This document shows positions 1 through 64,000 of a stretch of DNA of 64,000 nucleotides, in pieces. The stretch is from Gottfriedia acidiceleris (GTDB taxonomy: Bacteria; Bacillota; Bacilli; Bacillales; Bacillaceae_G): contig NZ_NESS01000006.1 in the NCBI RefSeq assembly GCF_002128425.1, forward strand, positions 248,001 to 312,000, written 5' to 3'. Each line of letters begins with the position of its first letter. The stretch's first letter is position 1. The translations under genes and the position numbers were made by a program. Under the pieces are notes generated by a model that saw only the letters and a program-made list of their open reading frames with translations, did no database searches and was not told the DNA's origin.

Positions 1-321
1 GTAACATCAATTAAAGAAATTAAAAAAGATCAAAATGGAGTTTATATGGCTTTTTCACATGGAGATTTTGCGCCATGGAACATGAGAAAAATCGATGATA
101 AGATTTTATTATTTGACTGGGAATATTGTGGATTTAGGTTTTATGGATTCGATATGATTCATTATATTTATCAAATTGAGACATTGTTAAATAAAAGAGA
201 GCATGAAGTAGCATTAAAAATTGCAATTAAATCTGTAAAAAAATATGATGGTATCTTAAATCAGATGAGTGATAATTTGTTAACAAGATTATATGAAGAC
301 GAAAAAAGAAAAATATACTAG
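1..321 (+). CDS. Phosphotransferase-like protein, C-terminal part (5' end outside window)
   Basis: The frame is open from base 1 and ends at TAG 319-321, so only the last 106 residues are visible. They hold the catalytic-loop signature HGDFAPWN (visible residues 20-27) followed by FDWEY (38-42), the pattern of the aminoglycoside phosphotransferase/choline kinase fold, where His-x-Asp...Asn is the catalytic loop and the later Asp binds metal. In a polysaccharide locus such a protein may phosphorylate a sugar or add a small substituent, but the substrate is not visible. The next gene starts 10 bases downstream, so the two are probably co-transcribed. Base composition is very AT-rich, like the rest of the first 7 kb. 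Family assignment is fairly safe; function is inference. Confidence 0.75.
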   Translation, partial: VTSIKEIKKDQNGVYMAFSHGDFAPWNMRKIDDKILLFDWEYCGFRFYGFDMIHYIYQIETLLNKREHEVALKIAIKSVKKYDGILNQMSDNLLTRLYEDEKRKIY

Positions 322-331
322 AGGTAAACTT

Positions 332-1426
332 ATGAAAGTTGCAATAATTCAAGGATCTGTCTCTCCATATAGAGTTGACTTATTTAATTTTTTAGTAAAA
401 AATTTTAGTTATAAATATGAATTTATAGTATTGTATGCAGCTAAACCAAAAGCATTTGATAGAAATTGGACGATTGATGAAAAAAATATGTTAAATTCAC
501 ACTTTTTAAAAAGTAAAGCAATAAAAATCAAAATAGGCAAATTCAATAAATATACTAATTTGCCAATAGGAGTACAGTCAAAATTAAATGAAATTAATCC
601 TGATATTGTAATAGGTGCTGAATATAATCCCTCTACACTTTTAGGTTATCTTTGGGCAAAAAAACATAATAAAAAGTATATTTCATGGTCAGATGGTACA
701 TTGCAATCTGAAAAAAATATTAATCCTATTTCAAAAAAAGTAAGACAAATAATATGTAGTAATTCAGATGCTTTAATAGCAAGCAGTACTCAGACAAAGG
801 AAGCTCAGAGATTTTATGGTGCTAATAGTAATAAAATATTTATTAGTTACTTAACTGTTGATTTAGAGAAATATATTATAAAAAATAAGAGGAACAATAC
901 TAATAATCTTCTTTATGTCGGTAGATTAATAAAGCTAAAAGGATTAGATCTTCTATTTAGAGCTATTTCAAAAATCGAAAAAGAGTATACATTAACAATT
1001 GTTGGAGAAGGTGAAGAAAAGGAAAAGTTGATTAATTTGTGTAAAGAGTTACAAATTGATCAAAAGGTTTCTTTCCTTGGATATAAAGAAGGAAAAGAGT
1101 TAAGAGAGCTTTATGCTAATGCTGATTTATTTATATTCCCATCTCTAAATGATTGTTTTGGTTTGGTGCTTATTGAAGCGCTATGTGCAGAATTACCTTT
1201 ATTGACATCAAAGTATGCTGGCGCAAGCTATGATGTAATTAAAGATAATGGTTATATCTATGATCCTTATGACCAAGATAACTTTTTAAGAAAATTAAGA
1301 GATATTATAGATAATAAAGAAAATATTGATCAAAAAAGATTTAATTCTTTAGAGTTAGTTAATAAATTTTCATTTAATAACGTAAGCAAAGAATTTATAA
1401 AAGCTATTGAAAGTGTGAGCATTTAG
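332..1426 (+). CDS. Glycosyltransferase, GT4-like (GT-B fold)
   Basis: 364 residues. It probably transfers a sugar from a nucleotide donor onto a lipid-linked repeat unit at the inner face of the membrane. The N-terminal part (VAIIQGSVSPYRVDLF) is the acceptor-side Rossmann domain. The C-terminal part has VGRLIKLKGLDLL near residue 195 and FPSLNDCFGLVLIEAL near residue 270, the donor-binding E-x7-E region of family 4. A longer reading from 293 exists, but ATG 332 is preceded by AGAGGT at a good distance and starts with the expected MKVAI, so 332 is chosen. It lies between the kinase-like fragment and the Wzy-like gene, with 1 base to the latter. Donor and acceptor sugars cannot be told. Confidence 0.85.
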   Translation: MKVAIIQGSVSPYRVDLFNFLVKNFSYKYEFIVLYAAKPKAFDRNWTIDEKNMLNSHFLKSKAIKIKIGKFNKYTNLPIGVQSKLNEINPDIVIGAEYNPSTLLGYLWAKKHNKKYISWSDGTLQSEKNINPISKKVRQIICSNSDALIASSTQTKEAQRFYGANSNKIFISYLTVDLEKYIIKNKRNNTNNLLYVGRLIKLKGLDLLFRAISKIEKEYTLTIVGEGEEKEKLINLCKELQIDQKVSFLGYKEGKELRELYANADLFIFPSLNDCFGLVLIEALCAELPLLTSKYAGASYDVIKDNGYIYDPYDQDNFLRKLRDIIDNKENIDQKRFNSLELVNKFSFNNVSKEFIKAIESVSI

Positions 1427-1427
1427 A

Positions 1428-2771
1428 ATGATAAATATCTTAAAAAAGGATAATTTTAGTAAATTTATAAATTTATTACTAATCTTATGGGCCATAGTAA
1501 TAAGTGCGATTTCTGCAACCTATGATACAAAAATCATATTAGCAATTGCAATGATAGGATTATTTTTCTTAGTACTATATTTTCCATATTACACGCTAAT
1601 TATTTTAATACTATTAAATGAAAAGTTATTTTATTTTGTATCAGATAACCCGTTTCATATTTATATTTTTGGAGTAATTATTTTTGCTTTATTTGTATGT
1701 TTGATTAAAAGGAAATTTTCTAAAATGCAGTTTTCATTTCAAATTTTATTTTTAGTTTTATGGGTCATTTTGGAGATAATAAATGCAAATATTATAATTT
1801 CACAACCAATAACTAAAGGTATTATAGGTATATTAATGTTTTTTAAATATTTATTATATTTCTATTTTATGCTGTATTTTAATGCGAAAAGTATATCTAG
1901 AGTAAAAGATATTTTAATAAATACAGGTATTATTGCTGCAATAATTTATATTGCTCAGGCTATTGTATATCCCAAAATTATTTTCTTGGATGTTATTTTT
2001 TCAATTCGAGATGGAAATGTAAGGTTTTATGAGGGGATGTCATTAGTAATTTTTTCATTATTCATGTATTTAGATAGTTGGCTTAAAGGTAATAAAAAAG
2101 GTATTTCTAACATCCTGTATTTATCAATCTATGTAGTTTATTTTCTATTTGTATGTAATACAAGAAATGTTAATATAGCATTAATTGGAACAATAATAAT
2201 AATATGGATAATTAATTCTGACTTTAGAACAAAAGCTAAAAAAATAGTAGTAGGGTTAGCTGTTTTTTTAATATTAGTTGGGATCTCAATATCCCTTAAT
2301 TATATCAATTTTCAATCTAGTGTAATTGATGAAATAGCTCATGGTACAGGTTCTATTGGTTTTAGATTTCAAGAAATTAATTATTATCTTCAAAAGTTTT
2401 TGGAGAAACCTTTGATGGGTTGGGGGATTTATAATGATTCTTATATAGATTCCTATTATTTGTTGGGAAGGGATAAAGGATATTATACTGGAGATATAGG
2501 CATTCTAGGATTTGCTTTTCAAGTTGGAATTTTTGGTATACTCCTTTTCTTAAGTTTTATTTTTTATATAAGTAGAAGAGTAGCAGTTAATGAGAAATGT
2601 AATAAAAAGAACTATATATATATATGGCTTATGATAATATTTATTTTATTATCATTGCCTTCTGGTTTTTACTTACAAGATTCTTCTACGATACTTTATA
2701 TAGTTTTATTTTTAGTAATTTTTGAAAAAGAATCAGTTTTTGATTTAGAGCAAGGTGATAAAAATGTTTAA
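1428..2771 (+). CDS. Wzy-like O-antigen/capsule repeat-unit polymerase
   Basis: 447 residues, almost entirely hydrophobic segments (about ten to twelve predicted by eye) with a larger polar loop around residues 295-360. This is the architecture of Wzy polymerases and O-antigen ligase-family proteins, which join undecaprenyl-linked repeat units outside the membrane. Wzy proteins share little sequence, so the call rests on topology plus context: glycosyltransferases on both sides and a flippase at 4,121. The 3' end overlaps the next gene by 8 bases. Codon use is strongly skewed to A/T. Confidence 0.75.
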   Translation: MINILKKDNFSKFINLLLILWAIVISAISATYDTKIILAIAMIGLFFLVLYFPYYTLIILILLNEKLFYFVSDNPFHIYIFGVIIFALFVCLIKRKFSKMQFSFQILFLVLWVILEIINANIIISQPITKGIIGILMFFKYLLYFYFMLYFNAKSISRVKDILINTGIIAAIIYIAQAIVYPKIIFLDVIFSIRDGNVRFYEGMSLVIFSLFMYLDSWLKGNKKGISNILYLSIYVVYFLFVCNTRNVNIALIGTIIIIWIINSDFRTKAKKIVVGLAVFLILVGISISLNYINFQSSVIDEIAHGTGSIGFRFQEINYYLQKFLEKPLMGWGIYNDSYIDSYYLLGRDKGYYTGDIGILGFAFQVGIFGILLFLSFIFYISRRVAVNEKCNKKNYIYIWLMIIFILLSLPSGFYLQDSSTILYIVLFLVIFEKESVFDLEQGDKNV

Positions 2772-3888
2772 GAAACTTACTAAGGATTTTCTCAATAGAA
2801 AATTAAGAAATTATAGATTTATAGAGAATATTAATAAAAATTATATTAAAGATCAAAAAACGATTTTATTTATATATTTAAACAATAATTATTATATAGA
2901 CAAATCTAAAAATGTTGCTCATACAAATATATTTGAAGCTCAACAAATGATAAATGTATTAACTGAACTAGATTTTTGTATTGATGTAGTTAATTGTATG
3001 GACAATATGGCTAAAGAAATTTTAAAAAATAAAAAGTATGATTATATTCTAGGAATAGGCAATTTGTTCTATGAAGCATGTAAATCTAATAAGGAAGCAA
3101 TAAAAATATTATATGTTACAGAGAATCCACCGTGGATTTCTTATGAAAAAGAAAAAGAGAGAATAGATTATTATTATTTTCGTAAGAATAAAAAAGTACA
3201 CATATCCAGAAGTGGTGTGTTTTATAAAGACAATCACTTTGAAAACATTGATTTTTGTATCACTTTAGGAGAAGAATATTATTATAAAGATTTCCCGTTC
3301 AAAACTTATAGATTACATCCAACATATCTAGAAAACAAAGAATATAAAATTAGTAATAGAGGCAATGCAAATAAAAATTTTTTATGGTTTGGTTCTAATG
3401 GTGCCGTTCATAAAGGTTTAGACTTATTAATAGATATTTTTACTGAAAGAAATGATTTGAATCTTTTTATATGTGGATTAACGGATAAGGATAGGAAAAT
3501 ATTAAGAATCAATAGTGAGAATATTTTTGATATAGGAAAAATCGATGTACAACAAAAAGAATTCATTAATATATGTGATAAATGTGATTTCATGATTTTT
3601 CCATCTTGTTCTGAAGCTACATCCACAGCGGTTTTAACTGCAATGCGACATGGATTAATCCCAATTGTATCAAAAGGAATTGGTTTCGATAAATTTATTG
3701 ATCATTGTATCTTGTTAGATGATTATAAAATTGAATATATAAATAGTGTAATTGATGAATGTTTGACGCTTGATTATGATTATATATTCTCTAGAAGAAT
3801 GGCAATACAAAAGTTTACAATCAATAAATTTAAATTAGAAGAATTTACAAATAATTTTAAAAAAATTATGATAGAAATTTGTGATTAA
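2764..3888 (+). CDS. Glycosyltransferase, family 1/4-like
   Basis: 374 residues. Residues around 205-225 (FLWFGSNGAVHKGLDLLIDIF) and 275-310 (FMIFPSCSEATSTAVLTAM, then IPIVSKGIG) form a GT-B C-terminal donor domain. The N-terminal half includes a Tyr/Asn-rich stretch without a clear motif. A GTG start at 2755 is possible, but ATG 2764 sits at a good distance from AAGGTGA at 2753-2759 and is preferred. The gene overlaps the end of the polymerase gene by 8 bases and is the last gene before a terminator, so it probably closes the first operon. Substrate unknown. Confidence 0.75.
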   Translation: MFKKLTKDFLNRKLRNYRFIENINKNYIKDQKTILFIYLNNNYYIDKSKNVAHTNIFEAQQMINVLTELDFCIDVVNCMDNMAKEILKNKKYDYILGIGNLFYEACKSNKEAIKILYVTENPPWISYEKEKERIDYYYFRKNKKVHISRSGVFYKDNHFENIDFCITLGEEYYYKDFPFKTYRLHPTYLENKEYKISNRGNANKNFLWFGSNGAVHKGLDLLIDIFTERNDLNLFICGLTDKDRKILRINSENIFDIGKIDVQQKEFINICDKCDFMIFPSCSEATSTAVLTAMRHGLIPIVSKGIGFDKFIDHCILLDDYKIEYINSVIDECLTLDYDYIFSRRMAIQKFTINKFKLEEFTNNFKKIMIEICD

Positions 3889-3918
3889 TTTAGATAATAT
3901 CCTTTAAAATCATATGAA

Positions 3919-3951
3919 CTAATTAATTTTTATTCATGAAAAATTAATTAG
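3919..3951. repeat. 13-bp perfect AT inverted repeat
   Basis: Arms CTAATTAATTTTT (3919-3931) and its complement (3939-3951) enclose a 7-base loop. No GC-rich stem and no T-tract follows, so it is a poor terminator by itself. It sits just upstream of a proper terminator and may be a 3'-end stabilising hairpin or a protein-binding palindrome. Confidence 0.6.
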
Positions 3952-3957
3952 TACAAT

Positions 3958-3997
3958 AAAAAATTGGCTACGGTATGAGACGTTGCCAATTTTTTTA
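3958..3997 (+). terminator. Intrinsic terminator after the first glycosyltransferase operon
   Basis: Arms AAAAAATTGGC (3958-3968) and GCCAATTTTTT (3985-3995) close a hairpin that ends in a run of T. A short inner ACG/CGT pairing extends it. Confidence 0.85.
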
Positions 3998-4120
3998 TTA
4001 ATTTTAATAGAAGTACGAACTTAACTAAAATATAGAACAAATGGGATGTTCTAAACTAGTTAAAAGTAGCTAATGGTTTTAATTTGGAAAGTTACCTTAT
4101 TTAAGGGTGGTATTTTTGAA

Positions 4121-5401
4121 ATGAATTATAATATAGGAAAAAATAATCTTATTAATTACACTTTTAGATTACTAATTTTACTTTTAGGCTTTATAAGTGT
4201 AAGGATTACAATTGATTATCTAGGTAAAAATTTATATGGTTTATGGGCAACAATTATCTCAATTATTGGTTGGATTAATTTAACAGATTTAGGAATAGGA
4301 AATGGTTTAAGAAATCGTCTAGGCGAAGCATTAGCAAAACAAAACAAAAAAGAGGCAAAGCAATTAGTATCTACAGCATATATCGGAATTACTATAATAA
4401 TGTTAATTATTTTTATAATTGCTTCTATTATTCTATGTGTATTATTTTCAATGAATAAAATCTCTCAAGGCTTATTAACACCCATTTTCATTACTCTAGG
4501 AGGCTTTTGCTTAAACTTTATTTTAGGTACATGTAGAAATATAGCTTATAGCATACATCGAAGTGGCCAAGTGACAATTACTCAGTTTATATCAGCAATA
4601 TTATCTGTTTTGGGTACAATTCTAATTTCTAAATTTAGTGAAGAGAATTTGATCTTATACTCTATAGTTAGTTTTTTGGCTTTATGTATTTCGAATATAA
4701 TTCTAACTATTTCTATTATTAATAAAAGAAATGAATTAGTGCCTAAAATAAGTTATTTTAACAAAAGTAAGGTTAAAAATATTATGAATATCGGCATAAA
4801 ATTCTTTCTCTTACAGATTTACGTATTAATAATGTTTTCTACAGATAATTTTATAATTAATAATTTTATTAATAGTAGTGCTGTAGCTGATTTTTCTATA
4901 ATTAGTAAAGTTTTTAATTCAGGAAATGATTTATTTTCAATTATGTTAATTACTTTATGGTCAGCTGTTACTCATGCAATGACAACTAAAAATATTAGTT
5001 GGATAATAAAAGCAAGAAAAAAATTATTGCTTATGCTTATACCATATTCTATGGGGTGCTTATTTGTTGGATTTTTTTTAAATGATATTACTAGAGTTTG
5101 GTTGGGTAGAAGTGATGTAAGGTACGATTTCTTTACTACTAGTATTTTTATTATCAGTGGTGTTGTGTTAGCTTGGAATGCAATAAATGTAAATATACTA
5201 AATGGGATGGGAAAATTAGATTTACAATTGAAGCTTTGTATAGTTGCTGCAATTTTAAATATCCCTTTATCAATCTATATGATAAAAGTATGTGATTTTG
5301 GTATGGGAGGGGTCAAGCTCGCTACACTAATTTGTCTTTTAATAACCGCCATACCTCTATCGATACAGGTTAGTTATGAGTTGAAAAATTTTCAAAAATA
5401 G
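4121..5401 (+). CDS. Wzx-like polysaccharide flippase (MATE/MOP family)
   Basis: 426 residues with about twelve membrane segments spread evenly over the length. The start YNIGKNNLINYTFRLLILLL, and an early segment with LWATIISIIGWINLTDLGIG followed by NGLRNRL, match the usual N-terminal half of MOP-superfamily flippases, which move undecaprenyl-linked repeat units across the membrane. A longer reading from 4073 is open, but ATG 4121 is preceded by AAGGGTGG at 4103-4110 and begins directly at the family's normal N-terminus. It lies downstream of a terminator and opens a new three-gene unit with two GT2 genes. Wzx-like is a solid family call; the polymer moved is inferred to be the one built here. 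Confidence 0.88.
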   Translation: MNYNIGKNNLINYTFRLLILLLGFISVRITIDYLGKNLYGLWATIISIIGWINLTDLGIGNGLRNRLGEALAKQNKKEAKQLVSTAYIGITIIMLIIFIIASIILCVLFSMNKISQGLLTPIFITLGGFCLNFILGTCRNIAYSIHRSGQVTITQFISAILSVLGTILISKFSEENLILYSIVSFLALCISNIILTISIINKRNELVPKISYFNKSKVKNIMNIGIKFFLLQIYVLIMFSTDNFIINNFINSSAVADFSIISKVFNSGNDLFSIMLITLWSAVTHAMTTKNISWIIKARKKLLLMLIPYSMGCLFVGFFLNDITRVWLGRSDVRYDFFTTSIFIISGVVLAWNAINVNILNGMGKLDLQLKLCIVAAILNIPLSIYMIKVCDFGMGGVKLATLICLLITAIPLSIQVSYELKNFQK

Positions 5402-5416
5402 AAAGGAAGTTATAAA

Positions 5417-6274
5417 TTGTATAAAGTAAGTATTGTGATACCGATTTATAATGGTATCGAGAATACCTTAATATGTCTAAATTCATTAAGCCATATAAAG
5501 TATATTAATTATGAAGTAATTGTTGTAGATGATGGTTCTACGGACAATAGTTCAGAAATAATACTTAAGAATTATCCTAAAGTAAAATTATTATATGGAG
5601 ATGGAAATCTTTGGTGGTCTGGAGGGGTTAATAAAGGCATAAAATATGCCTTAGAAAACGGAAGTGACTATGTTTTACTACTGAACAATGATAATTTTAT
5701 TGAAAATGATATTTTGGAAATATTGATGAATGTAAGTAATAATTACCCTAATTCAATTATTTCGTCAGCTGTTTATGATTCGAAAAATAATGAGTTAATA
5801 GATGCAGGAGGATTCTTTTCTTTGAAACAAGGGTTAAAATTATACAAAAAGTATGAAGACGTTAACCAATGTAGAGAGATAGAATGGTGTGGAGGAATGG
5901 GAGTACTGATTCCTAAAAATATATTTGAAAATATAGGCTTATTTGATGATATTAGTTTTCCACAATACTATGGTGATGCTGATTTTATGTATCGGGCAAG
6001 AAAATTACGATATAAAATATTAAGTGTGCCATTTAGTAAAGTTTATAATAATGTAGAAACAACTGGGTTAAGTGCAAAGATAGCAAACTTTAAAGATTTA
6101 AAAGATGTCCTATTTAGTATTAGATCTAACAATAATATAATCATTAACTGGAAATTCTATAAGAGACATTTTGGTGTATTGAGAACAATTTCTGTAATAA
6201 TTAGTAGATATTATTATATTATTGGAGGGTTTACAAAGAGATTTCTTAAATTTAGGATTATTAAGGGAAGTTGA
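5417..6274 (+). CDS. Glycosyltransferase family 2, rhamnosyltransferase-like
   Basis: 285 residues. GT-A fold: VSIVIPIYNG (residues 4-13), VVDDGSTDNS (about 36-45), the metal-binding region LLLNNDN (about 92-98) and the acceptor-side block EWCGGMGVLIPK (about 156-167) followed by YYGDADFMYRAR. The WCGGMG and GDADF blocks are common in rhamnosyl/GalNAc-type GT2 enzymes of O-antigen loci. The start is TTG 5417 behind AAAGGAAG (5402-5409); no better start exists before the conserved VSIVIP. It follows the flippase by 15 bases and its end abuts the next GT2. Donor is not certain; dTDP-rhamnose is available from genes at 18.6-22 kb. Confidence 0.85.
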   Translation: MYKVSIVIPIYNGIENTLICLNSLSHIKYINYEVIVVDDGSTDNSSEIILKNYPKVKLLYGDGNLWWSGGVNKGIKYALENGSDYVLLLNNDNFIENDILEILMNVSNNYPNSIISSAVYDSKNNELIDAGGFFSLKQGLKLYKKYEDVNQCREIEWCGGMGVLIPKNIFENIGLFDDISFPQYYGDADFMYRARKLRYKILSVPFSKVYNNVETTGLSAKIANFKDLKDVLFSIRSNNNIIINWKFYKRHFGVLRTISVIISRYYYIIGGFTKRFLKFRIIKGS

Positions 6275-6276
6275 TT

Positions 6277-7179
6277 ATGAAAAAAGTAGGGATTTGTATA
6301 TGTACTTATAAAAGGGATACATTACTCTTAAAACTAATTGATTCACTCATTAATCAGACGACTAATATTAATATTAGCTTTGATATAATTATTGTGGATA
6401 ATTACGGTAAATCAGACATTGGAAATATTTTAAAAAATATCGACACAAATATTAATATTATATATCAAGTCGAGAGTCAAAGAGGAATTTCGTATGCTCG
6501 AAATAGATGTATTGATGTAGCTTTAGATAACAATTACGATTATATAATATTTATTGATGATGATGAAGTTGCAAGTAGTGATTGGCTATATAATATGATA
6601 ACAACTGTTCAGAAGTTTAACTCAAGTGTAGTAAAAGGACCAGCAATTACTATATATAATGATAATACCAGTAAATGGATTAAAAATACTAAATTTTTTG
6701 ATGAAAAATTATCATCAACTGGAACGGAATTACATCATTGTGCAACGAACAATACTCTAATTTCTACTTCAATATTAAGAAAGCACAAATATAAATTTGA
6801 TCCTAGGTACAATCTATCGGGTGGAGAGGATACTATGTTTTTTAAAAAAATGGTAATAGACGGCCATAAAATAGTATTTTGTTCAGAAGCAAAAGTTTAC
6901 GAAAACCTTCACAAAGAAAGACAAAATATGAAATATATGCTAAAAAGAGTTTATGTTAATTCGATTTCATATATAAAAATTGAAAAAGAGTTAGCTTATA
7001 GTAAAAAAGATATATTTCTTAGAATAGTTAAGGCAATAGTTCATATATTAACTGGAATTGTTTTTTTTCCAGTATTAATATTTAAAGGAAAAACTGGAGT
7101 ATTTTATTCTTTAAGTTATTTAATAAAAGGTATTGGCCAACTAAGTGGTTTTTTCAATAAAAATGTAAAATTGTATTAG
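6277..7179 (+). CDS. Glycosyltransferase family 2 with C-terminal membrane segment
   Basis: 300 residues. N-terminal GT-A domain with VGICICTYKR, VDNYGKS, the run RGISYARN (about residues 70-77) and the metal site IFIDDDEV (about 90-97), then LSGGEDTMFFKKM. The last 60 residues include a hydrophobic segment (IVHILTGIVFFPVLIFKG) that should anchor the enzyme in the membrane. ATG 6277 is preferred over the upstream TTG 6271 because AAGGGAAG (6263-6270) is properly spaced from it. It is the last gene of the flippase unit, followed by a terminator. Sugar specificity unknown. Confidence 0.85.
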   Translation: MKKVGICICTYKRDTLLLKLIDSLINQTTNINISFDIIIVDNYGKSDIGNILKNIDTNINIIYQVESQRGISYARNRCIDVALDNNYDYIIFIDDDEVASSDWLYNMITTVQKFNSSVVKGPAITIYNDNTSKWIKNTKFFDEKLSSTGTELHHCATNNTLISTSILRKHKYKFDPRYNLSGGEDTMFFKKMVIDGHKIVFCSEAKVYENLHKERQNMKYMLKRVYVNSISYIKIEKELAYSKKDIFLRIVKAIVHILTGIVFFPVLIFKGKTGVFYSLSYLIKGIGQLSGFFNKNVKLY

Positions 7180-7206
7180 AAAATTTTTCAATAATGATTT
7201 ATAACT

Positions 7207-7237
7207 AACCGCTAGAGTAGAATCTAGTGGTTTTTCT
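7207..7237 (+). terminator. Intrinsic terminator ending the AT-rich repeat-unit block
   Basis: Arms AACCGCTAGA (7207-7216) and TCTAGTGGTT (7223-7232) pair with one G-U, followed by a T-run. It marks the border between the very AT-rich block and the manC region. Confidence 0.85.
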
Positions 7238-7285
7238 TATACTTAATAAATAAGGATTTCTAGAATAGAAATCAACATATGTAAT

Positions 7286-7309
7286 ATTTATCTGGTTGGC
7301 CAGATAAAT
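7286..7309. promoter_or_regulatory. Perfect 10-bp palindrome upstream of the manC promoter
   Basis: ATTTATCTGG (7286-7295) and CCAGATAAAT (7300-7309) are perfect inverted repeats around TTGG. No T-run follows, so it is not a terminator. It ends exactly at the putative -35 box of manC, the position of a regulator-binding site. Confidence 0.5.
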
Positions 7310-7337
7310 TGTAAATTTAGGAAAAGATTATTATAAA
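7309..7337 (+). promoter_or_regulatory. Putative sigma-A promoter of manC
   Basis: TTGTAA (7309-7314), 17-base spacer, TATAAA (7332-7337). This matches the vegetative consensus at 4 of 6 and 5 of 6 positions. The start point would be near 7344, about 50 bases before the manC ATG. Confidence 0.5.
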
Positions 7338-7395
7338 GAATATATAAATAATTTCAAATAGTTAAATTAATACAATTAATCAGAGGTGAGACACT

Positions 7396-8769
7396 ATGCG
7401 TTTAGTCCTTTTATCAGGTGGGTCAGGAAAACGACTTTGGCCACTATCAAATGACTCACGATCAAAACAATTTTTAAAAGTATTGTTGAATGAACAGAAT
7501 GAGTTAGAATCAATGGTTCAAAGAGTCTGGAGTCAATTAGCGAGCTTAGGAGTAGCTGGAAATACTGTAATCGCGACAAGTAAAACACAAACAGAAATGA
7601 TTAAAAGTCAAATAGGTGAAGAAGTGAAAACAATTGTTGAACCGGAACGGCGTGATACATTCCCAGCAATTGCACTAGCTTCTTCTTTTTTATTTTCAGA
7701 AGAACTTGTAGATGAAAATGAAATTGTTGCAGTGTTACCAGTTGATCCATACGTTGATAAAGCATTTTTTAAACGTGTTTTAGATTTAGAAAATATTTTG
7801 AAAAATTCTGATGCAGATTTGGCATTAATGGGAATTAACCCAACTTATCCTTCATCAAAATATGGATATATAGTTCCGTCAACGGTAAATGATGGGGTTA
7901 TCCAAGTAAGTCATTTTAAAGAAAAGCCTTCTGAATTAGAAGCAGAAGAATTAATTAATGATGGCGCAATATGGAATAGTGGCGTATTCGCATTTCGTTT
8001 AGGATCAATGTTAAAAATTCTTGAAGAAAAAGATCTACCACTTGTTTATAGCGAATTATCATCAAATTATAGTAAACTACCAAAAATTAGCTTCGACTAT
8101 GAAGTTGTTGAAAAAACAGATAAAATTGTTGCGATTGGTTACGAGGGCTATTGGAAAGACCTAGGAACTTGGAATACGTTAACTGAGGAAATGGGTTCTG
8201 ATACACTAGGACAAGTTTTTAAATGGGGTAATTGTGAAAATACTCATGTCATTAATGAATTGCATATTCCTGTAACAGTAATGGGGATTCAAGATGCTAT
8301 TGTTTCGGTTGGTCCTGATGGCATATTAGTTTCTGAAAAAATGGCAAGTCAGAAGATCAAAGAAGTTGTTGAAAATCTAGATCAGCGTCCTATGTTTGAA
8401 GAACGTCGTTGGGGTTCATATCGTGTACTTGACCAAATGGTATATGATAATGGAACACATAATGTAACCAAACGAATTAATGTGAAACCCGGAAAAAATT
8501 TAAGTTATCATCGTCATCAGCACTGTGAAAAAGTTTGGACGATTGTAAAAGGTGAAGGAATATATGTTATTAATGGACAAATAAATGTTGTTCGCGAGGG
8601 TGATGTATTAACTATACCAGTTGGATATTTCCACTCATTAAAAGCCATTACTGATTTAGAATTTATTGAAGTTCAAACGGGTTACCCAGTTGTTGAAGGC
8701 GACATTGAACGTAAGTATTTAGAGTGGTTAGAAATCGAACGTGAGTGCTATAGTACGCTAAGAAAATAA
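7396..8769 (+). CDS. manC: Mannose-1-phosphate guanylyltransferase (with C-terminal cupin domain)
   Basis: 457 residues. It forms GDP-mannose from mannose-1-phosphate and GTP. The N-terminal nucleotidyltransferase domain starts with LLSGGSGKRLWPLS (residues 4-17) and KQFLKV; SKYGYI, FKEKPSE and WNSGVFAF mark the rest of the fold. Residues about 370-445 form the cupin of type II phosphomannose isomerase (VKPGKNLSYHRHQHCEKVW, then PVGYFHSL), so the protein may be bifunctional, although a separate type I ManA is encoded at 10,661. RBS GAGGTGA lies 7 bases before ATG. It probably acts with ManA and a phosphohexomutase (PgcA at 11,714 is a candidate). Composition is less AT-rich than the block upstream. 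Confidence 0.93.
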   Translation: MRLVLLSGGSGKRLWPLSNDSRSKQFLKVLLNEQNELESMVQRVWSQLASLGVAGNTVIATSKTQTEMIKSQIGEEVKTIVEPERRDTFPAIALASSFLFSEELVDENEIVAVLPVDPYVDKAFFKRVLDLENILKNSDADLALMGINPTYPSSKYGYIVPSTVNDGVIQVSHFKEKPSELEAEELINDGAIWNSGVFAFRLGSMLKILEEKDLPLVYSELSSNYSKLPKISFDYEVVEKTDKIVAIGYEGYWKDLGTWNTLTEEMGSDTLGQVFKWGNCENTHVINELHIPVTVMGIQDAIVSVGPDGILVSEKMASQKIKEVVENLDQRPMFEERRWGSYRVLDQMVYDNGTHNVTKRINVKPGKNLSYHRHQHCEKVWTIVKGEGIYVINGQINVVREGDVLTIPVGYFHSLKAITDLEFIEVQTGYPVVEGDIERKYLEWLEIERECYSTLRK

Positions 8770-8830
8770 TTAGTATTAAATATATTAACTTTATTAAATT
8801 TAATATATTAATATAGATTGGAGAATTATT

Positions 8831-9496
8831 TTGAAATTTTCGGAAATATATTTATTGACAAGAGCTATACCGAAAACAATTTATTTTAATTTTAGGTATT
8901 TTAAATTTCGTACAGCAATTAAGATGCCAGTTTTGATATCTCATAATGTTCGTTTATTAAAGACTAAAGGTAAAGTAATTATCGAAAATTCGAATCCAAC
9001 TTTGTTTGACATAAGAATAGGTTTTGGAGATGTTGGAATATTTGATAAGCAGAGGTCAAGAACGATCTGGGAAAATAGTGGAGTAATAATTTTTAAAGGT
9101 AGAGCATCGATAGGGCATGGTTCAAAAATATCGGTTGCTGGATTATTAGAGATTGGTAATAATTTTAGAATTTCTGCTGAAAGTTCAATTGTTTGCTTTA
9201 AACAAATTAGTATTGGCCATGATGTATTAATGTCATGGGAGACATTAATAATGGATACAGATTTTCATATTATTAAGAACCATAAAGATGAAATAATAAA
9301 TAATGATAAAGAAATCATAATTGGAAATAAAGTTTGGATAGGATGTAGATGTACAATTTTAAAAGGTACTATAATAGGGGATGGCAATGTTGTTGCAGCA
9401 AATAGTGTAGTAACTGCTAATTATAATAATGAAAACTCTATTATTGGTGGGAATCCTATACGAACTTTAAAAGATAAAATTTATTGGATGGCCTAA
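8831..9496 (+). CDS. Left-handed beta-helix acyltransferase (hexapeptide repeat)
   Basis: 221 residues. From about residue 90 the chain shows imperfect I/V-G-x4 hexapeptide repeats (IGHGSKISV, IGNNFRI, IGHDVLM, IGNKVWIG, IGDGNVV), and it ends with the familiar IIGGNPIRTLK of WbaK/CysE-type O-acetyltransferases. Such enzymes acetylate a sugar hydroxyl with acetyl-CoA in the cytoplasm. Start is TTG 8831 just after TTGGAGA; no ATG fits better. An AT-rich imperfect hairpin fills the 60 bases between manC and this gene. The acetylated sugar is unknown. Confidence 0.82.
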   Translation: MKFSEIYLLTRAIPKTIYFNFRYFKFRTAIKMPVLISHNVRLLKTKGKVIIENSNPTLFDIRIGFGDVGIFDKQRSRTIWENSGVIIFKGRASIGHGSKISVAGLLEIGNNFRISAESSIVCFKQISIGHDVLMSWETLIMDTDFHIIKNHKDEIINNDKEIIIGNKVWIGCRCTILKGTIIGDGNVVAANSVVTANYNNENSIIGGNPIRTLKDKIYWMA

Positions 9497-9526
9497 TAAA
9501 TAGAAACATTAAATTTAGGGTAAAAG

Positions 9527-10591
9527 TTGAATATGAAAACAATTAGCTATTATATTTCAGACTACGGGTACGGTCACGCTTCGAGAAGTATTGCCGTTAT
9601 CCGTAATTTTTTAAATAGAACATCAGATGTTAGAGTAATTATTTGTAATTCGTTCGCTATAGAATTTTTAAAAGAATCTTTAGCTGACTATGGTGAACGT
9701 GTTGTTTTTCATGAAGTTCAGACCGATATCGGATATGTGCTAAAAAAAGACTCACTTGAACCAGACCCTATTAGACTACTAAAACAACTTCAAGCTTTCT
9801 ATGAAAATTGGGAAGATATAGTTGAAAATGAGTTGGAATATTTTAAAGATAAAGTTATTGTTGGCATTTTAACAGATATATCACCGATAGGTATAGAGGT
9901 AGGATCTCGACTAGGAATCCCGACAATAGGTATCTCAAACTTTACTTGGTATTCTGCTTACAAAGATTTAGTAGATGAAAACCAGTTAGGAAGATTAAGA
10001 AATTCCTATGAGAAAATGGATTTTTATTTTGCGCTTGCTACAAATCAAGAGAAATTGGGCAGAATTGACCAGTTGGATTTTTCATTCTTTAGTAGAACGA
10101 TAAAACAAGAAGAAGTAAATCGTATAAGGAATTTTGTAAATCCACAAGGTAACAAAAAGGTTGTTTTTGTTGGCATAGGTATGAAGATAGATGTACCATT
10201 AATGGGTTTACCAGTTTGGTCTAATAATGAAAACGTCTATATTGTTTCCTCAAATGTCCAAGTTGAAGGAGAAAATATTTTTAAAATTCCTTTCAACTAT
10301 ACAGAATCACAAAACTATATCGCAGCAAGTGACATTGTTATTACGAAAGCAGGCTGGGGTACAGTTAGTGAGGCTGTAAATCTAGGAAAGTCATTATATG
10401 TCATTGACAGACAGTCCTTAAATGAAGATCGCAATACAATTTCTTATTTAACAAATCATAATTTGGCTCAAATAATCACTTTAGAAGAATTATATAAATT
10501 CAAAGATTTACCTATTCGAGAATCAATTAAAAGTAATAATGAAGTAGATCTTATTGTAAATAAATTTTGTGAAATATTGAATATTAAGTAA
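9527..10591 (+). CDS. Glycosyltransferase, GT28/MurG-like
   Basis: 354 residues. The N-terminus SYYISDYGYGHASRSIAVIRNFL is the Gly-rich acceptor loop of MurG/MGDG-synthase-like GT-B enzymes. The C-terminal part has VFVGIGMK and, around residue 275, DIVITKAGWGTVSEAVNLGK, the nucleotide-sugar binding block of GT28. TTG 9527 is 6 bases from AGGG (9517-9520); ATG 9533 is the alternative. A terminator follows directly, so manC, the acyltransferase and this gene form one unit. Donor and acceptor are not visible; the linked manC makes GDP-mannose a candidate donor, but that is inference. Confidence 0.75.
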   Translation: MNMKTISYYISDYGYGHASRSIAVIRNFLNRTSDVRVIICNSFAIEFLKESLADYGERVVFHEVQTDIGYVLKKDSLEPDPIRLLKQLQAFYENWEDIVENELEYFKDKVIVGILTDISPIGIEVGSRLGIPTIGISNFTWYSAYKDLVDENQLGRLRNSYEKMDFYFALATNQEKLGRIDQLDFSFFSRTIKQEEVNRIRNFVNPQGNKKVVFVGIGMKIDVPLMGLPVWSNNENVYIVSSNVQVEGENIFKIPFNYTESQNYIAASDIVITKAGWGTVSEAVNLGKSLYVIDRQSLNEDRNTISYLTNHNLAQIITLEELYKFKDLPIRESIKSNNEVDLIVNKFCEILNIK

Positions 10592-10601
10592 TGAATCCTA
10601 A

Positions 10602-10634
10602 AGCCATCTAGAAATTCTAGATGGCTATTGTTTT
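10602..10634 (+). terminator. Intrinsic terminator after the manC unit
   Basis: Perfect 10-bp arms AGCCATCTAG (10602-10611) and CTAGATGGCT (10617-10626), then ATTGTTTT. Confidence 0.85.
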
Positions 10635-10660
10635 AGAATAAATGAGGAAGGATTATGTAA

Positions 10661-11626
10661 ATGGACTTATTACTAAAAAAACAGGATCTTTTCTTTTTTA
10701 ATCCTGTATTTCAAGAACGTATTTGGGGTGGAACTCAACTAAAAGATATCTTCGGTTACGATATTCCTAACGATAAAACAGGTGAATGCTGGGCAATTTC
10801 AGCGCATGAAAATGGTCCAAGTATCGTAGTTAATGGTGAATTTAGTGGATTATCTTTAAGTGAACTTTGGAACCAACAAAGACATTTATTTGGAAATTTA
10901 CATTGTGAGAAATTCCCACTATTAACAAAAATATTAGACGCAAAGGAAGATTTATCAGTACAAGTTCATCCTAATGATACATATGCTCAAATCAATGAGA
11001 ACGGTGAGTTAGGAAAAACTGAGTGCTGGTATGTTCTTGATTGCGAAGAAAATGCTGAATTAATACTTGGCCACAATGCTCAATCAAAAGCTGAGTTTCT
11101 TTCCGCAATTAAAGAGAACAGATGGGATGAAGTTCTTCGTCGAATTAAGATAAAGCCGGGAGATTTTTTCTATATACCAAGCGGAACAGTACACGCAATT
11201 TGTAAAGGAACATTAATCCTAGAAACTCAACAAAATTCAGACACAACATATCGTCTGTATGATTATGATCGACGAGATGATAATGATAATTTAAGAGAGT
11301 TACATATAGAAAAGTCAATGGACGTCATTACTTTTCCTCATGTAGATGCTAACTCCCTAGAAAATGAGTTTGAACAAGAAGGTACCTTAATTACAGAATT
11401 TGTAAACAATGAATTCTTCTCTGTTGAAAGATGGGAAGTTACAGAAACTACTACTCTCTCAAATAATAATCCTTTCATTTTAGTTAGTGTAGTTGAAGGT
11501 GAAGGCTCTATTACTATTAATGAGGATACATGTTCTTTAAAAAAAGGTGACCACTTCTTAATTCCATGTTATGTAAAGGAATTTACTGTTGATGGTCAAA
11601 TGGTTTTAATTACATCTCATGTGTAA
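10661..11626 (+). CDS. manA: Mannose-6-phosphate isomerase, class I (zinc cupin)
   Basis: 321 residues, the usual size of the short Bacillus-type enzyme. It interconverts fructose-6-phosphate and mannose-6-phosphate. Zinc-site motifs are visible: VQVHPND (about residues 104-110), GKTECWYVL (about 120-128) and PSGTVHAI (about 174-181). FQERIWGGTQL near residue 20 is also typical. RBS GAGGAAGGA is 8 bases before the ATG. Placed between the GDP-mannose pyrophosphorylase and a phosphohexomutase, it supplies the first step towards GDP-mannose. A weak hairpin follows, then pgcA. Confidence 0.93.
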   Translation: MDLLLKKQDLFFFNPVFQERIWGGTQLKDIFGYDIPNDKTGECWAISAHENGPSIVVNGEFSGLSLSELWNQQRHLFGNLHCEKFPLLTKILDAKEDLSVQVHPNDTYAQINENGELGKTECWYVLDCEENAELILGHNAQSKAEFLSAIKENRWDEVLRRIKIKPGDFFYIPSGTVHAICKGTLILETQQNSDTTYRLYDYDRRDDNDNLRELHIEKSMDVITFPHVDANSLENEFEQEGTLITEFVNNEFFSVERWEVTETTTLSNNNPFILVSVVEGEGSITINEDTCSLKKGDHFLIPCYVKEFTVDGQMVLITSHV

Positions 11627-11652
11627 TAAGGAGAAATTTAAGGTCTTTAAGT

Positions 11653-11692
11653 AATTGGCTGCTTCTAATTTACAGTCAATTTTATATTTTTT
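11653..11692 (+). terminator. Weak terminator-like hairpin between manA and pgcA
   Basis: Arms AATTGGCTG (11653-11661) and CAGTCAATT (11673-11681) pair with one G-U; the tail is a T-rich run broken by A. It may only attenuate. Confidence 0.5.
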
Positions 11693-11713
11693 GATAATAA
11701 GAGGTAATAATAT

Positions 11714-13441
11714 ATGAACCATATAGATCAATTTAATAGATGGTACAACCATCCAACATTAGATACTGAATTAAAAACTCAACTAGAACAAATGAAATCA
11801 AATGAAAAACTAATAGAAGACAGCTTTTACAAAAACCTTGAGTTCGGAACAGGTGGCATGCGAGGAGAACTAGGCGCAGGAACAAACAGACTTAACATTT
11901 ACACAGTAAGAAAAGCATCAGAAGGACTAGCACGTTTCATAGAAAACCAAGGTGAAGAAGCAAAAAGCCAAGGAGTAGTAATTGCTTACGATTCACGTCA
12001 CAAATCACCTGAATTTGCAATGGAGGCTGCAACAACTCTCGGAGATCATGGAATTAAAACATATGTATTCGAAAGCTTAAGACCAACTCCAGTATTGTCG
12101 TTTGCTGTTCGTTATTTAGGTGCATTTAGTGGAATCGTTCTAACAGCAAGTCATAACCCACCAGAGTACAACGGATATAAAGTATATGGTCCTGATGGAG
12201 GACAATTGCCACCTGCAGAAGCAGATGCATTAACGAAATTCGTAGATCAAGTTGAAGATGAATTAACAGTTGAAGTAACTTCAAAGGAAGATTTACTTTC
12301 TAATGGCTTACTAGAAATGATTGGCGAAAAAGTAGATACTGCTTATTTAGAAGAGTTAAAGACAGTTGTTGTAAATTCTGAAATCGTTGAAAAGCACGCG
12401 AAGGAATTAAATATTGTCTTCTCTCCGTTACACGGGACATCAAACATTCCTGTTCGTAATGGATTAAGAATGCTAGGTTACGAGAATGTAACTGTAGTCA
12501 AAGAACAGGAGCTTCCAGATCCGAATTTTACAACTGTTAAGTCTCCGAATCCAGAAGAACACGCAGCATTCGAATTAAGTATTAAGTATGGTGAGCAAGT
12601 AAATGCAGACGTATTAATTACAACTGATCCAGATGCAGACCGTTTAGGTGTTGCTGTGCGTAACTCTGAAGGAGAGTTTACGATTCTAACAGGTAACCAA
12701 ACTGGTGCATTAATGCTTGAGTACTTATTGTCACAAAAGAAAGCACTTGGTACATTACCTGAAAATGGAGTTGTTTTAAAAACAATCGTTACGTCTGAAA
12801 TTGGACGAGTAATAGCACAAAGTTATGGAATTGATACAATCGACACACTTACAGGATTTAAGTTTATTGGTGAGAAAATTAAAGAATATGAACAATCTGA
12901 TGAATACAAATTCCAATTTGGCTATGAAGAAAGCTATGGCTACTTAATCCGAGATTTTGTACGCGATAAAGATGCTGTTCAATCCGTATTGTTAGCTTGT
13001 GAAGTAGCAGCATATTATAAGTCTCAAGGTAAAACATTATATGATGGATTACTAGAAATCTTTGAAAAGTACGGCTACTTTCAAGAAGATTTAGTATCAA
13101 TGACACTTAAGGGGAAAGATGGAGCTGAGCAAATTCAACAAATGATGAATGAGTTTCGTATGAACCCACCTAAAGAGTTTGCTGGTCTTGAAGTTGCAGT
13201 TATTGAAGATTATAAGGAAAGTACTAAAACGATATTTAAAGATGATATAACAAACGAGATCAATCTACCAAAATCAAATGTTTTAAAATACATTTTATCA
13301 GATGAATCATGGTGCGCATTACGTCCATCTGGTACTGAACCAAAAATTAAATTCTATTTTGGAGTTAAAGGTAATTCTTTAACTAATAGCTGTGAAAAAT
13401 TAGAAGCAATTAAGAAAGATGTATTAAGTCGTTTTGAATAA
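11714..13441 (+). CDS. pgcA: Alpha-phosphoglucomutase / phosphohexomutase
   Basis: 575 residues, close to B. subtilis PgcA. It interconverts hexose-6-phosphate and hexose-1-phosphate through a phosphoserine. All four family landmarks are visible: catalytic loop [13 protein letters not shown] with Ser146, the metal loop [10 protein letters not shown] (about 308-317), the sugar loop GYEESYGYL (about 403-411) and the phosphate loop [11 protein letters not shown] near the C-terminus. It feeds glucose-1-phosphate to GalU and RmlA, and in this setting could also serve as phosphomannomutase between ManA and ManC (inference). RBS AGAGGTAA precedes the ATG. A strong terminator follows. Confidence 0.93.
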
Positions 13442-13451
13442 TAAAGAAATT

Positions 13452-13488
13452 AAAGCACAGTGAATCCTTGGATCCTGTGCTTTTTTAT
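13452..13488 (+). terminator. Intrinsic terminator after pgcA
   Basis: AAAGCACAG (13452-13460) pairs with CTGTGCTTT (13475-13483) and is followed by a T-run. Confidence 0.88.
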
Positions 13489-13574
13489 TTTTTGACTTAG
13501 ATTAAAGAACAATTTTTTGTTAGGGAAAGACTGATTTTCAATATAAATAGAAGAAGCTAAAGGAGGAGATTTTC

Positions 13575-14576
13575 ATGATTTTAGTAGTTGGTGGAGCCGG
13601 ATACATAGGCAGTCATACAGTTAAAGAACTAGCTGATCAAAACTATGAAGTAGTTGTATTAGATAATCTAACAACTGGTCACCGAGATGCAGTAGATGAA
13701 CGTGCAATTTTTGTTGAAGGTGATTTAGGTGACGCAAACGTTTTAGAGACGGTATTTTCAACTTATAAAATTGATGCCGTGATGCATTTTGCAGCTTATA
13801 GTCTAGTAGGTGAATCAGTAACGAATCCTTTAAAATATTACCAAAACAATGTTGGTGCGACATTAACATTATTAGAAAATATGATGAAGTTTAACGTGAA
13901 GAAATTTATATTCTCTTCTACTGCAGCAACATACGGAATTCCTGAGGTAGATGTTATTACTGAAGAAACAGTTACAAATCCAATCAATCCATACGGCCAA
14001 TCAAAATTAATGATTGAAAAAATACTAGCTGACTTCCATAAAGCATATGGGCTAGGTTATGTTGTATTACGTTACTTTAATGCAGCGGGAGCTCATGCAA
14101 CAGGATTAATTGGAGAGGATCATACTCCTGAAACACATTTAATTCCACTTGTACTACAGCATTTACTTGGTCAACGTGAGTCAATTAGTGTATTTGGAAC
14201 TGATTACCGAACTCCAGATGGTACATGTATCCGTGATTATATCCATATTACTGACTTGGCATCAGCTCATATTTTAGCTCTAGAAAGTTTACTAGAAAAT
14301 GGAGACCTAAATAAGACGTATAATTTAGGGAATGGTAAAGGATTTTCTGTAAAAGAGATTATTGAAACATGTGAACGAATTACAGATAAAAATGCAAATG
14401 TGATTTTTACTGACCGTCGTGAAGGTGACCCTGCTCAACTAATAGCTTCATCTAATAAGATCTATGAAGAATTAGGTTGGGAAACGAAGTATTCTTTAGA
14501 GCAAATAATTGAAACTGCCTGGAACTGGCATCAAAAGAATCCAAATGGATATAAGAAACAATTTATTATGAACTGA
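13575..14576 (+). CDS. galE: UDP-glucose 4-epimerase
   Basis: 333 residues. An extended SDR enzyme that interconverts UDP-glucose and UDP-galactose using bound NAD. The N-terminus has VVGGAGYIGSHT (residues 4-15) for NAD; the catalytic pair is Tyr140 and Lys144 in NPYGQSK, with the SSTAATYG block at about 114-121. The later RYFNAAGAH and HITDLASAH blocks are typical of GalE rather than of other SDR epimerases. RBS AAGGAGGAG lies just before the ATG. It stands alone between pgcA and the first LCP gene, and can provide UDP-Gal for the surface polymer. Confidence 0.93.
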   Translation: MILVVGGAGYIGSHTVKELADQNYEVVVLDNLTTGHRDAVDERAIFVEGDLGDANVLETVFSTYKIDAVMHFAAYSLVGESVTNPLKYYQNNVGATLTLLENMMKFNVKKFIFSSTAATYGIPEVDVITEETVTNPINPYGQSKLMIEKILADFHKAYGLGYVVLRYFNAAGAHATGLIGEDHTPETHLIPLVLQHLLGQRESISVFGTDYRTPDGTCIRDYIHITDLASAHILALESLLENGDLNKTYNLGNGKGFSVKEIIETCERITDKNANVIFTDRREGDPAQLIASSNKIYEELGWETKYSLEQIIETAWNWHQKNPNGYKKQFIMN

Positions 14577-14727
14577 AGTTAACATGGCCTTCTTTAATGC
14601 GAGGGGTTATATTTTTTACTTTTCGAAAAATTAGCAAAAAAATTAGGCAAGCGACTATCAAATCAAGTAAGATAGAAATTAGGTAATTTTGTTTTTAGAT
14701 TAAGTTCATAATTAAAGGAGAAAAATC

Positions 14728-15675
14728 TTGTCCAGATCACAAAAACAAGCAACTAAAAAAATGTCCACAGCAAAAAAAGTACTATTAATCGTACTTAGTT
14801 TATTAGTTGTCATCGGCTTAGGAATAGGCGGATATGCTTATTCAATCTACCATAATTTAAATAAGACATCAGATGCAATCTATAAAGACATAAAGAAAAC
14901 TGAAAAACGTAAAGAAGAAGTAAGTGTTGAAAAGAAAGAACCTTTTTCAATTTTATTACTAGGTGTTGACCACCGTCCTGGTGATAAAGGTCGTTCGGAT
15001 ACAATGATTGTGTTAACAGTTAATCCGAATACGAACACGACAAAGATGGTGAGTATTCCACGTGATACAAGAACTGAAATCGTCGGAAAAGGTAAGCAAG
15101 ATAAAATTAACCATGCTTATGCATTTGGTGGGATTCAAATGGCAGTTGACACGGTTGAAAACTTCTTAAATATTCCAATTGACTATTATCTTGAAGTAAA
15201 CATGGAAGGCTTTAAAGATATCGTTGAAGCAGTAGGTGGAGTCGATGTAAATAATGACTTAGACTTTACTTATGAAGGTGTTCATTTTACGAAAGGGCCA
15301 CTTCATTTGAATGGCGTTGATGCATTAAAGTATTCGCGTATGCGTAAGTTAGACAAACGAGGTGACTTTGGACGTCAGCTTCGACAAAGACAAGTTATTG
15401 AAGCGGTTGTTAAAAAGGGAGCAACGATCTCTTCTTTAACAAACTATCAACCCGTATTACAAGCGATTCAAAAAAATGTTGTGACGAATATTGGTTTAAA
15501 CGATATGATTTCAGTTCAAAAAGATTATCGTGCGGCTGCGAAGAATATTACAGAAACTCAGATTACAGGTCAAGGTAAGCTGATTGATAAAATATATTAT
15601 TTACTTGTATCTGAAGAAGACAGAAATAATATTTCAAAAGATCTTCGTCAGCATTTAGAATTACCTGCAGAATAA
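14728..15675 (+). CDS. tagU: LytR-CpsA-Psr (LCP) wall-polymer ligase, copy 1
   Basis: 315 residues. LCP proteins transfer undecaprenyl-linked teichoic acids or other polymers to peptidoglycan on the outer face of the membrane. A single membrane segment lies at about residues 16-38. The LCP domain follows with LLLGVDHRPGDKGRSDT (about 76-92), VSIPRDTRTEI (with key Arg residues), HAYAFGG and LKYSRMRKLDKRGDFGR. Start is TTG 14728, 7 bases from AAAGGAG; the paralog at 17,462 has the same TTG and RBS, which supports this start over ATG 14761. It is nearly duplicated at 17,462. A strong terminator follows. Confidence 0.92.
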   Translation: MSRSQKQATKKMSTAKKVLLIVLSLLVVIGLGIGGYAYSIYHNLNKTSDAIYKDIKKTEKRKEEVSVEKKEPFSILLLGVDHRPGDKGRSDTMIVLTVNPNTNTTKMVSIPRDTRTEIVGKGKQDKINHAYAFGGIQMAVDTVENFLNIPIDYYLEVNMEGFKDIVEAVGGVDVNNDLDFTYEGVHFTKGPLHLNGVDALKYSRMRKLDKRGDFGRQLRQRQVIEAVVKKGATISSLTNYQPVLQAIQKNVVTNIGLNDMISVQKDYRAAAKNITETQITGQGKLIDKIYYLLVSEEDRNNISKDLRQHLELPAE

Positions 15676-15715
15676 TATTAATAATAAGAGCCATATTTTT
15701 AACGCTATGAAATGT

Positions 15716-15768
15716 TACCCGGATAATAGACTCTTAAAAAAGAGGTCAATTATCCGGGTATTTTTTTT
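15716..15768 (+). terminator. Strong intrinsic terminator after the first LCP gene
   Basis: Perfect 12-bp arms TACCCGGATAAT (15716-15727) and ATTATCCGGGTA (15749-15760), an inner 7-bp stem, and eight T. Confidence 0.92.
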
Positions 15769-16223
15769 CCTCATCGTTAACAACACTCCCTCTGATAAAA
15801 AACAGTTAATTTATTTTGTTAAACCTTAATCGTGAAAAAATTATATTTATATAATAACATATGTTACAATTTTACATAATGATTGTAATATGAATAGGTT
15901 TGAAAAGGTATTTAATCATTATAGTGCAGATAAACCTTCTATATTTATAGAAGTGTTAAACTAAATATTTTTAAAACTACTTAACGATATGTTAAGAAAT
16001 TGTTATAATTAGGTCTATTGATAAAACGATGTTATTCCAATAAAATTATAAAGGTGAGATGTTACTGAGAGATTTAGGAGATTGAATTAATATTTGTTCA
16101 AAGAATACAATTGTCTGATTAGAAGATAGACGTCAGAGTAGATATCCTAGATTTTATTTGTTTAAATAGAGTTAATTGAATATGCAAGAAATTTTAATGT
16201 AGAAAAAAACAGGGGGACTTTTA
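15769..16223 (+). other. Long AT-rich region and leader upstream of galU
   Basis: No gene is visible. It contains several small palindromes: TTACAAT/ATTGTAA at 15864-15888 and TTCTATA/TATAGAA at 15937-15952. If the promoter at 15981-16009 is right, galU carries a leader of about 200 bases. The leader contains only an 8-codon frame (16059-16085) with its SD too close to the ATG. I do not recognise a riboswitch class in it. Confidence 0.5.
15981..16009 (+). promoter_or_regulatory. Putative sigma-A promoter of galU
   Basis: TTAACG (15981-15986), 17-base spacer, perfect TATAAT (16004-16009). The -35 box overlaps the palindrome TTAAC-GATAT-GTTAA. Confidence 0.55.
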
Positions 16224-17099
16224 ATGAAAAAAGTAAGAAAAGCAATTATACCAGCTGCGGGGTTAGGAACACGTTTTTTACCTGCAACAAAAGCAATGCC
16301 AAAGGAAATGTTACCAATTGTAGACAAGCCAACAATTCAATATATAGTAGAAGAAGCCATTGAATCAGGAATTGAAGACATCATTATCGTAACAGGTAAA
16401 GGAAAACGTGCAATTGAAGATCACTTTGATTATTCATTTGAGCTAGAACAAAATTTATTAGAAAAAGAAAAATATGAGATATTAAAACAAGTTAAAGCTC
16501 CATCTAATATTGACATTCATTACATTCGTCAAAAAGAACCAAAAGGATTAGGTCATGCTGTTTGGTGTGCACGTAATTTTATTGGTAACGAACCATTTGC
16601 CGTATTACTTGGTGATGATATTGTCGAAGCTGAGACACCAGGATTAAAGCAGTTAATTGACCAATATAACAATACTTATTCATCTGTTATTGGGGTACAA
16701 ACTGTTCCAGAAGAAGAAACTCATCGATATGGAATTGTAGATCCTAGCATGCAGGAAGGTAGAAGATATGAAGTAAAAAACTTTGTTGAAAAGCCAGCAC
16801 CTGGTACAGCTCCTTCGAATTTAGCGATTATGGGTCGTTATGTCTTTACACCTGAAATCTTTATGTTCTTAGAAGAACAAACAATTGGCGCAGGTGGAGA
16901 AATTCAGTTAACCGATGCTATTCAAAAATTAAATTCAATTCAACGTGTTTTTGCATATGACTTTGAAGGAAAACGTCATGATGTTGGTGAAAAATTAGGA
17001 TTTATTAAAACCACGATTGAGTTTGCTTTAAAGTATGATGATTTAAGAGATGATTTATTAAAATATTTACAGGACTTATTAACAGTAAATATTAAATAA
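16224..17099 (+). CDS. galU: UTP-glucose-1-phosphate uridylyltransferase
   Basis: 291 residues, the normal size of GalU/GtaB. It makes UDP-glucose from UTP and glucose-1-phosphate. The nucleotide-binding signature [20 protein letters not shown] is at residues 8-27, followed by [12 protein letters not shown]; later [18 protein letters not shown] and FVEKPAPG are conserved. RBS AGGGGGA lies before ATG. It uses the product of PgcA and feeds GalE and any UDP-Glc-dependent glycosyltransferase. It sits between two almost identical LCP genes. Confidence 0.95.
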
Positions 17100-17155
17100 G
17101 GATCGATGATTAGAAAAAAAGCAACGAGATTCGAACCAATCATTTTAAGCTCTAA

Positions 17156-17307
17156 ATGATGGAAACTGTTGAAAAAAGATGGATTTATTTTTTACTTCTT
17201 TTGTTCTTATTTTATTATTACCAATTTTTATTGTAGTAACAAACTATTTTTATAAAATTAGAAGATGTGAAAGTTTCCAGTTTGCTTTTATCAAATTAGA
17301 GTATTAA
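17156..17307 (+). pseudogene. Possible remnant of an initiating sugar transferase N-terminus
   Basis: A 42-codon frame at 17179-17307 encodes MDLFFTSFVLILLLPIF, then a second hydrophobic stretch and YKI. Just upstream, another frame (from 17159) encodes METVEKR before both frames lose register. Joined by one frameshift, this resembles the N-terminus of polyprenyl-phosphate sugar transferases (WcaJ/TuaA/EpsL type): a Lys/Arg pair, then Asp followed 13 residues later by Pro, then a Lys. No good RBS precedes the ATG and the rest of the enzyme is absent. It may also be a chance AT-rich peptide. Low confidence. Confidence 0.25.
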
Positions 17308-17361
17308 AAATGGAAAAGAATTTAGAATGAACAAATTCCTCTGTTCGAGGGTTCTATCTAT

Positions 17362-17383
17362 ATTTTACCAAAAATGGTAAAAT
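17362..17383. repeat. 9-bp perfect palindrome before the second LCP gene
   Basis: ATTTTACCA (17362-17370) and TGGTAAAAT (17375-17383) around AAAA. No T-run follows, so a protein-binding site is more likely than a terminator. Confidence 0.4.
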
Positions 17384-17461
17384 TAGCAGATAAAAACGAA
17401 GCGAGATAAAATAATTTTAGTTATTTTAATTGAAAATTAAGGTCATAAAAGGAGAAAACTC

Positions 17462-18415
17462 TTGTCTAGATCAGAAAAAAACTCAACTAAAAAAATGTCC
17501 ACGGCAAAAAAAGTACTATTAATTGTAGTCAGTGTAATAGTTGTTATCGGTTTAGGAATAGGTGGGTATGCGTATTCAATTTACCATAATGTAAATAAGA
17601 CGACGGATGCCATTTATAAAGGAATTAAGAAAACAGAGAAACGAAAAGAAGAAGTAAGTGTTGAAAAGAAAGAGCCTTTTTCAATTTTATTATTAGGTGT
17701 TGATCATCGTCCTGGTGATAAGGGGCGTTCGGATACGATCATTGTGTTAACGGTTAATCCGAATACTAATACAACTAAAATGGTTAGTATTCCACGTGAT
17801 ACAAGAACTGAAATTGTTGGAAAAGGTAAAGTAGATAAAATTAACCATGCTTATGCATTTGGTGGAATCCAAATGTCAGTTGATACAGTTGAGAACTTCT
17901 TAAATATTCCAATTGACTATTATCTTGAAGTAAATATGGAAGGGTTTAAAGATATTGTAGAAGCAGTAGGTGGAGTTGATGTGGTTAATAACTTAGACTT
18001 TACTTATGGTGGCGTACATTTTGAGAAGGGACCACTTCATTTGAATGGTGAGGATGCCCTAAAGTATTCTCGTATGCGTAAATTAGACCCACGAGGTGAC
18101 TTTGGTCGTGAGGATCGACAAAGACAAATTATTGAAGCGGTAATCCAAAAAGGAGCTTCAATTTCTTCTTTAACTAACTATCAATCCGTTTTACAAGCGA
18201 TTCAAAAGAATATTGTGACGAATTTCAAGTTAGACGATATGATCGCAATTCAAAAAAATTATCGTGCGGCTTCGAAAAGTATTAGTAAGTCTCAAGTGAC
18301 TGGTGAAGGTAAGAAAATTGATGGTATCTACTATTATTTAGTTCCGCAAGAAGAACAAAACGCTATCTCAAAAGATCTTCGTCAGAATTTAGAGTTACCT
18401 GTAGAAACAAAATAA
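17462..18415 (+). CDS. tagU: LytR-CpsA-Psr (LCP) wall-polymer ligase, copy 2
   Basis: 317 residues. Same architecture as the protein at 14,728: short basic cytoplasmic start, one membrane segment at about 16-38, and an external LCP domain with LLLGVDHRPGDKGRSDT, VSIPRDTRTEI and LKYSRMRKLDPRGDFGR. The two proteins are very alike over their whole length, with most DNA differences at third codon positions, so this is a duplication kept under selection. The TTG start behind AAAGGAG is shared with copy 1. The pair could attach two different polymers to the wall, or be redundant as the B. subtilis LCP proteins partly are. A terminator follows. Confidence 0.92.
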   Translation: MSRSEKNSTKKMSTAKKVLLIVVSVIVVIGLGIGGYAYSIYHNVNKTTDAIYKGIKKTEKRKEEVSVEKKEPFSILLLGVDHRPGDKGRSDTIIVLTVNPNTNTTKMVSIPRDTRTEIVGKGKVDKINHAYAFGGIQMSVDTVENFLNIPIDYYLEVNMEGFKDIVEAVGGVDVVNNLDFTYGGVHFEKGPLHLNGEDALKYSRMRKLDPRGDFGREDRQRQIIEAVIQKGASISSLTNYQSVLQAIQKNIVTNFKLDDMIAIQKNYRAASKSISKSQVTGEGKKIDGIYYYLVPQEEQNAISKDLRQNLELPVETK

Positions 18416-18434
18416 TATTTAGTAAAATTTATTT

Positions 18435-18477
18435 AAACACTGTTAAAAAGTTTTTTTAACGGTGTTTATTTTTTTTT
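18435..18477 (+). terminator. Intrinsic terminator after the second LCP gene
   Basis: AAACACTGTTAA (18435-18446) pairs with TTAACGGTGTTT (18456-18467) with one G-U, followed by a long T-run. Confidence 0.88.
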
Positions 18478-18606
18478 GATAAAAGTCACCAAAAAACCCA
18501 CTCTTTATTCTCTAACTCACATATCCCCTAAGAATTTAACCTACACAACCCCTTAACTACCATCATAATAATATATATATTCCTAAATGTTTAGGAGGTC
18601 TTAACA

Positions 18607-19485
18607 ATAAAAGGGATTATACTTGCAGGCGGCAGCGGTACTCGTCTGTATCCATTAACGATGGTGACTAGTAAACAACTATTACCTGTATACGATAAAC
18701 CAATGATTTATTATCCATTATCTACTTTAATGCTAGCTGGTATTAGAGAGATTTTAATTATATCAACTCCAGAGGATCTGCCTCGTTTTGAGGCGTTATT
18801 AGGCGATGGTTCTCAGTTTGGGCTTTCATTGAAATATAAAGTACAGCCTAGTCCAGATGGGTTGGCTCAGGCTTTTATTATTGGTGAAGAGTTTATCGAA
18901 AACGACTCTGTTGCGATGATACTAGGTGACAATATTTATTACGGCAGCGGGTTGCGTAGTATTTTGAAGAAGGCAGCGATGAAAGAAAAAGGGGCAACAG
19001 TATTCGGTTATCATGTACAGGATCCTGAGCGATTTGGTGTTGTAGAGTTTGATGAGTCTGGAAAAGTTTTGAGTATTGAAGAAAAGCCCACGGCTCCGAA
19101 ATCAAATTATGCAGTAACTGGATTGTATTTTTACGATAATCGTGTCATTGAAATTGCTAAAAGCGTAAAACCTTCCAATCGTGGAGAATTGGAGATTACT
19201 TCTGTAAATGAAGCTTATTTAAACTTAGGTGAATTAGAAGTGGAGTTACTAGGTCGCGGCTATACGTGGTTAGATACTGGAACGCATGAAAGCTTAGTTT
19301 CGGCAACGAATTTTGTAAAAACAATTGAAGAGCATCAAGGGATTAAAATCTCTGCTCCTGAAGAAGTTGCTTATATAAACGGTTGGATCGATAAAGAACA
19401 ATTATTACATTTAAGCGAAGCGCTTAGTAAAACAAGTTATGGAAACTATTTACGAAAAGTTGCGGATGGAGAGATTAAATATTGA
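18607..19485 (+). CDS. rmlA: Glucose-1-phosphate thymidylyltransferase, apparent ATA start
   Basis: 293 residues if read from ATA 18607. It makes dTDP-glucose, the first step to dTDP-L-rhamnose. The signature [16 protein letters not shown] lies at residues 3-18, followed by [17 protein letters not shown] and ILGDNIYYG. The first ATG in frame (18661) would remove the whole nucleotide-binding loop, so it cannot be the functional start. An in-frame TAG lies inside the SD (18592-18594), and the codons between it and the loop are GAG GTC TTA ACA ATA; none is ATG, GTG, TTG or CTG. ATA 18607 lies where the family has its Met, 7 bases from AGGAGGT. Either ATA initiates here or an ATG mutated. It starts the rmlACDB operon. 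Confidence 0.9.
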
Positions 19486-19498
19486 GGGGTCATTATCA

Positions 19499-20059
19499 AT
19501 GAAAGTGACAGAAACTTTTATAAAAGGTATTGTAGTGATTGAACCGACTGTTTATGGAGATCAACGAGGTTGGTTTATGGAAACATATAATGATTCTAAA
19601 ATGAAAGAATTTGGAATGGATTTACACTTTGTTCAAGATAATCAATCATTTTCTGCATTTAAGGGAACGTTACGTGGATTACATTATCAGTTGTCTCCAA
19701 AAGCACAAACGAAATTAGTTCGTTGTACAAAGGGTTCTATTTTTGATGTGGCTGTCGATATTCGCAAAGGGAGCCCGACATACGGTAAATGGTTCGGAAT
19801 CGAGTTAAGTGCTGAAAATAAAAAACAATTATTCATACCAAAAGGATTTGCTCACGGTTTTATGACTTTAACAGATGATGTGGAAGTCCAATATAAAGTT
19901 GATGAGCTATATTCACCTGAATGTGATCGAGGTCTTATTTGGAACGACCCAGTTATTCAGGTGGAATGGCCAATCAATATTTCTCCATTATTATCTGCAA
20001 AAGACAAAATCGCACCATTATTAAAGGATGCTGAAAATAATTTCATTTATAAGGAGTAA
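19499..20059 (+). CDS. rmlC: dTDP-4-dehydrorhamnose 3,5-epimerase
   Basis: 186 residues, the usual RmlC size. Third step of dTDP-L-rhamnose synthesis, in a cupin fold. Visible motifs: GDQRGWFMETY (about residues 20-30), FVQDNQSFSAFKGTLRGLHYQ with the catalytic His of the family, KLVRCTKGSIFDVAVDIR and FIPKGFAHGF. A longer reading from 19439 exists but overlaps rmlA; ATG 19499 is 9 bases from GAGGGG and starts at the family's normal N-terminus. It follows rmlA by 13 bases and rmlD starts 4 bases after its stop. Confidence 0.94.
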   Translation: MKVTETFIKGIVVIEPTVYGDQRGWFMETYNDSKMKEFGMDLHFVQDNQSFSAFKGTLRGLHYQLSPKAQTKLVRCTKGSIFDVAVDIRKGSPTYGKWFGIELSAENKKQLFIPKGFAHGFMTLTDDVEVQYKVDELYSPECDRGLIWNDPVIQVEWPINISPLLSAKDKIAPLLKDAENNFIYKE

Positions 20060-20063
20060 TCGA

Positions 20064-20939
20064 ATGAAGATTTTAGTAACTGGTTACGGTGGGCAGTTAG
20101 GCTATGATGTCGTTCGGGCTTGTGAACAACATGGTTTAGTTGTAAAAGGAATCGGACGAAAAGAACTGGATATTACTGAAAGGGAATCAGTTTCTTCTAT
20201 TTTAGATTCATTTAAACCAGATGTAATGATTCACTGTGCTGCCTATACAGCGGTAGATAAGGCTGAAGATGATAAAGAGAATTGCTGGAATGTAAATGTC
20301 GAAGGAACGAGATATTTAGTCGAAGCTGCGAAAAAGCATCATTCAAAATTCATTTATATTAGTACGGACTATGTATTTAATGGGAAAGGTGAAAGTCCGT
20401 TTAATGAAGATGATCAACCGGACCCAATCGGTTATTATGGCTTAACAAAGTACGAAGGTGAAAAAGTTGTTCAATCGTTAATCGAAAACTATTTTATCAT
20501 TCGTGTTTCGTGGGTATTTGGCGTTAATGGGAATAACTTTATTAAAACGATGTTAAGATTATCTGAAACTAGAAATGAATTAACTATAGTAGGAGATCAA
20601 ATTGGTTCCCCAACTTATACAGTTGATCTAGCTAATTTAATAGTAGATTTAATGAAATCCGATAAATATGGAATCTATCACGCAACGAATGAAGGTTTTA
20701 CTAGTTGGGCTGATTTTGCAAAAGAAATATTCAAACAAACCGACCGTATAATTTTAGTAAAATCGATTTCATCCGAAGGCTATCCTACTCGAGCAGCTCG
20801 ACCAAAAAATTCGAGATTATTAAAGCAAAAGCTAGTAGAAAGTGGCTTTCATGCTTTACCTTCATGGCAAGACGCATTAGCCAGATATTTAGTTCAATTA
20901 AAATCAAGTTCAATTCATTCAAGAGACGAGGTACAGTAA
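20064..20939 (+). CDS. rmlD: dTDP-4-dehydrorhamnose reductase
   Basis: 291 residues. Last step of dTDP-L-rhamnose synthesis, an NAD(P)H-dependent SDR. The N-terminus ILVTGYGGQLGYDV (residues 3-16) binds the nucleotide; ISTDYVFNG and GYYGLTKYEGE give the catalytic Thr/Tyr/Lys; GSPTYTVDLA is the usual RmlD block. ATG 20064 is 7 bases from AAGGAG (20051-20056), which lies inside the end of rmlC. rmlB follows after 4 bases, so translation is probably coupled through the operon. Confidence 0.94.
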   Translation: MKILVTGYGGQLGYDVVRACEQHGLVVKGIGRKELDITERESVSSILDSFKPDVMIHCAAYTAVDKAEDDKENCWNVNVEGTRYLVEAAKKHHSKFIYISTDYVFNGKGESPFNEDDQPDPIGYYGLTKYEGEKVVQSLIENYFIIRVSWVFGVNGNNFIKTMLRLSETRNELTIVGDQIGSPTYTVDLANLIVDLMKSDKYGIYHATNEGFTSWADFAKEIFKQTDRIILVKSISSEGYPTRAARPKNSRLLKQKLVESGFHALPSWQDALARYLVQLKSSSIHSRDEVQ

Positions 20940-20943
20940 TAAA

Positions 20944-21957
20944 ATGAAAGTAGCGATTACAGGTGGTGCCGGATTTATCGGTGGCAACTTTGTTCAATAT
21001 ATGTTAAATAAATATCCTTCATATACAATTTACAATCTGGACGTTTTAACATATGCGGGTGATTTAACAAAGCATCGAACTATTGAAAAGAATGAGAATT
21101 ATCATTTTGTAAAAGTTGATATTTCAAATCGTGAAGAGATTGTAAAATTATTTAAGAAAGAACAATTCGACTATGTCGTGCATTTTGCAGCTGAAAGTCA
21201 TGTGGATCGCTCAATTGCAGAACCAGAAATATTCGTTAAAACAAATGTATTAGGAACTCAAGTTTTATTAGATGCTTCAAAAGCGATTAATCTTAAGAAA
21301 TTTGTTCACGTATCAACTGATGAAGTGTACGGTGAATTAGATTTTGATCCTACTACATTCTTCACAGAAGAAACTCCATTACAACCAAATAGCCCGTACT
21401 CAGCAAGTAAGGCCTCATCTGACTTATTAGTTCGTGCATATCATGAAACGTTTGGATTTCCTATGAATATCACACGTTGTTCGAATAATTACGGACCATA
21501 TCACTTCCCAGAGAAATTAATTCCATTAACGATTTCTAGAGTTTTAAATGATCAAAAAGTTCCCGTTTATGGTAATGGCGCAAATATTCGTGATTGGTTA
21601 CATGTTCTTGACCATTGCTCTGCAATCGATTTAGTTTTGCATAAAGGAGAAAATGGTGAAATTTACAATATAGGTGGACATAACGAGCGTACAAATTTAG
21701 AAGTCGTTAAAACAATCATTTCAACACTTGGTAAATCTGAAGACTTAATTGAATTCGTTAAAGATCGTTTAGGTCATGATAAACGATATGCGATTGACCC
21801 TAGTAAATTAGAAAAACTAGGATGGAAGCCTATTTATCATTTCGATACTGGAATAGCTCAAACGATTCAGTGGTATATGGAAAATAAAGAATGGTGGGAA
21901 AGAATTGTTTCTGGTGAGTATAAACATTATTTTGAAAAGCAATATGGAAATAAATAA
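20944..21957 (+). CDS. rmlB: dTDP-glucose 4,6-dehydratase
   Basis: 337 residues. Second step of dTDP-L-rhamnose synthesis, using bound NAD. The N-terminal ITGGAGFIGGNFVQYM binds NAD; HFAAESHVDRSI, STDEVYGEL and SPYSASKASSD carry the catalytic Thr-Asp-Glu and Tyr-Lys sets; RCSNNYGPYHFPEKLIP is family-typical. The gene order A-C-D-B completes the pathway. It ends the operon at a clear terminator. The rhamnose could go to the polymer of the upstream block or to the products of the genes downstream. Confidence 0.95.
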   Translation: MKVAITGGAGFIGGNFVQYMLNKYPSYTIYNLDVLTYAGDLTKHRTIEKNENYHFVKVDISNREEIVKLFKKEQFDYVVHFAAESHVDRSIAEPEIFVKTNVLGTQVLLDASKAINLKKFVHVSTDEVYGELDFDPTTFFTEETPLQPNSPYSASKASSDLLVRAYHETFGFPMNITRCSNNYGPYHFPEKLIPLTISRVLNDQKVPVYGNGANIRDWLHVLDHCSAIDLVLHKGENGEIYNIGGHNERTNLEVVKTIISTLGKSEDLIEFVKDRLGHDKRYAIDPSKLEKLGWKPIYHFDTGIAQTIQWYMENKEWWERIVSGEYKHYFEKQYGNK

Positions 21958-22009
21958 TAAGCAAGAAATTGATGTAAAAAATATTAATTAATATTAAAGA
22001 CTGCCATCG

Positions 22010-22037
22010 CAAAATTTGCAAAGGCAGTTATTTTTTT
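22010..22037 (+). terminator. Intrinsic terminator after rmlACDB
   Basis: ACTGCC (22010-22015) pairs with GGCAGT (22023-22028), with extra GCAAA/TTTGC pairing in the loop, then a T-run. Confidence 0.85.
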
Positions 22038-22115
22038 ACATTTTTTTAACATGGATACTTATTTAGATTCACAAAAAATCGTTAATCTTAAATTAATAAA
22101 ATTTTACCTTTTTTA

Positions 22116-22147
22116 ATAAACACGTCTTACATGGAAACAGTGTTTAT
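22116..22147. promoter_or_regulatory. 8-bp inverted repeat before the coiled-coil/CgeB-like operon
   Basis: ATAAACAC (22116-22123) and GTGTTTAT (22140-22147) lie 16 bases apart, just before the RBS of the next gene. It could be an operator or a leader hairpin; no clear promoter boxes were found around it. Confidence 0.35.
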
Positions 22148-22168
22148 CTTATGTTCTGGAGGTTTGAA

Positions 22169-22585
22169 ATGAAGAATAGTGAATTATTGAATAGTAGTCA
22201 TGTTGATTCAACAACTGTAAATTTTAAACCAAGTTTAATAGAAGTTTCGACTGAGGATTTCGATGCTAATATTCTACGGAAAAATGAATTATTAATGAAA
22301 GAAAATGAATTCCTCTCAAATAAAGTGATGGAAATGGAAAAAAGAATGGAAGAGCAATTATTTCGTCAGTTAGATTTAATCGTGGAGCATGAGGAATTTA
22401 TGATGGGGCTCGATGATTATGTTCTTGTAAACGAAGTAAAGCAGTCATTTGGTTCGTATGAATATGAAAAACTGCAAGAAGAATATCAAAAGCTACAATT
22501 AAATTATGAAACGTTTAGGAACTCAAAATTTGGAAAATTAGCAAGGAAGTATTGGAAGATATTGAAGTATTTAAAAAGAAAATGA
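22169..22585 (+). CDS. Hypothetical coiled-coil protein with basic C-terminus
   Basis: 138 residues. I do not recognise a family. Residues about 38-65 (ELLMKENEFLSNKVMEMEKR and on) and about 90-112 form heptad-like coiled coils. The C-terminus NSKFGKLARKYWKILKYLKR is a basic amphipathic stretch of a kind often seen at the membrane-facing end of glycosyltransferases. ATG 22169 is chosen over 22151 because GGAGG sits 7 bases before it and inside the longer reading. It precedes two glycosyltransferases by a few bases, so it may be an adaptor that holds them at the membrane (inference). Confidence 0.65.
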   Translation: MKNSELLNSSHVDSTTVNFKPSLIEVSTEDFDANILRKNELLMKENEFLSNKVMEMEKRMEEQLFRQLDLIVEHEEFMMGLDDYVLVNEVKQSFGSYEYEKLQEEYQKLQLNYETFRNSKFGKLARKYWKILKYLKRK

Positions 22586-22595
22586 GGGGTCATTC

Positions 22596-24710
22596 ATGTT
22601 AAAAGAATTAATCGAAAAACAAATTACTAAATTACGTAATGAAAAATATGACACAAAGATGATGCTACAAGAATTAATGAATGTGGATGAACCCTTTTAT
22701 TTTCAAAACCATGAGTTACTTCCATTTTCAGCTGATGATTTTACAGTTTCAAAAGGCATTCAAAAGTTTCAAAAAGAAAAGAAGACGCTATTTAATAACA
22801 AACTAATAAAGCAGACTGCGGTCATTGATTATAAAGATGAACAAAAATTAATGGATCTCCTTTTTAATGAGGGAAGAAGTCAGTTATATACTAAATTTGG
22901 AATCACAGGCTTTGTCAGCGGTAAGTGTGAGGTAGTTTGCGAATTACGATTGATAGATCATGAGAATAACGCTAGCACAATCAATTTTCATATGGATGAG
23001 TTAGTTGATCTATCTCAATTTAATCGAAATGAGATTCAATCTGCATCTTTTTCGATTTACATGACAGGTGCAGCCACACTCCATTTATTCCATGCTAAAT
23101 TAATGGGTTCATATAAAAAGAGTACAATAGACAATCGTCACTTGAAGAAACAAAAGAAAGAAATTAAGGACTTTCGTGTTGGGTTTATTGCAGACGAATT
23201 TACGACACGATGCTTCGATTATGAGTTTCAACTTGTAAAAATCACTCCAGAGAATTGGTTGACTGAATTTAAAAAGCATCGAATTGATTTATTCTTTTGT
23301 GAGTCTGCATGGCTTGGAAACGATGGAGCTTGGAAGGATAAAATCGGTACGAAAAATCACAGAAATCATACGAAACTATTAAAATTAGTTTATTGGTGTA
23401 AAGAACACAATATCCCGACCGTCTTTTGGAATAAAGAAGATCCGTTTCATTACCAAGCTTTTATTGAAACAGCTAAACATTTTGATTATGTATTCACGAC
23501 TGATTTTGAATCAGTTCAGAACTACGTGGATGAAGGCTGTGAAAATGTTTACTGCTTACCTTTTGCAGCTCAACCGAAAATTCACAATCCAATTGAATAT
23601 ATTACACGTAAAGAGAAGATCGTTTTTGCTGGAGCTTATTATGGTAAAAAGTTTCCTGAGCGTACGAGTGCGATGGAGAAACTAGTAAATGCTTCGAAGG
23701 AATATGGACTAGATATATATGATCGAAACTATCATAATCCAACAAGTCCTAATCAATTTCCAGATGAGTATAAACCATTTATTATTGGAAACTTAAAACA
23801 AAATGAAATCGATCTTGCATATAAAGGATATAAAGTAGCACTAAATGTAAATAGTATTACGAAATCTCCGACAATGTTTGCCCGGAGAGTATTTGAGTTA
23901 CTGGCAAGTAATACCCCAATTATTAGTTCCCATTCAGAGGGAATTCATAAAATGTTTGGAGAGATTGTAACAGCTACAGACGATGAAAAACTGATGAAGG
24001 ACCGACTTGCTAATTACTATACTGATGACACCTTTTATAAAAAAAATCGTTTACTCACATTGCGCAAAGTATTAGAGGAACATACTTATACGAATCGAGT
24101 GGAAGATTTATTCAATATTATTAATCTGCCATACGAAAAATATGATGAAACTGCTACATTAGTAGGTATTGTTCGAAGTAAAGCCGACTATGAAAAGTTA
24201 ATGGCGATTTACAATAAACAAGGAATCAAACAAAAAAAGCTAGTGATTTTACTTGACTTGTTTGATGGCTATTTAGACATTTTTAATCAAAACAATCATG
24301 GGGAAGTAAAAACCTATCTAATTGATTATTGCCATCATTACTTTAGCTTGAATGATCTCGTTGATTCGAATTATATTGCTCCTATCAATCTAGACCATTA
24401 TTATGGAGACAATTATTTAAGAGACTTGATGTTAGCTACTAAGTATACGAATGATACGATTATTGCCAAGGGCGCTGGAAATAGCTATAACTACGTAAAT
24501 GATTGCCATATTGACGGGGCTTTGATTTGTAAAAAGGCGACTAGATTTATTCATCCAAGTGAATTTATAAAGCTTTTAGATCAAAAATCAACAATTGGAC
24601 ACTTCTCAAAAGCTGGGGTTCAATTTTTTGAAATTGATGAGTTTAATTTTTATCGAGATGCCTATGAACAAGCCATTAGCCGAGACAAAATTGAGAGAAT
24701 TTTAGTATAA
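22596..24710 (+). CDS. Large glycosyltransferase, CgeB/DUF3880-like
   Basis: 704 residues. Residues about 190-340 hold RVGFIADEFTTRCF, the block LFFCESAWLGNDGAWKDKIG and PTVFWNKEDPFHYQAF, and about 385-455 hold YKVALNVNSITKSPTMFARR and VFELLASNTPIISSHS. This combination is found in CgeB-like (spore maturation) glycosyltransferases, a GT-B type. About 190 N-terminal residues and a C-terminal domain of about 200 residues (from VGIVRSKADYEKLMAIY) are extra; the latter looks like a second GT-A-like module without obvious catalytic residues. RBS GAGGGG lies 6 bases before the ATG. It is downstream of the rhamnose genes, so a rhamnose-containing surface or spore glycan is possible but unproven. Confidence 0.78.
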   Translation: MLKELIEKQITKLRNEKYDTKMMLQELMNVDEPFYFQNHELLPFSADDFTVSKGIQKFQKEKKTLFNNKLIKQTAVIDYKDEQKLMDLLFNEGRSQLYTKFGITGFVSGKCEVVCELRLIDHENNASTINFHMDELVDLSQFNRNEIQSASFSIYMTGAATLHLFHAKLMGSYKKSTIDNRHLKKQKKEIKDFRVGFIADEFTTRCFDYEFQLVKITPENWLTEFKKHRIDLFFCESAWLGNDGAWKDKIGTKNHRNHTKLLKLVYWCKEHNIPTVFWNKEDPFHYQAFIETAKHFDYVFTTDFESVQNYVDEGCENVYCLPFAAQPKIHNPIEYITRKEKIVFAGAYYGKKFPERTSAMEKLVNASKEYGLDIYDRNYHNPTSPNQFPDEYKPFIIGNLKQNEIDLAYKGYKVALNVNSITKSPTMFARRVFELLASNTPIISSHSEGIHKMFGEIVTATDDEKLMKDRLANYYTDDTFYKKNRLLTLRKVLEEHTYTNRVEDLFNIINLPYEKYDETATLVGIVRSKADYEKLMAIYNKQGIKQKKLVILLDLFDGYLDIFNQNNHGEVKTYLIDYCHHYFSLNDLVDSNYIAPINLDHYYGDNYLRDLMLATKYTNDTIIAKGAGNSYNYVNDCHIDGALICKKATRFIHPSEFIKLLDQKSTIGHFSKAGVQFFEIDEFNFYRDAYEQAISRDKIERILV

Positions 24711-24722
24711 GGAGCTGTTTTT

Positions 24723-25706
24723 ATGAAACTGGCGATTATAGGGCATGATTTAAAATTTATAAACGATGCGATTAAAAGGTTTGAATCTAGAAGTGATATT
24801 GAAATAAAAATTGATTTATGGGAAGGCCATACAATTCATCAAGTTGGAAAAAGCTTAGAAATCGTTAATTGGGCTGATGTTCTTTTTTGCGAGTGGGGAC
24901 TTGGAAATGTTATTTGGTATCAGGAGCATAAAAAAGATCATCAAATATTAATTGTTCGAATGCACCGTTTTGAAATGAATACTCCTTTTCCAGAACGATT
25001 TGATTTTACGAAAATTGATAAGATTATTGCGATTTCTTCTTATATATATGAGGAATTCCACCGCGTTGCAAGGATTCCTAGAGAAAAGATGATTGTCATT
25101 CAAAATGGTGTTGATGTAGATAAATTCCATTTGCCTAAGCAATATGATGCAGATTTTCGAATTGGGTTACTTGGTTACGTGCCGAAGTTAAAACGGTTAG
25201 ATCGCGCGCTTGAGATATTTGAAAAATTATACGAAAGAGACAGCCGATATACTCTTTCGATAAAAGGAAAGCACCCGAAAGAGTTTCCATGGGTATGGAA
25301 TAATCAACAAGAGCAGGATTATTATACAAGTTTATTTCGAAAGATTGAAAAATCCCACTATCGTAATCATGTTCAGTTTGAAGAGTGGGGAGATTCAGCG
25401 GAATGGCTTGAGTCGATTGGTTTTGTTTTATCAGTTAGCGATTATGAAAGTTTTCACTTAGCACCAGTTGAAGGGATGGCTTCTTGCGCAGTGCCAATAG
25501 TATTAAATCGTGAAGGAGCTCGAACGATATTCCCTGATGAGTACATTTTTGAATCAATCGATCAAGCAGCACAGTATATTGCGGATCGTAGAAAAGGATC
25601 TAGGCAAGAACTAGTTGAGTTTGTGAAGGAAAATTACTGTATGGATAAAATGTGTTCAGAGATTTTGAGTCTAATTGATGAGTTACAAGTAAAATTAGTT
25701 CATTAA
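24723..25706 (+). CDS. Glycosyltransferase, GT4-like
   Basis: 327 residues. The N-terminal half contains DVLFCEWGLGNVIWYQ and LIVRMHRFEMNTPFPE; the C-terminal half has IGLLGYVPKLKRLDRALEIF (about residues 145-165), VLSVSDYESFHLAPVEGMAS with the E-x7-E-type donor site, and PIVLNREGA. RBS AAGGAG is near the end of the previous gene, 12 bases upstream, so it is co-transcribed with the coiled-coil and CgeB-like proteins. A clear terminator follows. Sugar unknown. Confidence 0.8.
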   Translation: MKLAIIGHDLKFINDAIKRFESRSDIEIKIDLWEGHTIHQVGKSLEIVNWADVLFCEWGLGNVIWYQEHKKDHQILIVRMHRFEMNTPFPERFDFTKIDKIIAISSYIYEEFHRVARIPREKMIVIQNGVDVDKFHLPKQYDADFRIGLLGYVPKLKRLDRALEIFEKLYERDSRYTLSIKGKHPKEFPWVWNNQQEQDYYTSLFRKIEKSHYRNHVQFEEWGDSAEWLESIGFVLSVSDYESFHLAPVEGMASCAVPIVLNREGARTIFPDEYIFESIDQAAQYIADRRKGSRQELVEFVKENYCMDKMCSEILSLIDELQVKLVH

Positions 25707-25716
25707 TTAATTTTTG

Positions 25717-25755
25717 GCGCAGTGAATTCTTAAATAGAAGAATCTGCGCTTTTTT
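25717..25755 (+). terminator. Intrinsic terminator after the CgeB-like operon
   Basis: GCGCAG (25717-25722) and CTGCGC (25744-25749) with an inner ATTCTT/AAGAAT pairing, then six T. Confidence 0.88.
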
Positions 25756-25979
25756 CTTCTATTATGATTCCATCGAGTATGAATGATTTTAAATGTGGGA
25801 AACTAAGTGTATAGACTTTATCATGATGAAATAGAATAGGAAAATTACTAGTTAAAGAACTTATTAGGAATTAAAACGATATTTTTTTATGGTAAAAAAT
25901 GTTTTTATTTCTTCAGTTAAGATACAATAGATAGATACATATTCAATAAGCCAGTTTGTTTTTGAAAGGGGAAAGAATT

Positions 25980-27098
25980 TTGACTGTTAAAGTAATGACA
26001 ATTTTTGGAACAAGACCAGAAGCGATTAAGATGGCGCCTTTAGTGCTTGAGTTAGCTAAATATCCGGATCAGATCGAATCAATTGTGACGGTTACAGCTC
26101 AGCATCGTCAAATGCTGGATCAAGTTCTCGAAATTTTTGAAATCACGCCTGATTATGATTTAAATATAATGAAGGATCGCCAAACTTTAATTGATGTAAC
26201 AACACGAGGTTTGGAAGGTTTAAATAAGATAATGCAAGAAGTAAAGCCGGACATTGTATTAGTTCATGGTGATACGACTACTACTTTTATTGCTAGTCTT
26301 GCAGCTTTTTATAATCAAATTGCAATTGGACATGTTGAAGCTGGTTTACGTACTTGGGACAAGTATTCACCATACCCAGAAGAAATGAACCGACAATTAA
26401 CGGGTGTCATGACTGATTTACATTTTGCACCTACTACAAAAGCTGCCCAAAATTTATTAGCTGAAAATAAGAGGGAAGATTCGATTTATATAACTGGTAA
26501 TACTGCAATCGATGCCCTAAAAACAACAGTAAAAGAAGAGTATGCTCATCCTGTTCTAGATCAGATTGGGAATGACAGATTAGTCTTAATGACCGCGCAC
26601 CGTCGTGAAAATTTAGGGGAACCGATGAGAAATATGTTTAAAGCGATTAAGCGCTTAGTCGAAAAACATCATGATATTCAAGTTGTGTACCCTGTGCACA
26701 TGAATCCTGTTGTGCGCGAAATTGCAAATGAAGTATTAGGAAATGACAATCGAATTCATTTAATCGAACCATTAGATGTAATTGATTTCCATAACTTTGC
26801 TGCGAGATCTCATTTAATCTTAACTGATTCTGGTGGTGTACAAGAAGAGGCACCTTCTTTAGGCGTACCAGTTCTAGTTTTACGTGACACGACAGAACGT
26901 CCTGAAGGAATTGACGCTGGTACATTAAAGCTTGCTGGAACTGACGAAGAAGTCATTTATACGTTAGCCGATGAACTGTTGTCTGATGAAGAAGCACATA
27001 GAAAAATGTCTAAAGCATCTAACCCATACGGAGACGGCGAAGCTTCTAGAAGAATTGTTGAAGTGATTATTAAACATTTTAATCATAAAATAAAGTAA
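25980..27098 (+). CDS. mnaA: UDP-N-acetylglucosamine 2-epimerase (non-hydrolysing)
   Basis: 372 residues. It converts UDP-GlcNAc to UDP-ManNAc, needed for the teichoic acid linkage unit and, with WecC at 40,175, for UDP-ManNAcA. Landmarks: FGTRPEAIKMAPLVLEL near the start, VHGDTTTTF, GHVEAGLRT, PEEMNRQL, TGNTAIDAL, TAHRRENLG and DSGGVQEEAP. TTG 25980 is 8 bases from AAAGGGG and gives the family's usual N-terminus; a longer TTG reading from 25956 is less likely. It is a single-gene unit with its own terminator, as mnaA often is. Confidence 0.94.
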   Translation: MTVKVMTIFGTRPEAIKMAPLVLELAKYPDQIESIVTVTAQHRQMLDQVLEIFEITPDYDLNIMKDRQTLIDVTTRGLEGLNKIMQEVKPDIVLVHGDTTTTFIASLAAFYNQIAIGHVEAGLRTWDKYSPYPEEMNRQLTGVMTDLHFAPTTKAAQNLLAENKREDSIYITGNTAIDALKTTVKEEYAHPVLDQIGNDRLVLMTAHRRENLGEPMRNMFKAIKRLVEKHHDIQVVYPVHMNPVVREIANEVLGNDNRIHLIEPLDVIDFHNFAARSHLILTDSGGVQEEAPSLGVPVLVLRDTTERPEGIDAGTLKLAGTDEEVIYTLADELLSDEEAHRKMSKASNPYGDGEASRRIVEVIIKHFNHKIK

Positions 27099-27110
27099 TC
27101 ATTAGCAAGG

Positions 27111-27146
27111 AAAGACTATCTTTGAAATTCAAGGGTAGTCTTTTTT
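27111..27146 (+). terminator. Intrinsic terminator after mnaA
   Basis: AAAGACTA (27111-27118) and TAGTCTTT (27136-27143) followed by T-run. The cassette target duplication begins 6 bases after it. Confidence 0.85.
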
Positions 27147-27152
27147 CGATTT

Positions 27153-27160
27153 AAAAACTT
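27153..27160. repeat. Left copy of 8-bp target site duplication
   Basis: AAAAACTT directly abuts the left inverted repeat; the identical octamer directly abuts the right one at 28026-28033. Confidence 0.8.
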
Positions 27161-27188
27161 GGCTCTGTTAAAGTAGATTGTTGATTTT
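27161..27188 (+). repeat. Left terminal inverted repeat of the plsY cassette
   Basis: GGCTCTGTTAAA (27161-27172), GTAGAT, TGTTGATTTT (27179-27188). The two conserved blocks are identical to the complement of the right end. Confidence 0.8.
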
Positions 27189-27280
27189 CTTATTGAACTA
27201 AATAGCAGTAGAGTGGAAGAAGGAAAAAGGGTTATTAAATAGAATATCAATATTAATAATTTAAGTAAGAAAGGTATATT

Positions 27281-27856
27281 ATGTTCGATATTTCAATTCT
27301 ATTTCTATGTTATTTGATTGGTTCAATCTCATTTGCTTTAGTTGTCGGTAAACTATTATATAAAACCGATATTCGAGGTTATGGCAGTGGGAACCTTGGT
27401 GCAACCAATGTTTTTAGAGTTCTTGGAAAGAAAACAGGACTAATTGTTGCAATTGCAGATTTATTAAAAGGTACATTTGCTTGTTTACTTCCCCACATAT
27501 TTAATTCTACGGTTAACCCCATTTTCTGTGGTTTATTAGCAATATTGGGACACGTATTTCCTGTTTTTGCAGGGTTTAAAGGCGGGAAAGCTGTTGCGAC
27601 AGCAGCAGGAGTTTTATTATTTTTGACACCTTTAGGTACTTTGACAGGTTTTGTTGTATTTATATTAACTTTGACACTTTCAAAGTATGTTTCACTAAGT
27701 TCAATGTTAGCTGGAATAGCAATTTTTATATATAGCCTTATATTTGAGGATAAAGCCATTATAGTCCTTACATTATTTATTAGTGTATTAGTGATAATTT
27801 TGCATAGGCATAATATCAAAAGAATTAGAAAAGGAACTGAAAGCAAAATATGGTAA
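27281..27856 (+). CDS. plsY: Acyl-phosphate:glycerol-3-phosphate acyltransferase
   Basis: 191 residues, normal PlsY size. It acylates glycerol-3-phosphate with acyl-phosphate in the membrane, the first step of phospholipid synthesis. The family motifs are visible: GSGNLGATNVFR (about residues 36-47), then GHVFPVFAGFKGGKAVATAAG (about 91-111) with the glycine-rich phosphate loop. About five to six membrane segments. ATG 27281 follows GAAAGG. It is the sole gene in a cassette with IS-like ends, so it is probably an accessory second copy, the native plsY (yneS in B. subtilis) being elsewhere; this is inference. A perfect terminator hairpin follows inside the cassette. Confidence 0.93.
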   Translation: MFDISILFLCYLIGSISFALVVGKLLYKTDIRGYGSGNLGATNVFRVLGKKTGLIVAIADLLKGTFACLLPHIFNSTVNPIFCGLLAILGHVFPVFAGFKGGKAVATAAGVLLFLTPLGTLTGFVVFILTLTLSKYVSLSSMLAGIAIFIYSLIFEDKAIIVLTLFISVLVIILHRHNIKRIRKGTESKIW

Positions 27857-27963
27857 GAAAAAATAAGCCCTTCTAAAAATACAAGTTATTTGGTAAATAC
27901 TAAAGAGCTGATAGTGAAAAACTGTACTTAAACTAACGGATGCGAGTTCTATAAGAGTTCTTA

Positions 27964-27992
27964 AAGGTTGTCTAATTAGACAACCTTCTTTT
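27964..27992 (+). terminator. Intrinsic terminator inside the plsY cassette
   Basis: AAGGTTGTCT (27964-27973), AATT, AGACAACCTT (27978-27987), then CTTTTG. The cassette thus carries its own transcription stop. Confidence 0.8.
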
Positions 27993-27997
27993 GTCCA

Positions 27998-28025
27998 AAA
28001 ATCAACATTTAAATTTAACAGAGCC
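27998..28025 (-). repeat. Right terminal inverted repeat of the plsY cassette
   Basis: AAAATCAACA (27998-28007), TTTAAA, TTTAACAGAGCC (28014-28025). Complement of the left end with a variable 6-base centre. Confidence 0.8.
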
Positions 28026-28033
28026 AAAAACTT
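28026..28033. repeat. Right copy of 8-bp target site duplication
   Basis: AAAAACTT, identical to 27153-27160. Confidence 0.8.
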
Positions 28034-28081
28034 AATAAGGGTACCTAAAAGGATGAACCCAGCTTTAATCATTACATAAAT

Positions 28082-28119
28082 AAAAACGACTAAACCTTTT
28101 GTTAGAGTTAGTCGTTTTT
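28082..28119. terminator. Terminator for the minus-strand tar operon (symmetrical)
   Basis: AAAAACGACTAA (28082-28093) and TTAGTCGTTTTT (28108-28119) form a perfect 12-bp hairpin with A/T tails on both sides; it lies 28 bases beyond the stop of the minus-strand epimerase gene. Confidence 0.82.
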
Positions 28120-28146
28120 GTTTTCGATGTGGTTTATAGTACTTAA

Positions 28147-29091
28147 TCAGTCAACATCCTTTTTAGATTGTTGAATATAATAGTTCAATGTTTTTTCTAG
28201 TCCTTCATACAAAGTGTAGGCTGGTTTCCAATTTAATAATGAGTGTATTTTTTCATTTGTTAAATAGCTGTCACGAATATCGCCACTACGTTCATCTTCG
28301 TATTGAACTTCAATTTTTCGGTTAAGAATTTGTTCAGTAACCTCTAATAATGTATTTAAAGATGTTTTTATGTTTGTACCAACATTGCATACATCATTTG
28401 CTGGCTTTTCTCCTGCAAGGAAGTTTGCCGAAGCGATATCTTCTACATAAATATAATCTCTAGTTTGCTCGCCGTCTCCGAAAACCGTAAAAATAGAATT
28501 TGATAAGATTTTATCCATAAGAATACTAATAACTCCGCCTTCACCTTTTGGATCTTGACCAATACCATATACATTCGCATATCTTAAAATAGTAAAAGGG
28601 ATGTCATATAGTTGATGATATACATTTATGTAATATTCAGGTGTTAATTTTGAAATGCCATAATAAGAAATAGGTTGTTTTTGATGGTTCTCATCGACTC
28701 CTAAATAGACCGGATTACCATAAACAGCTGCTGATGAAGCATAGACAAGATTTACTTCTTTTTGTTCTTTTAGTTTGCGTACAGCTTCTAATAAATTGAT
28801 AGTACCTAAAATATTAATTTTTGCGTCTTCTAATGGGTTTAAGATTGAAAATTGAACATCGATTTGTGCCGCGTGATGATTGATGATATCCGGTTTTTCT
28901 TTTAGTACGATATCAATAAATTTAGAATTACAAATACTTTCTTCGTAAATAGTAACATTTGGTGGAAGAGTAGCTATGTTTCCACTTGAAAGATCATCTA
29001 CAACTACAACTTGGTAACCTTTTTCTACATACGTTTTTACAAGATTTGAACCAATAAAACCAGCACCGCCTGTAATTAAGATCTTTTTCAT
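28147..29091 (-). CDS. NAD-dependent sugar-nucleotide epimerase (GalE/Gne-like SDR)
   Basis: 314 residues. Extended SDR fold: ILITGGAGFIGSNLVKTY at residues 4-21 binds NAD, HHAAQIDVQFSI and YASSAAVYG follow, and the catalytic Tyr-Lys is in SYYGISK. YANVYGIGQDPKGEGGVIS and YIYVEDIASAN are typical of UDP-glucose/UDP-GlcNAc 4-epimerase-like enzymes. ATG 29091 is preceded by AAGGAG on the minus strand; the longer reading to 29124 includes the RBS and is rejected. It is the last gene of the tarIJ-linked minus-strand unit. A true GalE is already present at 13,575, so a different substrate (UDP-GlcNAc or a uronic acid) is likely. Confidence 0.82.
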   Translation of the reverse strand: MKKILITGGAGFIGSNLVKTYVEKGYQVVVVDDLSSGNIATLPPNVTIYEESICNSKFIDIVLKEKPDIINHHAAQIDVQFSILNPLEDAKINILGTINLLEAVRKLKEQKEVNLVYASSAAVYGNPVYLGVDENHQKQPISYYGISKLTPEYYINVYHQLYDIPFTILRYANVYGIGQDPKGEGGVISILMDKILSNSIFTVFGDGEQTRDYIYVEDIASANFLAGEKPANDVCNVGTNIKTSLNTLLEVTEQILNRKIEVQYEDERSGDIRDSYLTNEKIHSLLNWKPAYTLYEGLEKTLNYYIQQSKKDVD

Positions 29092-29219
29092 AAAACTTCT
29101 CCTTAAATATGTACTAGCAATCATATATTTTTTTATCTATTAACTTAAATTATGATATTAATTTTACCATAGGAATACAAACTAGACCATGTAAAACCAC
29201 TAGTACGGTAGTGCTTTCA

Positions 29220-31532
29220 TTACTTAATTAAAGTTTGAATTAATCTTTTTGCTGATTGACCGTCTTGATATTTATTAAATCGATGATTAAACTCAGCTAC
29301 TTTTTGAAGATTGAAGTTACCTTCTTTAATAAGGTTAATTATTTCATCTGTTGTTCTGACTATCGGTCCGGGAACAAACTCATCATAATCATAGAAAAAG
29401 CTTCTTTCATCTAAGTATTCTTCAAGGTCATATGCATAAAAGATCATAGGTCGTTCTAAAATTGCATATTCAAATACAAGTGATGAGTAATCACTAATTA
29501 GTATATCTGTCAGATAAAGAACTTCATTCATATCATGATTGCCTAAATCAATGACAAAATCTTTTGCTTCTTGTGGAATGACTATCCCTTTTTTGACGGC
29601 TGGATGTAGTTTAAGTACGAGTACATACTCATCTTGGAGCTTATTGGCCATTTGGATTAGATTTAATTGTAAATTAAAATTCTTGCGCTCTTTAGGGCTA
29701 CCCCTAAATGTAGGAGCGTACGTAATAACTTTTTTGCCTTTCAACATCGGATATTTGTTGAAATATTTCCTTTTAATAGACTCTAACATTTCGTCATTAT
29801 AAAAAAAGTCAGTTCTAGGTAAACCTAAAGCTAAAACATTCGATTCTGGAACGTTAAATGCCTCTGCATAAAAAGGAATAATTTCATCGCAAGAAACAAT
29901 AACATTGGAATAGGAAGTATGTGCTTTAATTTCAAAATCCTTACTATTACTATCTTTATAGCCTACTGCACTAAGTCCAAATTTTTTGAAGGCTCCACAT
30001 GCATGCCATACTTGAATGACTTTCGTATCTTTTCGTAAATTTACATTATATAGAGGTCTATGATAATCATTCAGGATTACATATTTAGCACGCCCAAAAT
30101 CATAATACATTTTACATAACTCAGAGAAATTACGCTTTCTAATAAAGTGGCCAATAATTTTATACTCTGGTTTTGTTTTAATGAGTTCTTCGTAAATAAA
30201 ATAATAAGAGTCTTGAAGGCCAGTTGATTTATTTGAAGCAAAAATAATCTCATTTTTCATTGGGAGCATTTTTGCAAAATTTAAGACAACCCGTCTAGCG
30301 AAGGCACTTTTTAAACGACTTGAGAATTTGTTTTTCCTTTTTTTATTTGCTTTCTTTCTGACCAGGCTATTAATAGGAGATAGACTATTTTTTTTAACGG
30401 CCGCAAAACAAGAGTATACTTCTAATTTATGTATAGAAGTTACTAATTGATGAGCCATTTCTGGATTTAAACGTGCTTCCCAAACTTTTAGTAAGTCTAA
30501 ATGGATTCGTTTTGCTTCTGGACTCATAAAATGATATCGATTAACGATTTCATAAGAAACAATCCGAGGTATAGCTGGGATTTTGTTATAAAGATTAATA
30601 TCAATTTTATTTATAAATTCCAAAAAAAGTTTTAAACTCTCAACTTGTGTCTCTGTCTCCATACTACGAATAGCACTGTTCACTGCCGGCCATATATCTG
30701 CCATTACGATTCTTTGGTAGTAATGCGCTTTTATTTGAATTCGTTCAAATTTATTTTCAATGTATTGATCCCAAAGAGGATCAGAAATTGATAGACTTTT
30801 TAAGATATCGTTTAAGACTTTAACAGAATTAACTCTGACAATTTGAGATAAAGAAATATTATCTTCAGCTTCTCTAGAGCGATAGTAATAAATCACTTTA
30901 TCAACGGTGAAAATTTTATTTGCCTTTAAGTATGCTTCTATTATAAAAGGGTGGTCCTCTGTTACTTTAATATTTTTAGGAAAATTGATATTTTTGACGT
31001 GGCTAGCTTTAAATAGTTTATTACATGGTCCAAGAGAATAGAGTAAGCCAGGGGTTGAGATTAGTGACTTTTCTCCAGGTATATTTACTCCGTTACTAAC
31101 ATGACTGCCAATAAACCATTTTTGGGTGCTATTAAAGCTTAATGATTGCCCTGTAACAACTTCGGCATTTTCATCAAGAGCTGCTTGGTACATTGCTTCG
31201 ATTGCATCGTGAGGCAATAAATCATCAGAATCGACAAAACCAATATACTCGCCTCTAGCAATCTTCTTTCCATTATTTCTAGCGATACCAGGTCCGCTAT
31301 TATCTTGAATACCTAATACAATATTAGGATAAACTTTTGCATATTGCTTAATTAATTCAACACTTTGATCACTTGAACCATCGTCTATAAATATAATTTC
31401 TATGTTTTTAAGTGATTGATTAACTAAGGATGAACACGTTACTTCAATATATTCCTCTACATTATATACAGGGATGATTAAACTAACTTTAACGTCCTTT
31501 AAATCAGGGTTGATTATTAATTCAAAACTCAT
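29220..31532 (-). CDS. GT2 - CDP-polyol phosphotransferase fusion, copy A
   Basis: 770 residues. Residues about 15-240 are a GT2 domain: VSLIIPVYNVEEYI, FIDDGSSDQS, GIARNNGKKIARGEYIGFVD and the DSDD metal site. Residues about 430-770 are a TagF/TarL-like domain: FASNKSTGLQDSYYF, VIQVWHACGAFKKFG, ALGLPRTDFF, ITYAPTFRGSP, LKLHPAV and LISDYSSLVFEYA. Such domains polymerise glycerol- or ribitol-phosphate from CDP-polyol. The upstream genes tarI and tarJ make CDP-ribitol, so ribitol-phosphate transfer is the best guess. ATG 31532 or TTG 31535 can start; GAGG precedes both. A paralog (31,710) lies directly upstream. Confidence 0.85.
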   Translation of the reverse strand: MSFELIINPDLKDVKVSLIIPVYNVEEYIEVTCSSLVNQSLKNIEIIFIDDGSSDQSVELIKQYAKVYPNIVLGIQDNSGPGIARNNGKKIARGEYIGFVDSDDLLPHDAIEAMYQAALDENAEVVTGQSLSFNSTQKWFIGSHVSNGVNIPGEKSLISTPGLLYSLGPCNKLFKASHVKNINFPKNIKVTEDHPFIIEAYLKANKIFTVDKVIYYYRSREAEDNISLSQIVRVNSVKVLNDILKSLSISDPLWDQYIENKFERIQIKAHYYQRIVMADIWPAVNSAIRSMETETQVESLKLFLEFINKIDINLYNKIPAIPRIVSYEIVNRYHFMSPEAKRIHLDLLKVWEARLNPEMAHQLVTSIHKLEVYSCFAAVKKNSLSPINSLVRKKANKKRKNKFSSRLKSAFARRVVLNFAKMLPMKNEIIFASNKSTGLQDSYYFIYEELIKTKPEYKIIGHFIRKRNFSELCKMYYDFGRAKYVILNDYHRPLYNVNLRKDTKVIQVWHACGAFKKFGLSAVGYKDSNSKDFEIKAHTSYSNVIVSCDEIIPFYAEAFNVPESNVLALGLPRTDFFYNDEMLESIKRKYFNKYPMLKGKKVITYAPTFRGSPKERKNFNLQLNLIQMANKLQDEYVLVLKLHPAVKKGIVIPQEAKDFVIDLGNHDMNEVLYLTDILISDYSSLVFEYAILERPMIFYAYDLEEYLDERSFFYDYDEFVPGPIVRTTDEIINLIKEGNFNLQKVAEFNHRFNKYQDGQSAKRLIQTLIK

Positions 31533-31653
31533 CAATTTTTCCTCATTTCAAAACGAATAAATAAAAGGTTTATTTCTTATTTAAAAGTAATTTTGTCAAA
31601 AATATTGGAAATTATTCCTTGTATAAGGATTTATGAATAGGTTAAGAAAAAGA

Positions 31654-31703
31654 AAAGGCAAGTAAACAGTTGAATCCACAGATTTCAATGCTTACTTGCC
31701 TTT
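31654..31703 (-). terminator. Hairpin between the two GT2/polyol-phosphate transferase genes
   Basis: AAAGGCAAGTAA (31654-31665) and TTACTTGCCTTT (31692-31703). Read on the minus strand it ends in a T-rich run, so it may reduce read-through from copy B to copy A. Confidence 0.7.
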
Positions 31704-31709
31704 ATAAAA

Positions 31710-34022
31710 TTATTTAATTAGCGTTTCTACGAATCTTTCTGAAGCTCGTCCGTCAGCTATTTCATTAAAACGTTGGTTAAATTCTTTCACTTTATTTAAA
31801 TCAAACTGATCTTCTTGGATTAAATCGATAATCTCATTTGTAGTTGAAGTAATTGGACCAGGTACAAAATCATGATAATCATAGAAGAAACTTCTTTCTT
31901 TCATATAGTTCTCATAATCATATGCAAAGAAAATAACAGGTCTTTCTAGTAATGTATATTCAAATAATAATGAAGAATAGTCGCTTATTAAAATATCTGT
32001 CATTAACAGCACTTCATTAATATTTTCCTTGCCTAAATTCAATACAAAATCACGAGCAGATTCAGGAATTTTTACATTATTCGTAACTGCCGGATGCAAT
32101 TTTAGTACAAGTACATAATCTTCGCCTAATTTTTCTTCCATTGAAGCTAAATCAAGTTCTAAATGGAACGTTTTTCGATCTCTTGGGTTTCCACGGAATG
32201 TTGGTGCATAAGTAATAATTTTTTTATCTTTTAATTTTGGATATCTATTTAAGAATTTTCTACGAACATAATCCTTTGTTTGATCGTCAAAGAAAAGGTC
32301 AGTCCTAGGTAGTCCTAAAGGTAAAACATTTTTTTGATCAATATTAAATGCCTCAGCATAATGAGGTACAACTTCATTAGTTGAAACAACAACTTTTGTA
32401 TAAGGTTTATGAGCATTTGTTTCAAATTGTTTTGGATTACTATCTGCAAAACCTACTGCACTATGTCCAAACTTTTTAAATGCACCACAAGCGTGCCACA
32501 TTTGAATAACTTCTGTTTCTTTTCTAAAATTCATTTTATAAATTTGGCGGTGATAGTCATTTAGAATAATATATTTAGCACGGCCAAATTGGTAGTATGT
32601 TTTGCATAAATCAGAGAACTCACGTTTCTTAAAGAAGTCATCAACTACTTTATATTGTGGGCGTTTCGTTCTAATTTCTTCGTAAATAAAAGGATATGAA
32701 TCATCAAGACCTTTTGATTTATTTGAAGCAAAAACAATTGTATTTTGTGCAGGTAGTAAACTAGCAAACTTAAAAACTACTCTTCGTGCAAAGGCACTCT
32801 TAAAGCGACTCTTAATTTTATTAATACGTTTTCTGCGATCTCTTTTGCTAATATGACGTTGAATTGGTTTGATTGAATCTTTTTGTAATGCTTTTAAACA
32901 TAACGATGTATCAAATTTTCTATTTGAGTTTTTCAAAGTGTGCATAGTGCCTGGGTTACTAAGTTTTACCCATTCTTTCAACCAGTTTAAATGCAATTCC
33001 TTTGCTTTTTGAGATAATAAACCATAATGAGGAACCAACTCGTATGATGTAATTCTAGTTAGAGAAGGTACTCGATTATATAATTTATAGTCAAGTGTTT
33101 TAAGCCAGTCATAGATTAATTGGAATGCTTCTTCTTGGATCGAAGCATCTTTTGAACGAACTGCACTCATAATGGCAGGCCATAGATCAGCTGTAACGAT
33201 ACGGTGGTAATAAACACCCATCACATCCAGACGCTCTAGCTCGTTTGGTATTAAATTATTCCATAATCGATTTGAATAGCTCAAACTTTTTAAGATATCA
33301 CGTAAAACTTTAACAGAATTAACTCGTACTACTTGTGAAAGAGAAAGATTTGATTCTTCTTCACGATTACGGTAATGATAGATTACTTTATCAACTGTAA
33401 AAATTTTATTTGCTTTTAAATAAGCTTCAATGATAAATGGGTGGTCTTCTGTTACCCTAATATCAGTTGGGAATGACATATCTTTAATTAGACTAGATTT
33501 AAACATTTTGTTACAAGGACCTAATGAATATAAAAGTCCTTTATTTGCAACAAGCGATTTCGTACCAGGAGTATATACACCATTATTGACATGGCTAGCA
33601 ATATACCAAGAACGAGTACTATTAAAGCTTAAAGAAGCTCCTGTAACTACTTCGGCATCCTCAGTTTTTGCTGCTAGATACATAGTTTCTAATGCATCCT
33701 CAGGTAATAAATCATCTGAATCGACAAAACTAATGTATTCACCTTTAGCTAAAGTCAACCCATTATTTCTTGCGACACCTGGACCTGCGTTTTTCTGTAA
33801 TGCATAAAGTATATTTGGATATAAGCTTAAAAGGTCATTGATAATGTTTGGCGTATTATCAGTTGAACCATCATCAACTAATATAATTTCAATTGGACTT
33901 AATGTTTGCTTAGCAAGTGATTCAATTGTCTCTTTAATATAATTTTCTACATTATATACAGGAATAATGATACTAACTTTAGGTTGATCTACAATAGATG
34001 GTCTTACTACTTCAAAATTCAT
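31710..34022 (-). CDS. GT2 - CDP-polyol phosphotransferase fusion, copy B
   Basis: 770 residues, collinear with copy A over the whole length. GT2 part: VSIIIPVYNVENYIKETI, LVDDGSTDNTP, GVARNNGLTLAKGEYISFVD, DSDD. TagF/TarL part: FASNKSKGLDDSYPFIYEE, VIQMWHACGAFKKFGHSA, LPLGLPRTDLFFDD, ITYAPTFRGNP, LKLHPAV, LISDYSSLLFEY. The middle (about 240-400) is helical and conserved between copies. GAGGAGA precedes ATG 34022. Two similar but diverged copies in tandem could act as primase and polymerase, as TagB/TagF or TarF/TarL do, or make two polymers (inference). The GT2 part may add a sugar to the same chain. Confidence 0.86.
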   Translation of the reverse strand: MNFEVVRPSIVDQPKVSIIIPVYNVENYIKETIESLAKQTLSPIEIILVDDGSTDNTPNIINDLLSLYPNILYALQKNAGPGVARNNGLTLAKGEYISFVDSDDLLPEDALETMYLAAKTEDAEVVTGASLSFNSTRSWYIASHVNNGVYTPGTKSLVANKGLLYSLGPCNKMFKSSLIKDMSFPTDIRVTEDHPFIIEAYLKANKIFTVDKVIYHYRNREEESNLSLSQVVRVNSVKVLRDILKSLSYSNRLWNNLIPNELERLDVMGVYYHRIVTADLWPAIMSAVRSKDASIQEEAFQLIYDWLKTLDYKLYNRVPSLTRITSYELVPHYGLLSQKAKELHLNWLKEWVKLSNPGTMHTLKNSNRKFDTSLCLKALQKDSIKPIQRHISKRDRRKRINKIKSRFKSAFARRVVFKFASLLPAQNTIVFASNKSKGLDDSYPFIYEEIRTKRPQYKVVDDFFKKREFSDLCKTYYQFGRAKYIILNDYHRQIYKMNFRKETEVIQMWHACGAFKKFGHSAVGFADSNPKQFETNAHKPYTKVVVSTNEVVPHYAEAFNIDQKNVLPLGLPRTDLFFDDQTKDYVRRKFLNRYPKLKDKKIITYAPTFRGNPRDRKTFHLELDLASMEEKLGEDYVLVLKLHPAVTNNVKIPESARDFVLNLGKENINEVLLMTDILISDYSSLLFEYTLLERPVIFFAYDYENYMKERSFFYDYHDFVPGPITSTTNEIIDLIQEDQFDLNKVKEFNQRFNEIADGRASERFVETLIK

Positions 34023-34111
34023 TTTGGGTAATTTCTCCTCATTATTAAAATAGTTTATGAGTTATATGATTAACATAAAAAAGAGGAGAGCAATATCCCC
34101 TCAAATTTACA

Positions 34112-35137
34112 TTATATTTTCCATTCCATAACTGATTTTCCCCAGTTAGTTGTTAAATCACGTTCGAATGCATTATGAATATCATCGATACTACGAACTA
34201 CATTTACATCTCCAATTAGAGTCTCTAAATATTCGACTACTTCAGGGTACTCATGAAGGAAGTTAACAGTTTCAACGAAGTCAGCGCGTCCGCTTCGACT
34301 ACTACCTATTAAAGTAATTCCTCTTTCAAGGATCATTCGTGTATTGATTTCAACAGGATATTCAGATACTCCAAGTAATGGAATCGAGCCTTCAGGCTGA
34401 ATATGTTCAATGATTTGTTCTACTGCGTATTGACTACCAATACCACCTACACATTCAAAAGCATGGTCGACTGTTACATCTTCAGGAACTTCATCAATTT
34501 GATACGTTTCATCTGCAAATGAGAAGTAGCTTAATTTTGAATGATTTTTACCAAATACATATACTTTACTTTCTGGATAGCGTTTTTTCAGGATAAGAGC
34601 AGTTATAAATCCTAAGTTTCCATCTCCCCAAACGCCTAAAACATCACGACGTTTATGTGCACGTTCTTCAAATCGGACAACTGCATGCATACTTACACTG
34701 ATTAATTCAGAGAACGCTGCAACTTGTAAGTTTATGTCTTCTGATAATGCTACTACACGGTCTCTTTCAAGAAATACATAATCTTGCATGAAACCATCAT
34801 AGCCACTCGAACGAAACTTACTTGTTTTTAAATAGTTTTCAGCAATTACATCATCAACCTGAGTAGGTGTATTTGGAATCATCACGACATGTGAGCCAGT
34901 TTTGAATTCACCTTTTGGGTCATAAACAACTTTACCAACACCTTCATGAATCAATGCCATTGGTAATTTTTTTGCCATCGCTTCTTTACCACGAGTACCA
35001 GTATAGTAGCGTTGATCTGCAGCACAGATTGATAAATGTGTCGGACGTACTACGATATATTCACCTTCTAAAGATTGTTCTTTATACGTTATCTCAATTT
35101 GTTTTGTTGAAACTAAACGATAGATTTGATTAATCAT
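34112..35137 (-). CDS. tarJ: Ribulose-5-phosphate reductase (ribitol-5-phosphate dehydrogenase)
   Basis: 341 residues. Medium-chain dehydrogenase that reduces ribulose-5-phosphate to ribitol-5-phosphate for CDP-ribitol. [20 protein letters not shown] near residues 31-50 and [11 protein letters not shown] near 62-72 carry the metal ligands; [12 protein letters not shown] around 168-179 is the NADP loop. [10 protein letters not shown] and [14 protein letters not shown] are TarJ/BcsJ-like. Its ATG overlaps the TGA of tarI by 4 bases (ATGA), so the two are translationally coupled. Together they form the tarIJ pair known from B. subtilis W23, S. aureus and H. influenzae capsule loci. Confidence 0.9.
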
Positions 35138-35850
35138 TTTGTTGTCACCTGATCCTTTAAAAGTGCATTTGCTACTTTTAAGTCATACGGAGTCGTAATT
35201 TTCATATTAAAAACTTCACCTTTAACTAGCTTTACGTCTACACCTTTTAGAAGACAAATTTTACAAGCATCAGTTAAAATCGCTTTTTGTTCTGAATCTA
35301 ATTCAGAATAGTGTTTTGTAAGTAGATTAATATTAAAACTCTGAGGAGTTTGTCCTTGATACATTGTATTTCTTACTGGAATATCTGTAATCGTATCGTG
35401 ATTTGAAGATTGAATAATTGTATCAACAGCCTCAATAACCGTATCAACAGCTCCATATTGTAAAGCAGCATCAATATTTTCTTCTATAATACGATGAGTT
35501 AAAAACGGTCTAACAGCATCATGAGTTACGATAATATCTTCATCAGTTATTTCAAAGTTTTGTTGTAAATAGCGAATACCACTCATAATTGATTCATTAC
35601 GGTCGCTACCACCTTCAACAACAGCTATACGGTCGTTTGTACCGATATACTTTTTAATAATATCTTTAGTATGTTGAATCCATTCTTTTGGAGTTACAAC
35701 TAAAATCTTTTTAAAGTCGTCGTTTAACATGAATTTTTCTATTGTATGGATAATAATTGGACGGTTATTCAGCGCAAGAAATTGTTTTGGCATACTAACA
35801 TTTCCCATTCGGGTACCTTTTCCACCCGCTAATATTTCTGCATAAATCAT
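35134..35850 (-). CDS. tarI: Ribitol-5-phosphate cytidylyltransferase
   Basis: 238 residues, typical for the IspD-like family. It makes CDP-ribitol from CTP and ribitol-5-phosphate. Signature [19 protein letters not shown] at residues 8-26, then [30 protein letters not shown] and QTPQSFN. IspD shares the fold, but the linkage to tarJ and the polyol-phosphate transferases decides for TarI. AGGTGAA precedes ATG 35850. It is the first gene of the minus-strand operon that runs to 28,147. Confidence 0.9.
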
Positions 35851-36188
35851 TCATTTTCACCTGCTTTATTATTTTGGAATTAATATGTCAAGTAAGGATA
35901 TTTTGTCTAAAAATTAGACATATTTTAATAAAATACCCAAAGTTTATAAAAACATTACAAAACATTACATTTCATGTATTGTTTCTTCAAATACAATAAG
36001 TATAATCATATCAAATAAAAAATAATTAGTCGACATTATACTATATTATTCGATGTTTTAGTACAAGTAGCTTCAAATAAAATTTTCCAATTTTAGAAAA
36101 ATGGTAAAAAAGGTTGGTTTATGGTAAAATATCGTATATTTTGTCAAGTTAAACTAATCATTCATTCTATTCAGGAGGTAAGACATTC
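35851..36188. promoter_or_regulatory. Divergent control region between tarI and the plus-strand GT operon
   Basis: No gene seen. A perfect 7-bp inverted repeat TGTCTAA-AAA-TTAGACA lies at 35904-35920, about 55 bases before tarI. The octamer ATTTTGTC occurs both there and near 36138. The motif TATGGTAAAATA occurs near 36120. Exact promoter boxes are not clear in this AT-rich DNA. The 3' end carries AGGAGGT for the next gene. Confidence 0.5.
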
Positions 36189-37403
36189 TTGGGTTTTCAT
36201 AAAAAGAAGATTTTACTTATTTCACAACATTTTTATCCAGAAATAGGTAGTGCAGCAAACCGTATGAAAAATATTTACATAGAGTTAAAGGAAAAAGGTT
36301 TCGATGTTAAAGTACTAACATTAGAACCTAGATATCCTAGTCGTGAATTATATGAAGATAAACAATTTTGGAATGAGCCTCAAATCGACGAAAAGGATGT
36401 CATTCGAATTGATCCTTCTATAAAAAAACACTCTGGAAGTATTTTAAAAAGATTATATTTATATCTAGAAGTTATGGTACGATTTATTGGTACGATTTTT
36501 AAGCAAAAAGCTGAATTTGATTATATTTTTGTTACTTCTCCACCAATATTTGTAGGTGTGGCAGGTTTAATTGCTAAATGGAAGTTAAAAGCTCCATTAA
36601 TAGTAGATATAAGAGATTTATGGCCAGAGTCACTAACGGGCGTACAAGTATTCTCTAATCCTTTAATCTTAAAGGTGGCATATAAAGTAGAAGAAATATT
36701 ATATAAAAAAGCAACGAAGATCATTGTTAATAGCCGAAGTTTTATTCAATATATGACAAATAAAAATGTAAGCAAGGATAAAATTACATTTCTACCTAAT
36801 TCATTAACGGAAAGTGAATTAGACTATAAGGAAGCTCATTTAGAAAAAGATAAGATAACCGTTATTTATACCGGGAATTTAGGCTTAGCACAGGATTTGC
36901 ATAAGTTTATGAAAACTGCTGCAATGTTAAAAGAGAATCAATCAATTAATTTTTCGATTATTGGTTATGGGAAAAATACAAATGAAGTTAAGAATTATAT
37001 TGATTCAAACGGATTAACGAATGTAACATTACATACCGCAAAATCCCGAAATGAAACTTTAAAACTTGTAGCAAGTGCTGATATTGCTTATGTAAGTTTA
37101 GTAAACCAAGAAGTGTTTAAAACCGTTTTGCCTGGGAAAATAATTGATTATATGTGTGTAAAGAAACCAATCATTGGAGATGTAGCAGGATATGCAAGTG
37201 AAATTATTCATGAAGCGAACTGTGGCATTATATTGAAAGAAGATACACCTGAAGAATTGGTTGAAAATATATATAAACTTGCAAATGATCCAAATCTCCG
37301 AAAAACTTATGGAGAAAATGGCTATCAATATGCATACAAAAATCTACGTTGGAAAACGAATATTAATGTGTTATTAAAAGTGATGGAGGAAATCCATGAA
37401 TAA
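36189..37403 (+). CDS. Glycosyltransferase GT4, WbuB-like
   Basis: 404 residues. The N-terminus ILLISQHFYPEIGSAANRMKNIYIELKEKGFDVKVLT is the WbuB-type acceptor domain; TSPPIFVGVAGLIAK followed by LIVDIRDLWPES is a strong family block around residues 115-150. The donor domain has IYTGNLGLAQDLHKF (about 224-238), LPGKIIDYMCVKKPIIGDVAG and ANCGIIL. Start is TTG 36189 behind AGGAGGT; no ATG lies before the conserved part. The end overlaps the next gene by 8 bases. Donor likely a UDP-amino sugar such as FucNAc or ManNAc derivatives in relatives, but unproven here. Confidence 0.85.
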   Translation: MGFHKKKILLISQHFYPEIGSAANRMKNIYIELKEKGFDVKVLTLEPRYPSRELYEDKQFWNEPQIDEKDVIRIDPSIKKHSGSILKRLYLYLEVMVRFIGTIFKQKAEFDYIFVTSPPIFVGVAGLIAKWKLKAPLIVDIRDLWPESLTGVQVFSNPLILKVAYKVEEILYKKATKIIVNSRSFIQYMTNKNVSKDKITFLPNSLTESELDYKEAHLEKDKITVIYTGNLGLAQDLHKFMKTAAMLKENQSINFSIIGYGKNTNEVKNYIDSNGLTNVTLHTAKSRNETLKLVASADIAYVSLVNQEVFKTVLPGKIIDYMCVKKPIIGDVAGYASEIIHEANCGIILKEDTPEELVENIYKLANDPNLRKTYGENGYQYAYKNLRWKTNINVLLKVMEEIHE

Positions 37404-38718
37404 AAAGGTTTGTGCGTTTGTTTTTAATCATTTTACGAATGATGCACGCGTACTGCGTGAATGTTCTGCTTTAGCAGAAGTCGGATATGATGTTGATTTA
37501 ATTGCTTTACATGATGATTCAAAAGAATTACCAAAAAGAGAACGAATGGAAGAAGGATTTAATGTGATCCGAGTAAACAATCGTTTACCATTTGGACTCT
37601 ATCATCTTGTTCATTATTGTTCAAAAATCTTTCATTTAGTAAAAAGTAGTTTATTAATGAAACTAGTTGCTATTTTATTGATTTTACTAGGTTTATTTTT
37701 AAATGCAGTTGCAACGATTGTAATTGCAGGTGTAATCGTCCTTTTTGGAAATCGTTATATGAAAGTACTCTTAACAAGAGGCTATAATATTTTACAAATG
37801 ATCTATCATGGTCTAAAAAGGGATTACGATATTTATCATGCGAATGACTTAAATACTTTACCTCAAGGAATCATTTGTGCAAAAGTATTCAAAAAAAGTA
37901 AATTAATTTATGATTCACATGAAGTACAATCTAGTCGATCTGGTTATGAGAATCCGATATTCGGAAAAATTGAGAAGTTTTTAATTAAATATATTGATGT
38001 GATGATTCACGAAAATAATACTAGAGCAAAATATACGCAAGAATTATATGATATTCCATATCCTGAGGTAATTCACAATTACCCATTTGTATCTAAGCCG
38101 GAAGAAAGTAATGCGATTAATCTTCATGAAAAACTAGGAATTAGTGAAGACGAACCAATCCTTCTTTATCAAGGTGGTATACAAAAGGGGCGTGGATTAG
38201 AATTAATTGTAAAAGCTGCACCTTTATATAAAAGAGGGATCATTGTTTTTATTGGTGATGGTAAGATAAAGCCTACTCTTTTAAAATTAGTAGAAGAGCT
38301 ACAACTACAAGATCGAGTGAAATTTATTGATAAAGTACCAGTAGATGAATTGCTTAATTATACAAGAAATGCTTATCTAGGGTTTCAAGTATTAAATAAT
38401 ATAAATTTTAATCACTATTCAGCGTCTTCAAATAAATTATTTGAGTACATGATGAGCGGCGTACCAGTTGTTGCTTGTAGCTTTCCGGAGATCCAAAAGG
38501 TAGTTGAAGGTGAACATACTGGTGTATGTGTTGACTCCCACGATATTGATTCAATAGCTGAAGGTGTGAACTATTTATTAGACAACCCTGAAGTTCGAGA
38601 CGAAATGAGCAGAAACTGTTTAAAAGCAAGACATAAATACAATTGGGATAATGAGAAGAAAGTTTTCATCGGAATTTACGAAAAAGTTTTATACGGTGAA
38701 AGGGCAATGGTAAGCTAA
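37396..38718 (+). CDS. Glycosyltransferase GT4 with internal membrane hairpin
   Basis: 440 residues. GT-B features: FVFNHFTNDARVLRECSALAEVGYDVDLIALHD at the N-terminus, DIYHANDLNTLPQG, LIYDSHEVQSSRSG, then LYQGGIQKGRGLELIVKAA (about residues 255-273) and SSNKLFEYMMSGVPVVACSFPE. Between residues about 93 and 125 there are two adjacent hydrophobic segments (LLMKLVAILLILLGLFL and VATIVIAGVIVLFG), an insertion that should anchor the enzyme as a hairpin. RBS GGAGG lies inside the previous gene, with an 8-base overlap. A hairpin follows before the next GT2. Sugar unknown. Confidence 0.82.
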   Translation: MNKKVCAFVFNHFTNDARVLRECSALAEVGYDVDLIALHDDSKELPKRERMEEGFNVIRVNNRLPFGLYHLVHYCSKIFHLVKSSLLMKLVAILLILLGLFLNAVATIVIAGVIVLFGNRYMKVLLTRGYNILQMIYHGLKRDYDIYHANDLNTLPQGIICAKVFKKSKLIYDSHEVQSSRSGYENPIFGKIEKFLIKYIDVMIHENNTRAKYTQELYDIPYPEVIHNYPFVSKPEESNAINLHEKLGISEDEPILLYQGGIQKGRGLELIVKAAPLYKRGIIVFIGDGKIKPTLLKLVEELQLQDRVKFIDKVPVDELLNYTRNAYLGFQVLNNINFNHYSASSNKLFEYMMSGVPVVACSFPEIQKVVEGEHTGVCVDSHDIDSIAEGVNYLLDNPEVRDEMSRNCLKARHKYNWDNEKKVFIGIYEKVLYGERAMVS

Positions 38719-38751
38719 AAATTTATCGATTATGTGAATATTTTAGTAGAG

Positions 38752-38795
38752 AAGGTAAAAAGAACTAGGGATTATGCCATATTTCTTTTTACCTT
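38752..38795. repeat. 13-bp perfect hairpin in the 37,396-38,820 intergenic
   Basis: AAGGTAAAAAGAA (38752-38764) and TTCTTTTTACCTT (38783-38795). No T-run follows; instead the palindrome CTATGCATAG and the RBS of the next gene. It looks like a processing or attenuation hairpin rather than a terminator. Confidence 0.5.
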
Positions 38796-38819
38796 TCTAT
38801 GCATAGAGAGGTTAGCTAG

Positions 38820-39890
38820 ATGACCAATTATAAGTTAAGTGTTGTAGTCATTAACTATAACAAAGAGAAATTTATTGAGGAAAGTTTACAATCTGTCATG
38901 AATCAGTCATTAAAAGATATTGAACTGATCGTTGTCGATGATGGTTCGACTGATAAAAGTAGTGTTTTAGCAGAAGAATTCACAAAAAAGTATCAAAATG
39001 CAAAGTTTATTAAACAGGAAAATAAGGGGCCAAGTGCCGCAAGAAATACAGGTTTATTACATGCAAGTGGGGAATATATTGCTTTTTTAGATGGAGATGA
39101 CATTGCTTACCCAGATTCATATGGCCAATTATATTCTTTAGCAAAAAAATATAACGCTGATACGGCAATAGGTAATATTTTATGCTTTAATAGCGAAAAA
39201 ACTTGGCGTTTAGATTATATGAAAGAAGTTTTTAAAGAAAATTTACCAGAAAATAGACAGATTCTAAAGAATCCTGAGCTACACCTTACACCATCTGCTA
39301 GTAATAAATTATTTAAAAAAGAACTTCTCGAGCGCGAAGGAATTTTATTTCACGAAGAACTACGTGTTGGTGAAGATTTATTATTCACAGAGAAATCTTT
39401 GCTACAATCAAACTGTACAGTTGTTTGCAACATCGATGTCATCGGTTATCGAATTGAAGACCCTGAAAATAGTCTAATTAAATCTGGAACAATTCAATTT
39501 TTTAATCAATTAGTCGTACTTCAAAAAGAGTTGCGATCTTATTTTGAAGAAAATGGTTTTACGGAAGAATTAATTCATATTGAAAGAAGACAGCTTAAAT
39601 TCTTTATTAACTCAATTAATATAAAGGCAAATAAACTACCAGATCACGAGAAGTTGAATCTTGCTTCTGTTGGTAATGAATTTATGAGAACAATTCGAAA
39701 TGAATCGATTAAAGATGATCTTAGTGCGGTACCAAAGTTTATAGCAGATACATTACGATTAAAAGATCAGCGAGCTTTAAAAATCTATTTATCCTTAAAA
39801 TCAAACCCTAAAATGACGAATAGTAAGTTAAGAAAAGTAGTTTATCTCCTTTCACTATTCTCTTTAAGATACAAGTTTGTTAAATCTTAG
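38820..39890 (+). CDS. Glycosyltransferase family 2, related to the GT2 parts of the fusion proteins
   Basis: 356 residues. GT-A domain with LSVVVINYNKEKFIEESL, VDDGSTDKS, ARNTGLLHASGEYIAFLDGDDI and a helical C-terminal half (from about residue 200). The layout, including CFNSEKTWRLDYMKE and a later VGEDLLFTEKSLLQ, mirrors residues 1-350 of the 909-residue protein encoded at 53,426-56,155, but no polyol-phosphate transferase domain is attached. RBS AGAGAGG precedes ATG 38820. It may be a free-standing version of that sugar-adding module. No terminator is obvious after it. Confidence 0.82.
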   Translation: MTNYKLSVVVINYNKEKFIEESLQSVMNQSLKDIELIVVDDGSTDKSSVLAEEFTKKYQNAKFIKQENKGPSAARNTGLLHASGEYIAFLDGDDIAYPDSYGQLYSLAKKYNADTAIGNILCFNSEKTWRLDYMKEVFKENLPENRQILKNPELHLTPSASNKLFKKELLEREGILFHEELRVGEDLLFTEKSLLQSNCTVVCNIDVIGYRIEDPENSLIKSGTIQFFNQLVVLQKELRSYFEENGFTEELIHIERRQLKFFINSINIKANKLPDHEKLNLASVGNEFMRTIRNESIKDDLSAVPKFIADTLRLKDQRALKIYLSLKSNPKMTNSKLRKVVYLLSLFSLRYKFVKS

Positions 39891-40174
39891 TTAATTTAAT
39901 GTAAAATAGAGTCGAAATGTGAAAATTAATTGTAAGATTAATAAGATAAATAGATATTTATTGAAATATAATTTCTACTAATTTAAAATGATGATTGGTG
40001 CTTTTCTAATTTATCTGTTTTTTAATTGAAAAGGTAAGTTATGGCGATTTAAGTTTTATCCAATTATCCAAAAAGTTTACTAATAATACGTTTACTATAA
40101 TCTAAATATCAGTAAACTATTAGTGAAGCGAAAGAGTAGAAATTATTAAAATTTCTGAAAGAGGTTATAGTAAA

Positions 40175-41458
40175 ATGAAAATTTGCACAATTGGACTAGG
40201 GTATATAGGATTACCAACTTCTGCTATGTTTGCGAAGTATGGAGCAACTGTTGTAGGTGTAGACGTACAAAAAAGTGTTGTAGATAAATTAAATTCTGGA
40301 GAAATTCATATAGAAGAGCCTGGATTAGGCGAAATGGTTAAAGAAGTAGTAGAAAAAGGATTTTTCAGAGCGTCTTTAACTCCTGAAGAGGCTGACGCAT
40401 TTATTGTTGCGGTACCAACTCCAAATAATGATGATGAGAATAAATCATGTGATTTATCATATGTATTAGACGCGGTTCATAAAGTAATTCCTTATTTAAA
40501 AAAAGGGAATGTTTTAATCGTTGAATCAACAATCGCACCTAGAAGTATGGATGACTTTGTAAAACCACTAGTAGAACAAGCTGGATTTACTGTAGGGGAA
40601 GATATTTATCTTGTTCACTGCCCTGAACGTGTATTACCAGGCCAAATTTTACACGAATTAATTCATAATAACCGTATTGTAGGCGGTATTACAGCTGCAT
40701 GTAGTGAAGCAGGCGCAAAAGTGTATCGTACATTTGTAGAAGGCGAAATTATTCAAACAGATGCAAAAACTGCTGAAATGTCTAAACTAATGGAAAATAC
40801 ATTCCGTGATGTAAATATTGCTTTAGCAAATGAACTGACAAAAATTTGTAACTCATTAGAAATCAATGTATTAGATGTTATTCAAATGGCAAACAAACAT
40901 CCACGTGTAAACATTCATTCACCAGGTCCAGGTGTTGGAGGTCACTGTCTTGCTGTTGACCCATACTTTATTGTAGCGAAAGCTCCTGAATTAGCTGGTA
41001 TGATCAAATTATCTCGTGATACGAATGTTTCTATGCCTAAATATGTTGTAGACTCAGTAAAAGAACTAGTTTCAGGTATAGATAATCCTAAAATTGCAGC
41101 ATTTGGTGTGACATACAAAGGCAATGTAGATGATATGAGAGAAAGTCCTGCAATGGAAATTATTGAGTTATTGAATGAAGAGGGACTAAATGTCACAATT
41201 CATGATCCACATGTATCTTCTGAGAAAATTAATGTTTTATCTGCTGAAGAAGCTGTGGAAGATGCAAGCTTAATTCTTGTATTAACAGATCATAATGAAT
41301 TTAAAACAATGGACTACAATAAACTTGCTAAACAAATGAAGCAAGCTGTCCTATTTGATACACGTAATTGTGTACCAACTTCAAGTGATTCTGATATGAA
41401 ATTTGTTAATTACGGAACTTTATATAAAGAAATAAAAAAGAATGTGGTTGATTTATGA
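40175..41458 (+). CDS. wecC: UDP-N-acetyl-D-mannosamine dehydrogenase
   Basis: 427 residues. It oxidises UDP-ManNAc to UDP-ManNAcA with two NAD. N-terminal IGLGYIGLPTSAMFAK binds NAD; the central block HCPERVLPGQILHELIHNNR (with IVGG) and NTFRDVNIALANEL are characteristic of the WecC branch rather than UDP-glucose dehydrogenase; catalytic Cys is in GPGVGGHCLAVDPYF (about residues 251-265). RBS AGAGGT lies before the ATG. The substrate would come from MnaA. Its last codons overlap the start of tagG (ATGA), tying the sugar to the exporter operon. B. subtilis teichuronic acid uses TuaD (UDP-GlcA) instead, so the polymer differs. Confidence 0.92.
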   Translation: MKICTIGLGYIGLPTSAMFAKYGATVVGVDVQKSVVDKLNSGEIHIEEPGLGEMVKEVVEKGFFRASLTPEEADAFIVAVPTPNNDDENKSCDLSYVLDAVHKVIPYLKKGNVLIVESTIAPRSMDDFVKPLVEQAGFTVGEDIYLVHCPERVLPGQILHELIHNNRIVGGITAACSEAGAKVYRTFVEGEIIQTDAKTAEMSKLMENTFRDVNIALANELTKICNSLEINVLDVIQMANKHPRVNIHSPGPGVGGHCLAVDPYFIVAKAPELAGMIKLSRDTNVSMPKYVVDSVKELVSGIDNPKIAAFGVTYKGNVDDMRESPAMEIIELLNEEGLNVTIHDPHVSSEKINVLSAEEAVEDASLILVLTDHNEFKTMDYNKLAKQMKQAVLFDTRNCVPTSSDSDMKFVNYGTLYKEIKKNVVDL

Positions 41459-42255
41459 GTAGTATAAAAACAGTTTTACAAGAACATGCTAAAAACTTAT
41501 CATTAATTTTTCGTCTTTCATCTTATGAGACGCGTAAAGAATATGCAGATAGCCAACTTGGCGTAATTTGGGTATTTTTAAATCCACTTTTTCAAATAGC
41601 TGTTTACTGGGTGACTTTCGGTACTGGAATAAGGGGAGGAGCTCCAGTTAATGGAATTCCGTTTCTTCTTTGGATGCTTTGTGGATTAATTCCGTGGTTC
41701 TTTATTAGTGCAGCAATCATGCAAGGTTCAAGTTCGATTTTTAACCGAATCGGAACAGTTTCAAAGATGAATTTTCCTTTAAGTATCATTCCATCTTATG
41801 TCGTTTTATCTAGGTTCAATACACATCTATTCATGATGGTCGTATTAATAATTGGTGTTATTTTTAATCAAGGTATCGATCAGATGAATATATTTGCTTT
41901 GATCTATTTTATGATTACCGGCCTAATATTTAATATAGCACTTGCATTACTAACATCTACTTTATCTACAATGGTTAGAGATGTTCATTTATTAATTCAA
42001 TCATTTACTAGAATGCTTTTATATTTAACACCTATTCTGTGGGAACCAAAAGGATCAAATATTTTAACTCAATTAATGAAACTTAATCCGTTTTATTATA
42101 TTGTAGAGGGATATCGTGGCGCATTATTATATGGTCATTCAGATATTATTTTCTCTAGTTATACTTTTTACTTTTGGGGTGTATTGCTAGTCTTTTTCAT
42201 TATCGGCTCAATTTTTCATGTTAAATTCAGGAAGCAGTTTGTTGATTTCCTATAG
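41455..42255 (+). CDS. tagG: Teichoic acid ABC exporter, permease
   Basis: 266 residues with about six membrane segments. ABC-2 family permease that, with TagH, moves the lipid-linked polymer out of the cell. The amphipathic start (LSLIFRLSSYETRKEYADSQ) and LGVIWVFLNPLFQIAVYW are typical of TagG/Wzm; FLLWMLCGLIPWFFI and SKMNFPLSIIPSY follow; LTPILWEP and LNPFYYIVEGYRGALLYG mark the end. It starts at ATG 41455, overlapping wecC by 4 bases, and is followed after 12 bases by tagH. Confidence 0.92.
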   Translation: MSSIKTVLQEHAKNLSLIFRLSSYETRKEYADSQLGVIWVFLNPLFQIAVYWVTFGTGIRGGAPVNGIPFLLWMLCGLIPWFFISAAIMQGSSSIFNRIGTVSKMNFPLSIIPSYVVLSRFNTHLFMMVVLIIGVIFNQGIDQMNIFALIYFMITGLIFNIALALLTSTLSTMVRDVHLLIQSFTRMLLYLTPILWEPKGSNILTQLMKLNPFYYIVEGYRGALLYGHSDIIFSSYTFYFWGVLLVFFIIGSIFHVKFRKQFVDFL

Positions 42256-42267
42256 AAGGTGAAATGT

Positions 42268-43053
42268 ATGACAAAAAAAGTTGTTTTTAAAAATGTTACT
42301 AAAAAATTTAAAATTTATAATAAACCGACTGACAAACTGAAGGATTTATTCTTTGGTGGTAAAGGCGGAGAATATTTTCATGCGCTAAAAAACATTTCCT
42401 TTGAAATTGAACAAGGTGAAATTGTAGGGATCATTGGTTTAAATGGTTCAGGTAAAAGTACAATGTCTAATTTAATTGCTGGTGTAACAATGCCAAATGA
42501 TGGCGAAGTTGAAGTAAATGGAGTTGCTTCACTAATTGCGATTCAAGCTGGATTAGATAACCGATTAACTGGTTTGGAAAATATTCGACTTAAAGGTTTG
42601 ATGATGGGTCTTACAATTAAGCAAATTGAAAAAATCACGCCTGATATTATTGAATTTGCAGAGATTGGAAAATTTATTAATCAACCAGTTAAATCATATT
42701 CAAGTGGTATGAGATCTAGGCTCGGATTTGCCATTTCTGTAAATATCGACCCAGATATCATGGTAATCGATGAAGCATTATCTGTTGGTGATCCTACCTT
42801 TACAAAGCGTTGTTTAGATAAAATGAATGATTTTAAAGAACAAGGTAAAACAATCTTCTTTATTAGTCACTCATTAGGTCAAGTTAGAAACTTCTGCACA
42901 AAAGGCTTATGGATTCATTATGGAAAATTAGTTGAGTATGATGAAATAAATAAGGTATGCGATAACTATCAAAACTTCCTAACTGAATATAATAAATTAA
43001 CACCTGCAGAACGTGCAAAAGACCGTGAAGAGAATATGCATGTAAGCCAATAA
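42268..43053 (+). CDS. tagH: Teichoic acid ABC exporter, ATPase
   Basis: 261 residues, the short form like S. aureus TarH; the extra C-terminal domain of B. subtilis TagH is missing. Walker A is GLNGSGKST (about residues 62-70), the signature is YSSGMRSRLGFAI (about 148-160) and Walker B is IMVIDEALSVGD. VFKNVTKKFKIYNKPTDKLKD is the usual N-terminus of this subfamily. ATG 42268 is 5 bases from GAAGGTGA; the GTG 42259 reading starts inside that SD and is rejected. It ends the wecC-tagGH operon at a hairpin. A Wzx/Wzy system is also present, so two export routes may operate in this region. Confidence 0.92.
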   Translation: MTKKVVFKNVTKKFKIYNKPTDKLKDLFFGGKGGEYFHALKNISFEIEQGEIVGIIGLNGSGKSTMSNLIAGVTMPNDGEVEVNGVASLIAIQAGLDNRLTGLENIRLKGLMMGLTIKQIEKITPDIIEFAEIGKFINQPVKSYSSGMRSRLGFAISVNIDPDIMVIDEALSVGDPTFTKRCLDKMNDFKEQGKTIFFISHSLGQVRNFCTKGLWIHYGKLVEYDEINKVCDNYQNFLTEYNKLTPAERAKDREENMHVSQ

Positions 43054-43056
43054 CGT

Positions 43057-43105
43057 AAATAGACACTTTATGAATTAGATTTTCTTCATAATAGTGTCTA
43101 TTTTA
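43057..43105 (+). terminator. Terminator-like hairpin after tagH
   Basis: AAATAGACACT pairs with AGTGTCTATTT across an inner TTATGAA/TTCATAA stem; tail TTTTAAT. Long stem, modest T-run. Confidence 0.75.
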
Positions 43106-43165
43106 ATAGAATTTTATAGAAATAAAGGTATAGAAAATAAGTCAATTGTGTTGGAAAGGAATATC

Positions 43166-43681
43166 ATGGAATCCAAAAGTAGAATTCGAATTTTTATTGG
43201 TTATTGGATACCAGTTATCCTTATAGCCGGCATTATATTTTATTCATCAGCAACACCATATGAAAAACAAGATATAAGGCCTGAGATCAGTCATTTAACA
43301 TTTTTATATAATCTAATGAAGCATTTTACATTTGTCGACTTTAGCTATGCTGGTCATGTAGTAAGCATAAAAGAGCTTGGAGTAGCTGGATTTACAGAGT
43401 TCTTTATTCGTAAATTATCCCATTTTTCAATCTATCTTTTACTTGCTTATTTTGCTACAAGATTAGCAAAGCTTTACGTGAAGAATTCCTTTTTCGTAGG
43501 AGTAATTTTTTCGATACTTTATGCAGCTTCGGATGAATTTCACCAATCCTTTACTGCAAATCGAACTCCGTTAGTACATGACGTAGTAATTGATTCAATA
43601 GGAGCTCTAATAGGGGCATGTTTATTTTTATTAATAAATAAGAAGCTTAAAGCGAAAGTTCAAAAAGCCATTCGAGTTTAA
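43166..43681 (+). CDS. VanZ-like integral membrane protein
   Basis: 171 residues with four membrane segments. FIRKLSHFSIYLLLAYFA and AASDEFHQSFTANRTPLVHD, then VVIDSIGALIGACLF, are the conserved VanZ-family blocks. VanZ confers low teicoplanin resistance in enterococci; the biochemical role of most members is unknown, though they are common near cell-wall genes. ATG 43166 is close to GGAAAGGA; a longer upstream reading has no SD. A terminator hairpin overlaps the stop codon. Confidence 0.85.
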   Translation: MESKSRIRIFIGYWIPVILIAGIIFYSSATPYEKQDIRPEISHLTFLYNLMKHFTFVDFSYAGHVVSIKELGVAGFTEFFIRKLSHFSIYLLLAYFATRLAKLYVKNSFFVGVIFSILYAASDEFHQSFTANRTPLVHDVVIDSIGALIGACLFLLINKKLKAKVQKAIRV

Positions 43682-43696
43682 TCGAATGGCTTCTTA
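43665..43696 (+). terminator. Terminator overlapping the vanZ-like stop codon
   Basis: AAGCCATTCGA (43665-43675) and TCGAATGGCTT (43682-43692) are perfect arms; T-run is short. Confidence 0.7.
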
Positions 43697-44168
43697 TGTA
43701 TGAGACGAAGGCATCGTTTTATTTCCTGATCTGTTCGTAAAGAAATAAGTTTTCTTTGCCAAAATCCACATTATTTCATTTCCGAAACGAGATTCTTATA
43801 ATATTGAACTAGCTTTATTTATACAACTGAGGTTATTAAACGTAAATGCCAGATTACTTAAACAAGGAAGTGCTATTTTTTTAGATAAAACGCTTCGATA
43901 AGGGAAAATTTAGACTGGATTTGAATAATTATATTTCATCAGGGGCTTGGTTTGACAAATCATTGGTATTGGCATAATTGTAATTGCATATTTTCATACA
44001 AAAGAACGTCATGAGTAAGCAAGAAATAGAGGAAGTACATACTTTTCAGTTGAACTATTTTTATTTATACCATGGTATAAATAAAGGATTAATATTCTTT
44101 TTAGGATCATTTTTAATTTTAATACCCATTTTTTCTTTGTGAAATCAAACTCTAAAATAACTAAACAT
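43697..44168 (+). other. Region without intact genes between vanZ-like and kinase genes
   Basis: Short frames with membrane-protein character can be read (for example a stretch ending IIGIGIIVIAYFHTKERHE at 44018, interrupted upstream by a stop at 43953), but nothing is intact. It may be a decayed small membrane-protein gene pair. A good terminator at its 3' end suggests that something upstream is or was transcribed. Confidence 0.35.
44011..44142 (+). CDS. Possible 43-residue membrane peptide
   Basis: ATG 44011 to TGA 44142. Polar N-terminal half (MSKQEIEEVHTFQLNYF), then one membrane segment (LIFFLGSFLILIPIF). Its ATG overlaps the TAA of a broken upstream frame (ATGAGTAA), as coupled genes do. 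The SD is poor. It is followed by a terminator at 44169. It may be the tail of a decayed gene. Not recognised. Confidence 0.25.
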   Translation: MSKQEIEEVHTFQLNYFYLYHGINKGLIFFLGSFLILIPIFSL

Positions 44169-44205
44169 AAAAAGCACATCGTAAAGCAGGAGATGTGCTT
44201 TTTTT
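44169..44205 (+). terminator. Intrinsic terminator before the P-loop kinase gene
   Basis: AAAAAGCACATC (44169-44180) and GATGTGCTTTTT (44192-44203), then more T. Confidence 0.85.
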
Positions 44206-44259
44206 GTCGAATGAAATTGAGATTCGTTAAATGAGCGTAGTATGAAAGGTGTGTATTAC

Positions 44260-44778
44260 ATGTTTTTTCTTCAAATGGCAGGCTTTCCAGGTTCAGGAAA
44301 GTCAACATTATCAAGATTGATATCGAAAAAGACAGGTGCGGTTGTTATAGATCATGATATTGTAAAATCGCCATTACTAGAATCATTAGGACCTAATGTT
44401 GATCCAAAGGAAGTAGGAAAAATATCATATGACATCGAATGGTCTTTAATCGATTTTCATCTTTCTTTAGGACAAAATGTTATTTTGGATAGCCCTTGTT
44501 TATATACAGAATTGGTAGAAAAGGGAACCTTACTAACAAAAAAACATAATGCTAAATACAAATTTGTTGAATGCTATCTCAATAATTTTAATGAAATTAA
44601 TTATAGATTAAAAAAGCGGGAGCGAATGATAAGCCAAATACATGAGGTACAAAATGAAGAAGCATTTCATGAATGGGTTAACAATACAAAAAGACCTACA
44701 AATGATTATCTTATTGTGGAAACAGCAAATCCAATAGACAGTTATTTCGATAAAGTAATGAAATACCTAATAAATTGA
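44260..44778 (+). CDS. P-loop kinase-like ATPase (AAA_33/zeta-like)
   Basis: 172 residues. Walker A is GFPGSGKST (about residues 8-16); VIDHDIVKSPLLESLG and the ILDSPCLY motif (Walker B-like, about 76-83) follow, and a Lys/Arg-rich lid (INYRLKKRERMIS) lies near 125. This is the layout of small predicted kinases that phosphorylate nucleosides, sugars or antibiotics. ATG 44260 is 8 bases from AAAGGTG and begins at the normal N-terminus; 44242 is less likely. It stands alone. Substrate unknown. Confidence 0.78.
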   Translation: MFFLQMAGFPGSGKSTLSRLISKKTGAVVIDHDIVKSPLLESLGPNVDPKEVGKISYDIEWSLIDFHLSLGQNVILDSPCLYTELVEKGTLLTKKHNAKYKFVECYLNNFNEINYRLKKRERMISQIHEVQNEEAFHEWVNNTKRPTNDYLIVETANPIDSYFDKVMKYLIN

Positions 44779-44881
44779 TTGTGCTTTTGAAAAGTTTAAA
44801 GAGGTAAAATTTTTTAAAAATAGAAATTAACATAATGTAGTAATAGAATTAAAAATTATTATTATGCGAGGTGGAGGTAAG

Positions 44882-45574
44882 ATGAATCAATTTCTAGAAA
44901 AAAGACACTCAGCCTTACGAGAAGCAGAAAGGAAGGCTGAAGAACTATTTAGAGCGGTTGAAGAAAATGGTATATTACGTGATGGTGTAACAGAAAAACA
45001 AATAAATAAAGAAATTTATGAATTGGCATTTCAAATGTTCGGAATTAAAAAATATTGGCATAAACGCATTGTGCGAGCTGGAAAGAACACTCTATTTCCT
45101 TATAGAGAAAATCCACCAGATTTAACCGTAAAGAAAAGAGATATTATTTTTCTTGACTTTGGTCCGATTTTTGAAGATTGGGAAGCAGATTTCGGCAGGA
45201 CATACGTTCTTGGAGAAGACCCAGTCAAATTAAAGCTTCGTAATGATATTGAACAGGCTTGGGAAGAGGGAAAAGCTTTCTTTCAATCAAGGCCAAATAT
45301 CACAGGTAGTGAACTCTTCGCATATGTTTGTGATCTTGCAAAAAAATATGGATGGGAATATGGTGGTCCACACGCAGGTCATCTAATAGGTGAGTTCCCC
45401 CACGAACGAATTCAAGGAGAAGAAGTTGAGAACTATATTCATCAAGATAATAAAGTTCCTATGAGAGAACCTGATAAAAACGGTCAACCACGAGATTGGA
45501 TTCTAGAGATACACTTTATAGATCGAGAGCTTGCGATAGGTGGTTTCTTTGAACAGTTATTAACAGTCAAATAA
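44882..45574 (+). CDS. M24-family metallopeptidase (Xaa-Pro aminopeptidase-like)
   Basis: 230 residues, a single pita-bread domain. Metal ligands are visible in order: IFLDFGPIFEDWEADFGRTY (two Asp), GPHAGHLIGEFPHE (His), EIHFID (Glu) and a later Glu in FFEQLL. This lacks the N-terminal domain of full-length Xaa-Pro peptidases and resembles short M24 proteins of Bacillus. ATG 44882 is preceded by GGTGGAGGTAAG; the upstream ATG 44864 would place that RBS inside the gene. Natural substrate unknown. Confidence 0.85.
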   Translation: MNQFLEKRHSALREAERKAEELFRAVEENGILRDGVTEKQINKEIYELAFQMFGIKKYWHKRIVRAGKNTLFPYRENPPDLTVKKRDIIFLDFGPIFEDWEADFGRTYVLGEDPVKLKLRNDIEQAWEEGKAFFQSRPNITGSELFAYVCDLAKKYGWEYGGPHAGHLIGEFPHERIQGEEVENYIHQDNKVPMREPDKNGQPRDWILEIHFIDRELAIGGFFEQLLTVK

Positions 45575-45621
45575 AAGTAGATCAAATAAAAATAATGACA
45601 AGTTTCTTTTTCAACAACAAA

Positions 45622-45662
45622 AAATCTTATCTAAATTCAATTAGATAAGATTTCTTTTTTTA
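45622..45662. terminator. Bidirectional terminator between converging genes
   Basis: AAATCTTATCTAA (45622-45634) and TTAGATAAGATTT (45641-45653) with a T-run on the plus side and A-rich DNA on the other; serves the M24 gene and the minus-strand oxidase-like gene. Confidence 0.85.
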
Positions 45663-46070
45663 AAGCTTTATAAAAGTAGGTTCTGTTCCTGCTTTTTCTA
45701 CATACCCGATTTTAACTGGATTCATTTGAATGAGTACATAGTTAGGATCCTCGGGACCTTCAAGCCATCTAGACAATTCCTCTGTCCAAACTTTCTCTTC
45801 AGGACTAGCATTTTCAATTATTTCAGCACTTGCAAACATTTCAACAAAGTTATCATCTAATCGATCACCATCATGGCCAAGTAGTATATGTACGTTTGGA
45901 TTCTTTTTTATATCTTCTACTTTTTGTGAATTCTTATTTGTAGCGATATAAGGTGTTAGGCCTTTAAAGAAAAATACCATGTAACAACTATGCGGAAAGT
46001 CTTCACGAATGGTTGTAAATATACCTAATTGTTTCGCTTTAAGTACTTTCAAAATATTTTGTTGAATCAT
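45660..46070 (-). CDS. Pyridoxamine 5'-phosphate oxidase family protein (split-barrel flavin binding)
   Basis: 136 residues. Split beta-barrel signature: LGIFTTIREDFPHSCYMVFFF, IATNKNSQKVEDIKKNPNVHILLG and a C-terminal PVKIGYVEKAG. It is similar in shape to general stress protein 26-type proteins (YdaG in B. subtilis), which bind FMN and are often induced by stress. AGGAGGGAG precedes ATG 46070. Enzymatic activity is not known. Convergent with the M24 gene. Confidence 0.82.
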   Translation of the reverse strand: MIQQNILKVLKAKQLGIFTTIREDFPHSCYMVFFFKGLTPYIATNKNSQKVEDIKKNPNVHILLGHDGDRLDDNFVEMFASAEIIENASPEEKVWTEELSRWLEGPEDPNYVLIQMNPVKIGYVEKAGTEPTFIKL

Positions 46071-46317
46071 TTTATTAACTCCCTCCTAGTTCAGAAGATG
46101 GGGAGGTAGAAATAGATTATACCAACCAAATCTCCAACTTAAGTAATTCTAGTTCTCGAGGTCATAATCCTTTGAACCATATAGGTAGAAACTAAACTTT
46201 TATAGATGATTTAGCCATCAACATTTTAAGTGTTTGTTAATTGTTTTACATTTAAACCTATTTTTTTAAGTCTTTTGCATATGATACTTAATAAGGATAT
46301 TTATTTAGGAGGTTATT

Positions 46318-47376
46318 ATGGCTCATCGTTTATTTTTTATTGTTACATTTATTGGTGTACCATTATCGGTAATTGGGAGCTTGATGCATTGGAGCGAGAT
46401 TCTATTATTTATCATTTACTGTATAACGATTATTGCATTAGCTGGCATTATGGGAAGAGCTACTGAAAGTTTAGCGATTGCAGCTGGCCCGCGAATTGGA
46501 GGACTTTTAAATGCAACATTCGGGAATGCGGTAGAGTTAATTATTGCGATTATTGCATTACAAAACGGTTTAGTAGAAGTAGTTTTAGCATCATTGACAG
46601 GTTCTGTAATAGGTAACTTACTTCTTGTAGGTGGATTATCCTTTTTTGTAGGTGGACTAAAATTTAAGCGTCAAAGCTTCAATGTTTATGATGCTAGACA
46701 TAATTCAGGGTTACTGATCTTTGCAGTAGTACTAGCCTTTGTCATTCCAGAAATGTTTTCTGTTAAAATGACTGCAAATGATAAGATGACACTTAGTGTG
46801 GGCGTTTCGATTGTTTTAATGGTTTTATATTTAGCAGCACTTTACTTCAAGTTAGTTACACATCGTGGGGTTTACGTAGCTAAAAATCAAGAGATCGTAG
46901 AAGAACACGAAGAAGCAGAGTGGGGAACATGGAAAGCAATGATCATTTTAGCAATCGCTACTGTAGCGGTTGGATATGTTTCAGAGAAGCTAGTCCACAC
47001 GTTTACGACAGTTGGAGATAAGTTTGGATGGACTGAATTATTTATTGGTATAATCGTTGTTGCAATCGTTGGTAACGCAGCTGAACATGCATCTGCTATT
47101 GTTATGGCATATAAAAATAAAGTAGGCGTTGCGGTAGAAATAGCTGTCGGTTCTTCATTACAAATCGCTATGTTTGTAGCACCAGTTTTAGTGATTTGCT
47201 CATTATTTCTAGGTCATCGCATGCCTTTAATATTTTCAATCCCTGAATTAGTTGCGATGGTCACTTCAGTATTCTTAACAATTGCCATTATGAATGATGG
47301 AGATACAAACTGGTTTGAAGGGTTAACTTTATTAGCTGCTTATTTCATTATGGGGATCGGGTTCTATCTATTATAA
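46318..47376 (+). CDS. chaA: Calcium/proton antiporter (CaCA family, Cax/ChaA type)
   Basis: 352 residues with about eleven membrane segments. The two alpha-repeats are visible: GGLLNATFGNAVELIIAIIAL (about residues 57-77) and, in the second half, IVGNAAEHASAIVMAYKNK (about 250-268), each with the Asn-Ala...Glu core that binds Ca2+. An acidic loop (QEIVEEHEEAEWG) separates them. It corresponds to B. subtilis YfkE, and its neighbours YfkD and YfkAB are also yfk genes there. TAGGAGG lies before ATG 46318. Exports Ca2+ in exchange for protons. Confidence 0.92.
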   Translation: MAHRLFFIVTFIGVPLSVIGSLMHWSEILLFIIYCITIIALAGIMGRATESLAIAAGPRIGGLLNATFGNAVELIIAIIALQNGLVEVVLASLTGSVIGNLLLVGGLSFFVGGLKFKRQSFNVYDARHNSGLLIFAVVLAFVIPEMFSVKMTANDKMTLSVGVSIVLMVLYLAALYFKLVTHRGVYVAKNQEIVEEHEEAEWGTWKAMIILAIATVAVGYVSEKLVHTFTTVGDKFGWTELFIGIIVVAIVGNAAEHASAIVMAYKNKVGVAVEIAVGSSLQIAMFVAPVLVICSLFLGHRMPLIFSIPELVAMVTSVFLTIAIMNDGDTNWFEGLTLLAAYFIMGIGFYLL

Positions 47377-47401
47377 AAACAAAAATTGAAGGTGGTAATA
47401 C

Positions 47402-48013
47402 TTGAAAATAATAATAAGAATTCTATTTTATTTAATTGGATTACTATTTTTAACTTTAGGAATTAGTTTAGCTATTAAAGCTAACCTAGGAGCTAGTGCA
47501 TGGGATGCATTAGCTGTTGGAGAGTCGAAAACCTTTGGCTTATCTGTTGGAAATTGGATTATCATTAACTCATCAGTACTATTGTTTGTAAATGCATTTT
47601 TACAAAAAAAAAGACCGGATTGGCTTGCTACAATTACGTTTATTTTAATAGGACGGTTTCTTGATTTTTGGCTAACTGTGGAGTCTGAGCATTTATTTGA
47701 TTCTAATATGGTCACTAGATATATCCAATTAGTACTAGCCATTTTGAGTATGACAATTGGAATTGCGATTTATTTGCAAGCAAAGTTTCCTTTAAGTCCA
47801 ATAGATGATTTAATGATCTCCCTAAATAAGCGGTTCGGAGTAAGCTTAGGAGTGGCGAAAACGATTGGTGAAGTGTTCGCTTTAGTATTAGCATTTCTAC
47901 TAAAAGGTCCAATTGGAATCGGAACCGTCTTAATTACATTTAGTATTGGACCTATTTTGCAAAAGTTAAGAGGTCCAATAGAGAAATTATATATTAAGCT
48001 GACTTCATCGTAA
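47402..48013 (+). CDS. YczE/YitT-type membrane protein
   Basis: 203 residues, five membrane segments. The start (ILFYLIGLLFLTLGISLAIK) followed by ANLGASAWDALAVG is the hallmark of the YczE family; KFPLSPIDDLMISLNKRFG lies in the second half. In B. subtilis YczE is needed for surfactin production by an unclear route. Start is TTG 47402 after AAGGTGG. It is 25 bases from the antiporter gene, so probably co-transcribed. Function here unknown. Confidence 0.82.
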   Translation: MKIIIRILFYLIGLLFLTLGISLAIKANLGASAWDALAVGESKTFGLSVGNWIIINSSVLLFVNAFLQKKRPDWLATITFILIGRFLDFWLTVESEHLFDSNMVTRYIQLVLAILSMTIGIAIYLQAKFPLSPIDDLMISLNKRFGVSLGVAKTIGEVFALVLAFLLKGPIGIGTVLITFSIGPILQKLRGPIEKLYIKLTSS

Positions 48014-48100
48014 AATTTTTCATTTTAAGGAATACATATATTTACATAAAATGTTCATGCTAAGAGTAATAATTTCCTTATTTGTGAAAGGGGCATGAAT

Positions 48101-48904
48101 ATGTCTAAATGGTTTAAGCCATTCGTTCTTTTTAATATAGCAATTTTATTTATTTCTTTAAATAATGGACAAACAACTTTTGCAGCTAATTCAGAAATTA
48201 AAGTCCCACGTTCGGCTGCAAATGTGACAAAAGAAAATACTTATCCTAATCCAACTCAGGACCTTCCAGAACTTCAACCAGGGGGATTAGCTAAGCAGTT
48301 ATTAAATTCATCAAATGTAAAAATTGAGAATCCAAATCTAATTCGTATGTTTAATGAATCCTCTGTCAGTAAAGCACCATTTGCAGTAGGCTATAATGCG
48401 AAAATTTTCTTAGGAGTTTGGCCTTTAAATTACGAATCAAATGAGACAACAATCAATTGGCAATATAAAAAAATTAATACGAACTTTCTAGATAATAGAG
48501 GAGAAAAAGCGTACAAACGAATAAAATACTACCAAAATTCACAACAGATTGTTAAAGGTGGTTTAACTGCTAAAGTAAGGAATTCGGATGACGTGATTAA
48601 TTTAATGATGCATGATGCATCAGAAAAAACAACTCTCCCACTAGCATTCCAAACAGTCGTTGGAGCAGGAACTAAAAATGAAAGAGTATATAATGTACCA
48701 CCAAAGCAACTCGGCTATTTATATGCTTATGCTCCTGCAGTTAATGAAAAAGGAAAAGTCACATTTGGAGAAGTGTACTTAATCTTAAAAGGTAATAAAA
48801 GAACTCTACAAGTTAAGAATGTAGTATCACAAGGTGTAGGTGCATGGATTCCTGTTCAGGATTATGTTTCGTTTGGTTACTTTACTTCGCCGCACCCTAG
48901 ATAA
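48101..48904 (+). CDS. yfkD: YfkD family secreted protein
   Basis: 267 residues. The N-terminus is a signal peptide (FKPFVLFNIAILFISLN, then AxA-type cleavage near TTFAAN). The rest is a hydrophilic domain with IKVPRSAANVTKENTYPNPT, PFAVGYNAKIFLGVWPLNY and GYLYAYAPAVNEKGKVTFGE, as in B. subtilis YfkD, a protein of unknown function linked to the sigma-B/general stress group. ATG 48101 is 7 bases from AAAGGGG; ATG 48095 is too close to it. Terminator follows. Confidence 0.88.
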   Translation: MSKWFKPFVLFNIAILFISLNNGQTTFAANSEIKVPRSAANVTKENTYPNPTQDLPELQPGGLAKQLLNSSNVKIENPNLIRMFNESSVSKAPFAVGYNAKIFLGVWPLNYESNETTINWQYKKINTNFLDNRGEKAYKRIKYYQNSQQIVKGGLTAKVRNSDDVINLMMHDASEKTTLPLAFQTVVGAGTKNERVYNVPPKQLGYLYAYAPAVNEKGKVTFGEVYLILKGNKRTLQVKNVVSQGVGAWIPVQDYVSFGYFTSPHPR

Positions 48905-48913
48905 TAGAGAAAT

Positions 48914-48948
48914 CCACAAGGTAAATTATTTTCCTTGTGGTTTTTTTT
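48914..48948 (+). terminator. Intrinsic terminator after yfkD
   Basis: CCACAAGG (48914-48921) and CCTTGTGG (48933-48940) followed by eight T. Confidence 0.88.
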
Positions 48949-48992
48949 GTTTGAACCATGCTTTGAACAAACTAGAGTTCAGTACACAAAAA

Positions 48993-49016
48993 AACATGCC
49001 ACAAATATGACATGTT
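48993..49016 (-). terminator. Intrinsic terminator of yfkAB
   Basis: On the minus strand AACATG...CATGTT closes a small hairpin followed by a long T-run, 15 bases after the yfkAB stop. Confidence 0.75.
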
Positions 49017-49030
49017 CCTTTTCCCGGAAT

Positions 49031-50158
49031 TTAAATTCCTTTTAAAATCTTAGTACTTCTATTCGAAAAATCAGTTTCAGGATAATAGCTGTTTTTTACA
49101 AGAATATTAGGTCCTAAGCATTTAACTGCTGGACAATGACAGCTTAGTTCATTTGCTGTTTTTGATAATGTCCAAGTGTCATATGCTTCTTGTAATGTAT
49201 GAGTTTGAATATTTCCAAGATGAGGTACATCACCAAAGTCAGTAACGATGATGCTTCCATCAAATACATTTACATTTAAGCGAGAACGACCATCAGGGTC
49301 ATTTCGTAATGTTACGTTTTTACTATTATATAATCTCTGTATGATATCTAAATCGTTTTGATCATCGCTACATGGATAAAATGGCAGAGTACCAAAGAGC
49401 ATCCAAATATTTTCATCACGCACACTAAGTAAAGTAGAAATTGCTTCGCGTAGCTCTGATTTTGTCAACACTTCTAGTGTACTAGCGAAATCACTGGCAT
49501 ACATCGGGTGTACTTCGTGTCGTTGGCATTTCATTTCTTCTACGATTTGACGATGGATTTTTTCTAAGTATGGAAGAGTACGTTTGTTAAGCATTGTTTC
49601 AGCGGATACCATAACGCCAGCATCAGCCAGGCGTCGGCTGTTTTCAATCATGTTTTCGAATAATTTTGCACGCTGCGCATAAGTCGGTTTACGATCCATC
49701 ATCGCAAATCCAGCTTCTACAAATTCATCAACAGTTCCCCAGTTATGAGAGATATGTAACACATCTAAATAAGGAATTATTTTTTCGTATCTTTCAAAAT
49801 CTAATGTAAGATTTGAGTTAATTTGAGTACGAACTCCACGTTCATGTGCATATTTCAATAAAGGCACAACATAACCGTTCAACATTTTATTAGAAAGCAT
49901 TGGTTCCCCACCAGTGATACTAATACAACGAAGCTTTTCGATCTCTTCTAAGCGGTTTAATACTAGCTCAATTGGTAGTGGATTTGGATCTTTTGGTTGT
50001 AAAGTATATCCGACAGCACAATGTTCACAGCGCATATTACAAATCGTTGTAGTCGTAAACTCTACATTTGTAAGTATGTTTTTACCATACTCTTCAACAT
50101 CTAAATATGCTTCCCAAGGATCATATGTAGGTGTTATTTGTTGTAATAATTTTTTCAT
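49031..50158 (-). CDS. yfkAB: Radical SAM/CxCxxxxC protein YfkAB
   Basis: 375 residues. The radical SAM cluster ligands are Cys40, Cys44 and Cys47 in TICNMRCEHCAV; SITGGEPMLSN follows as the SAM-binding GGE block, and NSNLTLDF as the next strand. The C-terminal ELSCHCPAVKCLG contains the extra CxCxxxxC motif that names the family. The reaction is not known. AAAGGAG precedes ATG 50158. It is a single protein here, as in most Bacillaceae; in B. subtilis 168 annotation yfkA and yfkB were once listed apart. Convergent with yfkD. Confidence 0.93.
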   Translation of the reverse strand: MKKLLQQITPTYDPWEAYLDVEEYGKNILTNVEFTTTTICNMRCEHCAVGYTLQPKDPNPLPIELVLNRLEEIEKLRCISITGGEPMLSNKMLNGYVVPLLKYAHERGVRTQINSNLTLDFERYEKIIPYLDVLHISHNWGTVDEFVEAGFAMMDRKPTYAQRAKLFENMIENSRRLADAGVMVSAETMLNKRTLPYLEKIHRQIVEEMKCQRHEVHPMYASDFASTLEVLTKSELREAISTLLSVRDENIWMLFGTLPFYPCSDDQNDLDIIQRLYNSKNVTLRNDPDGRSRLNVNVFDGSIIVTDFGDVPHLGNIQTHTLQEAYDTWTLSKTANELSCHCPAVKCLGPNILVKNSYYPETDFSNRSTKILKGI

Positions 50159-50355
50159 TTGATTACTCCTTTAGGTACAAAACTGCACCCATAAGTATTA
50201 GATTAATTTAATTTTCCTCAACTATTATAAGAAAGAAAGTTAAGCCTTGTATAGAAATAACTTCCTAAAATATAAAAAAATGTCGAAAGTTTACGATATA
50301 TAGGGGAAGAAGGTTATAATAAATATATAAATGAATTAGAAAGGACGATCATTTC

Positions 50356-50526
50356 ATGTCAAACACAGTTGAACAATTATCTTATATTAAAGAACGTTTT
50401 AATTCAGTAATGGAAACAATTGAATCATTAGAAGCTGAAGAAGTAAGCTTAGAAGAGCTAGATCAATTATTATCAGTTTTAGATGACTTAGAAAGTAAAT
50501 GTCGTGAAGTTAATCGCCCAGATTGA
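50356..50526 (+). CDS. Small acidic SE1561-family protein
   Basis: 56 residues, helical and acidic: VEQLSYIKERFNSVMETIE, then EEVSLEELDQLLSVLDDL. The shape matches the SE1561 family of unknown function in Bacillus and Staphylococcus. AAAGGA lies 10 bases before ATG. A terminator hairpin overlaps the stop codon. It sits alone between yfkAB and fumarase. Confidence 0.8.
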   Translation: MSNTVEQLSYIKERFNSVMETIESLEAEEVSLEELDQLLSVLDDLESKCREVNRPD

Positions 50527-50549
50527 GTCCATTATAATGGGCTTTTTTT
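50516..50549 (+). terminator. Terminator overlapping the SE1561-family stop
   Basis: GCCCA (50516-50520) and TGGGC (50538-50542), alternative CCATTATAATGG hairpin, then seven T. Confidence 0.8.
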
Positions 50550-50624
50550 ATTGGAAAGCGAAAAAAATGTGTACGGAATAATTGTGAGTGTCGCTCAATT
50601 AACTGTAGAAGTAGCTAAATATTT

Positions 50625-50660
50625 GCCCAAATCAGAAACTAATTCTGAAGGGCTTTTTTT
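50625..50660 (+). terminator. Second terminator before fumarase
   Basis: GCCC plus TCAGAA pair with TTCTGA plus GGGC, then seven T. Only about 75 bases separate it from the previous terminator and no gene is visible between them, so it may terminate a short leader or sRNA, or be a backup. Confidence 0.7.
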
Positions 50661-50740
50661 ATTCCGTTTATTAAAAATTGTATTATAATGAAAAGGGGAA
50701 CATTCTGTATTTTTTATAAAGGGTTTAAGGGGGAGCATTA

Positions 50741-52264
50741 ATGCAACACATACAAGAAAGTATTTATCAATTAATTGTAGAAACATCAACAAATCTACCA
50801 AAAGATGTACGTAAAGCAATCAGACAAGCTAAAGCAAGTGAAACTGCAGGTACAAGAAGTGCCATCGCATTGGAAACGATTACAAACAATATTATGATGG
50901 CTGAAGGCGATGTTTCACCGATTTGCCAAGATACTGGTATGCCAACTTTTAAAGTGAAAACGCCAGTTGGGGTAAACCAACTTGTGATAAAAGAAGCAAT
51001 TTACGCTGCAATTGAACAAGCTACAAAAGACGGTAAGCTTCGTTCTAACTCTGTAGATTCTTTATTTGGTAAAAACAGTGGTAATAACTTAGGACCGGGT
51101 ACTCCTGTTGTTAAATTTGAGCAACACGAGGGTGACTATATCGACATTCGCTTAATCTTAAAAGGTGGCGGATGTGAAAATAAAAACATCCAATACAGCT
51201 TACCATGCGAACTTGAAGGACTTGGAAAAGCAGGTCGTGATTTAGATGGTATCCGTAAATGTATTTTACACAGCGTATACCAAGCACAAGGACAAGGCTG
51301 TAGCGCAGGTTTCATCGGAGTTGGTATTGGTGGAGACCGTACTAGCGGATATGAGCTTGCTAAGGATCAATTATTCCGTTTATCTGATGATGAAAATTCA
51401 ATTCCAGAGCTTAAAGCAATGGAAGATTACATTATGGAAAATGCGAACAAGCTTGGCGTAGGAACAATGGGCTTTGGTGGAGAAACAACTCTACTTGGCT
51501 GTAAAATTGGTGTGATGAACCGTCTACCTGCGAGCTTCTTCGTATCAGTAGCGTATAACTGCTGGGCATTCCGTCGTTTAGGAATGAAAATCAATCCTGA
51601 AACTGGTGAAATTTCAGAATGGCTATATCGCGAAGGCGAAGAAATTAGCTTTACAAATGAAACGGATGACACGACTGAAGCACCTCGTGAAGTGAAATTA
51701 GTCGCTCCAATTACAGAAGAACAAATTCGTGATTTAAAAGTTGGAGATGTCGTTTCAATTAGTGGCATGATGTACACAGGACGTGACGCAATCCACCATC
51801 ATTTAAAAGACCACGATTGTCCAGTAGATTTAAATGGACAAATTATTTACCACTGTGGACCTGTAGTATTAAAAGATGAAGATGGCAAATATCATATTAA
51901 AGCAGCTGGTCCAACTACAAGTATTCGTGAGGAGCCATACCAAGGCGATATCATGAAAAAATTCGGCATTCGCGCTGTAATCGGTAAAGGCGGAATGGGT
52001 GCAAAAACATTAAAAGCTCTAGAAGAACATGGCGGCGTTTACTTAAATGCAATTGGTGGAGCAGCACAATACTACTCACAATGTATTAAAGAAGTAAAAG
52101 ACGTAAACTACCTAGAGTTTGGTATTCCTGAAGCTATGTGGCACTTACAAGTTGAAGACTTCAAAGCAGTAGTAACAATGGATTCTCATGGTAATTCATT
52201 GCATAAAGATGTAGATAAGAGTTCACTTGAAAAATTAGCTACTATGGCTGAGAAGGTATTTTAA
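50741..52264 (+). CDS. fumA: Fumarate hydratase, class I (4Fe-4S)
   Basis: 507 residues, alpha and beta parts fused. Interconverts fumarate and malate in the TCA cycle. Likely cluster ligands include Cys62 (GDVSPICQDTGMPTF) and Cys187 (QGQGCSAGF); a third candidate is Cys254. The beta part has DVVSISGMMYTGRDAIHHHL, AGPTTSIREEPY and GIRAVIGKGGMGAKT, the usual class I block. B. subtilis 168 uses the unrelated class II enzyme, while B. cereus-type genomes carry this class. RBS AGGGGGAG before ATG. Perfect terminator follows. Confidence 0.93.
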   Translation: MQHIQESIYQLIVETSTNLPKDVRKAIRQAKASETAGTRSAIALETITNNIMMAEGDVSPICQDTGMPTFKVKTPVGVNQLVIKEAIYAAIEQATKDGKLRSNSVDSLFGKNSGNNLGPGTPVVKFEQHEGDYIDIRLILKGGGCENKNIQYSLPCELEGLGKAGRDLDGIRKCILHSVYQAQGQGCSAGFIGVGIGGDRTSGYELAKDQLFRLSDDENSIPELKAMEDYIMENANKLGVGTMGFGGETTLLGCKIGVMNRLPASFFVSVAYNCWAFRRLGMKINPETGEISEWLYREGEEISFTNETDDTTEAPREVKLVAPITEEQIRDLKVGDVVSISGMMYTGRDAIHHHLKDHDCPVDLNGQIIYHCGPVVLKDEDGKYHIKAAGPTTSIREEPYQGDIMKKFGIRAVIGKGGMGAKTLKALEEHGGVYLNAIGGAAQYYSQCIKEVKDVNYLEFGIPEAMWHLQVEDFKAVVTMDSHGNSLHKDVDKSSLEKLATMAEKVF

Positions 52265-52280
52265 TAATTTTAGTTTAGGG

Positions 52281-52312
52281 AGCAATGTCATTTTTATGAC
52301 ATTGCTTTTTTT
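52281..52312 (+). terminator. Intrinsic terminator after fumarase
   Basis: Perfect arms AGCAATGTCAT (52281-52291) and ATGACATTGCT (52296-52306), then T-run. Confidence 0.92.
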
Positions 52313-52441
52313 GTACAAATAAGTAGTTAAATTATGAAGAAAAAATCTAATTTTAGGGTAAATTAATTAAAATTGAATGGTCCTAAGTTCCGAATCAAAA
52401 AACATCTTAATTCGAAAGCATCTCCTTTTCAACAAAAATCC

Positions 52442-52469
52442 TTGCTAGAAAATTTTAGTTTTCTAGCAA
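52442..52469. repeat. 11-bp perfect palindrome upstream of pdaA
   Basis: TTGCTAGAAAA (52442-52452) and TTTTCTAGCAA (52459-52469). No T-run on the plus strand. It lies about 70 bases before pdaA; leader hairpin or operator. Confidence 0.5.
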
Positions 52470-52536
52470 AAATACACCATTTCTTTTCATATTTCTAATT
52501 TATTTACAGATACTAATTTTAAGTGAGGTGAATGAA

Positions 52537-53337
52537 TTGAAAAAAATTATTGTATATATTCTTACTTTCTTCTTAGTATTTCCTAGTACAACATTTGCTT
52601 ATAGTAATACGCCACACGGCTGGGGAATTGTTCGTGCGAAGAATGAGGTTCCACCGGATGCAGGTGAGCAACTTAATAAATTATTGTCAAATACGGGGTC
52701 AGTTTATTTAGGGGATACTACCAAAAAAGATGTTTATTTAACGTTTGACAATGGCTATGAAAATGGTTTTACACCAAAGTTTTTGGATGTTTTAAAGAAA
52801 CATGGTGTACATGGGACTTTTTTTATAACGGGGCATTATATTAAGGAAAATCCTGAATTAGTGAAACGAATGGTAAATGAGGGGCATATTGTCGGAAATC
52901 ATTCATGGAGTCACCCTGATATGACAACCATAAGTGATCAAAAGATTGTAGAGGAATTGGAACAAGTGAAAATTGCATACCAGGAGTTAACTGGCCGAAC
53001 AGATATGAAATATTTCAGACCTGCAAGGGGCGTTTTTAGTGAACGTACTTTGCAACTAGTTAATAAACAAGGGTATGAAAATATTTTCTGGTCATTGGCA
53101 TATGTCGATTGGAAGGTTGATCAACAAAGAGGTTGGAAATATGCTTATGATAATGTGATGAAAATGATTCATCCTGGAGCAGTTATTTTAATGCATACTG
53201 TATCAAAGGATAATGCAGAAGCGATGGATGCAATTATTACTGGCTTACATAAACGAGGGTATCAATTTAGAAGTTTAGATGAATTAATGATGGAGAGAAG
53301 CGGATTTGATCCGAACTTTTATCTACCTAAAAAATAA
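52537..53337 (+). CDS. pdaA: Peptidoglycan deacetylase (muramic delta-lactam pathway)
   Basis: 266 residues. PdaA removes the N-acetyl group from muramic acid in spore cortex on the way to muramic-delta-lactam, needed for germination. Signal peptide: KKIIVYILTFFLVFPS then TTFA. NodB domain: VYLTFDNGYENGFTPKFL (Asp-Asn pair typical of PdaA), FFITGHYIKENPELVKRM, GNHSWSHPDM (metal His residues), FRPARGVF and ILMHTVSKDNAEAM. TTG 52537 is 5 bases from GAGGTGA; the GTG 52528 reading starts inside that SD. This suggests a spore former. Terminator follows. Confidence 0.93.
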   Translation: MKKIIVYILTFFLVFPSTTFAYSNTPHGWGIVRAKNEVPPDAGEQLNKLLSNTGSVYLGDTTKKDVYLTFDNGYENGFTPKFLDVLKKHGVHGTFFITGHYIKENPELVKRMVNEGHIVGNHSWSHPDMTTISDQKIVEELEQVKIAYQELTGRTDMKYFRPARGVFSERTLQLVNKQGYENIFWSLAYVDWKVDQQRGWKYAYDNVMKMIHPGAVILMHTVSKDNAEAMDAIITGLHKRGYQFRSLDELMMERSGFDPNFYLPKK

Positions 53338-53340
53338 AAG

Positions 53341-53390
53341 GCTAATGATTAAGTAGTTTTACTAGAACTACTTTAATCATTAGCTTTTTT
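53341..53390. terminator. Long terminator between converging pdaA and the GT2/TagF gene
   Basis: GCTAATGATTAAGTAGTT (53341-53358) pairs with 53366-53384 with one bulge; T-rich on both exits, so it can stop both genes. Confidence 0.85.
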
Positions 53391-53425
53391 GTGCATCTAC
53401 GTCGCCTAAAAGGCTAGTCAGTTCT

Positions 53426-56155
53426 TTAACGGTTTGCGATTGCTTCGTAGTTTAATTTAGCATGTTGCTTAGGTGTTTTAATTACAAATGGATTTTCGAC
53501 TGTATTTTCTAAGAATTGTTTATCTTTATTAGCGAATTTTTTTATTCCGTTAATAACTTCCTCTTCTTCAGATACAACCTCTCCAAAAAGTAAGTCTTGT
53601 GTAATTGGTCCTTGATTGTAATGCTCATAGTAAAATCGCTTATAGTCAAATTGATAGAAAATAACTGGTTTTTCCATATATGAAAAATCAAATGAAACTG
53701 TCGAGTAATCAGTAATTAATAAATCTGATCTTTTTAATAGAGATTGAACGGTCTCTTCACCTTGACGAATCACTTTTATCCTTTTATGGAAATTTGGTAC
53801 ATCCTTCATATAAATTTGAGTCTGGTAGTGCGGATAAAAGATGATATTTAAATCATTTTTTTCTAGTATTTGATGTAATTCGGGATTACTAAGTAATGAA
53901 AAATAACGGTTAAAGTATTCAGAGTTCATTAATTGCTGAGTACTTTTATTCCAGTTTCTCCATGTTGGCATGATTAAAATGGTTTTCCCATTTCCTGTAT
54001 TTTCAAGCGCATCCCATCTAGCCAATCCAGTAACGGCGACTTCATTTTCAGCATAACCGAATTCGTTAACAATATGATCTTTTTCAAAATCAGATGAAAC
54101 GATAAACAATGAATAGCCCATTCGATTTTTATTCAGTACATGATTTACTCGACTTACTCCAATAACGCCATGTTGAATAAGGATTTTTTGATTTTGCTGC
54201 CATTCAGGATGGCATTTTAAAACTTGTAAGTACTCATGGGTGTACATGTTTGCACGCTCTGAATAGGCATTAATCGTTTTATCACATGTTAATAAATAAA
54301 GTGTGTGCTTTAAACTTCCATATTGGACAATGTTTCCGAATTCCTTTATATATTCGTAATCCTTTGCCTTTTTATCAATCAAATAATAACAGTTATCTCT
54401 TATTTTATTTTTCTGAATGTACTTGAATAAATGGTATGAATTATCTTGTGCCGTATCTTTTCGTTCTCCAATTAACCAAATATGCTTATTTCGATAATAT
54501 CTTTGGGTTAAACGGTATAAGTAAAAAATAAGGAATGACTTCCATTCTCTTCTAAGTACAAGTAACCCAAATTCATAAACGATATCACGGAATGATTTTT
54601 GGATTTTTGTTTTTAATTTTCCGAGTAAGCCTGTTTTTTTGATTCGAATGTGTAAATTTTTCTTTGGAAAATAAGGTACGATACTATGTGTTTTAGTTGT
54701 TGCTGGTTTTGAGTTTGCCTTAGTTGAAAAATAGAAAATATGAAGTGGTTTTTTTAATGAAATATCTCCAACTTTTACTGAAATAAACACTTCATAATCG
54801 CCATCTGGTAATATTTTACTTAGCTCAATTGTAGTTGTTTTATAGCCACCATCATTATAATTGATACTATTTTTTGAGAAAAGATAAGACAAATCAGATC
54901 GTTCAAGAGTTTCGAGTGTAACTGTAATTAATTGACCATTTGATTTATTTTTAAACTGTAATTCCTTAATAGAATTTAAATTATTAATTTCCTCGATAAA
55001 TGCGAAGCCACCAACTTGCAAGCGGTCACCTCGTAACGAAAGGATTTCAATTTTTTGATGTAAATTAAATTCCTTTATTTCTAGGTATTCTTTATATTTT
55101 GGAAAATACTTTGCAAAATAATGATAATATTTTCCCTCTATCATCACTGCGCCTTTTTGTAAGGTACGATCTGATAATAAACTCATCAATAAATGAAATT
55201 CTTCTGGATTTTGATTTAGAAAAATTGTATAAAATACTTTACTAATTTTAGAAGTATTATTTTCCATTAGATTTTTAGACAAGTTTTTAGCAAAATCCGA
55301 TGAGATCCTTAAAAGGTCATTGTACTGTTCAGAAGGGAAATAGTATGCCTTAGTCAGTAAAGACGTTAAATAATAATCCCATAATTTTTTCTCAACATGC
55401 GAGTAATGAGAGGTGATATCTTTCAGATTATAATAGTTTATTAATTCTGTTTGAGTAACGAGAAGGTTATCAAAAAATTCTAAAGTACTAGTTTGTTTAA
55501 TGACATCACTATTTGTTAAATCTCTCACTTTTATGACGATATCTGAAGTTACGTAAACTTTATTTGAACAAATAAAAGATTGTTGAGTAAATAATAAATC
55601 TTGTTGTTCTGTTAAAAGCTCATTGAATTGCAATTGATTGTCGATTATTAAACTTCTTTTAATCATCATATTTTTAATAGAAGGATTTAACAGAAGTTCT
55701 GGATGTTTATGAAACTCACGTAATGTTGGTAAATCTTTTTTTATGATAGATTTTAATTCATGGTGCTCCCATTTTCTTGTACCATTGAATAATTGGATAT
55801 TTCCTAAAGCAATATCAGTTTGATCTTTTTTGGCACTATTATATAAAAGTTCATAGGCTGAAGGATTTACAATATCATCTGCATCGATAATTGCTACAAA
55901 CTCTCCAGTAGCTTCATGTAAACCTATGTTACGTGCTTTGTTTTTTGCCATTAGCTCTAATGATATAGAGCGAAAATTTTTATGTGAATTTGAATATTCC
56001 TCAATTATTTCTTTACTATTATCAGATGAACCGTTGTCAATAATAATCATTTCAATATCAGTTAATGATTGACTTTGTAAACTGTTTAAGCAATCTTTTA
56101 AGACATCTTCATGATTATGGGCAACAACGACTACACTAACTTTGGCTTTTTCCAT
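53426..56155 (-). CDS. GT2 - TagF-like polyol-phosphate transferase fusion (909 residues)
   Basis: 909 residues. GT2 domain at about 5-225: VSVVVVAHNHEDVLKDCL, IIDNGSSDNSKE, KARNIGLHEATGEFVAIID with DADD as metal site. A helical part and a beta-rich linker (about 365-480) follow. Residues about 560-905 are a TagB/TagF domain: IWLIGERKDTAQDNSYHLF, LIQHGVIGVSRVNH, VAVTGLARWDAL, LIMPTWRNWNK and LITDYSTVSFDFSYMEKPVI. The linker is absent from the 770-residue proteins at 29-34 kb. GAGGTAAG precedes ATG 56155. It stands alone, antisense to its housekeeping neighbours pdaA and yfjP, with no other wall genes near. Glycerol- or ribitol-phosphate as substrate is open. Confidence 0.85.
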   Translation of the reverse strand: MEKAKVSVVVVAHNHEDVLKDCLNSLQSQSLTDIEMIIIDNGSSDNSKEIIEEYSNSHKNFRSISLELMAKNKARNIGLHEATGEFVAIIDADDIVNPSAYELLYNSAKKDQTDIALGNIQLFNGTRKWEHHELKSIIKKDLPTLREFHKHPELLLNPSIKNMMIKRSLIIDNQLQFNELLTEQQDLLFTQQSFICSNKVYVTSDIVIKVRDLTNSDVIKQTSTLEFFDNLLVTQTELINYYNLKDITSHYSHVEKKLWDYYLTSLLTKAYYFPSEQYNDLLRISSDFAKNLSKNLMENNTSKISKVFYTIFLNQNPEEFHLLMSLLSDRTLQKGAVMIEGKYYHYFAKYFPKYKEYLEIKEFNLHQKIEILSLRGDRLQVGGFAFIEEINNLNSIKELQFKNKSNGQLITVTLETLERSDLSYLFSKNSINYNDGGYKTTTIELSKILPDGDYEVFISVKVGDISLKKPLHIFYFSTKANSKPATTKTHSIVPYFPKKNLHIRIKKTGLLGKLKTKIQKSFRDIVYEFGLLVLRREWKSFLIFYLYRLTQRYYRNKHIWLIGERKDTAQDNSYHLFKYIQKNKIRDNCYYLIDKKAKDYEYIKEFGNIVQYGSLKHTLYLLTCDKTINAYSERANMYTHEYLQVLKCHPEWQQNQKILIQHGVIGVSRVNHVLNKNRMGYSLFIVSSDFEKDHIVNEFGYAENEVAVTGLARWDALENTGNGKTILIMPTWRNWNKSTQQLMNSEYFNRYFSLLSNPELHQILEKNDLNIIFYPHYQTQIYMKDVPNFHKRIKVIRQGEETVQSLLKRSDLLITDYSTVSFDFSYMEKPVIFYQFDYKRFYYEHYNQGPITQDLLFGEVVSEEEEVINGIKKFANKDKQFLENTVENPFVIKTPKQHAKLNYEAIANR

Positions 56156-56387
56156 AATAGTCTTACCTCACTAGTCTCTACTTTCAATTAAATAGTTTAT
56201 CATAAATTATAACCTAATGCGTCTTCGAAAGAACATAATTTACGAATGGTAAGTAGGTATTGTACTTGTATTGTTTCCAATTATTTATAGAGTTATTTTA
56301 AGAAAGAAGAGAGTAGAGGTAGAGCTGAATAATAGTTTTTTAAGAGAGAAGCCTCAAAAAAAGATTCAAATAATTTTAATTCAACTA

Positions 56388-56416
56388 TTGACTTTGATAA
56401 TGATAATCGTTATCAT
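56388..56416 (+). promoter_or_regulatory. Sigma-A promoter overlapped by a Fur box
   Basis: TTGACT (56388-56393), 17 bases, TATCAT (56411-56416). The spacer and -10 are covered by TGATAATGATAATCGTTATCA (56395-56415); its inner 7-1-7 unit TGATAAT-C-GTTATCA (56401-56415) differs by one base from the ideal Fur half-sites. A repressor bound here would block RNA polymerase. Confidence 0.75.
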
Positions 56417-56422
56417 TTAAGT

Positions 56423-56549
56423 ATAGCAAATATCAACACCGCTGTAGCGATATTTGATAAGTTTTGAAACCTGATTGGACTTGAAAGTTTCCCCATTCCC
56501 TTAAAATTTAAAGAGCAAAGAAAGCTTGACTAGTCCCCAAGCTTTTTTT
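56423..56549 (+). ncRNA. Candidate Fur-regulated small RNA (FsrA-like logic)
   Basis: About 125 bases between the Fur-controlled promoter and an intrinsic terminator, with no plausible ORF. Predicted parts: 5' hairpin with perfect 8-bp arms CAAATATC (56427-56434) and GATATTTG (56449-56456); an open segment with TTTCCCCATTCCC (56488-56500); and a terminator hairpin whose loop holds CCCC (56535-56538). C-rich open segments can pair with G-rich ribosome binding sites, as in B. subtilis FsrA. The only frames are under ten codons or lack an SD. Homology to FsrA itself was not tested. Confidence 0.6.
56521..56548 (+). terminator. Intrinsic terminator of the candidate small RNA
   Basis: AAGCTTG (56522-56528) and CAAGCTT (56538-56544) followed by a seven-T run. 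Confidence 0.85.
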
Positions 56550-56563
56550 GTATTTTCAAACTG

Positions 56564-56636
56564 TTGACAAGCGCTTGCAATTATTGTGAAAATTTTGGAT
56601 TTTGTACTGACTAGAGATCTTTCTCTAGTTTTTTTG
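56564..56636 (+). promoter_or_regulatory. Promoter-like box with LacI-type palindrome, then a terminator
   Basis: TTGACA (56564-56569) overlaps the palindrome CAAGCGCTTG (56568-56577), a LacI/CcpA-family-like core. A -10 at 17 bases is poor. A perfect terminator with arms ACTAGAGA (56610-56617) and TCTCTAGT (56622-56629) plus T-run follows within 45 bases. No gene lies between. It may be an attenuated promoter for yfjP or a relic. Confidence 0.4.
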
Positions 56637-56651
56637 CATTTCACACAAATT

Positions 56652-56680
56652 TTCTTAAGCGGTACTTGTTATGCTATAAT
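56652..56680 (+). promoter_or_regulatory. Putative promoter of yfjP
   Basis: TTCTTA (56652-56657), 17 bases, TATAAT (56675-56680) preceded by TGC, an extended -10. It lies about 30 bases before the SD of yfjP. Confidence 0.5.
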
Positions 56681-56712
56681 ACACTTCAGAGTAATTAAGG
56701 AGGAACGGGTGA

Positions 56713-57573
56713 ATGTGGAAGGAAGAGGTTGCTTTAGAAACACCATATCAATGGGAAGAAGTTTTAAAGAGATTAGAGCATGAGCCAACATTTACAGTAC
56801 ATTCTGCTGAAAAGCGGTTAAGCATTCCGCTTTATATTGATGGGGATCAAGCAGTTGTGAAGGTTAAGAAAATAAATGATGCTCCCGTACGGTTTGAAGT
56901 CATTAGTGAACATGGAAATAAAGAGAAAATACTCGAAGAAATTGCTACTATTTTGCAATGGCAAACAGAATTTGAAGAGTTACATCATCATTTAAGACAA
57001 ACTACAATATCTCCTCTAATCGACCTTTTTGGACATACACCAATTACCGTTTCGAATGATCCTTTTGCTTGTTTAATTACATGTATTATTCATCAACAAA
57101 TACAGCGTACATTTGCAATCCAAGTAACAAAACGATTTGTTCGAATGTATGGTGAAAGAATTGGTAATTCGTGGTTTTTTCCATCACCTGAAATAATTGC
57201 TAATTTAACGATAGATGAGTTAAGAGATTTGCAGCTTAGTACTAGAAAAGCTGAATATATGATTGGAATTGCTAAAGCTTGGAGTGAAGGAGTTTTAAGT
57301 CATCAAGATTATCGGACATTATCTTCGGAGGACATTTCAAAGGAGTTAATCAAGCTTAAAGGAGTCGGTCCTTGGACAGTTGAAAACTTCTTATTATTTG
57401 GTCTTGGTAGAAAAGATATTTTCCCGGTTGGTGATGTTGGCATTCAAATCGCACTTCAAAAGCTTTTAAATTTAGATGAAAAGCCTTCGAAAGAAATAAT
57501 GAATTATGTAAAGGAGCAGGTTTCTCCGTTTGGAAGCTACGCGGCCCTTTATCTTTGGAAGAGCATAGAATAA
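56713..57573 (+). CDS. yfjP: DNA-3-methyladenine glycosylase II (AlkA/YfjP type)
   Basis: 286 residues. Removes alkylated purines in base excision repair. The last two thirds form the HhH-GPD fold: [20 protein letters not shown], then the hairpin-helix-hairpin [20 protein letters not shown] (about residues 215-234) and the catalytic Asp in [12 protein letters not shown] (about 242). The N-terminal 90 residues match the AlkA-like beta domain. AAGGAGGA precedes ATG 56713. rlmCD follows after 13 bases, the same neighbour as in B. subtilis (yfjP-yfjO). Confidence 0.9.
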
Positions 57574-57586
57574 TGGAGTTGTCTAT

Positions 57587-58972
57587 ATGAGTAATCAGTT
57601 AACAAATAAATTAGAAGTAGGACAATCTTTTCCTATAACAATTAAACGTATTGGGATTAATGGTGAGGGTGTCGGTTACTTCAAAAGACAAGTAGTCTTT
57701 ATTAAAGGAGCATTACCTGGTGAGGAAGTAGTCGCAGAGGTAACGAATGTTCGCAACGGTTTTGCTGAAGGGAAAATTCAACGTATTCGAAAAGCATCGC
57801 CAGATCGTGTAGAGCCGACTTGTAAAATCTACGAAAAATGTGGTGGCTGCCAAATTCAGCATGCAACCTATGAAGGACAACTTCGATATAAACGCGACAT
57901 TGTCATCCAAGCAATGGAAAAGTATGCGAAAGATTTACTAGAAAAAACACCAATTAAAGAAACGATTGGTATGGAAAATCCTTGGAATTATCGCAACAAA
58001 AGTCAGCTTCAAGCTGGGCTAGAAAAAAATAAAATAATTGCTGGATTATATACACAAAACTCTCACAATGTTGTCGATATTGGCCATTGCCCAATTCAAC
58101 ATGAGGATTTAAATAAAATTACAGGTAAAGTGAAGAAAATTTTAACTCGTTTAAATATCCCTGTTTATAATGAACGAAAAAATAAAGGGGTAATCCGAAC
58201 AATCGTAGCACGAGTTGGTTTACGTACAGGTCAAATCCAATTAGTACTTGTAACTGGAACGAAAGATTTTCCTCAGAAAAATGAATTAATCAGTGAAATT
58301 AAAAAGCGAATTCCTGAAGTTACAAGCTTAATGCAAAACATTAATAATCAAATGACTTCAGTGATCTTTGGTCGTGAAACTGTTTATTTAGCAGGTGAAG
58401 AAGTAATTGAAGAAAAGCTTGGAGACTTATCATTCGAACTTTCGGCAAGAGCGTTTTTCCAATTAAATCCTGAACAAACAGTTAAGCTATATGATGAAGT
58501 CAAAAAAGCAGCTGCACTTACTGGAACAGAAAAAGTAGTAGATGCTTATTGTGGAGTAGGGACTATCGGACTATGGCTAGCAAAAGACGCAAAAGAAGTT
58601 CGAGGCATGGACGTAACGAAAGAAGCAATCATAGATGCGAAAACAAATGCTCTAAGCCATGGATTTACAAATACGCACTACGAAGCAGGTAAAGCTGAAC
58701 AAGTATTACCAAAATGGTTAAATGAAGGCTGGAAACCAGATGTAATCATAACTGATCCACCGAGAACTGGTTGTGATGAGGAGTTTCTAAATACGGTATT
58801 AAAAATTAAACCGAAGAAATTAGTTTATGTTTCTTGTAATCCTTCTACTTTAGCTAGGGATTTAAATGTATTGAGTAAGAGTTATGATGTGAAGTATTTA
58901 CAGCCTGTTGATATGTTTCCGCATACTGCTCACGTGGAGTGTATCTCGCAACTCATTTTAAAAACTAAGTAA
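57587..58972 (+). CDS. rlmCD: 23S rRNA (uracil-C5)-methyltransferase
   Basis: 461 residues. In B. subtilis this single enzyme (YfjO) makes both m5U747 and m5U1939. A TRAM domain starts the protein (about 8-65: [31 protein letters not shown] in part). The Fe-S ligands are in [12 protein letters not shown] (about residues 79-90) with a further Cys near 162. SAM binding is [25 protein letters not shown] and [15 protein letters not shown] hold the catalytic Cys. It ends the conserved yfj block; the accessory island begins about 100 bases after its stop. Confidence 0.94.
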
Positions 58973-58983
58973 TAAATACTTTA

Positions 58984-59017
58984 AAAGGCAGCGTCCCTTT
59001 CATGGTACGTTGCCTTT
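58984..59017 (+). terminator. Terminator after rlmCD
   Basis: AAAGGCAGCGT (58984-58994) and ACGTTGCCTTT (59007-59017) with one G-U; short T-tail. Confidence 0.75.
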
Positions 59018-59079
59018 ACACATTTTTTAATGCATTTGCAAAATTGTAGTGTATATCAATACTACCATCAATTCGATAT

Positions 59080-60497
59080 TCAATTTTCTTTACAAAAATA
59101 TGGAGTATATTTGCTGTAAGCTCTTTTAGTGCACTCGTTTAATTTGTCTTTAAGGTTGTGTAGATGATCTTCGTGTGCAATTTCTTCTATCTGAGAGGTA
59201 ATATTTAGTATTTCATTTTTATGTTTATTAACTTTTAGTTTAAACATTTCTCTTAGTTCTTCAAGCTCTTCTTTTGAAATTTCCTTCTCTAGAAATAAAT
59301 CATAGTACTGAATCTTTTTTGTAAATTTTCGAATAGTAGTTTCAAGAGTAGAAATTTCTTTTGCTAATAGCTTCCTTTTGTTATCAATTTGCTTCCGAAG
59401 TACATCATCTAGTTGATTTTTATTAAGCTCGTCAAATAGATTAGATAAATCATTTAATATCGTTTCACATAAAGTTTTCTCTTTTATTGCTTTACTATTT
59501 TTACAAAATATATTTCCATACTTTATGCTTCCACCACATTCCTTAATTACATTCAACGTAGCAGTAGAAGTCCTTGTTCATGTTGATAACATCTTTTGTA
59601 CAGAAAGAAACAAGAATAGAATTGTTGAGAAATTTTTTTTAGTTTAAGTGTCTTTTGGCACACTCCACATATAACGGGTACAGAAGTAGGCTGAATAGCA
59701 TCAAGCTTTTGTAATGTCTTAAATAATTATCAAAATAAGGAGTTATTCTTTTTGGGATTTGATTATATTTATTTAAGGCTATATATGGATCAACATGATT
59801 AAGCTTAACTTTTTTATTTATTAGGTCATGAGCCGCGTAAAAAGGATCTAGAATAATAGAAAGAAATTTTTTAGGGTTAAGTTTAAATTGTTTATATGCT
59901 GTTTCACAAGTTCCAAAAATTCTTCCTCGCTATTTACGAGTTGAAGTTTTTCAAATAAAAGTAATATCGTTTCTTTTTTATCCGGATTGTAAATATGACA
60001 TTTTTTATCCTCACTTCTAACAAATCCATATTTTTGTGCAGGATAAGCTCTTCTGACTTCACTTGATTTTCTTGCTATATTTTTCCCATCCTCTTCCGCA
60101 AAAACAAAAAGTATGCCCCCTAAAAGCGCACGATTAGTAGATTGAATATGTTCAGAAGATGTATAAATTATTTTAACTTTATGCATAAGTCAAAAAACAA
60201 CATAGAATCTAGGAATTTACGAAATAATCTTGTTCGATCAAAAGCATAAACAGTATCCACTTTATCGGCTTGTATTAATCTAATTACTTCTTTCATTTTC
60301 TCTCTTTCGTGATAGCGTAATTTATTAGCTGAAACACCTTTTTCCTCAATAATTAGAATTAAATGATCAGGAATTAATGAACGGTAAATTTCATCAGCTA
60401 AAATTTGCGATTTTATATCCTGTTGATTTGTACTAACACGTCGCATGAATACATGGTATTTTCCACTAAAGTAAATATTTTCTTGAATATCAATCAT
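59080..60497 (-). pseudogene. Decayed serine recombinase
   Basis: Fragments of one gene in three or more frames. 60497-60168: resolvase N-terminus with MRRVSTNQQ (catalytic Ser), VDTVYAFDRTRLFRKF. Near 60170 a frameshift continues into VKIIYTSS, then RALLGGILFVFAEEDGKNIARKSS and AYPAQKYGFV (to about 59890). A further shift leads to FLSIILDPFYAAHDL. A Zn-ribbon CGVC is readable near 59665, and 59556-59080 encodes a long coiled coil (LLAKEISTLETTIRKFTKKI). The order - resolvase, recombinase domain, Zn-ribbon, coiled coil - is that of a large serine recombinase. It cannot be functional as read. Confidence 0.8.
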
Positions 60498-60655
60498 TCC
60501 TGGTTCCTTACATCGTTTGATAAAGTCGTGCTTTTTGGGTTGGTGAAAGTTTTAATTCATCCATCAAGACTTTTTGGATTAATAAAAACACCCATTGTTG
60601 TAAGGGTTTCAAAACTTTTTTCAACTGGCTGTAGAATAATTCGTTTTTTAGCCAT
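60494..60655 (-). pseudogene. Small recombinase-linked ORF with an internal stop
   Basis: ATG 60655 reads MAKKRIILQPVEKSFETLTT and on to a TGA at 60557-60559. The same frame then runs to a TGA at 60494-60496 that overlaps the recombinase ATG (ATGA), so the original gene had about 53 codons and was translationally coupled to the recombinase. Not recognised. Confidence 0.45.
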
Positions 60656-60697
60656 CTAACCACATTCACCACCAAGCATCGACAATTTAAAGTGGGT

Positions 60698-60856
60698 TTA
60701 ATTTTGATGATTAGATAAAATTTCAAGTTCTATTTCTAAAAAACTTAATTGTTCATATTTCTGTACAGTTACAGAACGTTTATTAGAGATGATAGTAGTT
60801 GATGTCCCTGGAAAAATTTTTTTGATTTGTTCCAATGAAAGACTAGCATTCTTCAT
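60698..60856 (-). CDS. Small hypothetical protein upstream of the recombinase (52 residues)
   Basis: Starts MKNASLSLEQIKKIFPGTST, then VTVQKYEQLSFLEIELEIL. AAGGTGA lies 6 bases before ATG 60856, a good SD. It ends 42 bases before the next small ORF. Its start overlaps the end of another small ORF by 14 bases. It belongs to the recombinase module by position and orientation; the fold looks helical at the C-terminus. Family unknown. Confidence 0.5.
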   Translation of the reverse strand: MKNASLSLEQIKKIFPGTSTTIISNKRSVTVQKYEQLSFLEIELEILSNHQN

Positions 60857-60980
60857 TATTTTTCACCTTCATTTTTTTGTATTCTAGAAAACTAGTAACC
60901 ATAAAATTAGATATTAAGTCTTGTTCTACAGCTATTCTCAATTTTTCTTCAATCGAACTGGCATTTGATAAATAGTACAT
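60843..60980 (-). CDS. Small hypothetical protein, 45 residues
   Basis: Starts MYYLSNASSIEEKLRIAVEQ and continues as a charged helix to NNEEC. No clear SD. Its end overlaps the 52-residue ORF in another frame, as in compact mobile-element operons. It could also be the tail of a longer lost gene. Not recognised. Confidence 0.35.
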   Translation of the reverse strand: MYYLSNASSIEEKLRIAVEQDLISNFMVTSFLEYKKMKVKNNEEC

Positions 60981-61519
60981 GGATTAGCAGATATAAAAAT
61001 TGCAAAAAAGATAAAAAATTTTGTAATCAACTGCATATCAACCTATTAGGACGTTTTTTCTGTTGTAATTGTCATTTTTATTTGATTTAGGAGGTTAGGA
61101 GAAAATGTAATGCTAAGAAAAGGTAAAATGTTCTTCGTAAAGTAGCATAAGTGTTTTGGAAACTTCATTAAGAAAGGTATCTATTGTCTAGTATGTTTGT
61201 TTGTGAGGAATTTTAAAGGCGTATTGAAAGGAAAATAAGTTAAATGCAATTAATTTTATATAAAACTTAATAGGTATTCAATCAATTTCTAAAGAAAGTG
61301 GACCCCATAATTGATTCACATTTTTTTCAACAATAATGCAACTGGTTTACTTTTTTTTCCATTTTTTCCATTTTTTTCTATATTTTTTCAAAATATTATG
61401 GTAGTATATATTTACATTTAAAATAGAATATTATTAACACATTGACTAGTCTGAGAATTCGAATTGTGTGAAAAATTTTAAATGTATATTTTAATAACTT
61501 ATATATGGGGGAATAGACA
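60981..61519. other. AT-rich region upstream of the glycocin gene
   Basis: No gene of useful size. An SD-like AGGAGGTTAGGAG at about 61080 leads only to an 11-codon frame. Long T-runs (61323-61390) could pair with A-rich stretches. TTGACT occurs at 61442 but no matching -10 is clear, so the glycocin promoter is unresolved. Confidence 0.45.
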
Positions 61520-61711
61520 ATGGAGAACAAACTAGAAATGGAAAACTTAGTTCAAGAATTATGTTTTGAGGAACTAGAAAATTACGTAGGAAATGGAGCA
61601 CTTACTAAAGCACAATGTACAGCTATCTGGCTATCTTGTGCAGGTGGAGGAGCTTACGGTTGTGGCGGTGGAGCAACTTCTTGTGAAATTTATAGAAGTT
61701 ACTGCTATTAA
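61520..61711 (+). CDS. sunA-like: Sublancin-type glycocin precursor
   Basis: 63 residues: a 26-residue leader (to about Gly26 in NYVGNG) and a 37-residue core starting ALTKAQC. The core has Cys at 7, 14, 22, 29 and 36, exactly the sublancin-168 positions, with the shared blocks KAQC, GCGGGA and a C-terminal YRxxC. In sublancin Cys7-Cys36 and Cys14-Cys29 form disulfides and Cys22 carries S-linked glucose; the same is expected here. The core differs from sublancin at many sites (TAIWLS for AALWLQ; AGGGAY for ASGGTI). The leader ends NG rather than GS and has an extra Cys15. RBS GGGGGAA is 9 bases before ATG. A C39 ABC transporter gene follows. Confidence 0.92.
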
Positions 61712-61762
61712 TAAAAAATTTAACTATTAATTATATAAATTCAATTAAAAAGTGTACATATG

Positions 61763-61803
61763 AAAAGCTTCTTATATTTAATATGTTTAAGAGCTAAGCT
61801 TTT
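61763..61803 (+). repeat. Hairpin between the glycocin and transporter genes
   Basis: AAAAGCTT (61763-61770) and AAGCTTTT (61796-61803) with further CTTA/TAAG pairing inside. It may protect the glycocin mRNA 3' end. Confidence 0.45.
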
Positions 61804-61823
61804 AAATGAAGTTATATAATTCC

Positions 61824-61864
61824 AAAAGAAATTTCATTATATATTGATGAAATTTCTTTTTTGA
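61824..61864 (+). terminator. Intrinsic terminator between glycocin and transporter genes
   Basis: AAAAGAAATTTCAT (61824-61837) and ATGAAATTTCTTTT (61847-61860), perfect 14 bp, then T-run. Partial read-through would give much more precursor than transporter. Confidence 0.85.
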
Positions 61865-61903
61865 TTTTAAATAAAAAATTTATAAATTAAAGGAAAATGT
61901 AAT

Positions 61904-64000
61904 ATGTATAAGAATAACTTCATACATACAAAACAACTTGATAAACATGACTGTGGACTTGCGTGTATTTCTTCAATTCTAAAGTTTCATGGTCTTTATT
62001 ATGGAATAGATTATTTAAGAGATCTTACTTTCGATAAGAAGGGATATAGTTTAAAAGACTTAATTTCCGTTTTTAATAAATTTGATAATTTTACATGCAA
62101 GGCACTGAAAATTAATAAAGAGAGACTAGTAGATTTTTTAGAACAATTTAAAACGCCCTTTATTGCTTTAACAAAAAATGATAATGAAGGACATTATATT
62201 GTTGTATACCAAAAAGAGAAAGATTATCTAATTATAAGTGATCCAGAAGAGGGAAAGATTTCTAAGATGCCGATTAAAGAGTTTAACAATATCTTTTCGG
62301 GAATAATATTAAGTGTTGAGATTACTAAAGAAGTTTCTAATACAACAAATAAAATACATAATAAAAAAACATTTTTTCAGAGAATAATAAAAGAAAATGT
62401 ATTTTCTTTTATTATAGTATTTCTTTTATCCTTACTACTTGTGGGATTAACAGTTGGATTGTCCATGTTTATGAAATTTGTCGTAGATCTTATTATTCCA
62501 ATGCACTTAGATTCATATCTACCTTATTTGGGGGCAATATTCGTAGCTAGTAGTCTACTTCGTGTATCGTTAGATTATATAAGAAATCTATTTATATTAA
62601 AAATGTCTAACAAAATAGATAAGAATATATCTGAAAAATATTTTAAAAAAATAACTAGAATGCCAATTAACTTTTTCTTAAATAGGGATGATGGAGAGAT
62701 TATTTCAAGGTTTAATGATAGTGCGTATATTAGAAATATTCTTAGCGTAAATATTGTATCTGCAGTATTAGATATCACTATAATATTAGCAATTAGCGTT
62801 ATCCTTTTTAAGGTAAATAGCATTTTATTCTTTACATCCTTATTACCTTTACTTCTATTACTGTGTCTAACAGTTCTTTTTTATGAAGTCCTTGAAAATA
62901 AAAATAAAGATTTAATGGTAAGTAGAGCTAAAACTACATCTTTTTTAGTTCAATTTATCAAAAACATGCCAACTATATACTCGCTCAATAAGAAAAGATA
63001 TTTTTCAGATTCATTTGAGAAAATATTTAATGTACAGCTAGATTCAACAATGAAAGAATTAAAAGCGGTAAATAATAATAATACGTTAAAATATTTGATT
63101 CAAAGCTCAGCTTCTATAATTATATTATGGATTGGATCCCAACAAGTCTTAAATGATGCACTTACACTAGGAAGCTTATTATTTATTAATTCGCTCATTC
63201 TATTTTTAATGAATTCTTTAGATAGATTAATAAGTGTACAATCAGAACTACAAAAAGCATTCGTTGCGACAGATAGATTTTTAGATATTTTAAATTATCC
63301 GATAAAAAAAGAAGAACAAATAAAAAAAATGCATCCTATTTCTGAAATACAATTTCGCAATTTTTCCTTTAGCTTTGATAGTTTTAATAAAATTATCGAA
63401 GATGTAAATTTCTCAATTCTCAAAAATGAAAAAATTGTATTAGTTGGTGAAAGTGGGGTAGGAAAAAGTACCCTTGCAAAAACTTTGGTCAAATTTTATG
63501 AGGTCGAAAAATCAAAGATATGTATAAATAATATAGATATTAATGATATAAATGCTGAAGAACTAAGAAAAGAAATTATTTATTTAGACGAGAATCCATT
63601 CCTTTTTAAAAGTAGTATTATAGAAAACTTATGTATGGGAGAAAACTTCGACAAAAAAGATATCATAAAAGCCTGTGAAATTGCAGGAATTTATAATTTT
63701 ATAAATACTTTACCAAAAGGATTTGAATTTTACTTAAGTGAGCATGCTGCAAATTTATCTACAGGACAAAGACAAAGATTATCACTAGCAAGAGCTATTC
63801 TTCATAATCCGAGTGTTTTAATCTTAGATGAATCACTTAGTAATGTAGATTCAGAAACCTTTAAAAAAATATACAATAATTTATCTGAATTAGAATGTTC
63901 TATTCTATTTATTACTCATAATCCTGAAATTATTAATCATTATGATAAAAAGTTTATTTTTAAAGATAAAGTCATAAAAGAAAACTTTGATAATTTAAAT
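61904..64000 (+). CDS. sunT-like: C39-peptidase ABC transporter for the glycocin (3' end outside window)
   Basis: 699 residues visible, close to the 705 of B. subtilis SunT, so only the last few codons should be missing. It cleaves the leader and exports the peptide. C39 peptidase: Cys17 in LDKHDCGLACISSILKFHG, His97 in EGHYIVVY and Asp113 in ISDP. Membrane part about 155-430 with six segments. ATPase: Walker A GESGVGKST (about 515-523), signature LSTGQRQRLSLARA, Walker B VLILDESLSNVD. ATG 61904 is 9 bases from AAAGGA. No stop occurs before the window end. In the sublancin cluster bdbA, sunS (S-glycosyltransferase) and bdbB follow SunT. Confidence 0.93.
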   Translation, partial: MYKNNFIHTKQLDKHDCGLACISSILKFHGLYYGIDYLRDLTFDKKGYSLKDLISVFNKFDNFTCKALKINKERLVDFLEQFKTPFIALTKNDNEGHYIVVYQKEKDYLIISDPEEGKISKMPIKEFNNIFSGIILSVEITKEVSNTTNKIHNKKTFFQRIIKENVFSFIIVFLLSLLLVGLTVGLSMFMKFVVDLIIPMHLDSYLPYLGAIFVASSLLRVSLDYIRNLFILKMSNKIDKNISEKYFKKITRMPINFFLNRDDGEIISRFNDSAYIRNILSVNIVSAVLDITIILAISVILFKVNSILFFTSLLPLLLLLCLTVLFYEVLENKNKDLMVSRAKTTSFLVQFIKNMPTIYSLNKKRYFSDSFEKIFNVQLDSTMKELKAVNNNNTLKYLIQSSASIIILWIGSQQVLNDALTLGSLLFINSLILFLMNSLDRLISVQSELQKAFVATDRFLDILNYPIKKEEQIKKMHPISEIQFRNFSFSFDSFNKIIEDVNFSILKNEKIVLVGESGVGKSTLAKTLVKFYEVEKSKICINNIDINDINAEELRKEIIYLDENPFLFKSSIIENLCMGENFDKKDIIKACEIAGIYNFINTLPKGFEFYLSEHAANLSTGQRQRLSLARAILHNPSVLILDESLSNVDSETFKKIYNNLSELECSILFITHNPEIINHYDKKFIFKDKVIKENFDNLN

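Follow-up and report, generated by a model that had tools for sequence, protein, structure and literature searches.

We consider it very likely (probability about 0.93) that the end of the 64,000-nucleotide stretch of Gottfriedia acidiceleris DNA analysed here (the window) opens a sublancin-type glycocin cluster, chromosomal and probably intact, whose product would be glycosylated, exported, closed by disulfides and antibacterial, and whose producer would be protected by a PH-domain protein. Gene content, gene order, family membership and motifs of the cluster were established in this analysis. The first two genes, a precursor reading frame at 61520-61711 and a C39-ABC gene from 61904 onward, had been named in the original prediction and are both present, the exporter gene running past the window.

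The sunA-like precursor gene (61520..61711, plus strand) encodes a sublancin-family protein of 63 aa, and its ATG is preceded by GGGGGA. The protein scored 72.3 bits (3.7e-20) with the Pfam family Sublancin (PF19151; cut-off 26.9), is identical to SunA at 33 of 56 residues and is matched by the sublancin chain 2mij in the PDB (6e-11). Counted against it is a score of 34.9 bits with the NCBIfam model TIGR04196, which is under the cut-off of 40 and compares with 67.7 for SunA of SPbeta and 40.9 for a sister precursor from another genome (G491, locus L025). Judged by these alignments, the likeness to sublancin is far above chance. When counted from Ala27, 22 of 37 positions equal those of sublancin, and the KAQC, GCGGGA and YRxxC motifs are kept, as had been claimed, with the sublancin loop ASGGTI replaced by AGGGAY. 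Residues 46 to 51 read YGCGGG and agree with the rule for the interhelical loop of such peptides, Gly-Cys-Gly-Gly/Ser, given in PMC6405829; the core site predicted from this rule and from the alignment with sublancin lies at 61661..61663 on the plus strand. The leader contains a cysteine at residue 15, where the SunA leader has none. Between the precursor and transporter genes a hairpin followed by a T-rich tract (61824..61860, plus strand; -15.4 kcal/mol, z -5.65) is a possible terminator or attenuator; it is not among the output of a consensus terminator scan that required at least three G-C pairs. A promoter scan was uninformative, with 45 promoters found as compared with a mean of 56.3 in shuffled sequence.

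The genes after position 64,000 were read from the remaining contig, and their coordinates correspond to positions in the extension L006 plus 61,000. All of them lie on the plus strand. The sunT-like gene (61904..64024, ending 24 bases beyond the window) encodes a C39 peptidase/ABC exporter of 706 aa that is recognizable by alignment to SunT and by PF03412, PF00664 and PF00005, each over its cut-off. It is followed by a bdbA-like thioredoxin-family gene (64021-64428, 135 aa), a sunS-like gene with a TTG start for a predicted S-glycosyltransferase (64452-65726, 424 aa), a bdbB-like DsbB-family gene (65739-66167, 142 aa), the two bdb-like genes being assigned by Pfam and by alignment to SPbeta, and a SunI-like gene for a PH-domain protein of the Pfam family bPH_8 (66223-66501, 92 aa). 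The order of the first five genes, A-T-bdbA-S-bdbB, is that of SPbeta, and the SunI-like gene comes next. The most specific expectation raised beforehand, an S-glycosyltransferase gene just after base 64,000, was borne out by the sunS-like gene, which starts 452 bp past that base and whose product reaches 490.6 bits with the SunS equivalog model TIGR04195 (cut-off 350). Likewise, the proposed search for BdbA and BdbB past this point turned up the bdbA-like and bdbB-like genes on either side of it. The best PDB match of the SunS-like protein is 7msk (436.9 bits), which we take to be ThuS of thurandacin, a name not stated by the entry title; SunS itself scored 349.6 bits (7msn), and the SunS chain 7msp is also among the best matches. 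The exporter has Gln11, Cys17, GHY and SDP in its C39 domain as well as Walker A, ABC signature and Walker B motifs, the glycosyltransferase has a DAD motif, and the oxidoreductases contain CPGC and CDLC, with a CxxC in both the thioredoxin-family and the DsbB-family protein; we presume these to be the catalytic motifs of the respective families. In this genome, SunS was matched once (E up to 1e-30) and Sublancin likewise once (E up to 1).

Each chemical step of the pathway, as well as cleavage site, activity and immunity role, is proposed by analogy with characterised relatives. After cytoplasmic synthesis of the precursor, the SunS-like enzyme would add a single hexose to the central cysteine of the interhelical Gly-Cys-Gly-Gly loop, the likeliest sugar and donor being glucose and UDP-glucose. 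Enzymes of the SunS type are described as transferring glucose onto the cysteine of Gly-Cys-Gly-Gly/Ser, one of them, PalS, also modifying other sublancin-type precursors (PMC6405829). The SunT-like exporter would then strip off the leader, for which Asn25|Gly26 is the likeliest cleavage site, and export the peptide, and the BdbB-like and perhaps also the BdbA-like oxidoreductase would form two nested disulfides, Cys8-Cys37 and Cys15-Cys30. In SPbeta, leader removal and export are assigned to SunT, disulfide formation to BdbB and immunity to SunI, with BdbA being dispensable (PMC6391423). The product is predicted to be lethal to related Gram-positive bacteria, while the producer may be guarded by the small protein with a PH domain whose gene comes next downstream. 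For pallidocin and Hyp1 both glycosylation and disulfides are reported to be required for activity (PMC6405829), and according to a review sublancin enters sensitive cells via the glucose phosphotransferase system (PMC8270828).

Where the leader ends determines the length of the core. The characterised C39 exporters described in PMC12457901 cleave behind GG, GA or GS, and their leaders mostly have the hydrophobic residues at positions -7 and -12; a second group is described there with a -9/-14 register and a GK site, the -9/-14 register being reported for OrgT. Cleavage between Asn25 and Gly26 of the precursor places leucines at -7 and -12, and the Gly-Ser|Gly site of SunA aligns with Gly-Asn|Gly. 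Because of this register, this alignment and the Gly-Asn-Gly found in the sister precursor of G491, we favour a predicted leader of 25 aa that ends with Gly24-Asn25 (61520..61594, plus strand) and a predicted core of 38 aa from Gly26 to Tyr63 (61595..61708, plus strand). Gly-Asn lies outside the described set of cleavage motifs, and the 38-residue core is therefore something that we infer. In the precursor, leucines at -7 and -12 are obtained only with Gly-Asn|Gly, and the canonical GA only with the -9/-14 register: cleavage after Gly26-Ala27 would put Leu19 and Leu14 at -9 and -14, as in OrgT, and leave a core of 36 residues starting at Leu28. Such processing of the same cluster's product would use a described C39 motif (PMC12457901) and is possible but unlikely; it is at odds with the SunA alignment and with the G491 precursor, which reads Gly-Asn-Gly-Phe and so offers no GA site.

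The 37-residue core originally proposed, starting at Ala27, reproduces the length and the cysteine numbering of sublancin exactly. Cysteines at 7, 14, 22, 29 and 36 with the sublancin spacing are indeed found by this count. The start itself is a different matter, since Asn25-Gly26 is not a described motif and a cut before Ala27 matches neither of the described leader registers, with Glu/Cys at -7/-12 and Glu/Glu at -9/-14. We regard this version of the same cluster as quite improbable, and as the Ala27 start is not supported, neither is the claim of a length equal to that of sublancin. In the better fitting 38-residue core from Gly26, the five cysteines occupy positions 8, 15, 23, 30 and 37, their spacing being unchanged.

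Immunity is the weakest assignment in the cluster. The SunI-like protein scored 123.3 bits with bPH_8 (cut-off 27) and is 34-37% identical to SunI. SunI of SPbeta has an N-terminal hydrophobic segment which, in the alignment, is absent from the SunI-like protein and from the nine other rows that are not SunI. Relatives occur in 12 plasmid records, including eight from Priestia at 66-74% identity, and in 18 phage records, of which four carry a sublancin precursor while 14 have none at E up to 0.01. No glycocin-type gene was seen by product name in three annotated Priestia plasmid regions that were inspected; a fourth plasmid region with a relative, from Niallia, is unannotated. The existence of orphan relatives closer than SunI, together with the missing N-terminal segment, counts against a simple SunI reading. 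The gene could thus be a passenger of the UPF0457 type, with self-protection coming from elsewhere, a reading that carries appreciable weight while falling short of even odds. It draws on the proximity to orphans from Priestia plasmids and SPbeta-like phages, and also on a second bPH_8 copy in this genome, on contig C23, with 56.6% identity across an alignment of 83 residues. By eye, two open reading frames near the C23 copy resemble a split transposase. Against the passenger reading stand the Pfam family shared with SunI, the position directly downstream of the cluster and the distribution within the genus, as the family is absent (E up to 0.001) from the 12 other genomes, which are devoid of the cluster, and present twice in this one. 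More weight is given to the passenger reading by G491, which has the cluster yet no bPH_8 match in its genome. Among three further genomes with a SunS-family gene, G791 has two matches, one of them adjoining its sublancin-like gene, and G053 and G125 have one each (the latter below the cut-off), neither being near the glycosyltransferase gene of its genome. In a tree of 12 rows the SunI-like protein is loosely placed with the Priestia copies, five of the eight inner branches being open. Returning to protection by the SunI-like protein, it may be hypothesized that its orphan relatives confer immunity too. It is conceivable, if rather unlikely, that the exporter cuts after Gly-Asn to yield a 38-residue glycocin, that the PH protein protects without a membrane segment, and that its relatives represent orphan mobile resistance on Priestia plasmids and SPbeta-like phages.

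The cluster occupies a variable site. Seven of 12 congeners were sampled there, one stretch of 764 bases (L046) being left out. In blastn searches (E up to 1e-8) the remaining six stretches, located near the downstream amylase-like gene, all align downstream and none aligns with the cluster. In two of them (L041 and L047) the upstream gene also aligns, the alignment ending near 58938-58963 and returning only once the cluster has been passed; the sampled stretches of the other four do not show the upstream gene. Between this gene and the cluster there are pieces on the minus strand, of which 60168-60497 has a resolvase N-terminal domain (36.3 bits, above cut-off). The other five, searched separately like the first, gave no match over cut-off. 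Both the congener alignments and the recombinase pieces thus point to a variable site with recombinase remnants, and a recombinase may, at a guess, have brought the cluster in.

A SunS match was obtained in only one of 13 genomes of the genus, namely this one (E up to 1e-30), which implies that the cluster was recently gained or is often lost. Its absence from all 12 congeners and the recombinase remnants just upstream would suit a decayed or silent cluster, where the genes are there and the product is not made. We consider this very improbable given that all six genes are open, with lengths near those of their SPBc2 counterparts (the SunI-like gene being shorter), that the motifs are in place and that the SunS match is uninterrupted by stop codons.

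Apart from decay, an origin as part of an SPbeta-like prophage was considered and is not supported. The regions 39501-64000 and L006 1-20000 had zero megablast matches in 50,697 phage records, a search that needs about 85% identity and that diverged phage DNA would escape. Ten flanking proteins were compared with PHROGs: seven had no match, two had weaker ones (radical SAM or GT2-type) and one had a strong match (623 bits), namely the product of the RNA-methyltransferase-like gene at 57587. The phrog concerned is described as a DNA methyltransferase; by Pfam the protein is a tRNA (uracil-5)-methyltransferase with TRAM domain, and the gene is common to two congeners. Flanking proteins are mostly of host type and include a fumarase and DNA-glycosylase-type, RNA-methyltransferase-type and amidohydrolase proteins. 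The cluster is apparently chromosomal and not in a phage. That it is a distinct relative of sublancin outside SPbeta, as first suggested, agrees with this setting and with the protein identities of 37-59% to SPbeta.

Relatives are rare among cellular genomes. SunS matches occur in one of 19 genomes of the family, the 13 of the genus included (E up to 1e-40), and in three of 397 sampled genomes of the order (E up to 1e-50), with only the present one above the model cut-off; a Sublancin-family precursor is found in two of 398 sampled genomes of the class, this one among them (E up to 1e-4). With the SunS-like protein as query (E up to 1e-40), one of 23 genomes in the family of G491 (50% identity) and one of 80 in that of another genome, G060 (41%), were detected. 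A scan of genomes with two short peptide patterns returned at least five loci; among those listed, only L013 covers most of the query (residues 15-382). Four further loci (L014-L017) were dismissed as generic GT2, their match being confined to residues 55-143.

Mobile elements were searched with both the precursor and the glycosyltransferase. In the 50,697 phage records, tblastn with the precursor (E up to 0.01) identified four, all SPbeta-type phages, and the glycosyltransferase search yielded the same four plus a partial match in an Enterococcus phage. No precursor match (E up to 0.01) was obtained in 72,556 plasmid records; glycosyltransferase matches were present in 96 plasmid records, and since the 40 matches listed are at about 28-35% identity, these enzymes are not close. 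Among viral contigs, the precursor query produced 11 pattern matches, none of which was confirmed, and a two-row SunS alignment produced six loci, each 42% identical. Five of these six have the sublancin core letters in an open reading frame; none were found in the L018 stretch examined.

Ten characterised glycocins from Bacillota were counted in 2022 (PMC9576775), two more were added in 2025 (PMC12457901), and nine other putative clusters from Bacillales had been proposed by genome mining (PMC5100339). The cluster described here is a new addition to the small, already known sublancin-type family. Four core peptide strings were absent from the open-access literature searched; the tables or supplements of PMC5100339, or the survey by Singh and Rao, may list the cluster or a near relative. 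The cluster leaves the picture of glycocin biosynthesis unchanged. It can serve as a test case for the tolerance of SunS towards changes in the loop, for the leader ends accepted by C39 exporters and for immunity conferred by SunI-like PH proteins that are devoid of a membrane segment.

With the sublancin 168 cluster of SPbeta it shares the gene set, the order A-T-bdbA-S-bdbB, the precursor family, the cysteine spacing and the Gly-Cys-Gly-Gly loop, and in SPBc2, too, a stem-loop is annotated after the precursor gene. Identical residues amount to 332 of 695 for SunT, 56 of 132 for BdbA, 162 of 382 for SunS, 55 of 108 for BdbB and 28 of 76 for SunI. Based on the record features and on PMC6391423, the SPBc2 order is sunI-sunA-sunT-bdbA-sunS-bdbB; sunI is thus upstream in SPbeta, whereas the SunI-like gene is downstream here. 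The leader ends with Gly-Asn-Gly-Ala instead of the Gly-Ser-Gly of SunA, and the SPbeta cluster sits in a phage, while no near-identical phage DNA was found by megablast around the present one.

The G491 cluster has the same A-T-bdbA-S-bdbB order and the same Gly-Asn-Gly leader end, and the 50% identity of its SunS-like protein is the highest percentage computed in this analysis. Its precursor is 52% identical and carries a four-residue insertion right after the presumed glycosylated cysteine, and its genome, unlike that of G. acidiceleris, contains no SunI-like match. Pallidocin, Hyp1 and Hyp2, compared here by their description in PMC6405829, have other core lengths (41 residues for Hyp1 and 51 for Hyp2); the Hyp1 leader ends with Gly-Lys-Gly, and the pal operon is described as having five genes. 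An assignment to the glycocin F type was rejected, as the SunS-like protein groups with SunS and the G491 homologue in a tree of 10 rows, apart from the GccA-type enzyme on a separate branch, although long branches make the inner arrangement on the GccA side uncertain. The ASM1 plasmid (L053), which represents the glycocin F family, encodes an ABC exporter, a GT2 enzyme and thioredoxin-family proteins as does the present cluster; by contrast, it has two thioredoxin-family genes, no annotated DsbB and a LytTR regulator gene.

Between an RNA-methyltransferase-like gene and the sublancin-type glycocin cluster lie remnants of a site-specific recombinase gene (window positions 59080–60497, minus strand), one piece of which carries a resolvase N-terminal domain.

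Exporter and glycosyltransferase, which are encoded separately in this cluster, are joined in single ORFs in Neobacillus terrae (1124 aa; positions 2501–5875 of stretch L013) and in G053, another genome with a SunS-family gene (1127 aa; L026, 6082–9465). The C39-ABC exporter part of both proteins is 33–34% identical to the SunT of the cluster, and the C-terminal part is a SunS-like glycosyltransferase (39–40%). Small ORFs with cysteine codons are located directly upstream of both fused ORFs. With regard to fusion of glycocin enzymes, the word 'fused' does not occur in PMC12457901.

A plasmid of the Gram-negative Photobacterium damselae possibly harbors a glycocin-like cluster (L055, 2463–7035), in which HlyD, C39 and ABC genes adjoin a SunS-like GT2 gene whose product shares 31% identity with the SunS-like query over 82% of the latter. 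An uncharacterized sublancin-type cluster is present in genome G491 (L025, 5321–9886); its precursor has a four-residue insertion directly after the presumed glycosylated cysteine, and the G491 genome contains no bPH_8 gene.

Genes resembling the SunI-like PH-domain gene, the immunity candidate of the cluster, also occur elsewhere. The source genome has a second one on a different contig, C23, away from the cluster (L050, 8054–8320). Orphan copies reside on Priestia megaterium plasmids (L057, 6017–6274; L058, 4024–4281; L059, 6003–6260); they display 69–74% identity to the cluster's PH-domain gene, and no glycocin-type gene is named in their annotated neighborhood. SPbeta-like phages likewise encode SunI-like/UPF0457 proteins (L064, 1794–1934; L063, 4013–4264; L066, 4010–4261). 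In phages SPR and Goe14 the respective gene adjoins the annotated yokF nuclease gene. The annotated SunI-like/UPF0457 ORF of SPR is short, and the SPR record contains two matching places, the other of which presumably lies at the SunI gene of this phage.
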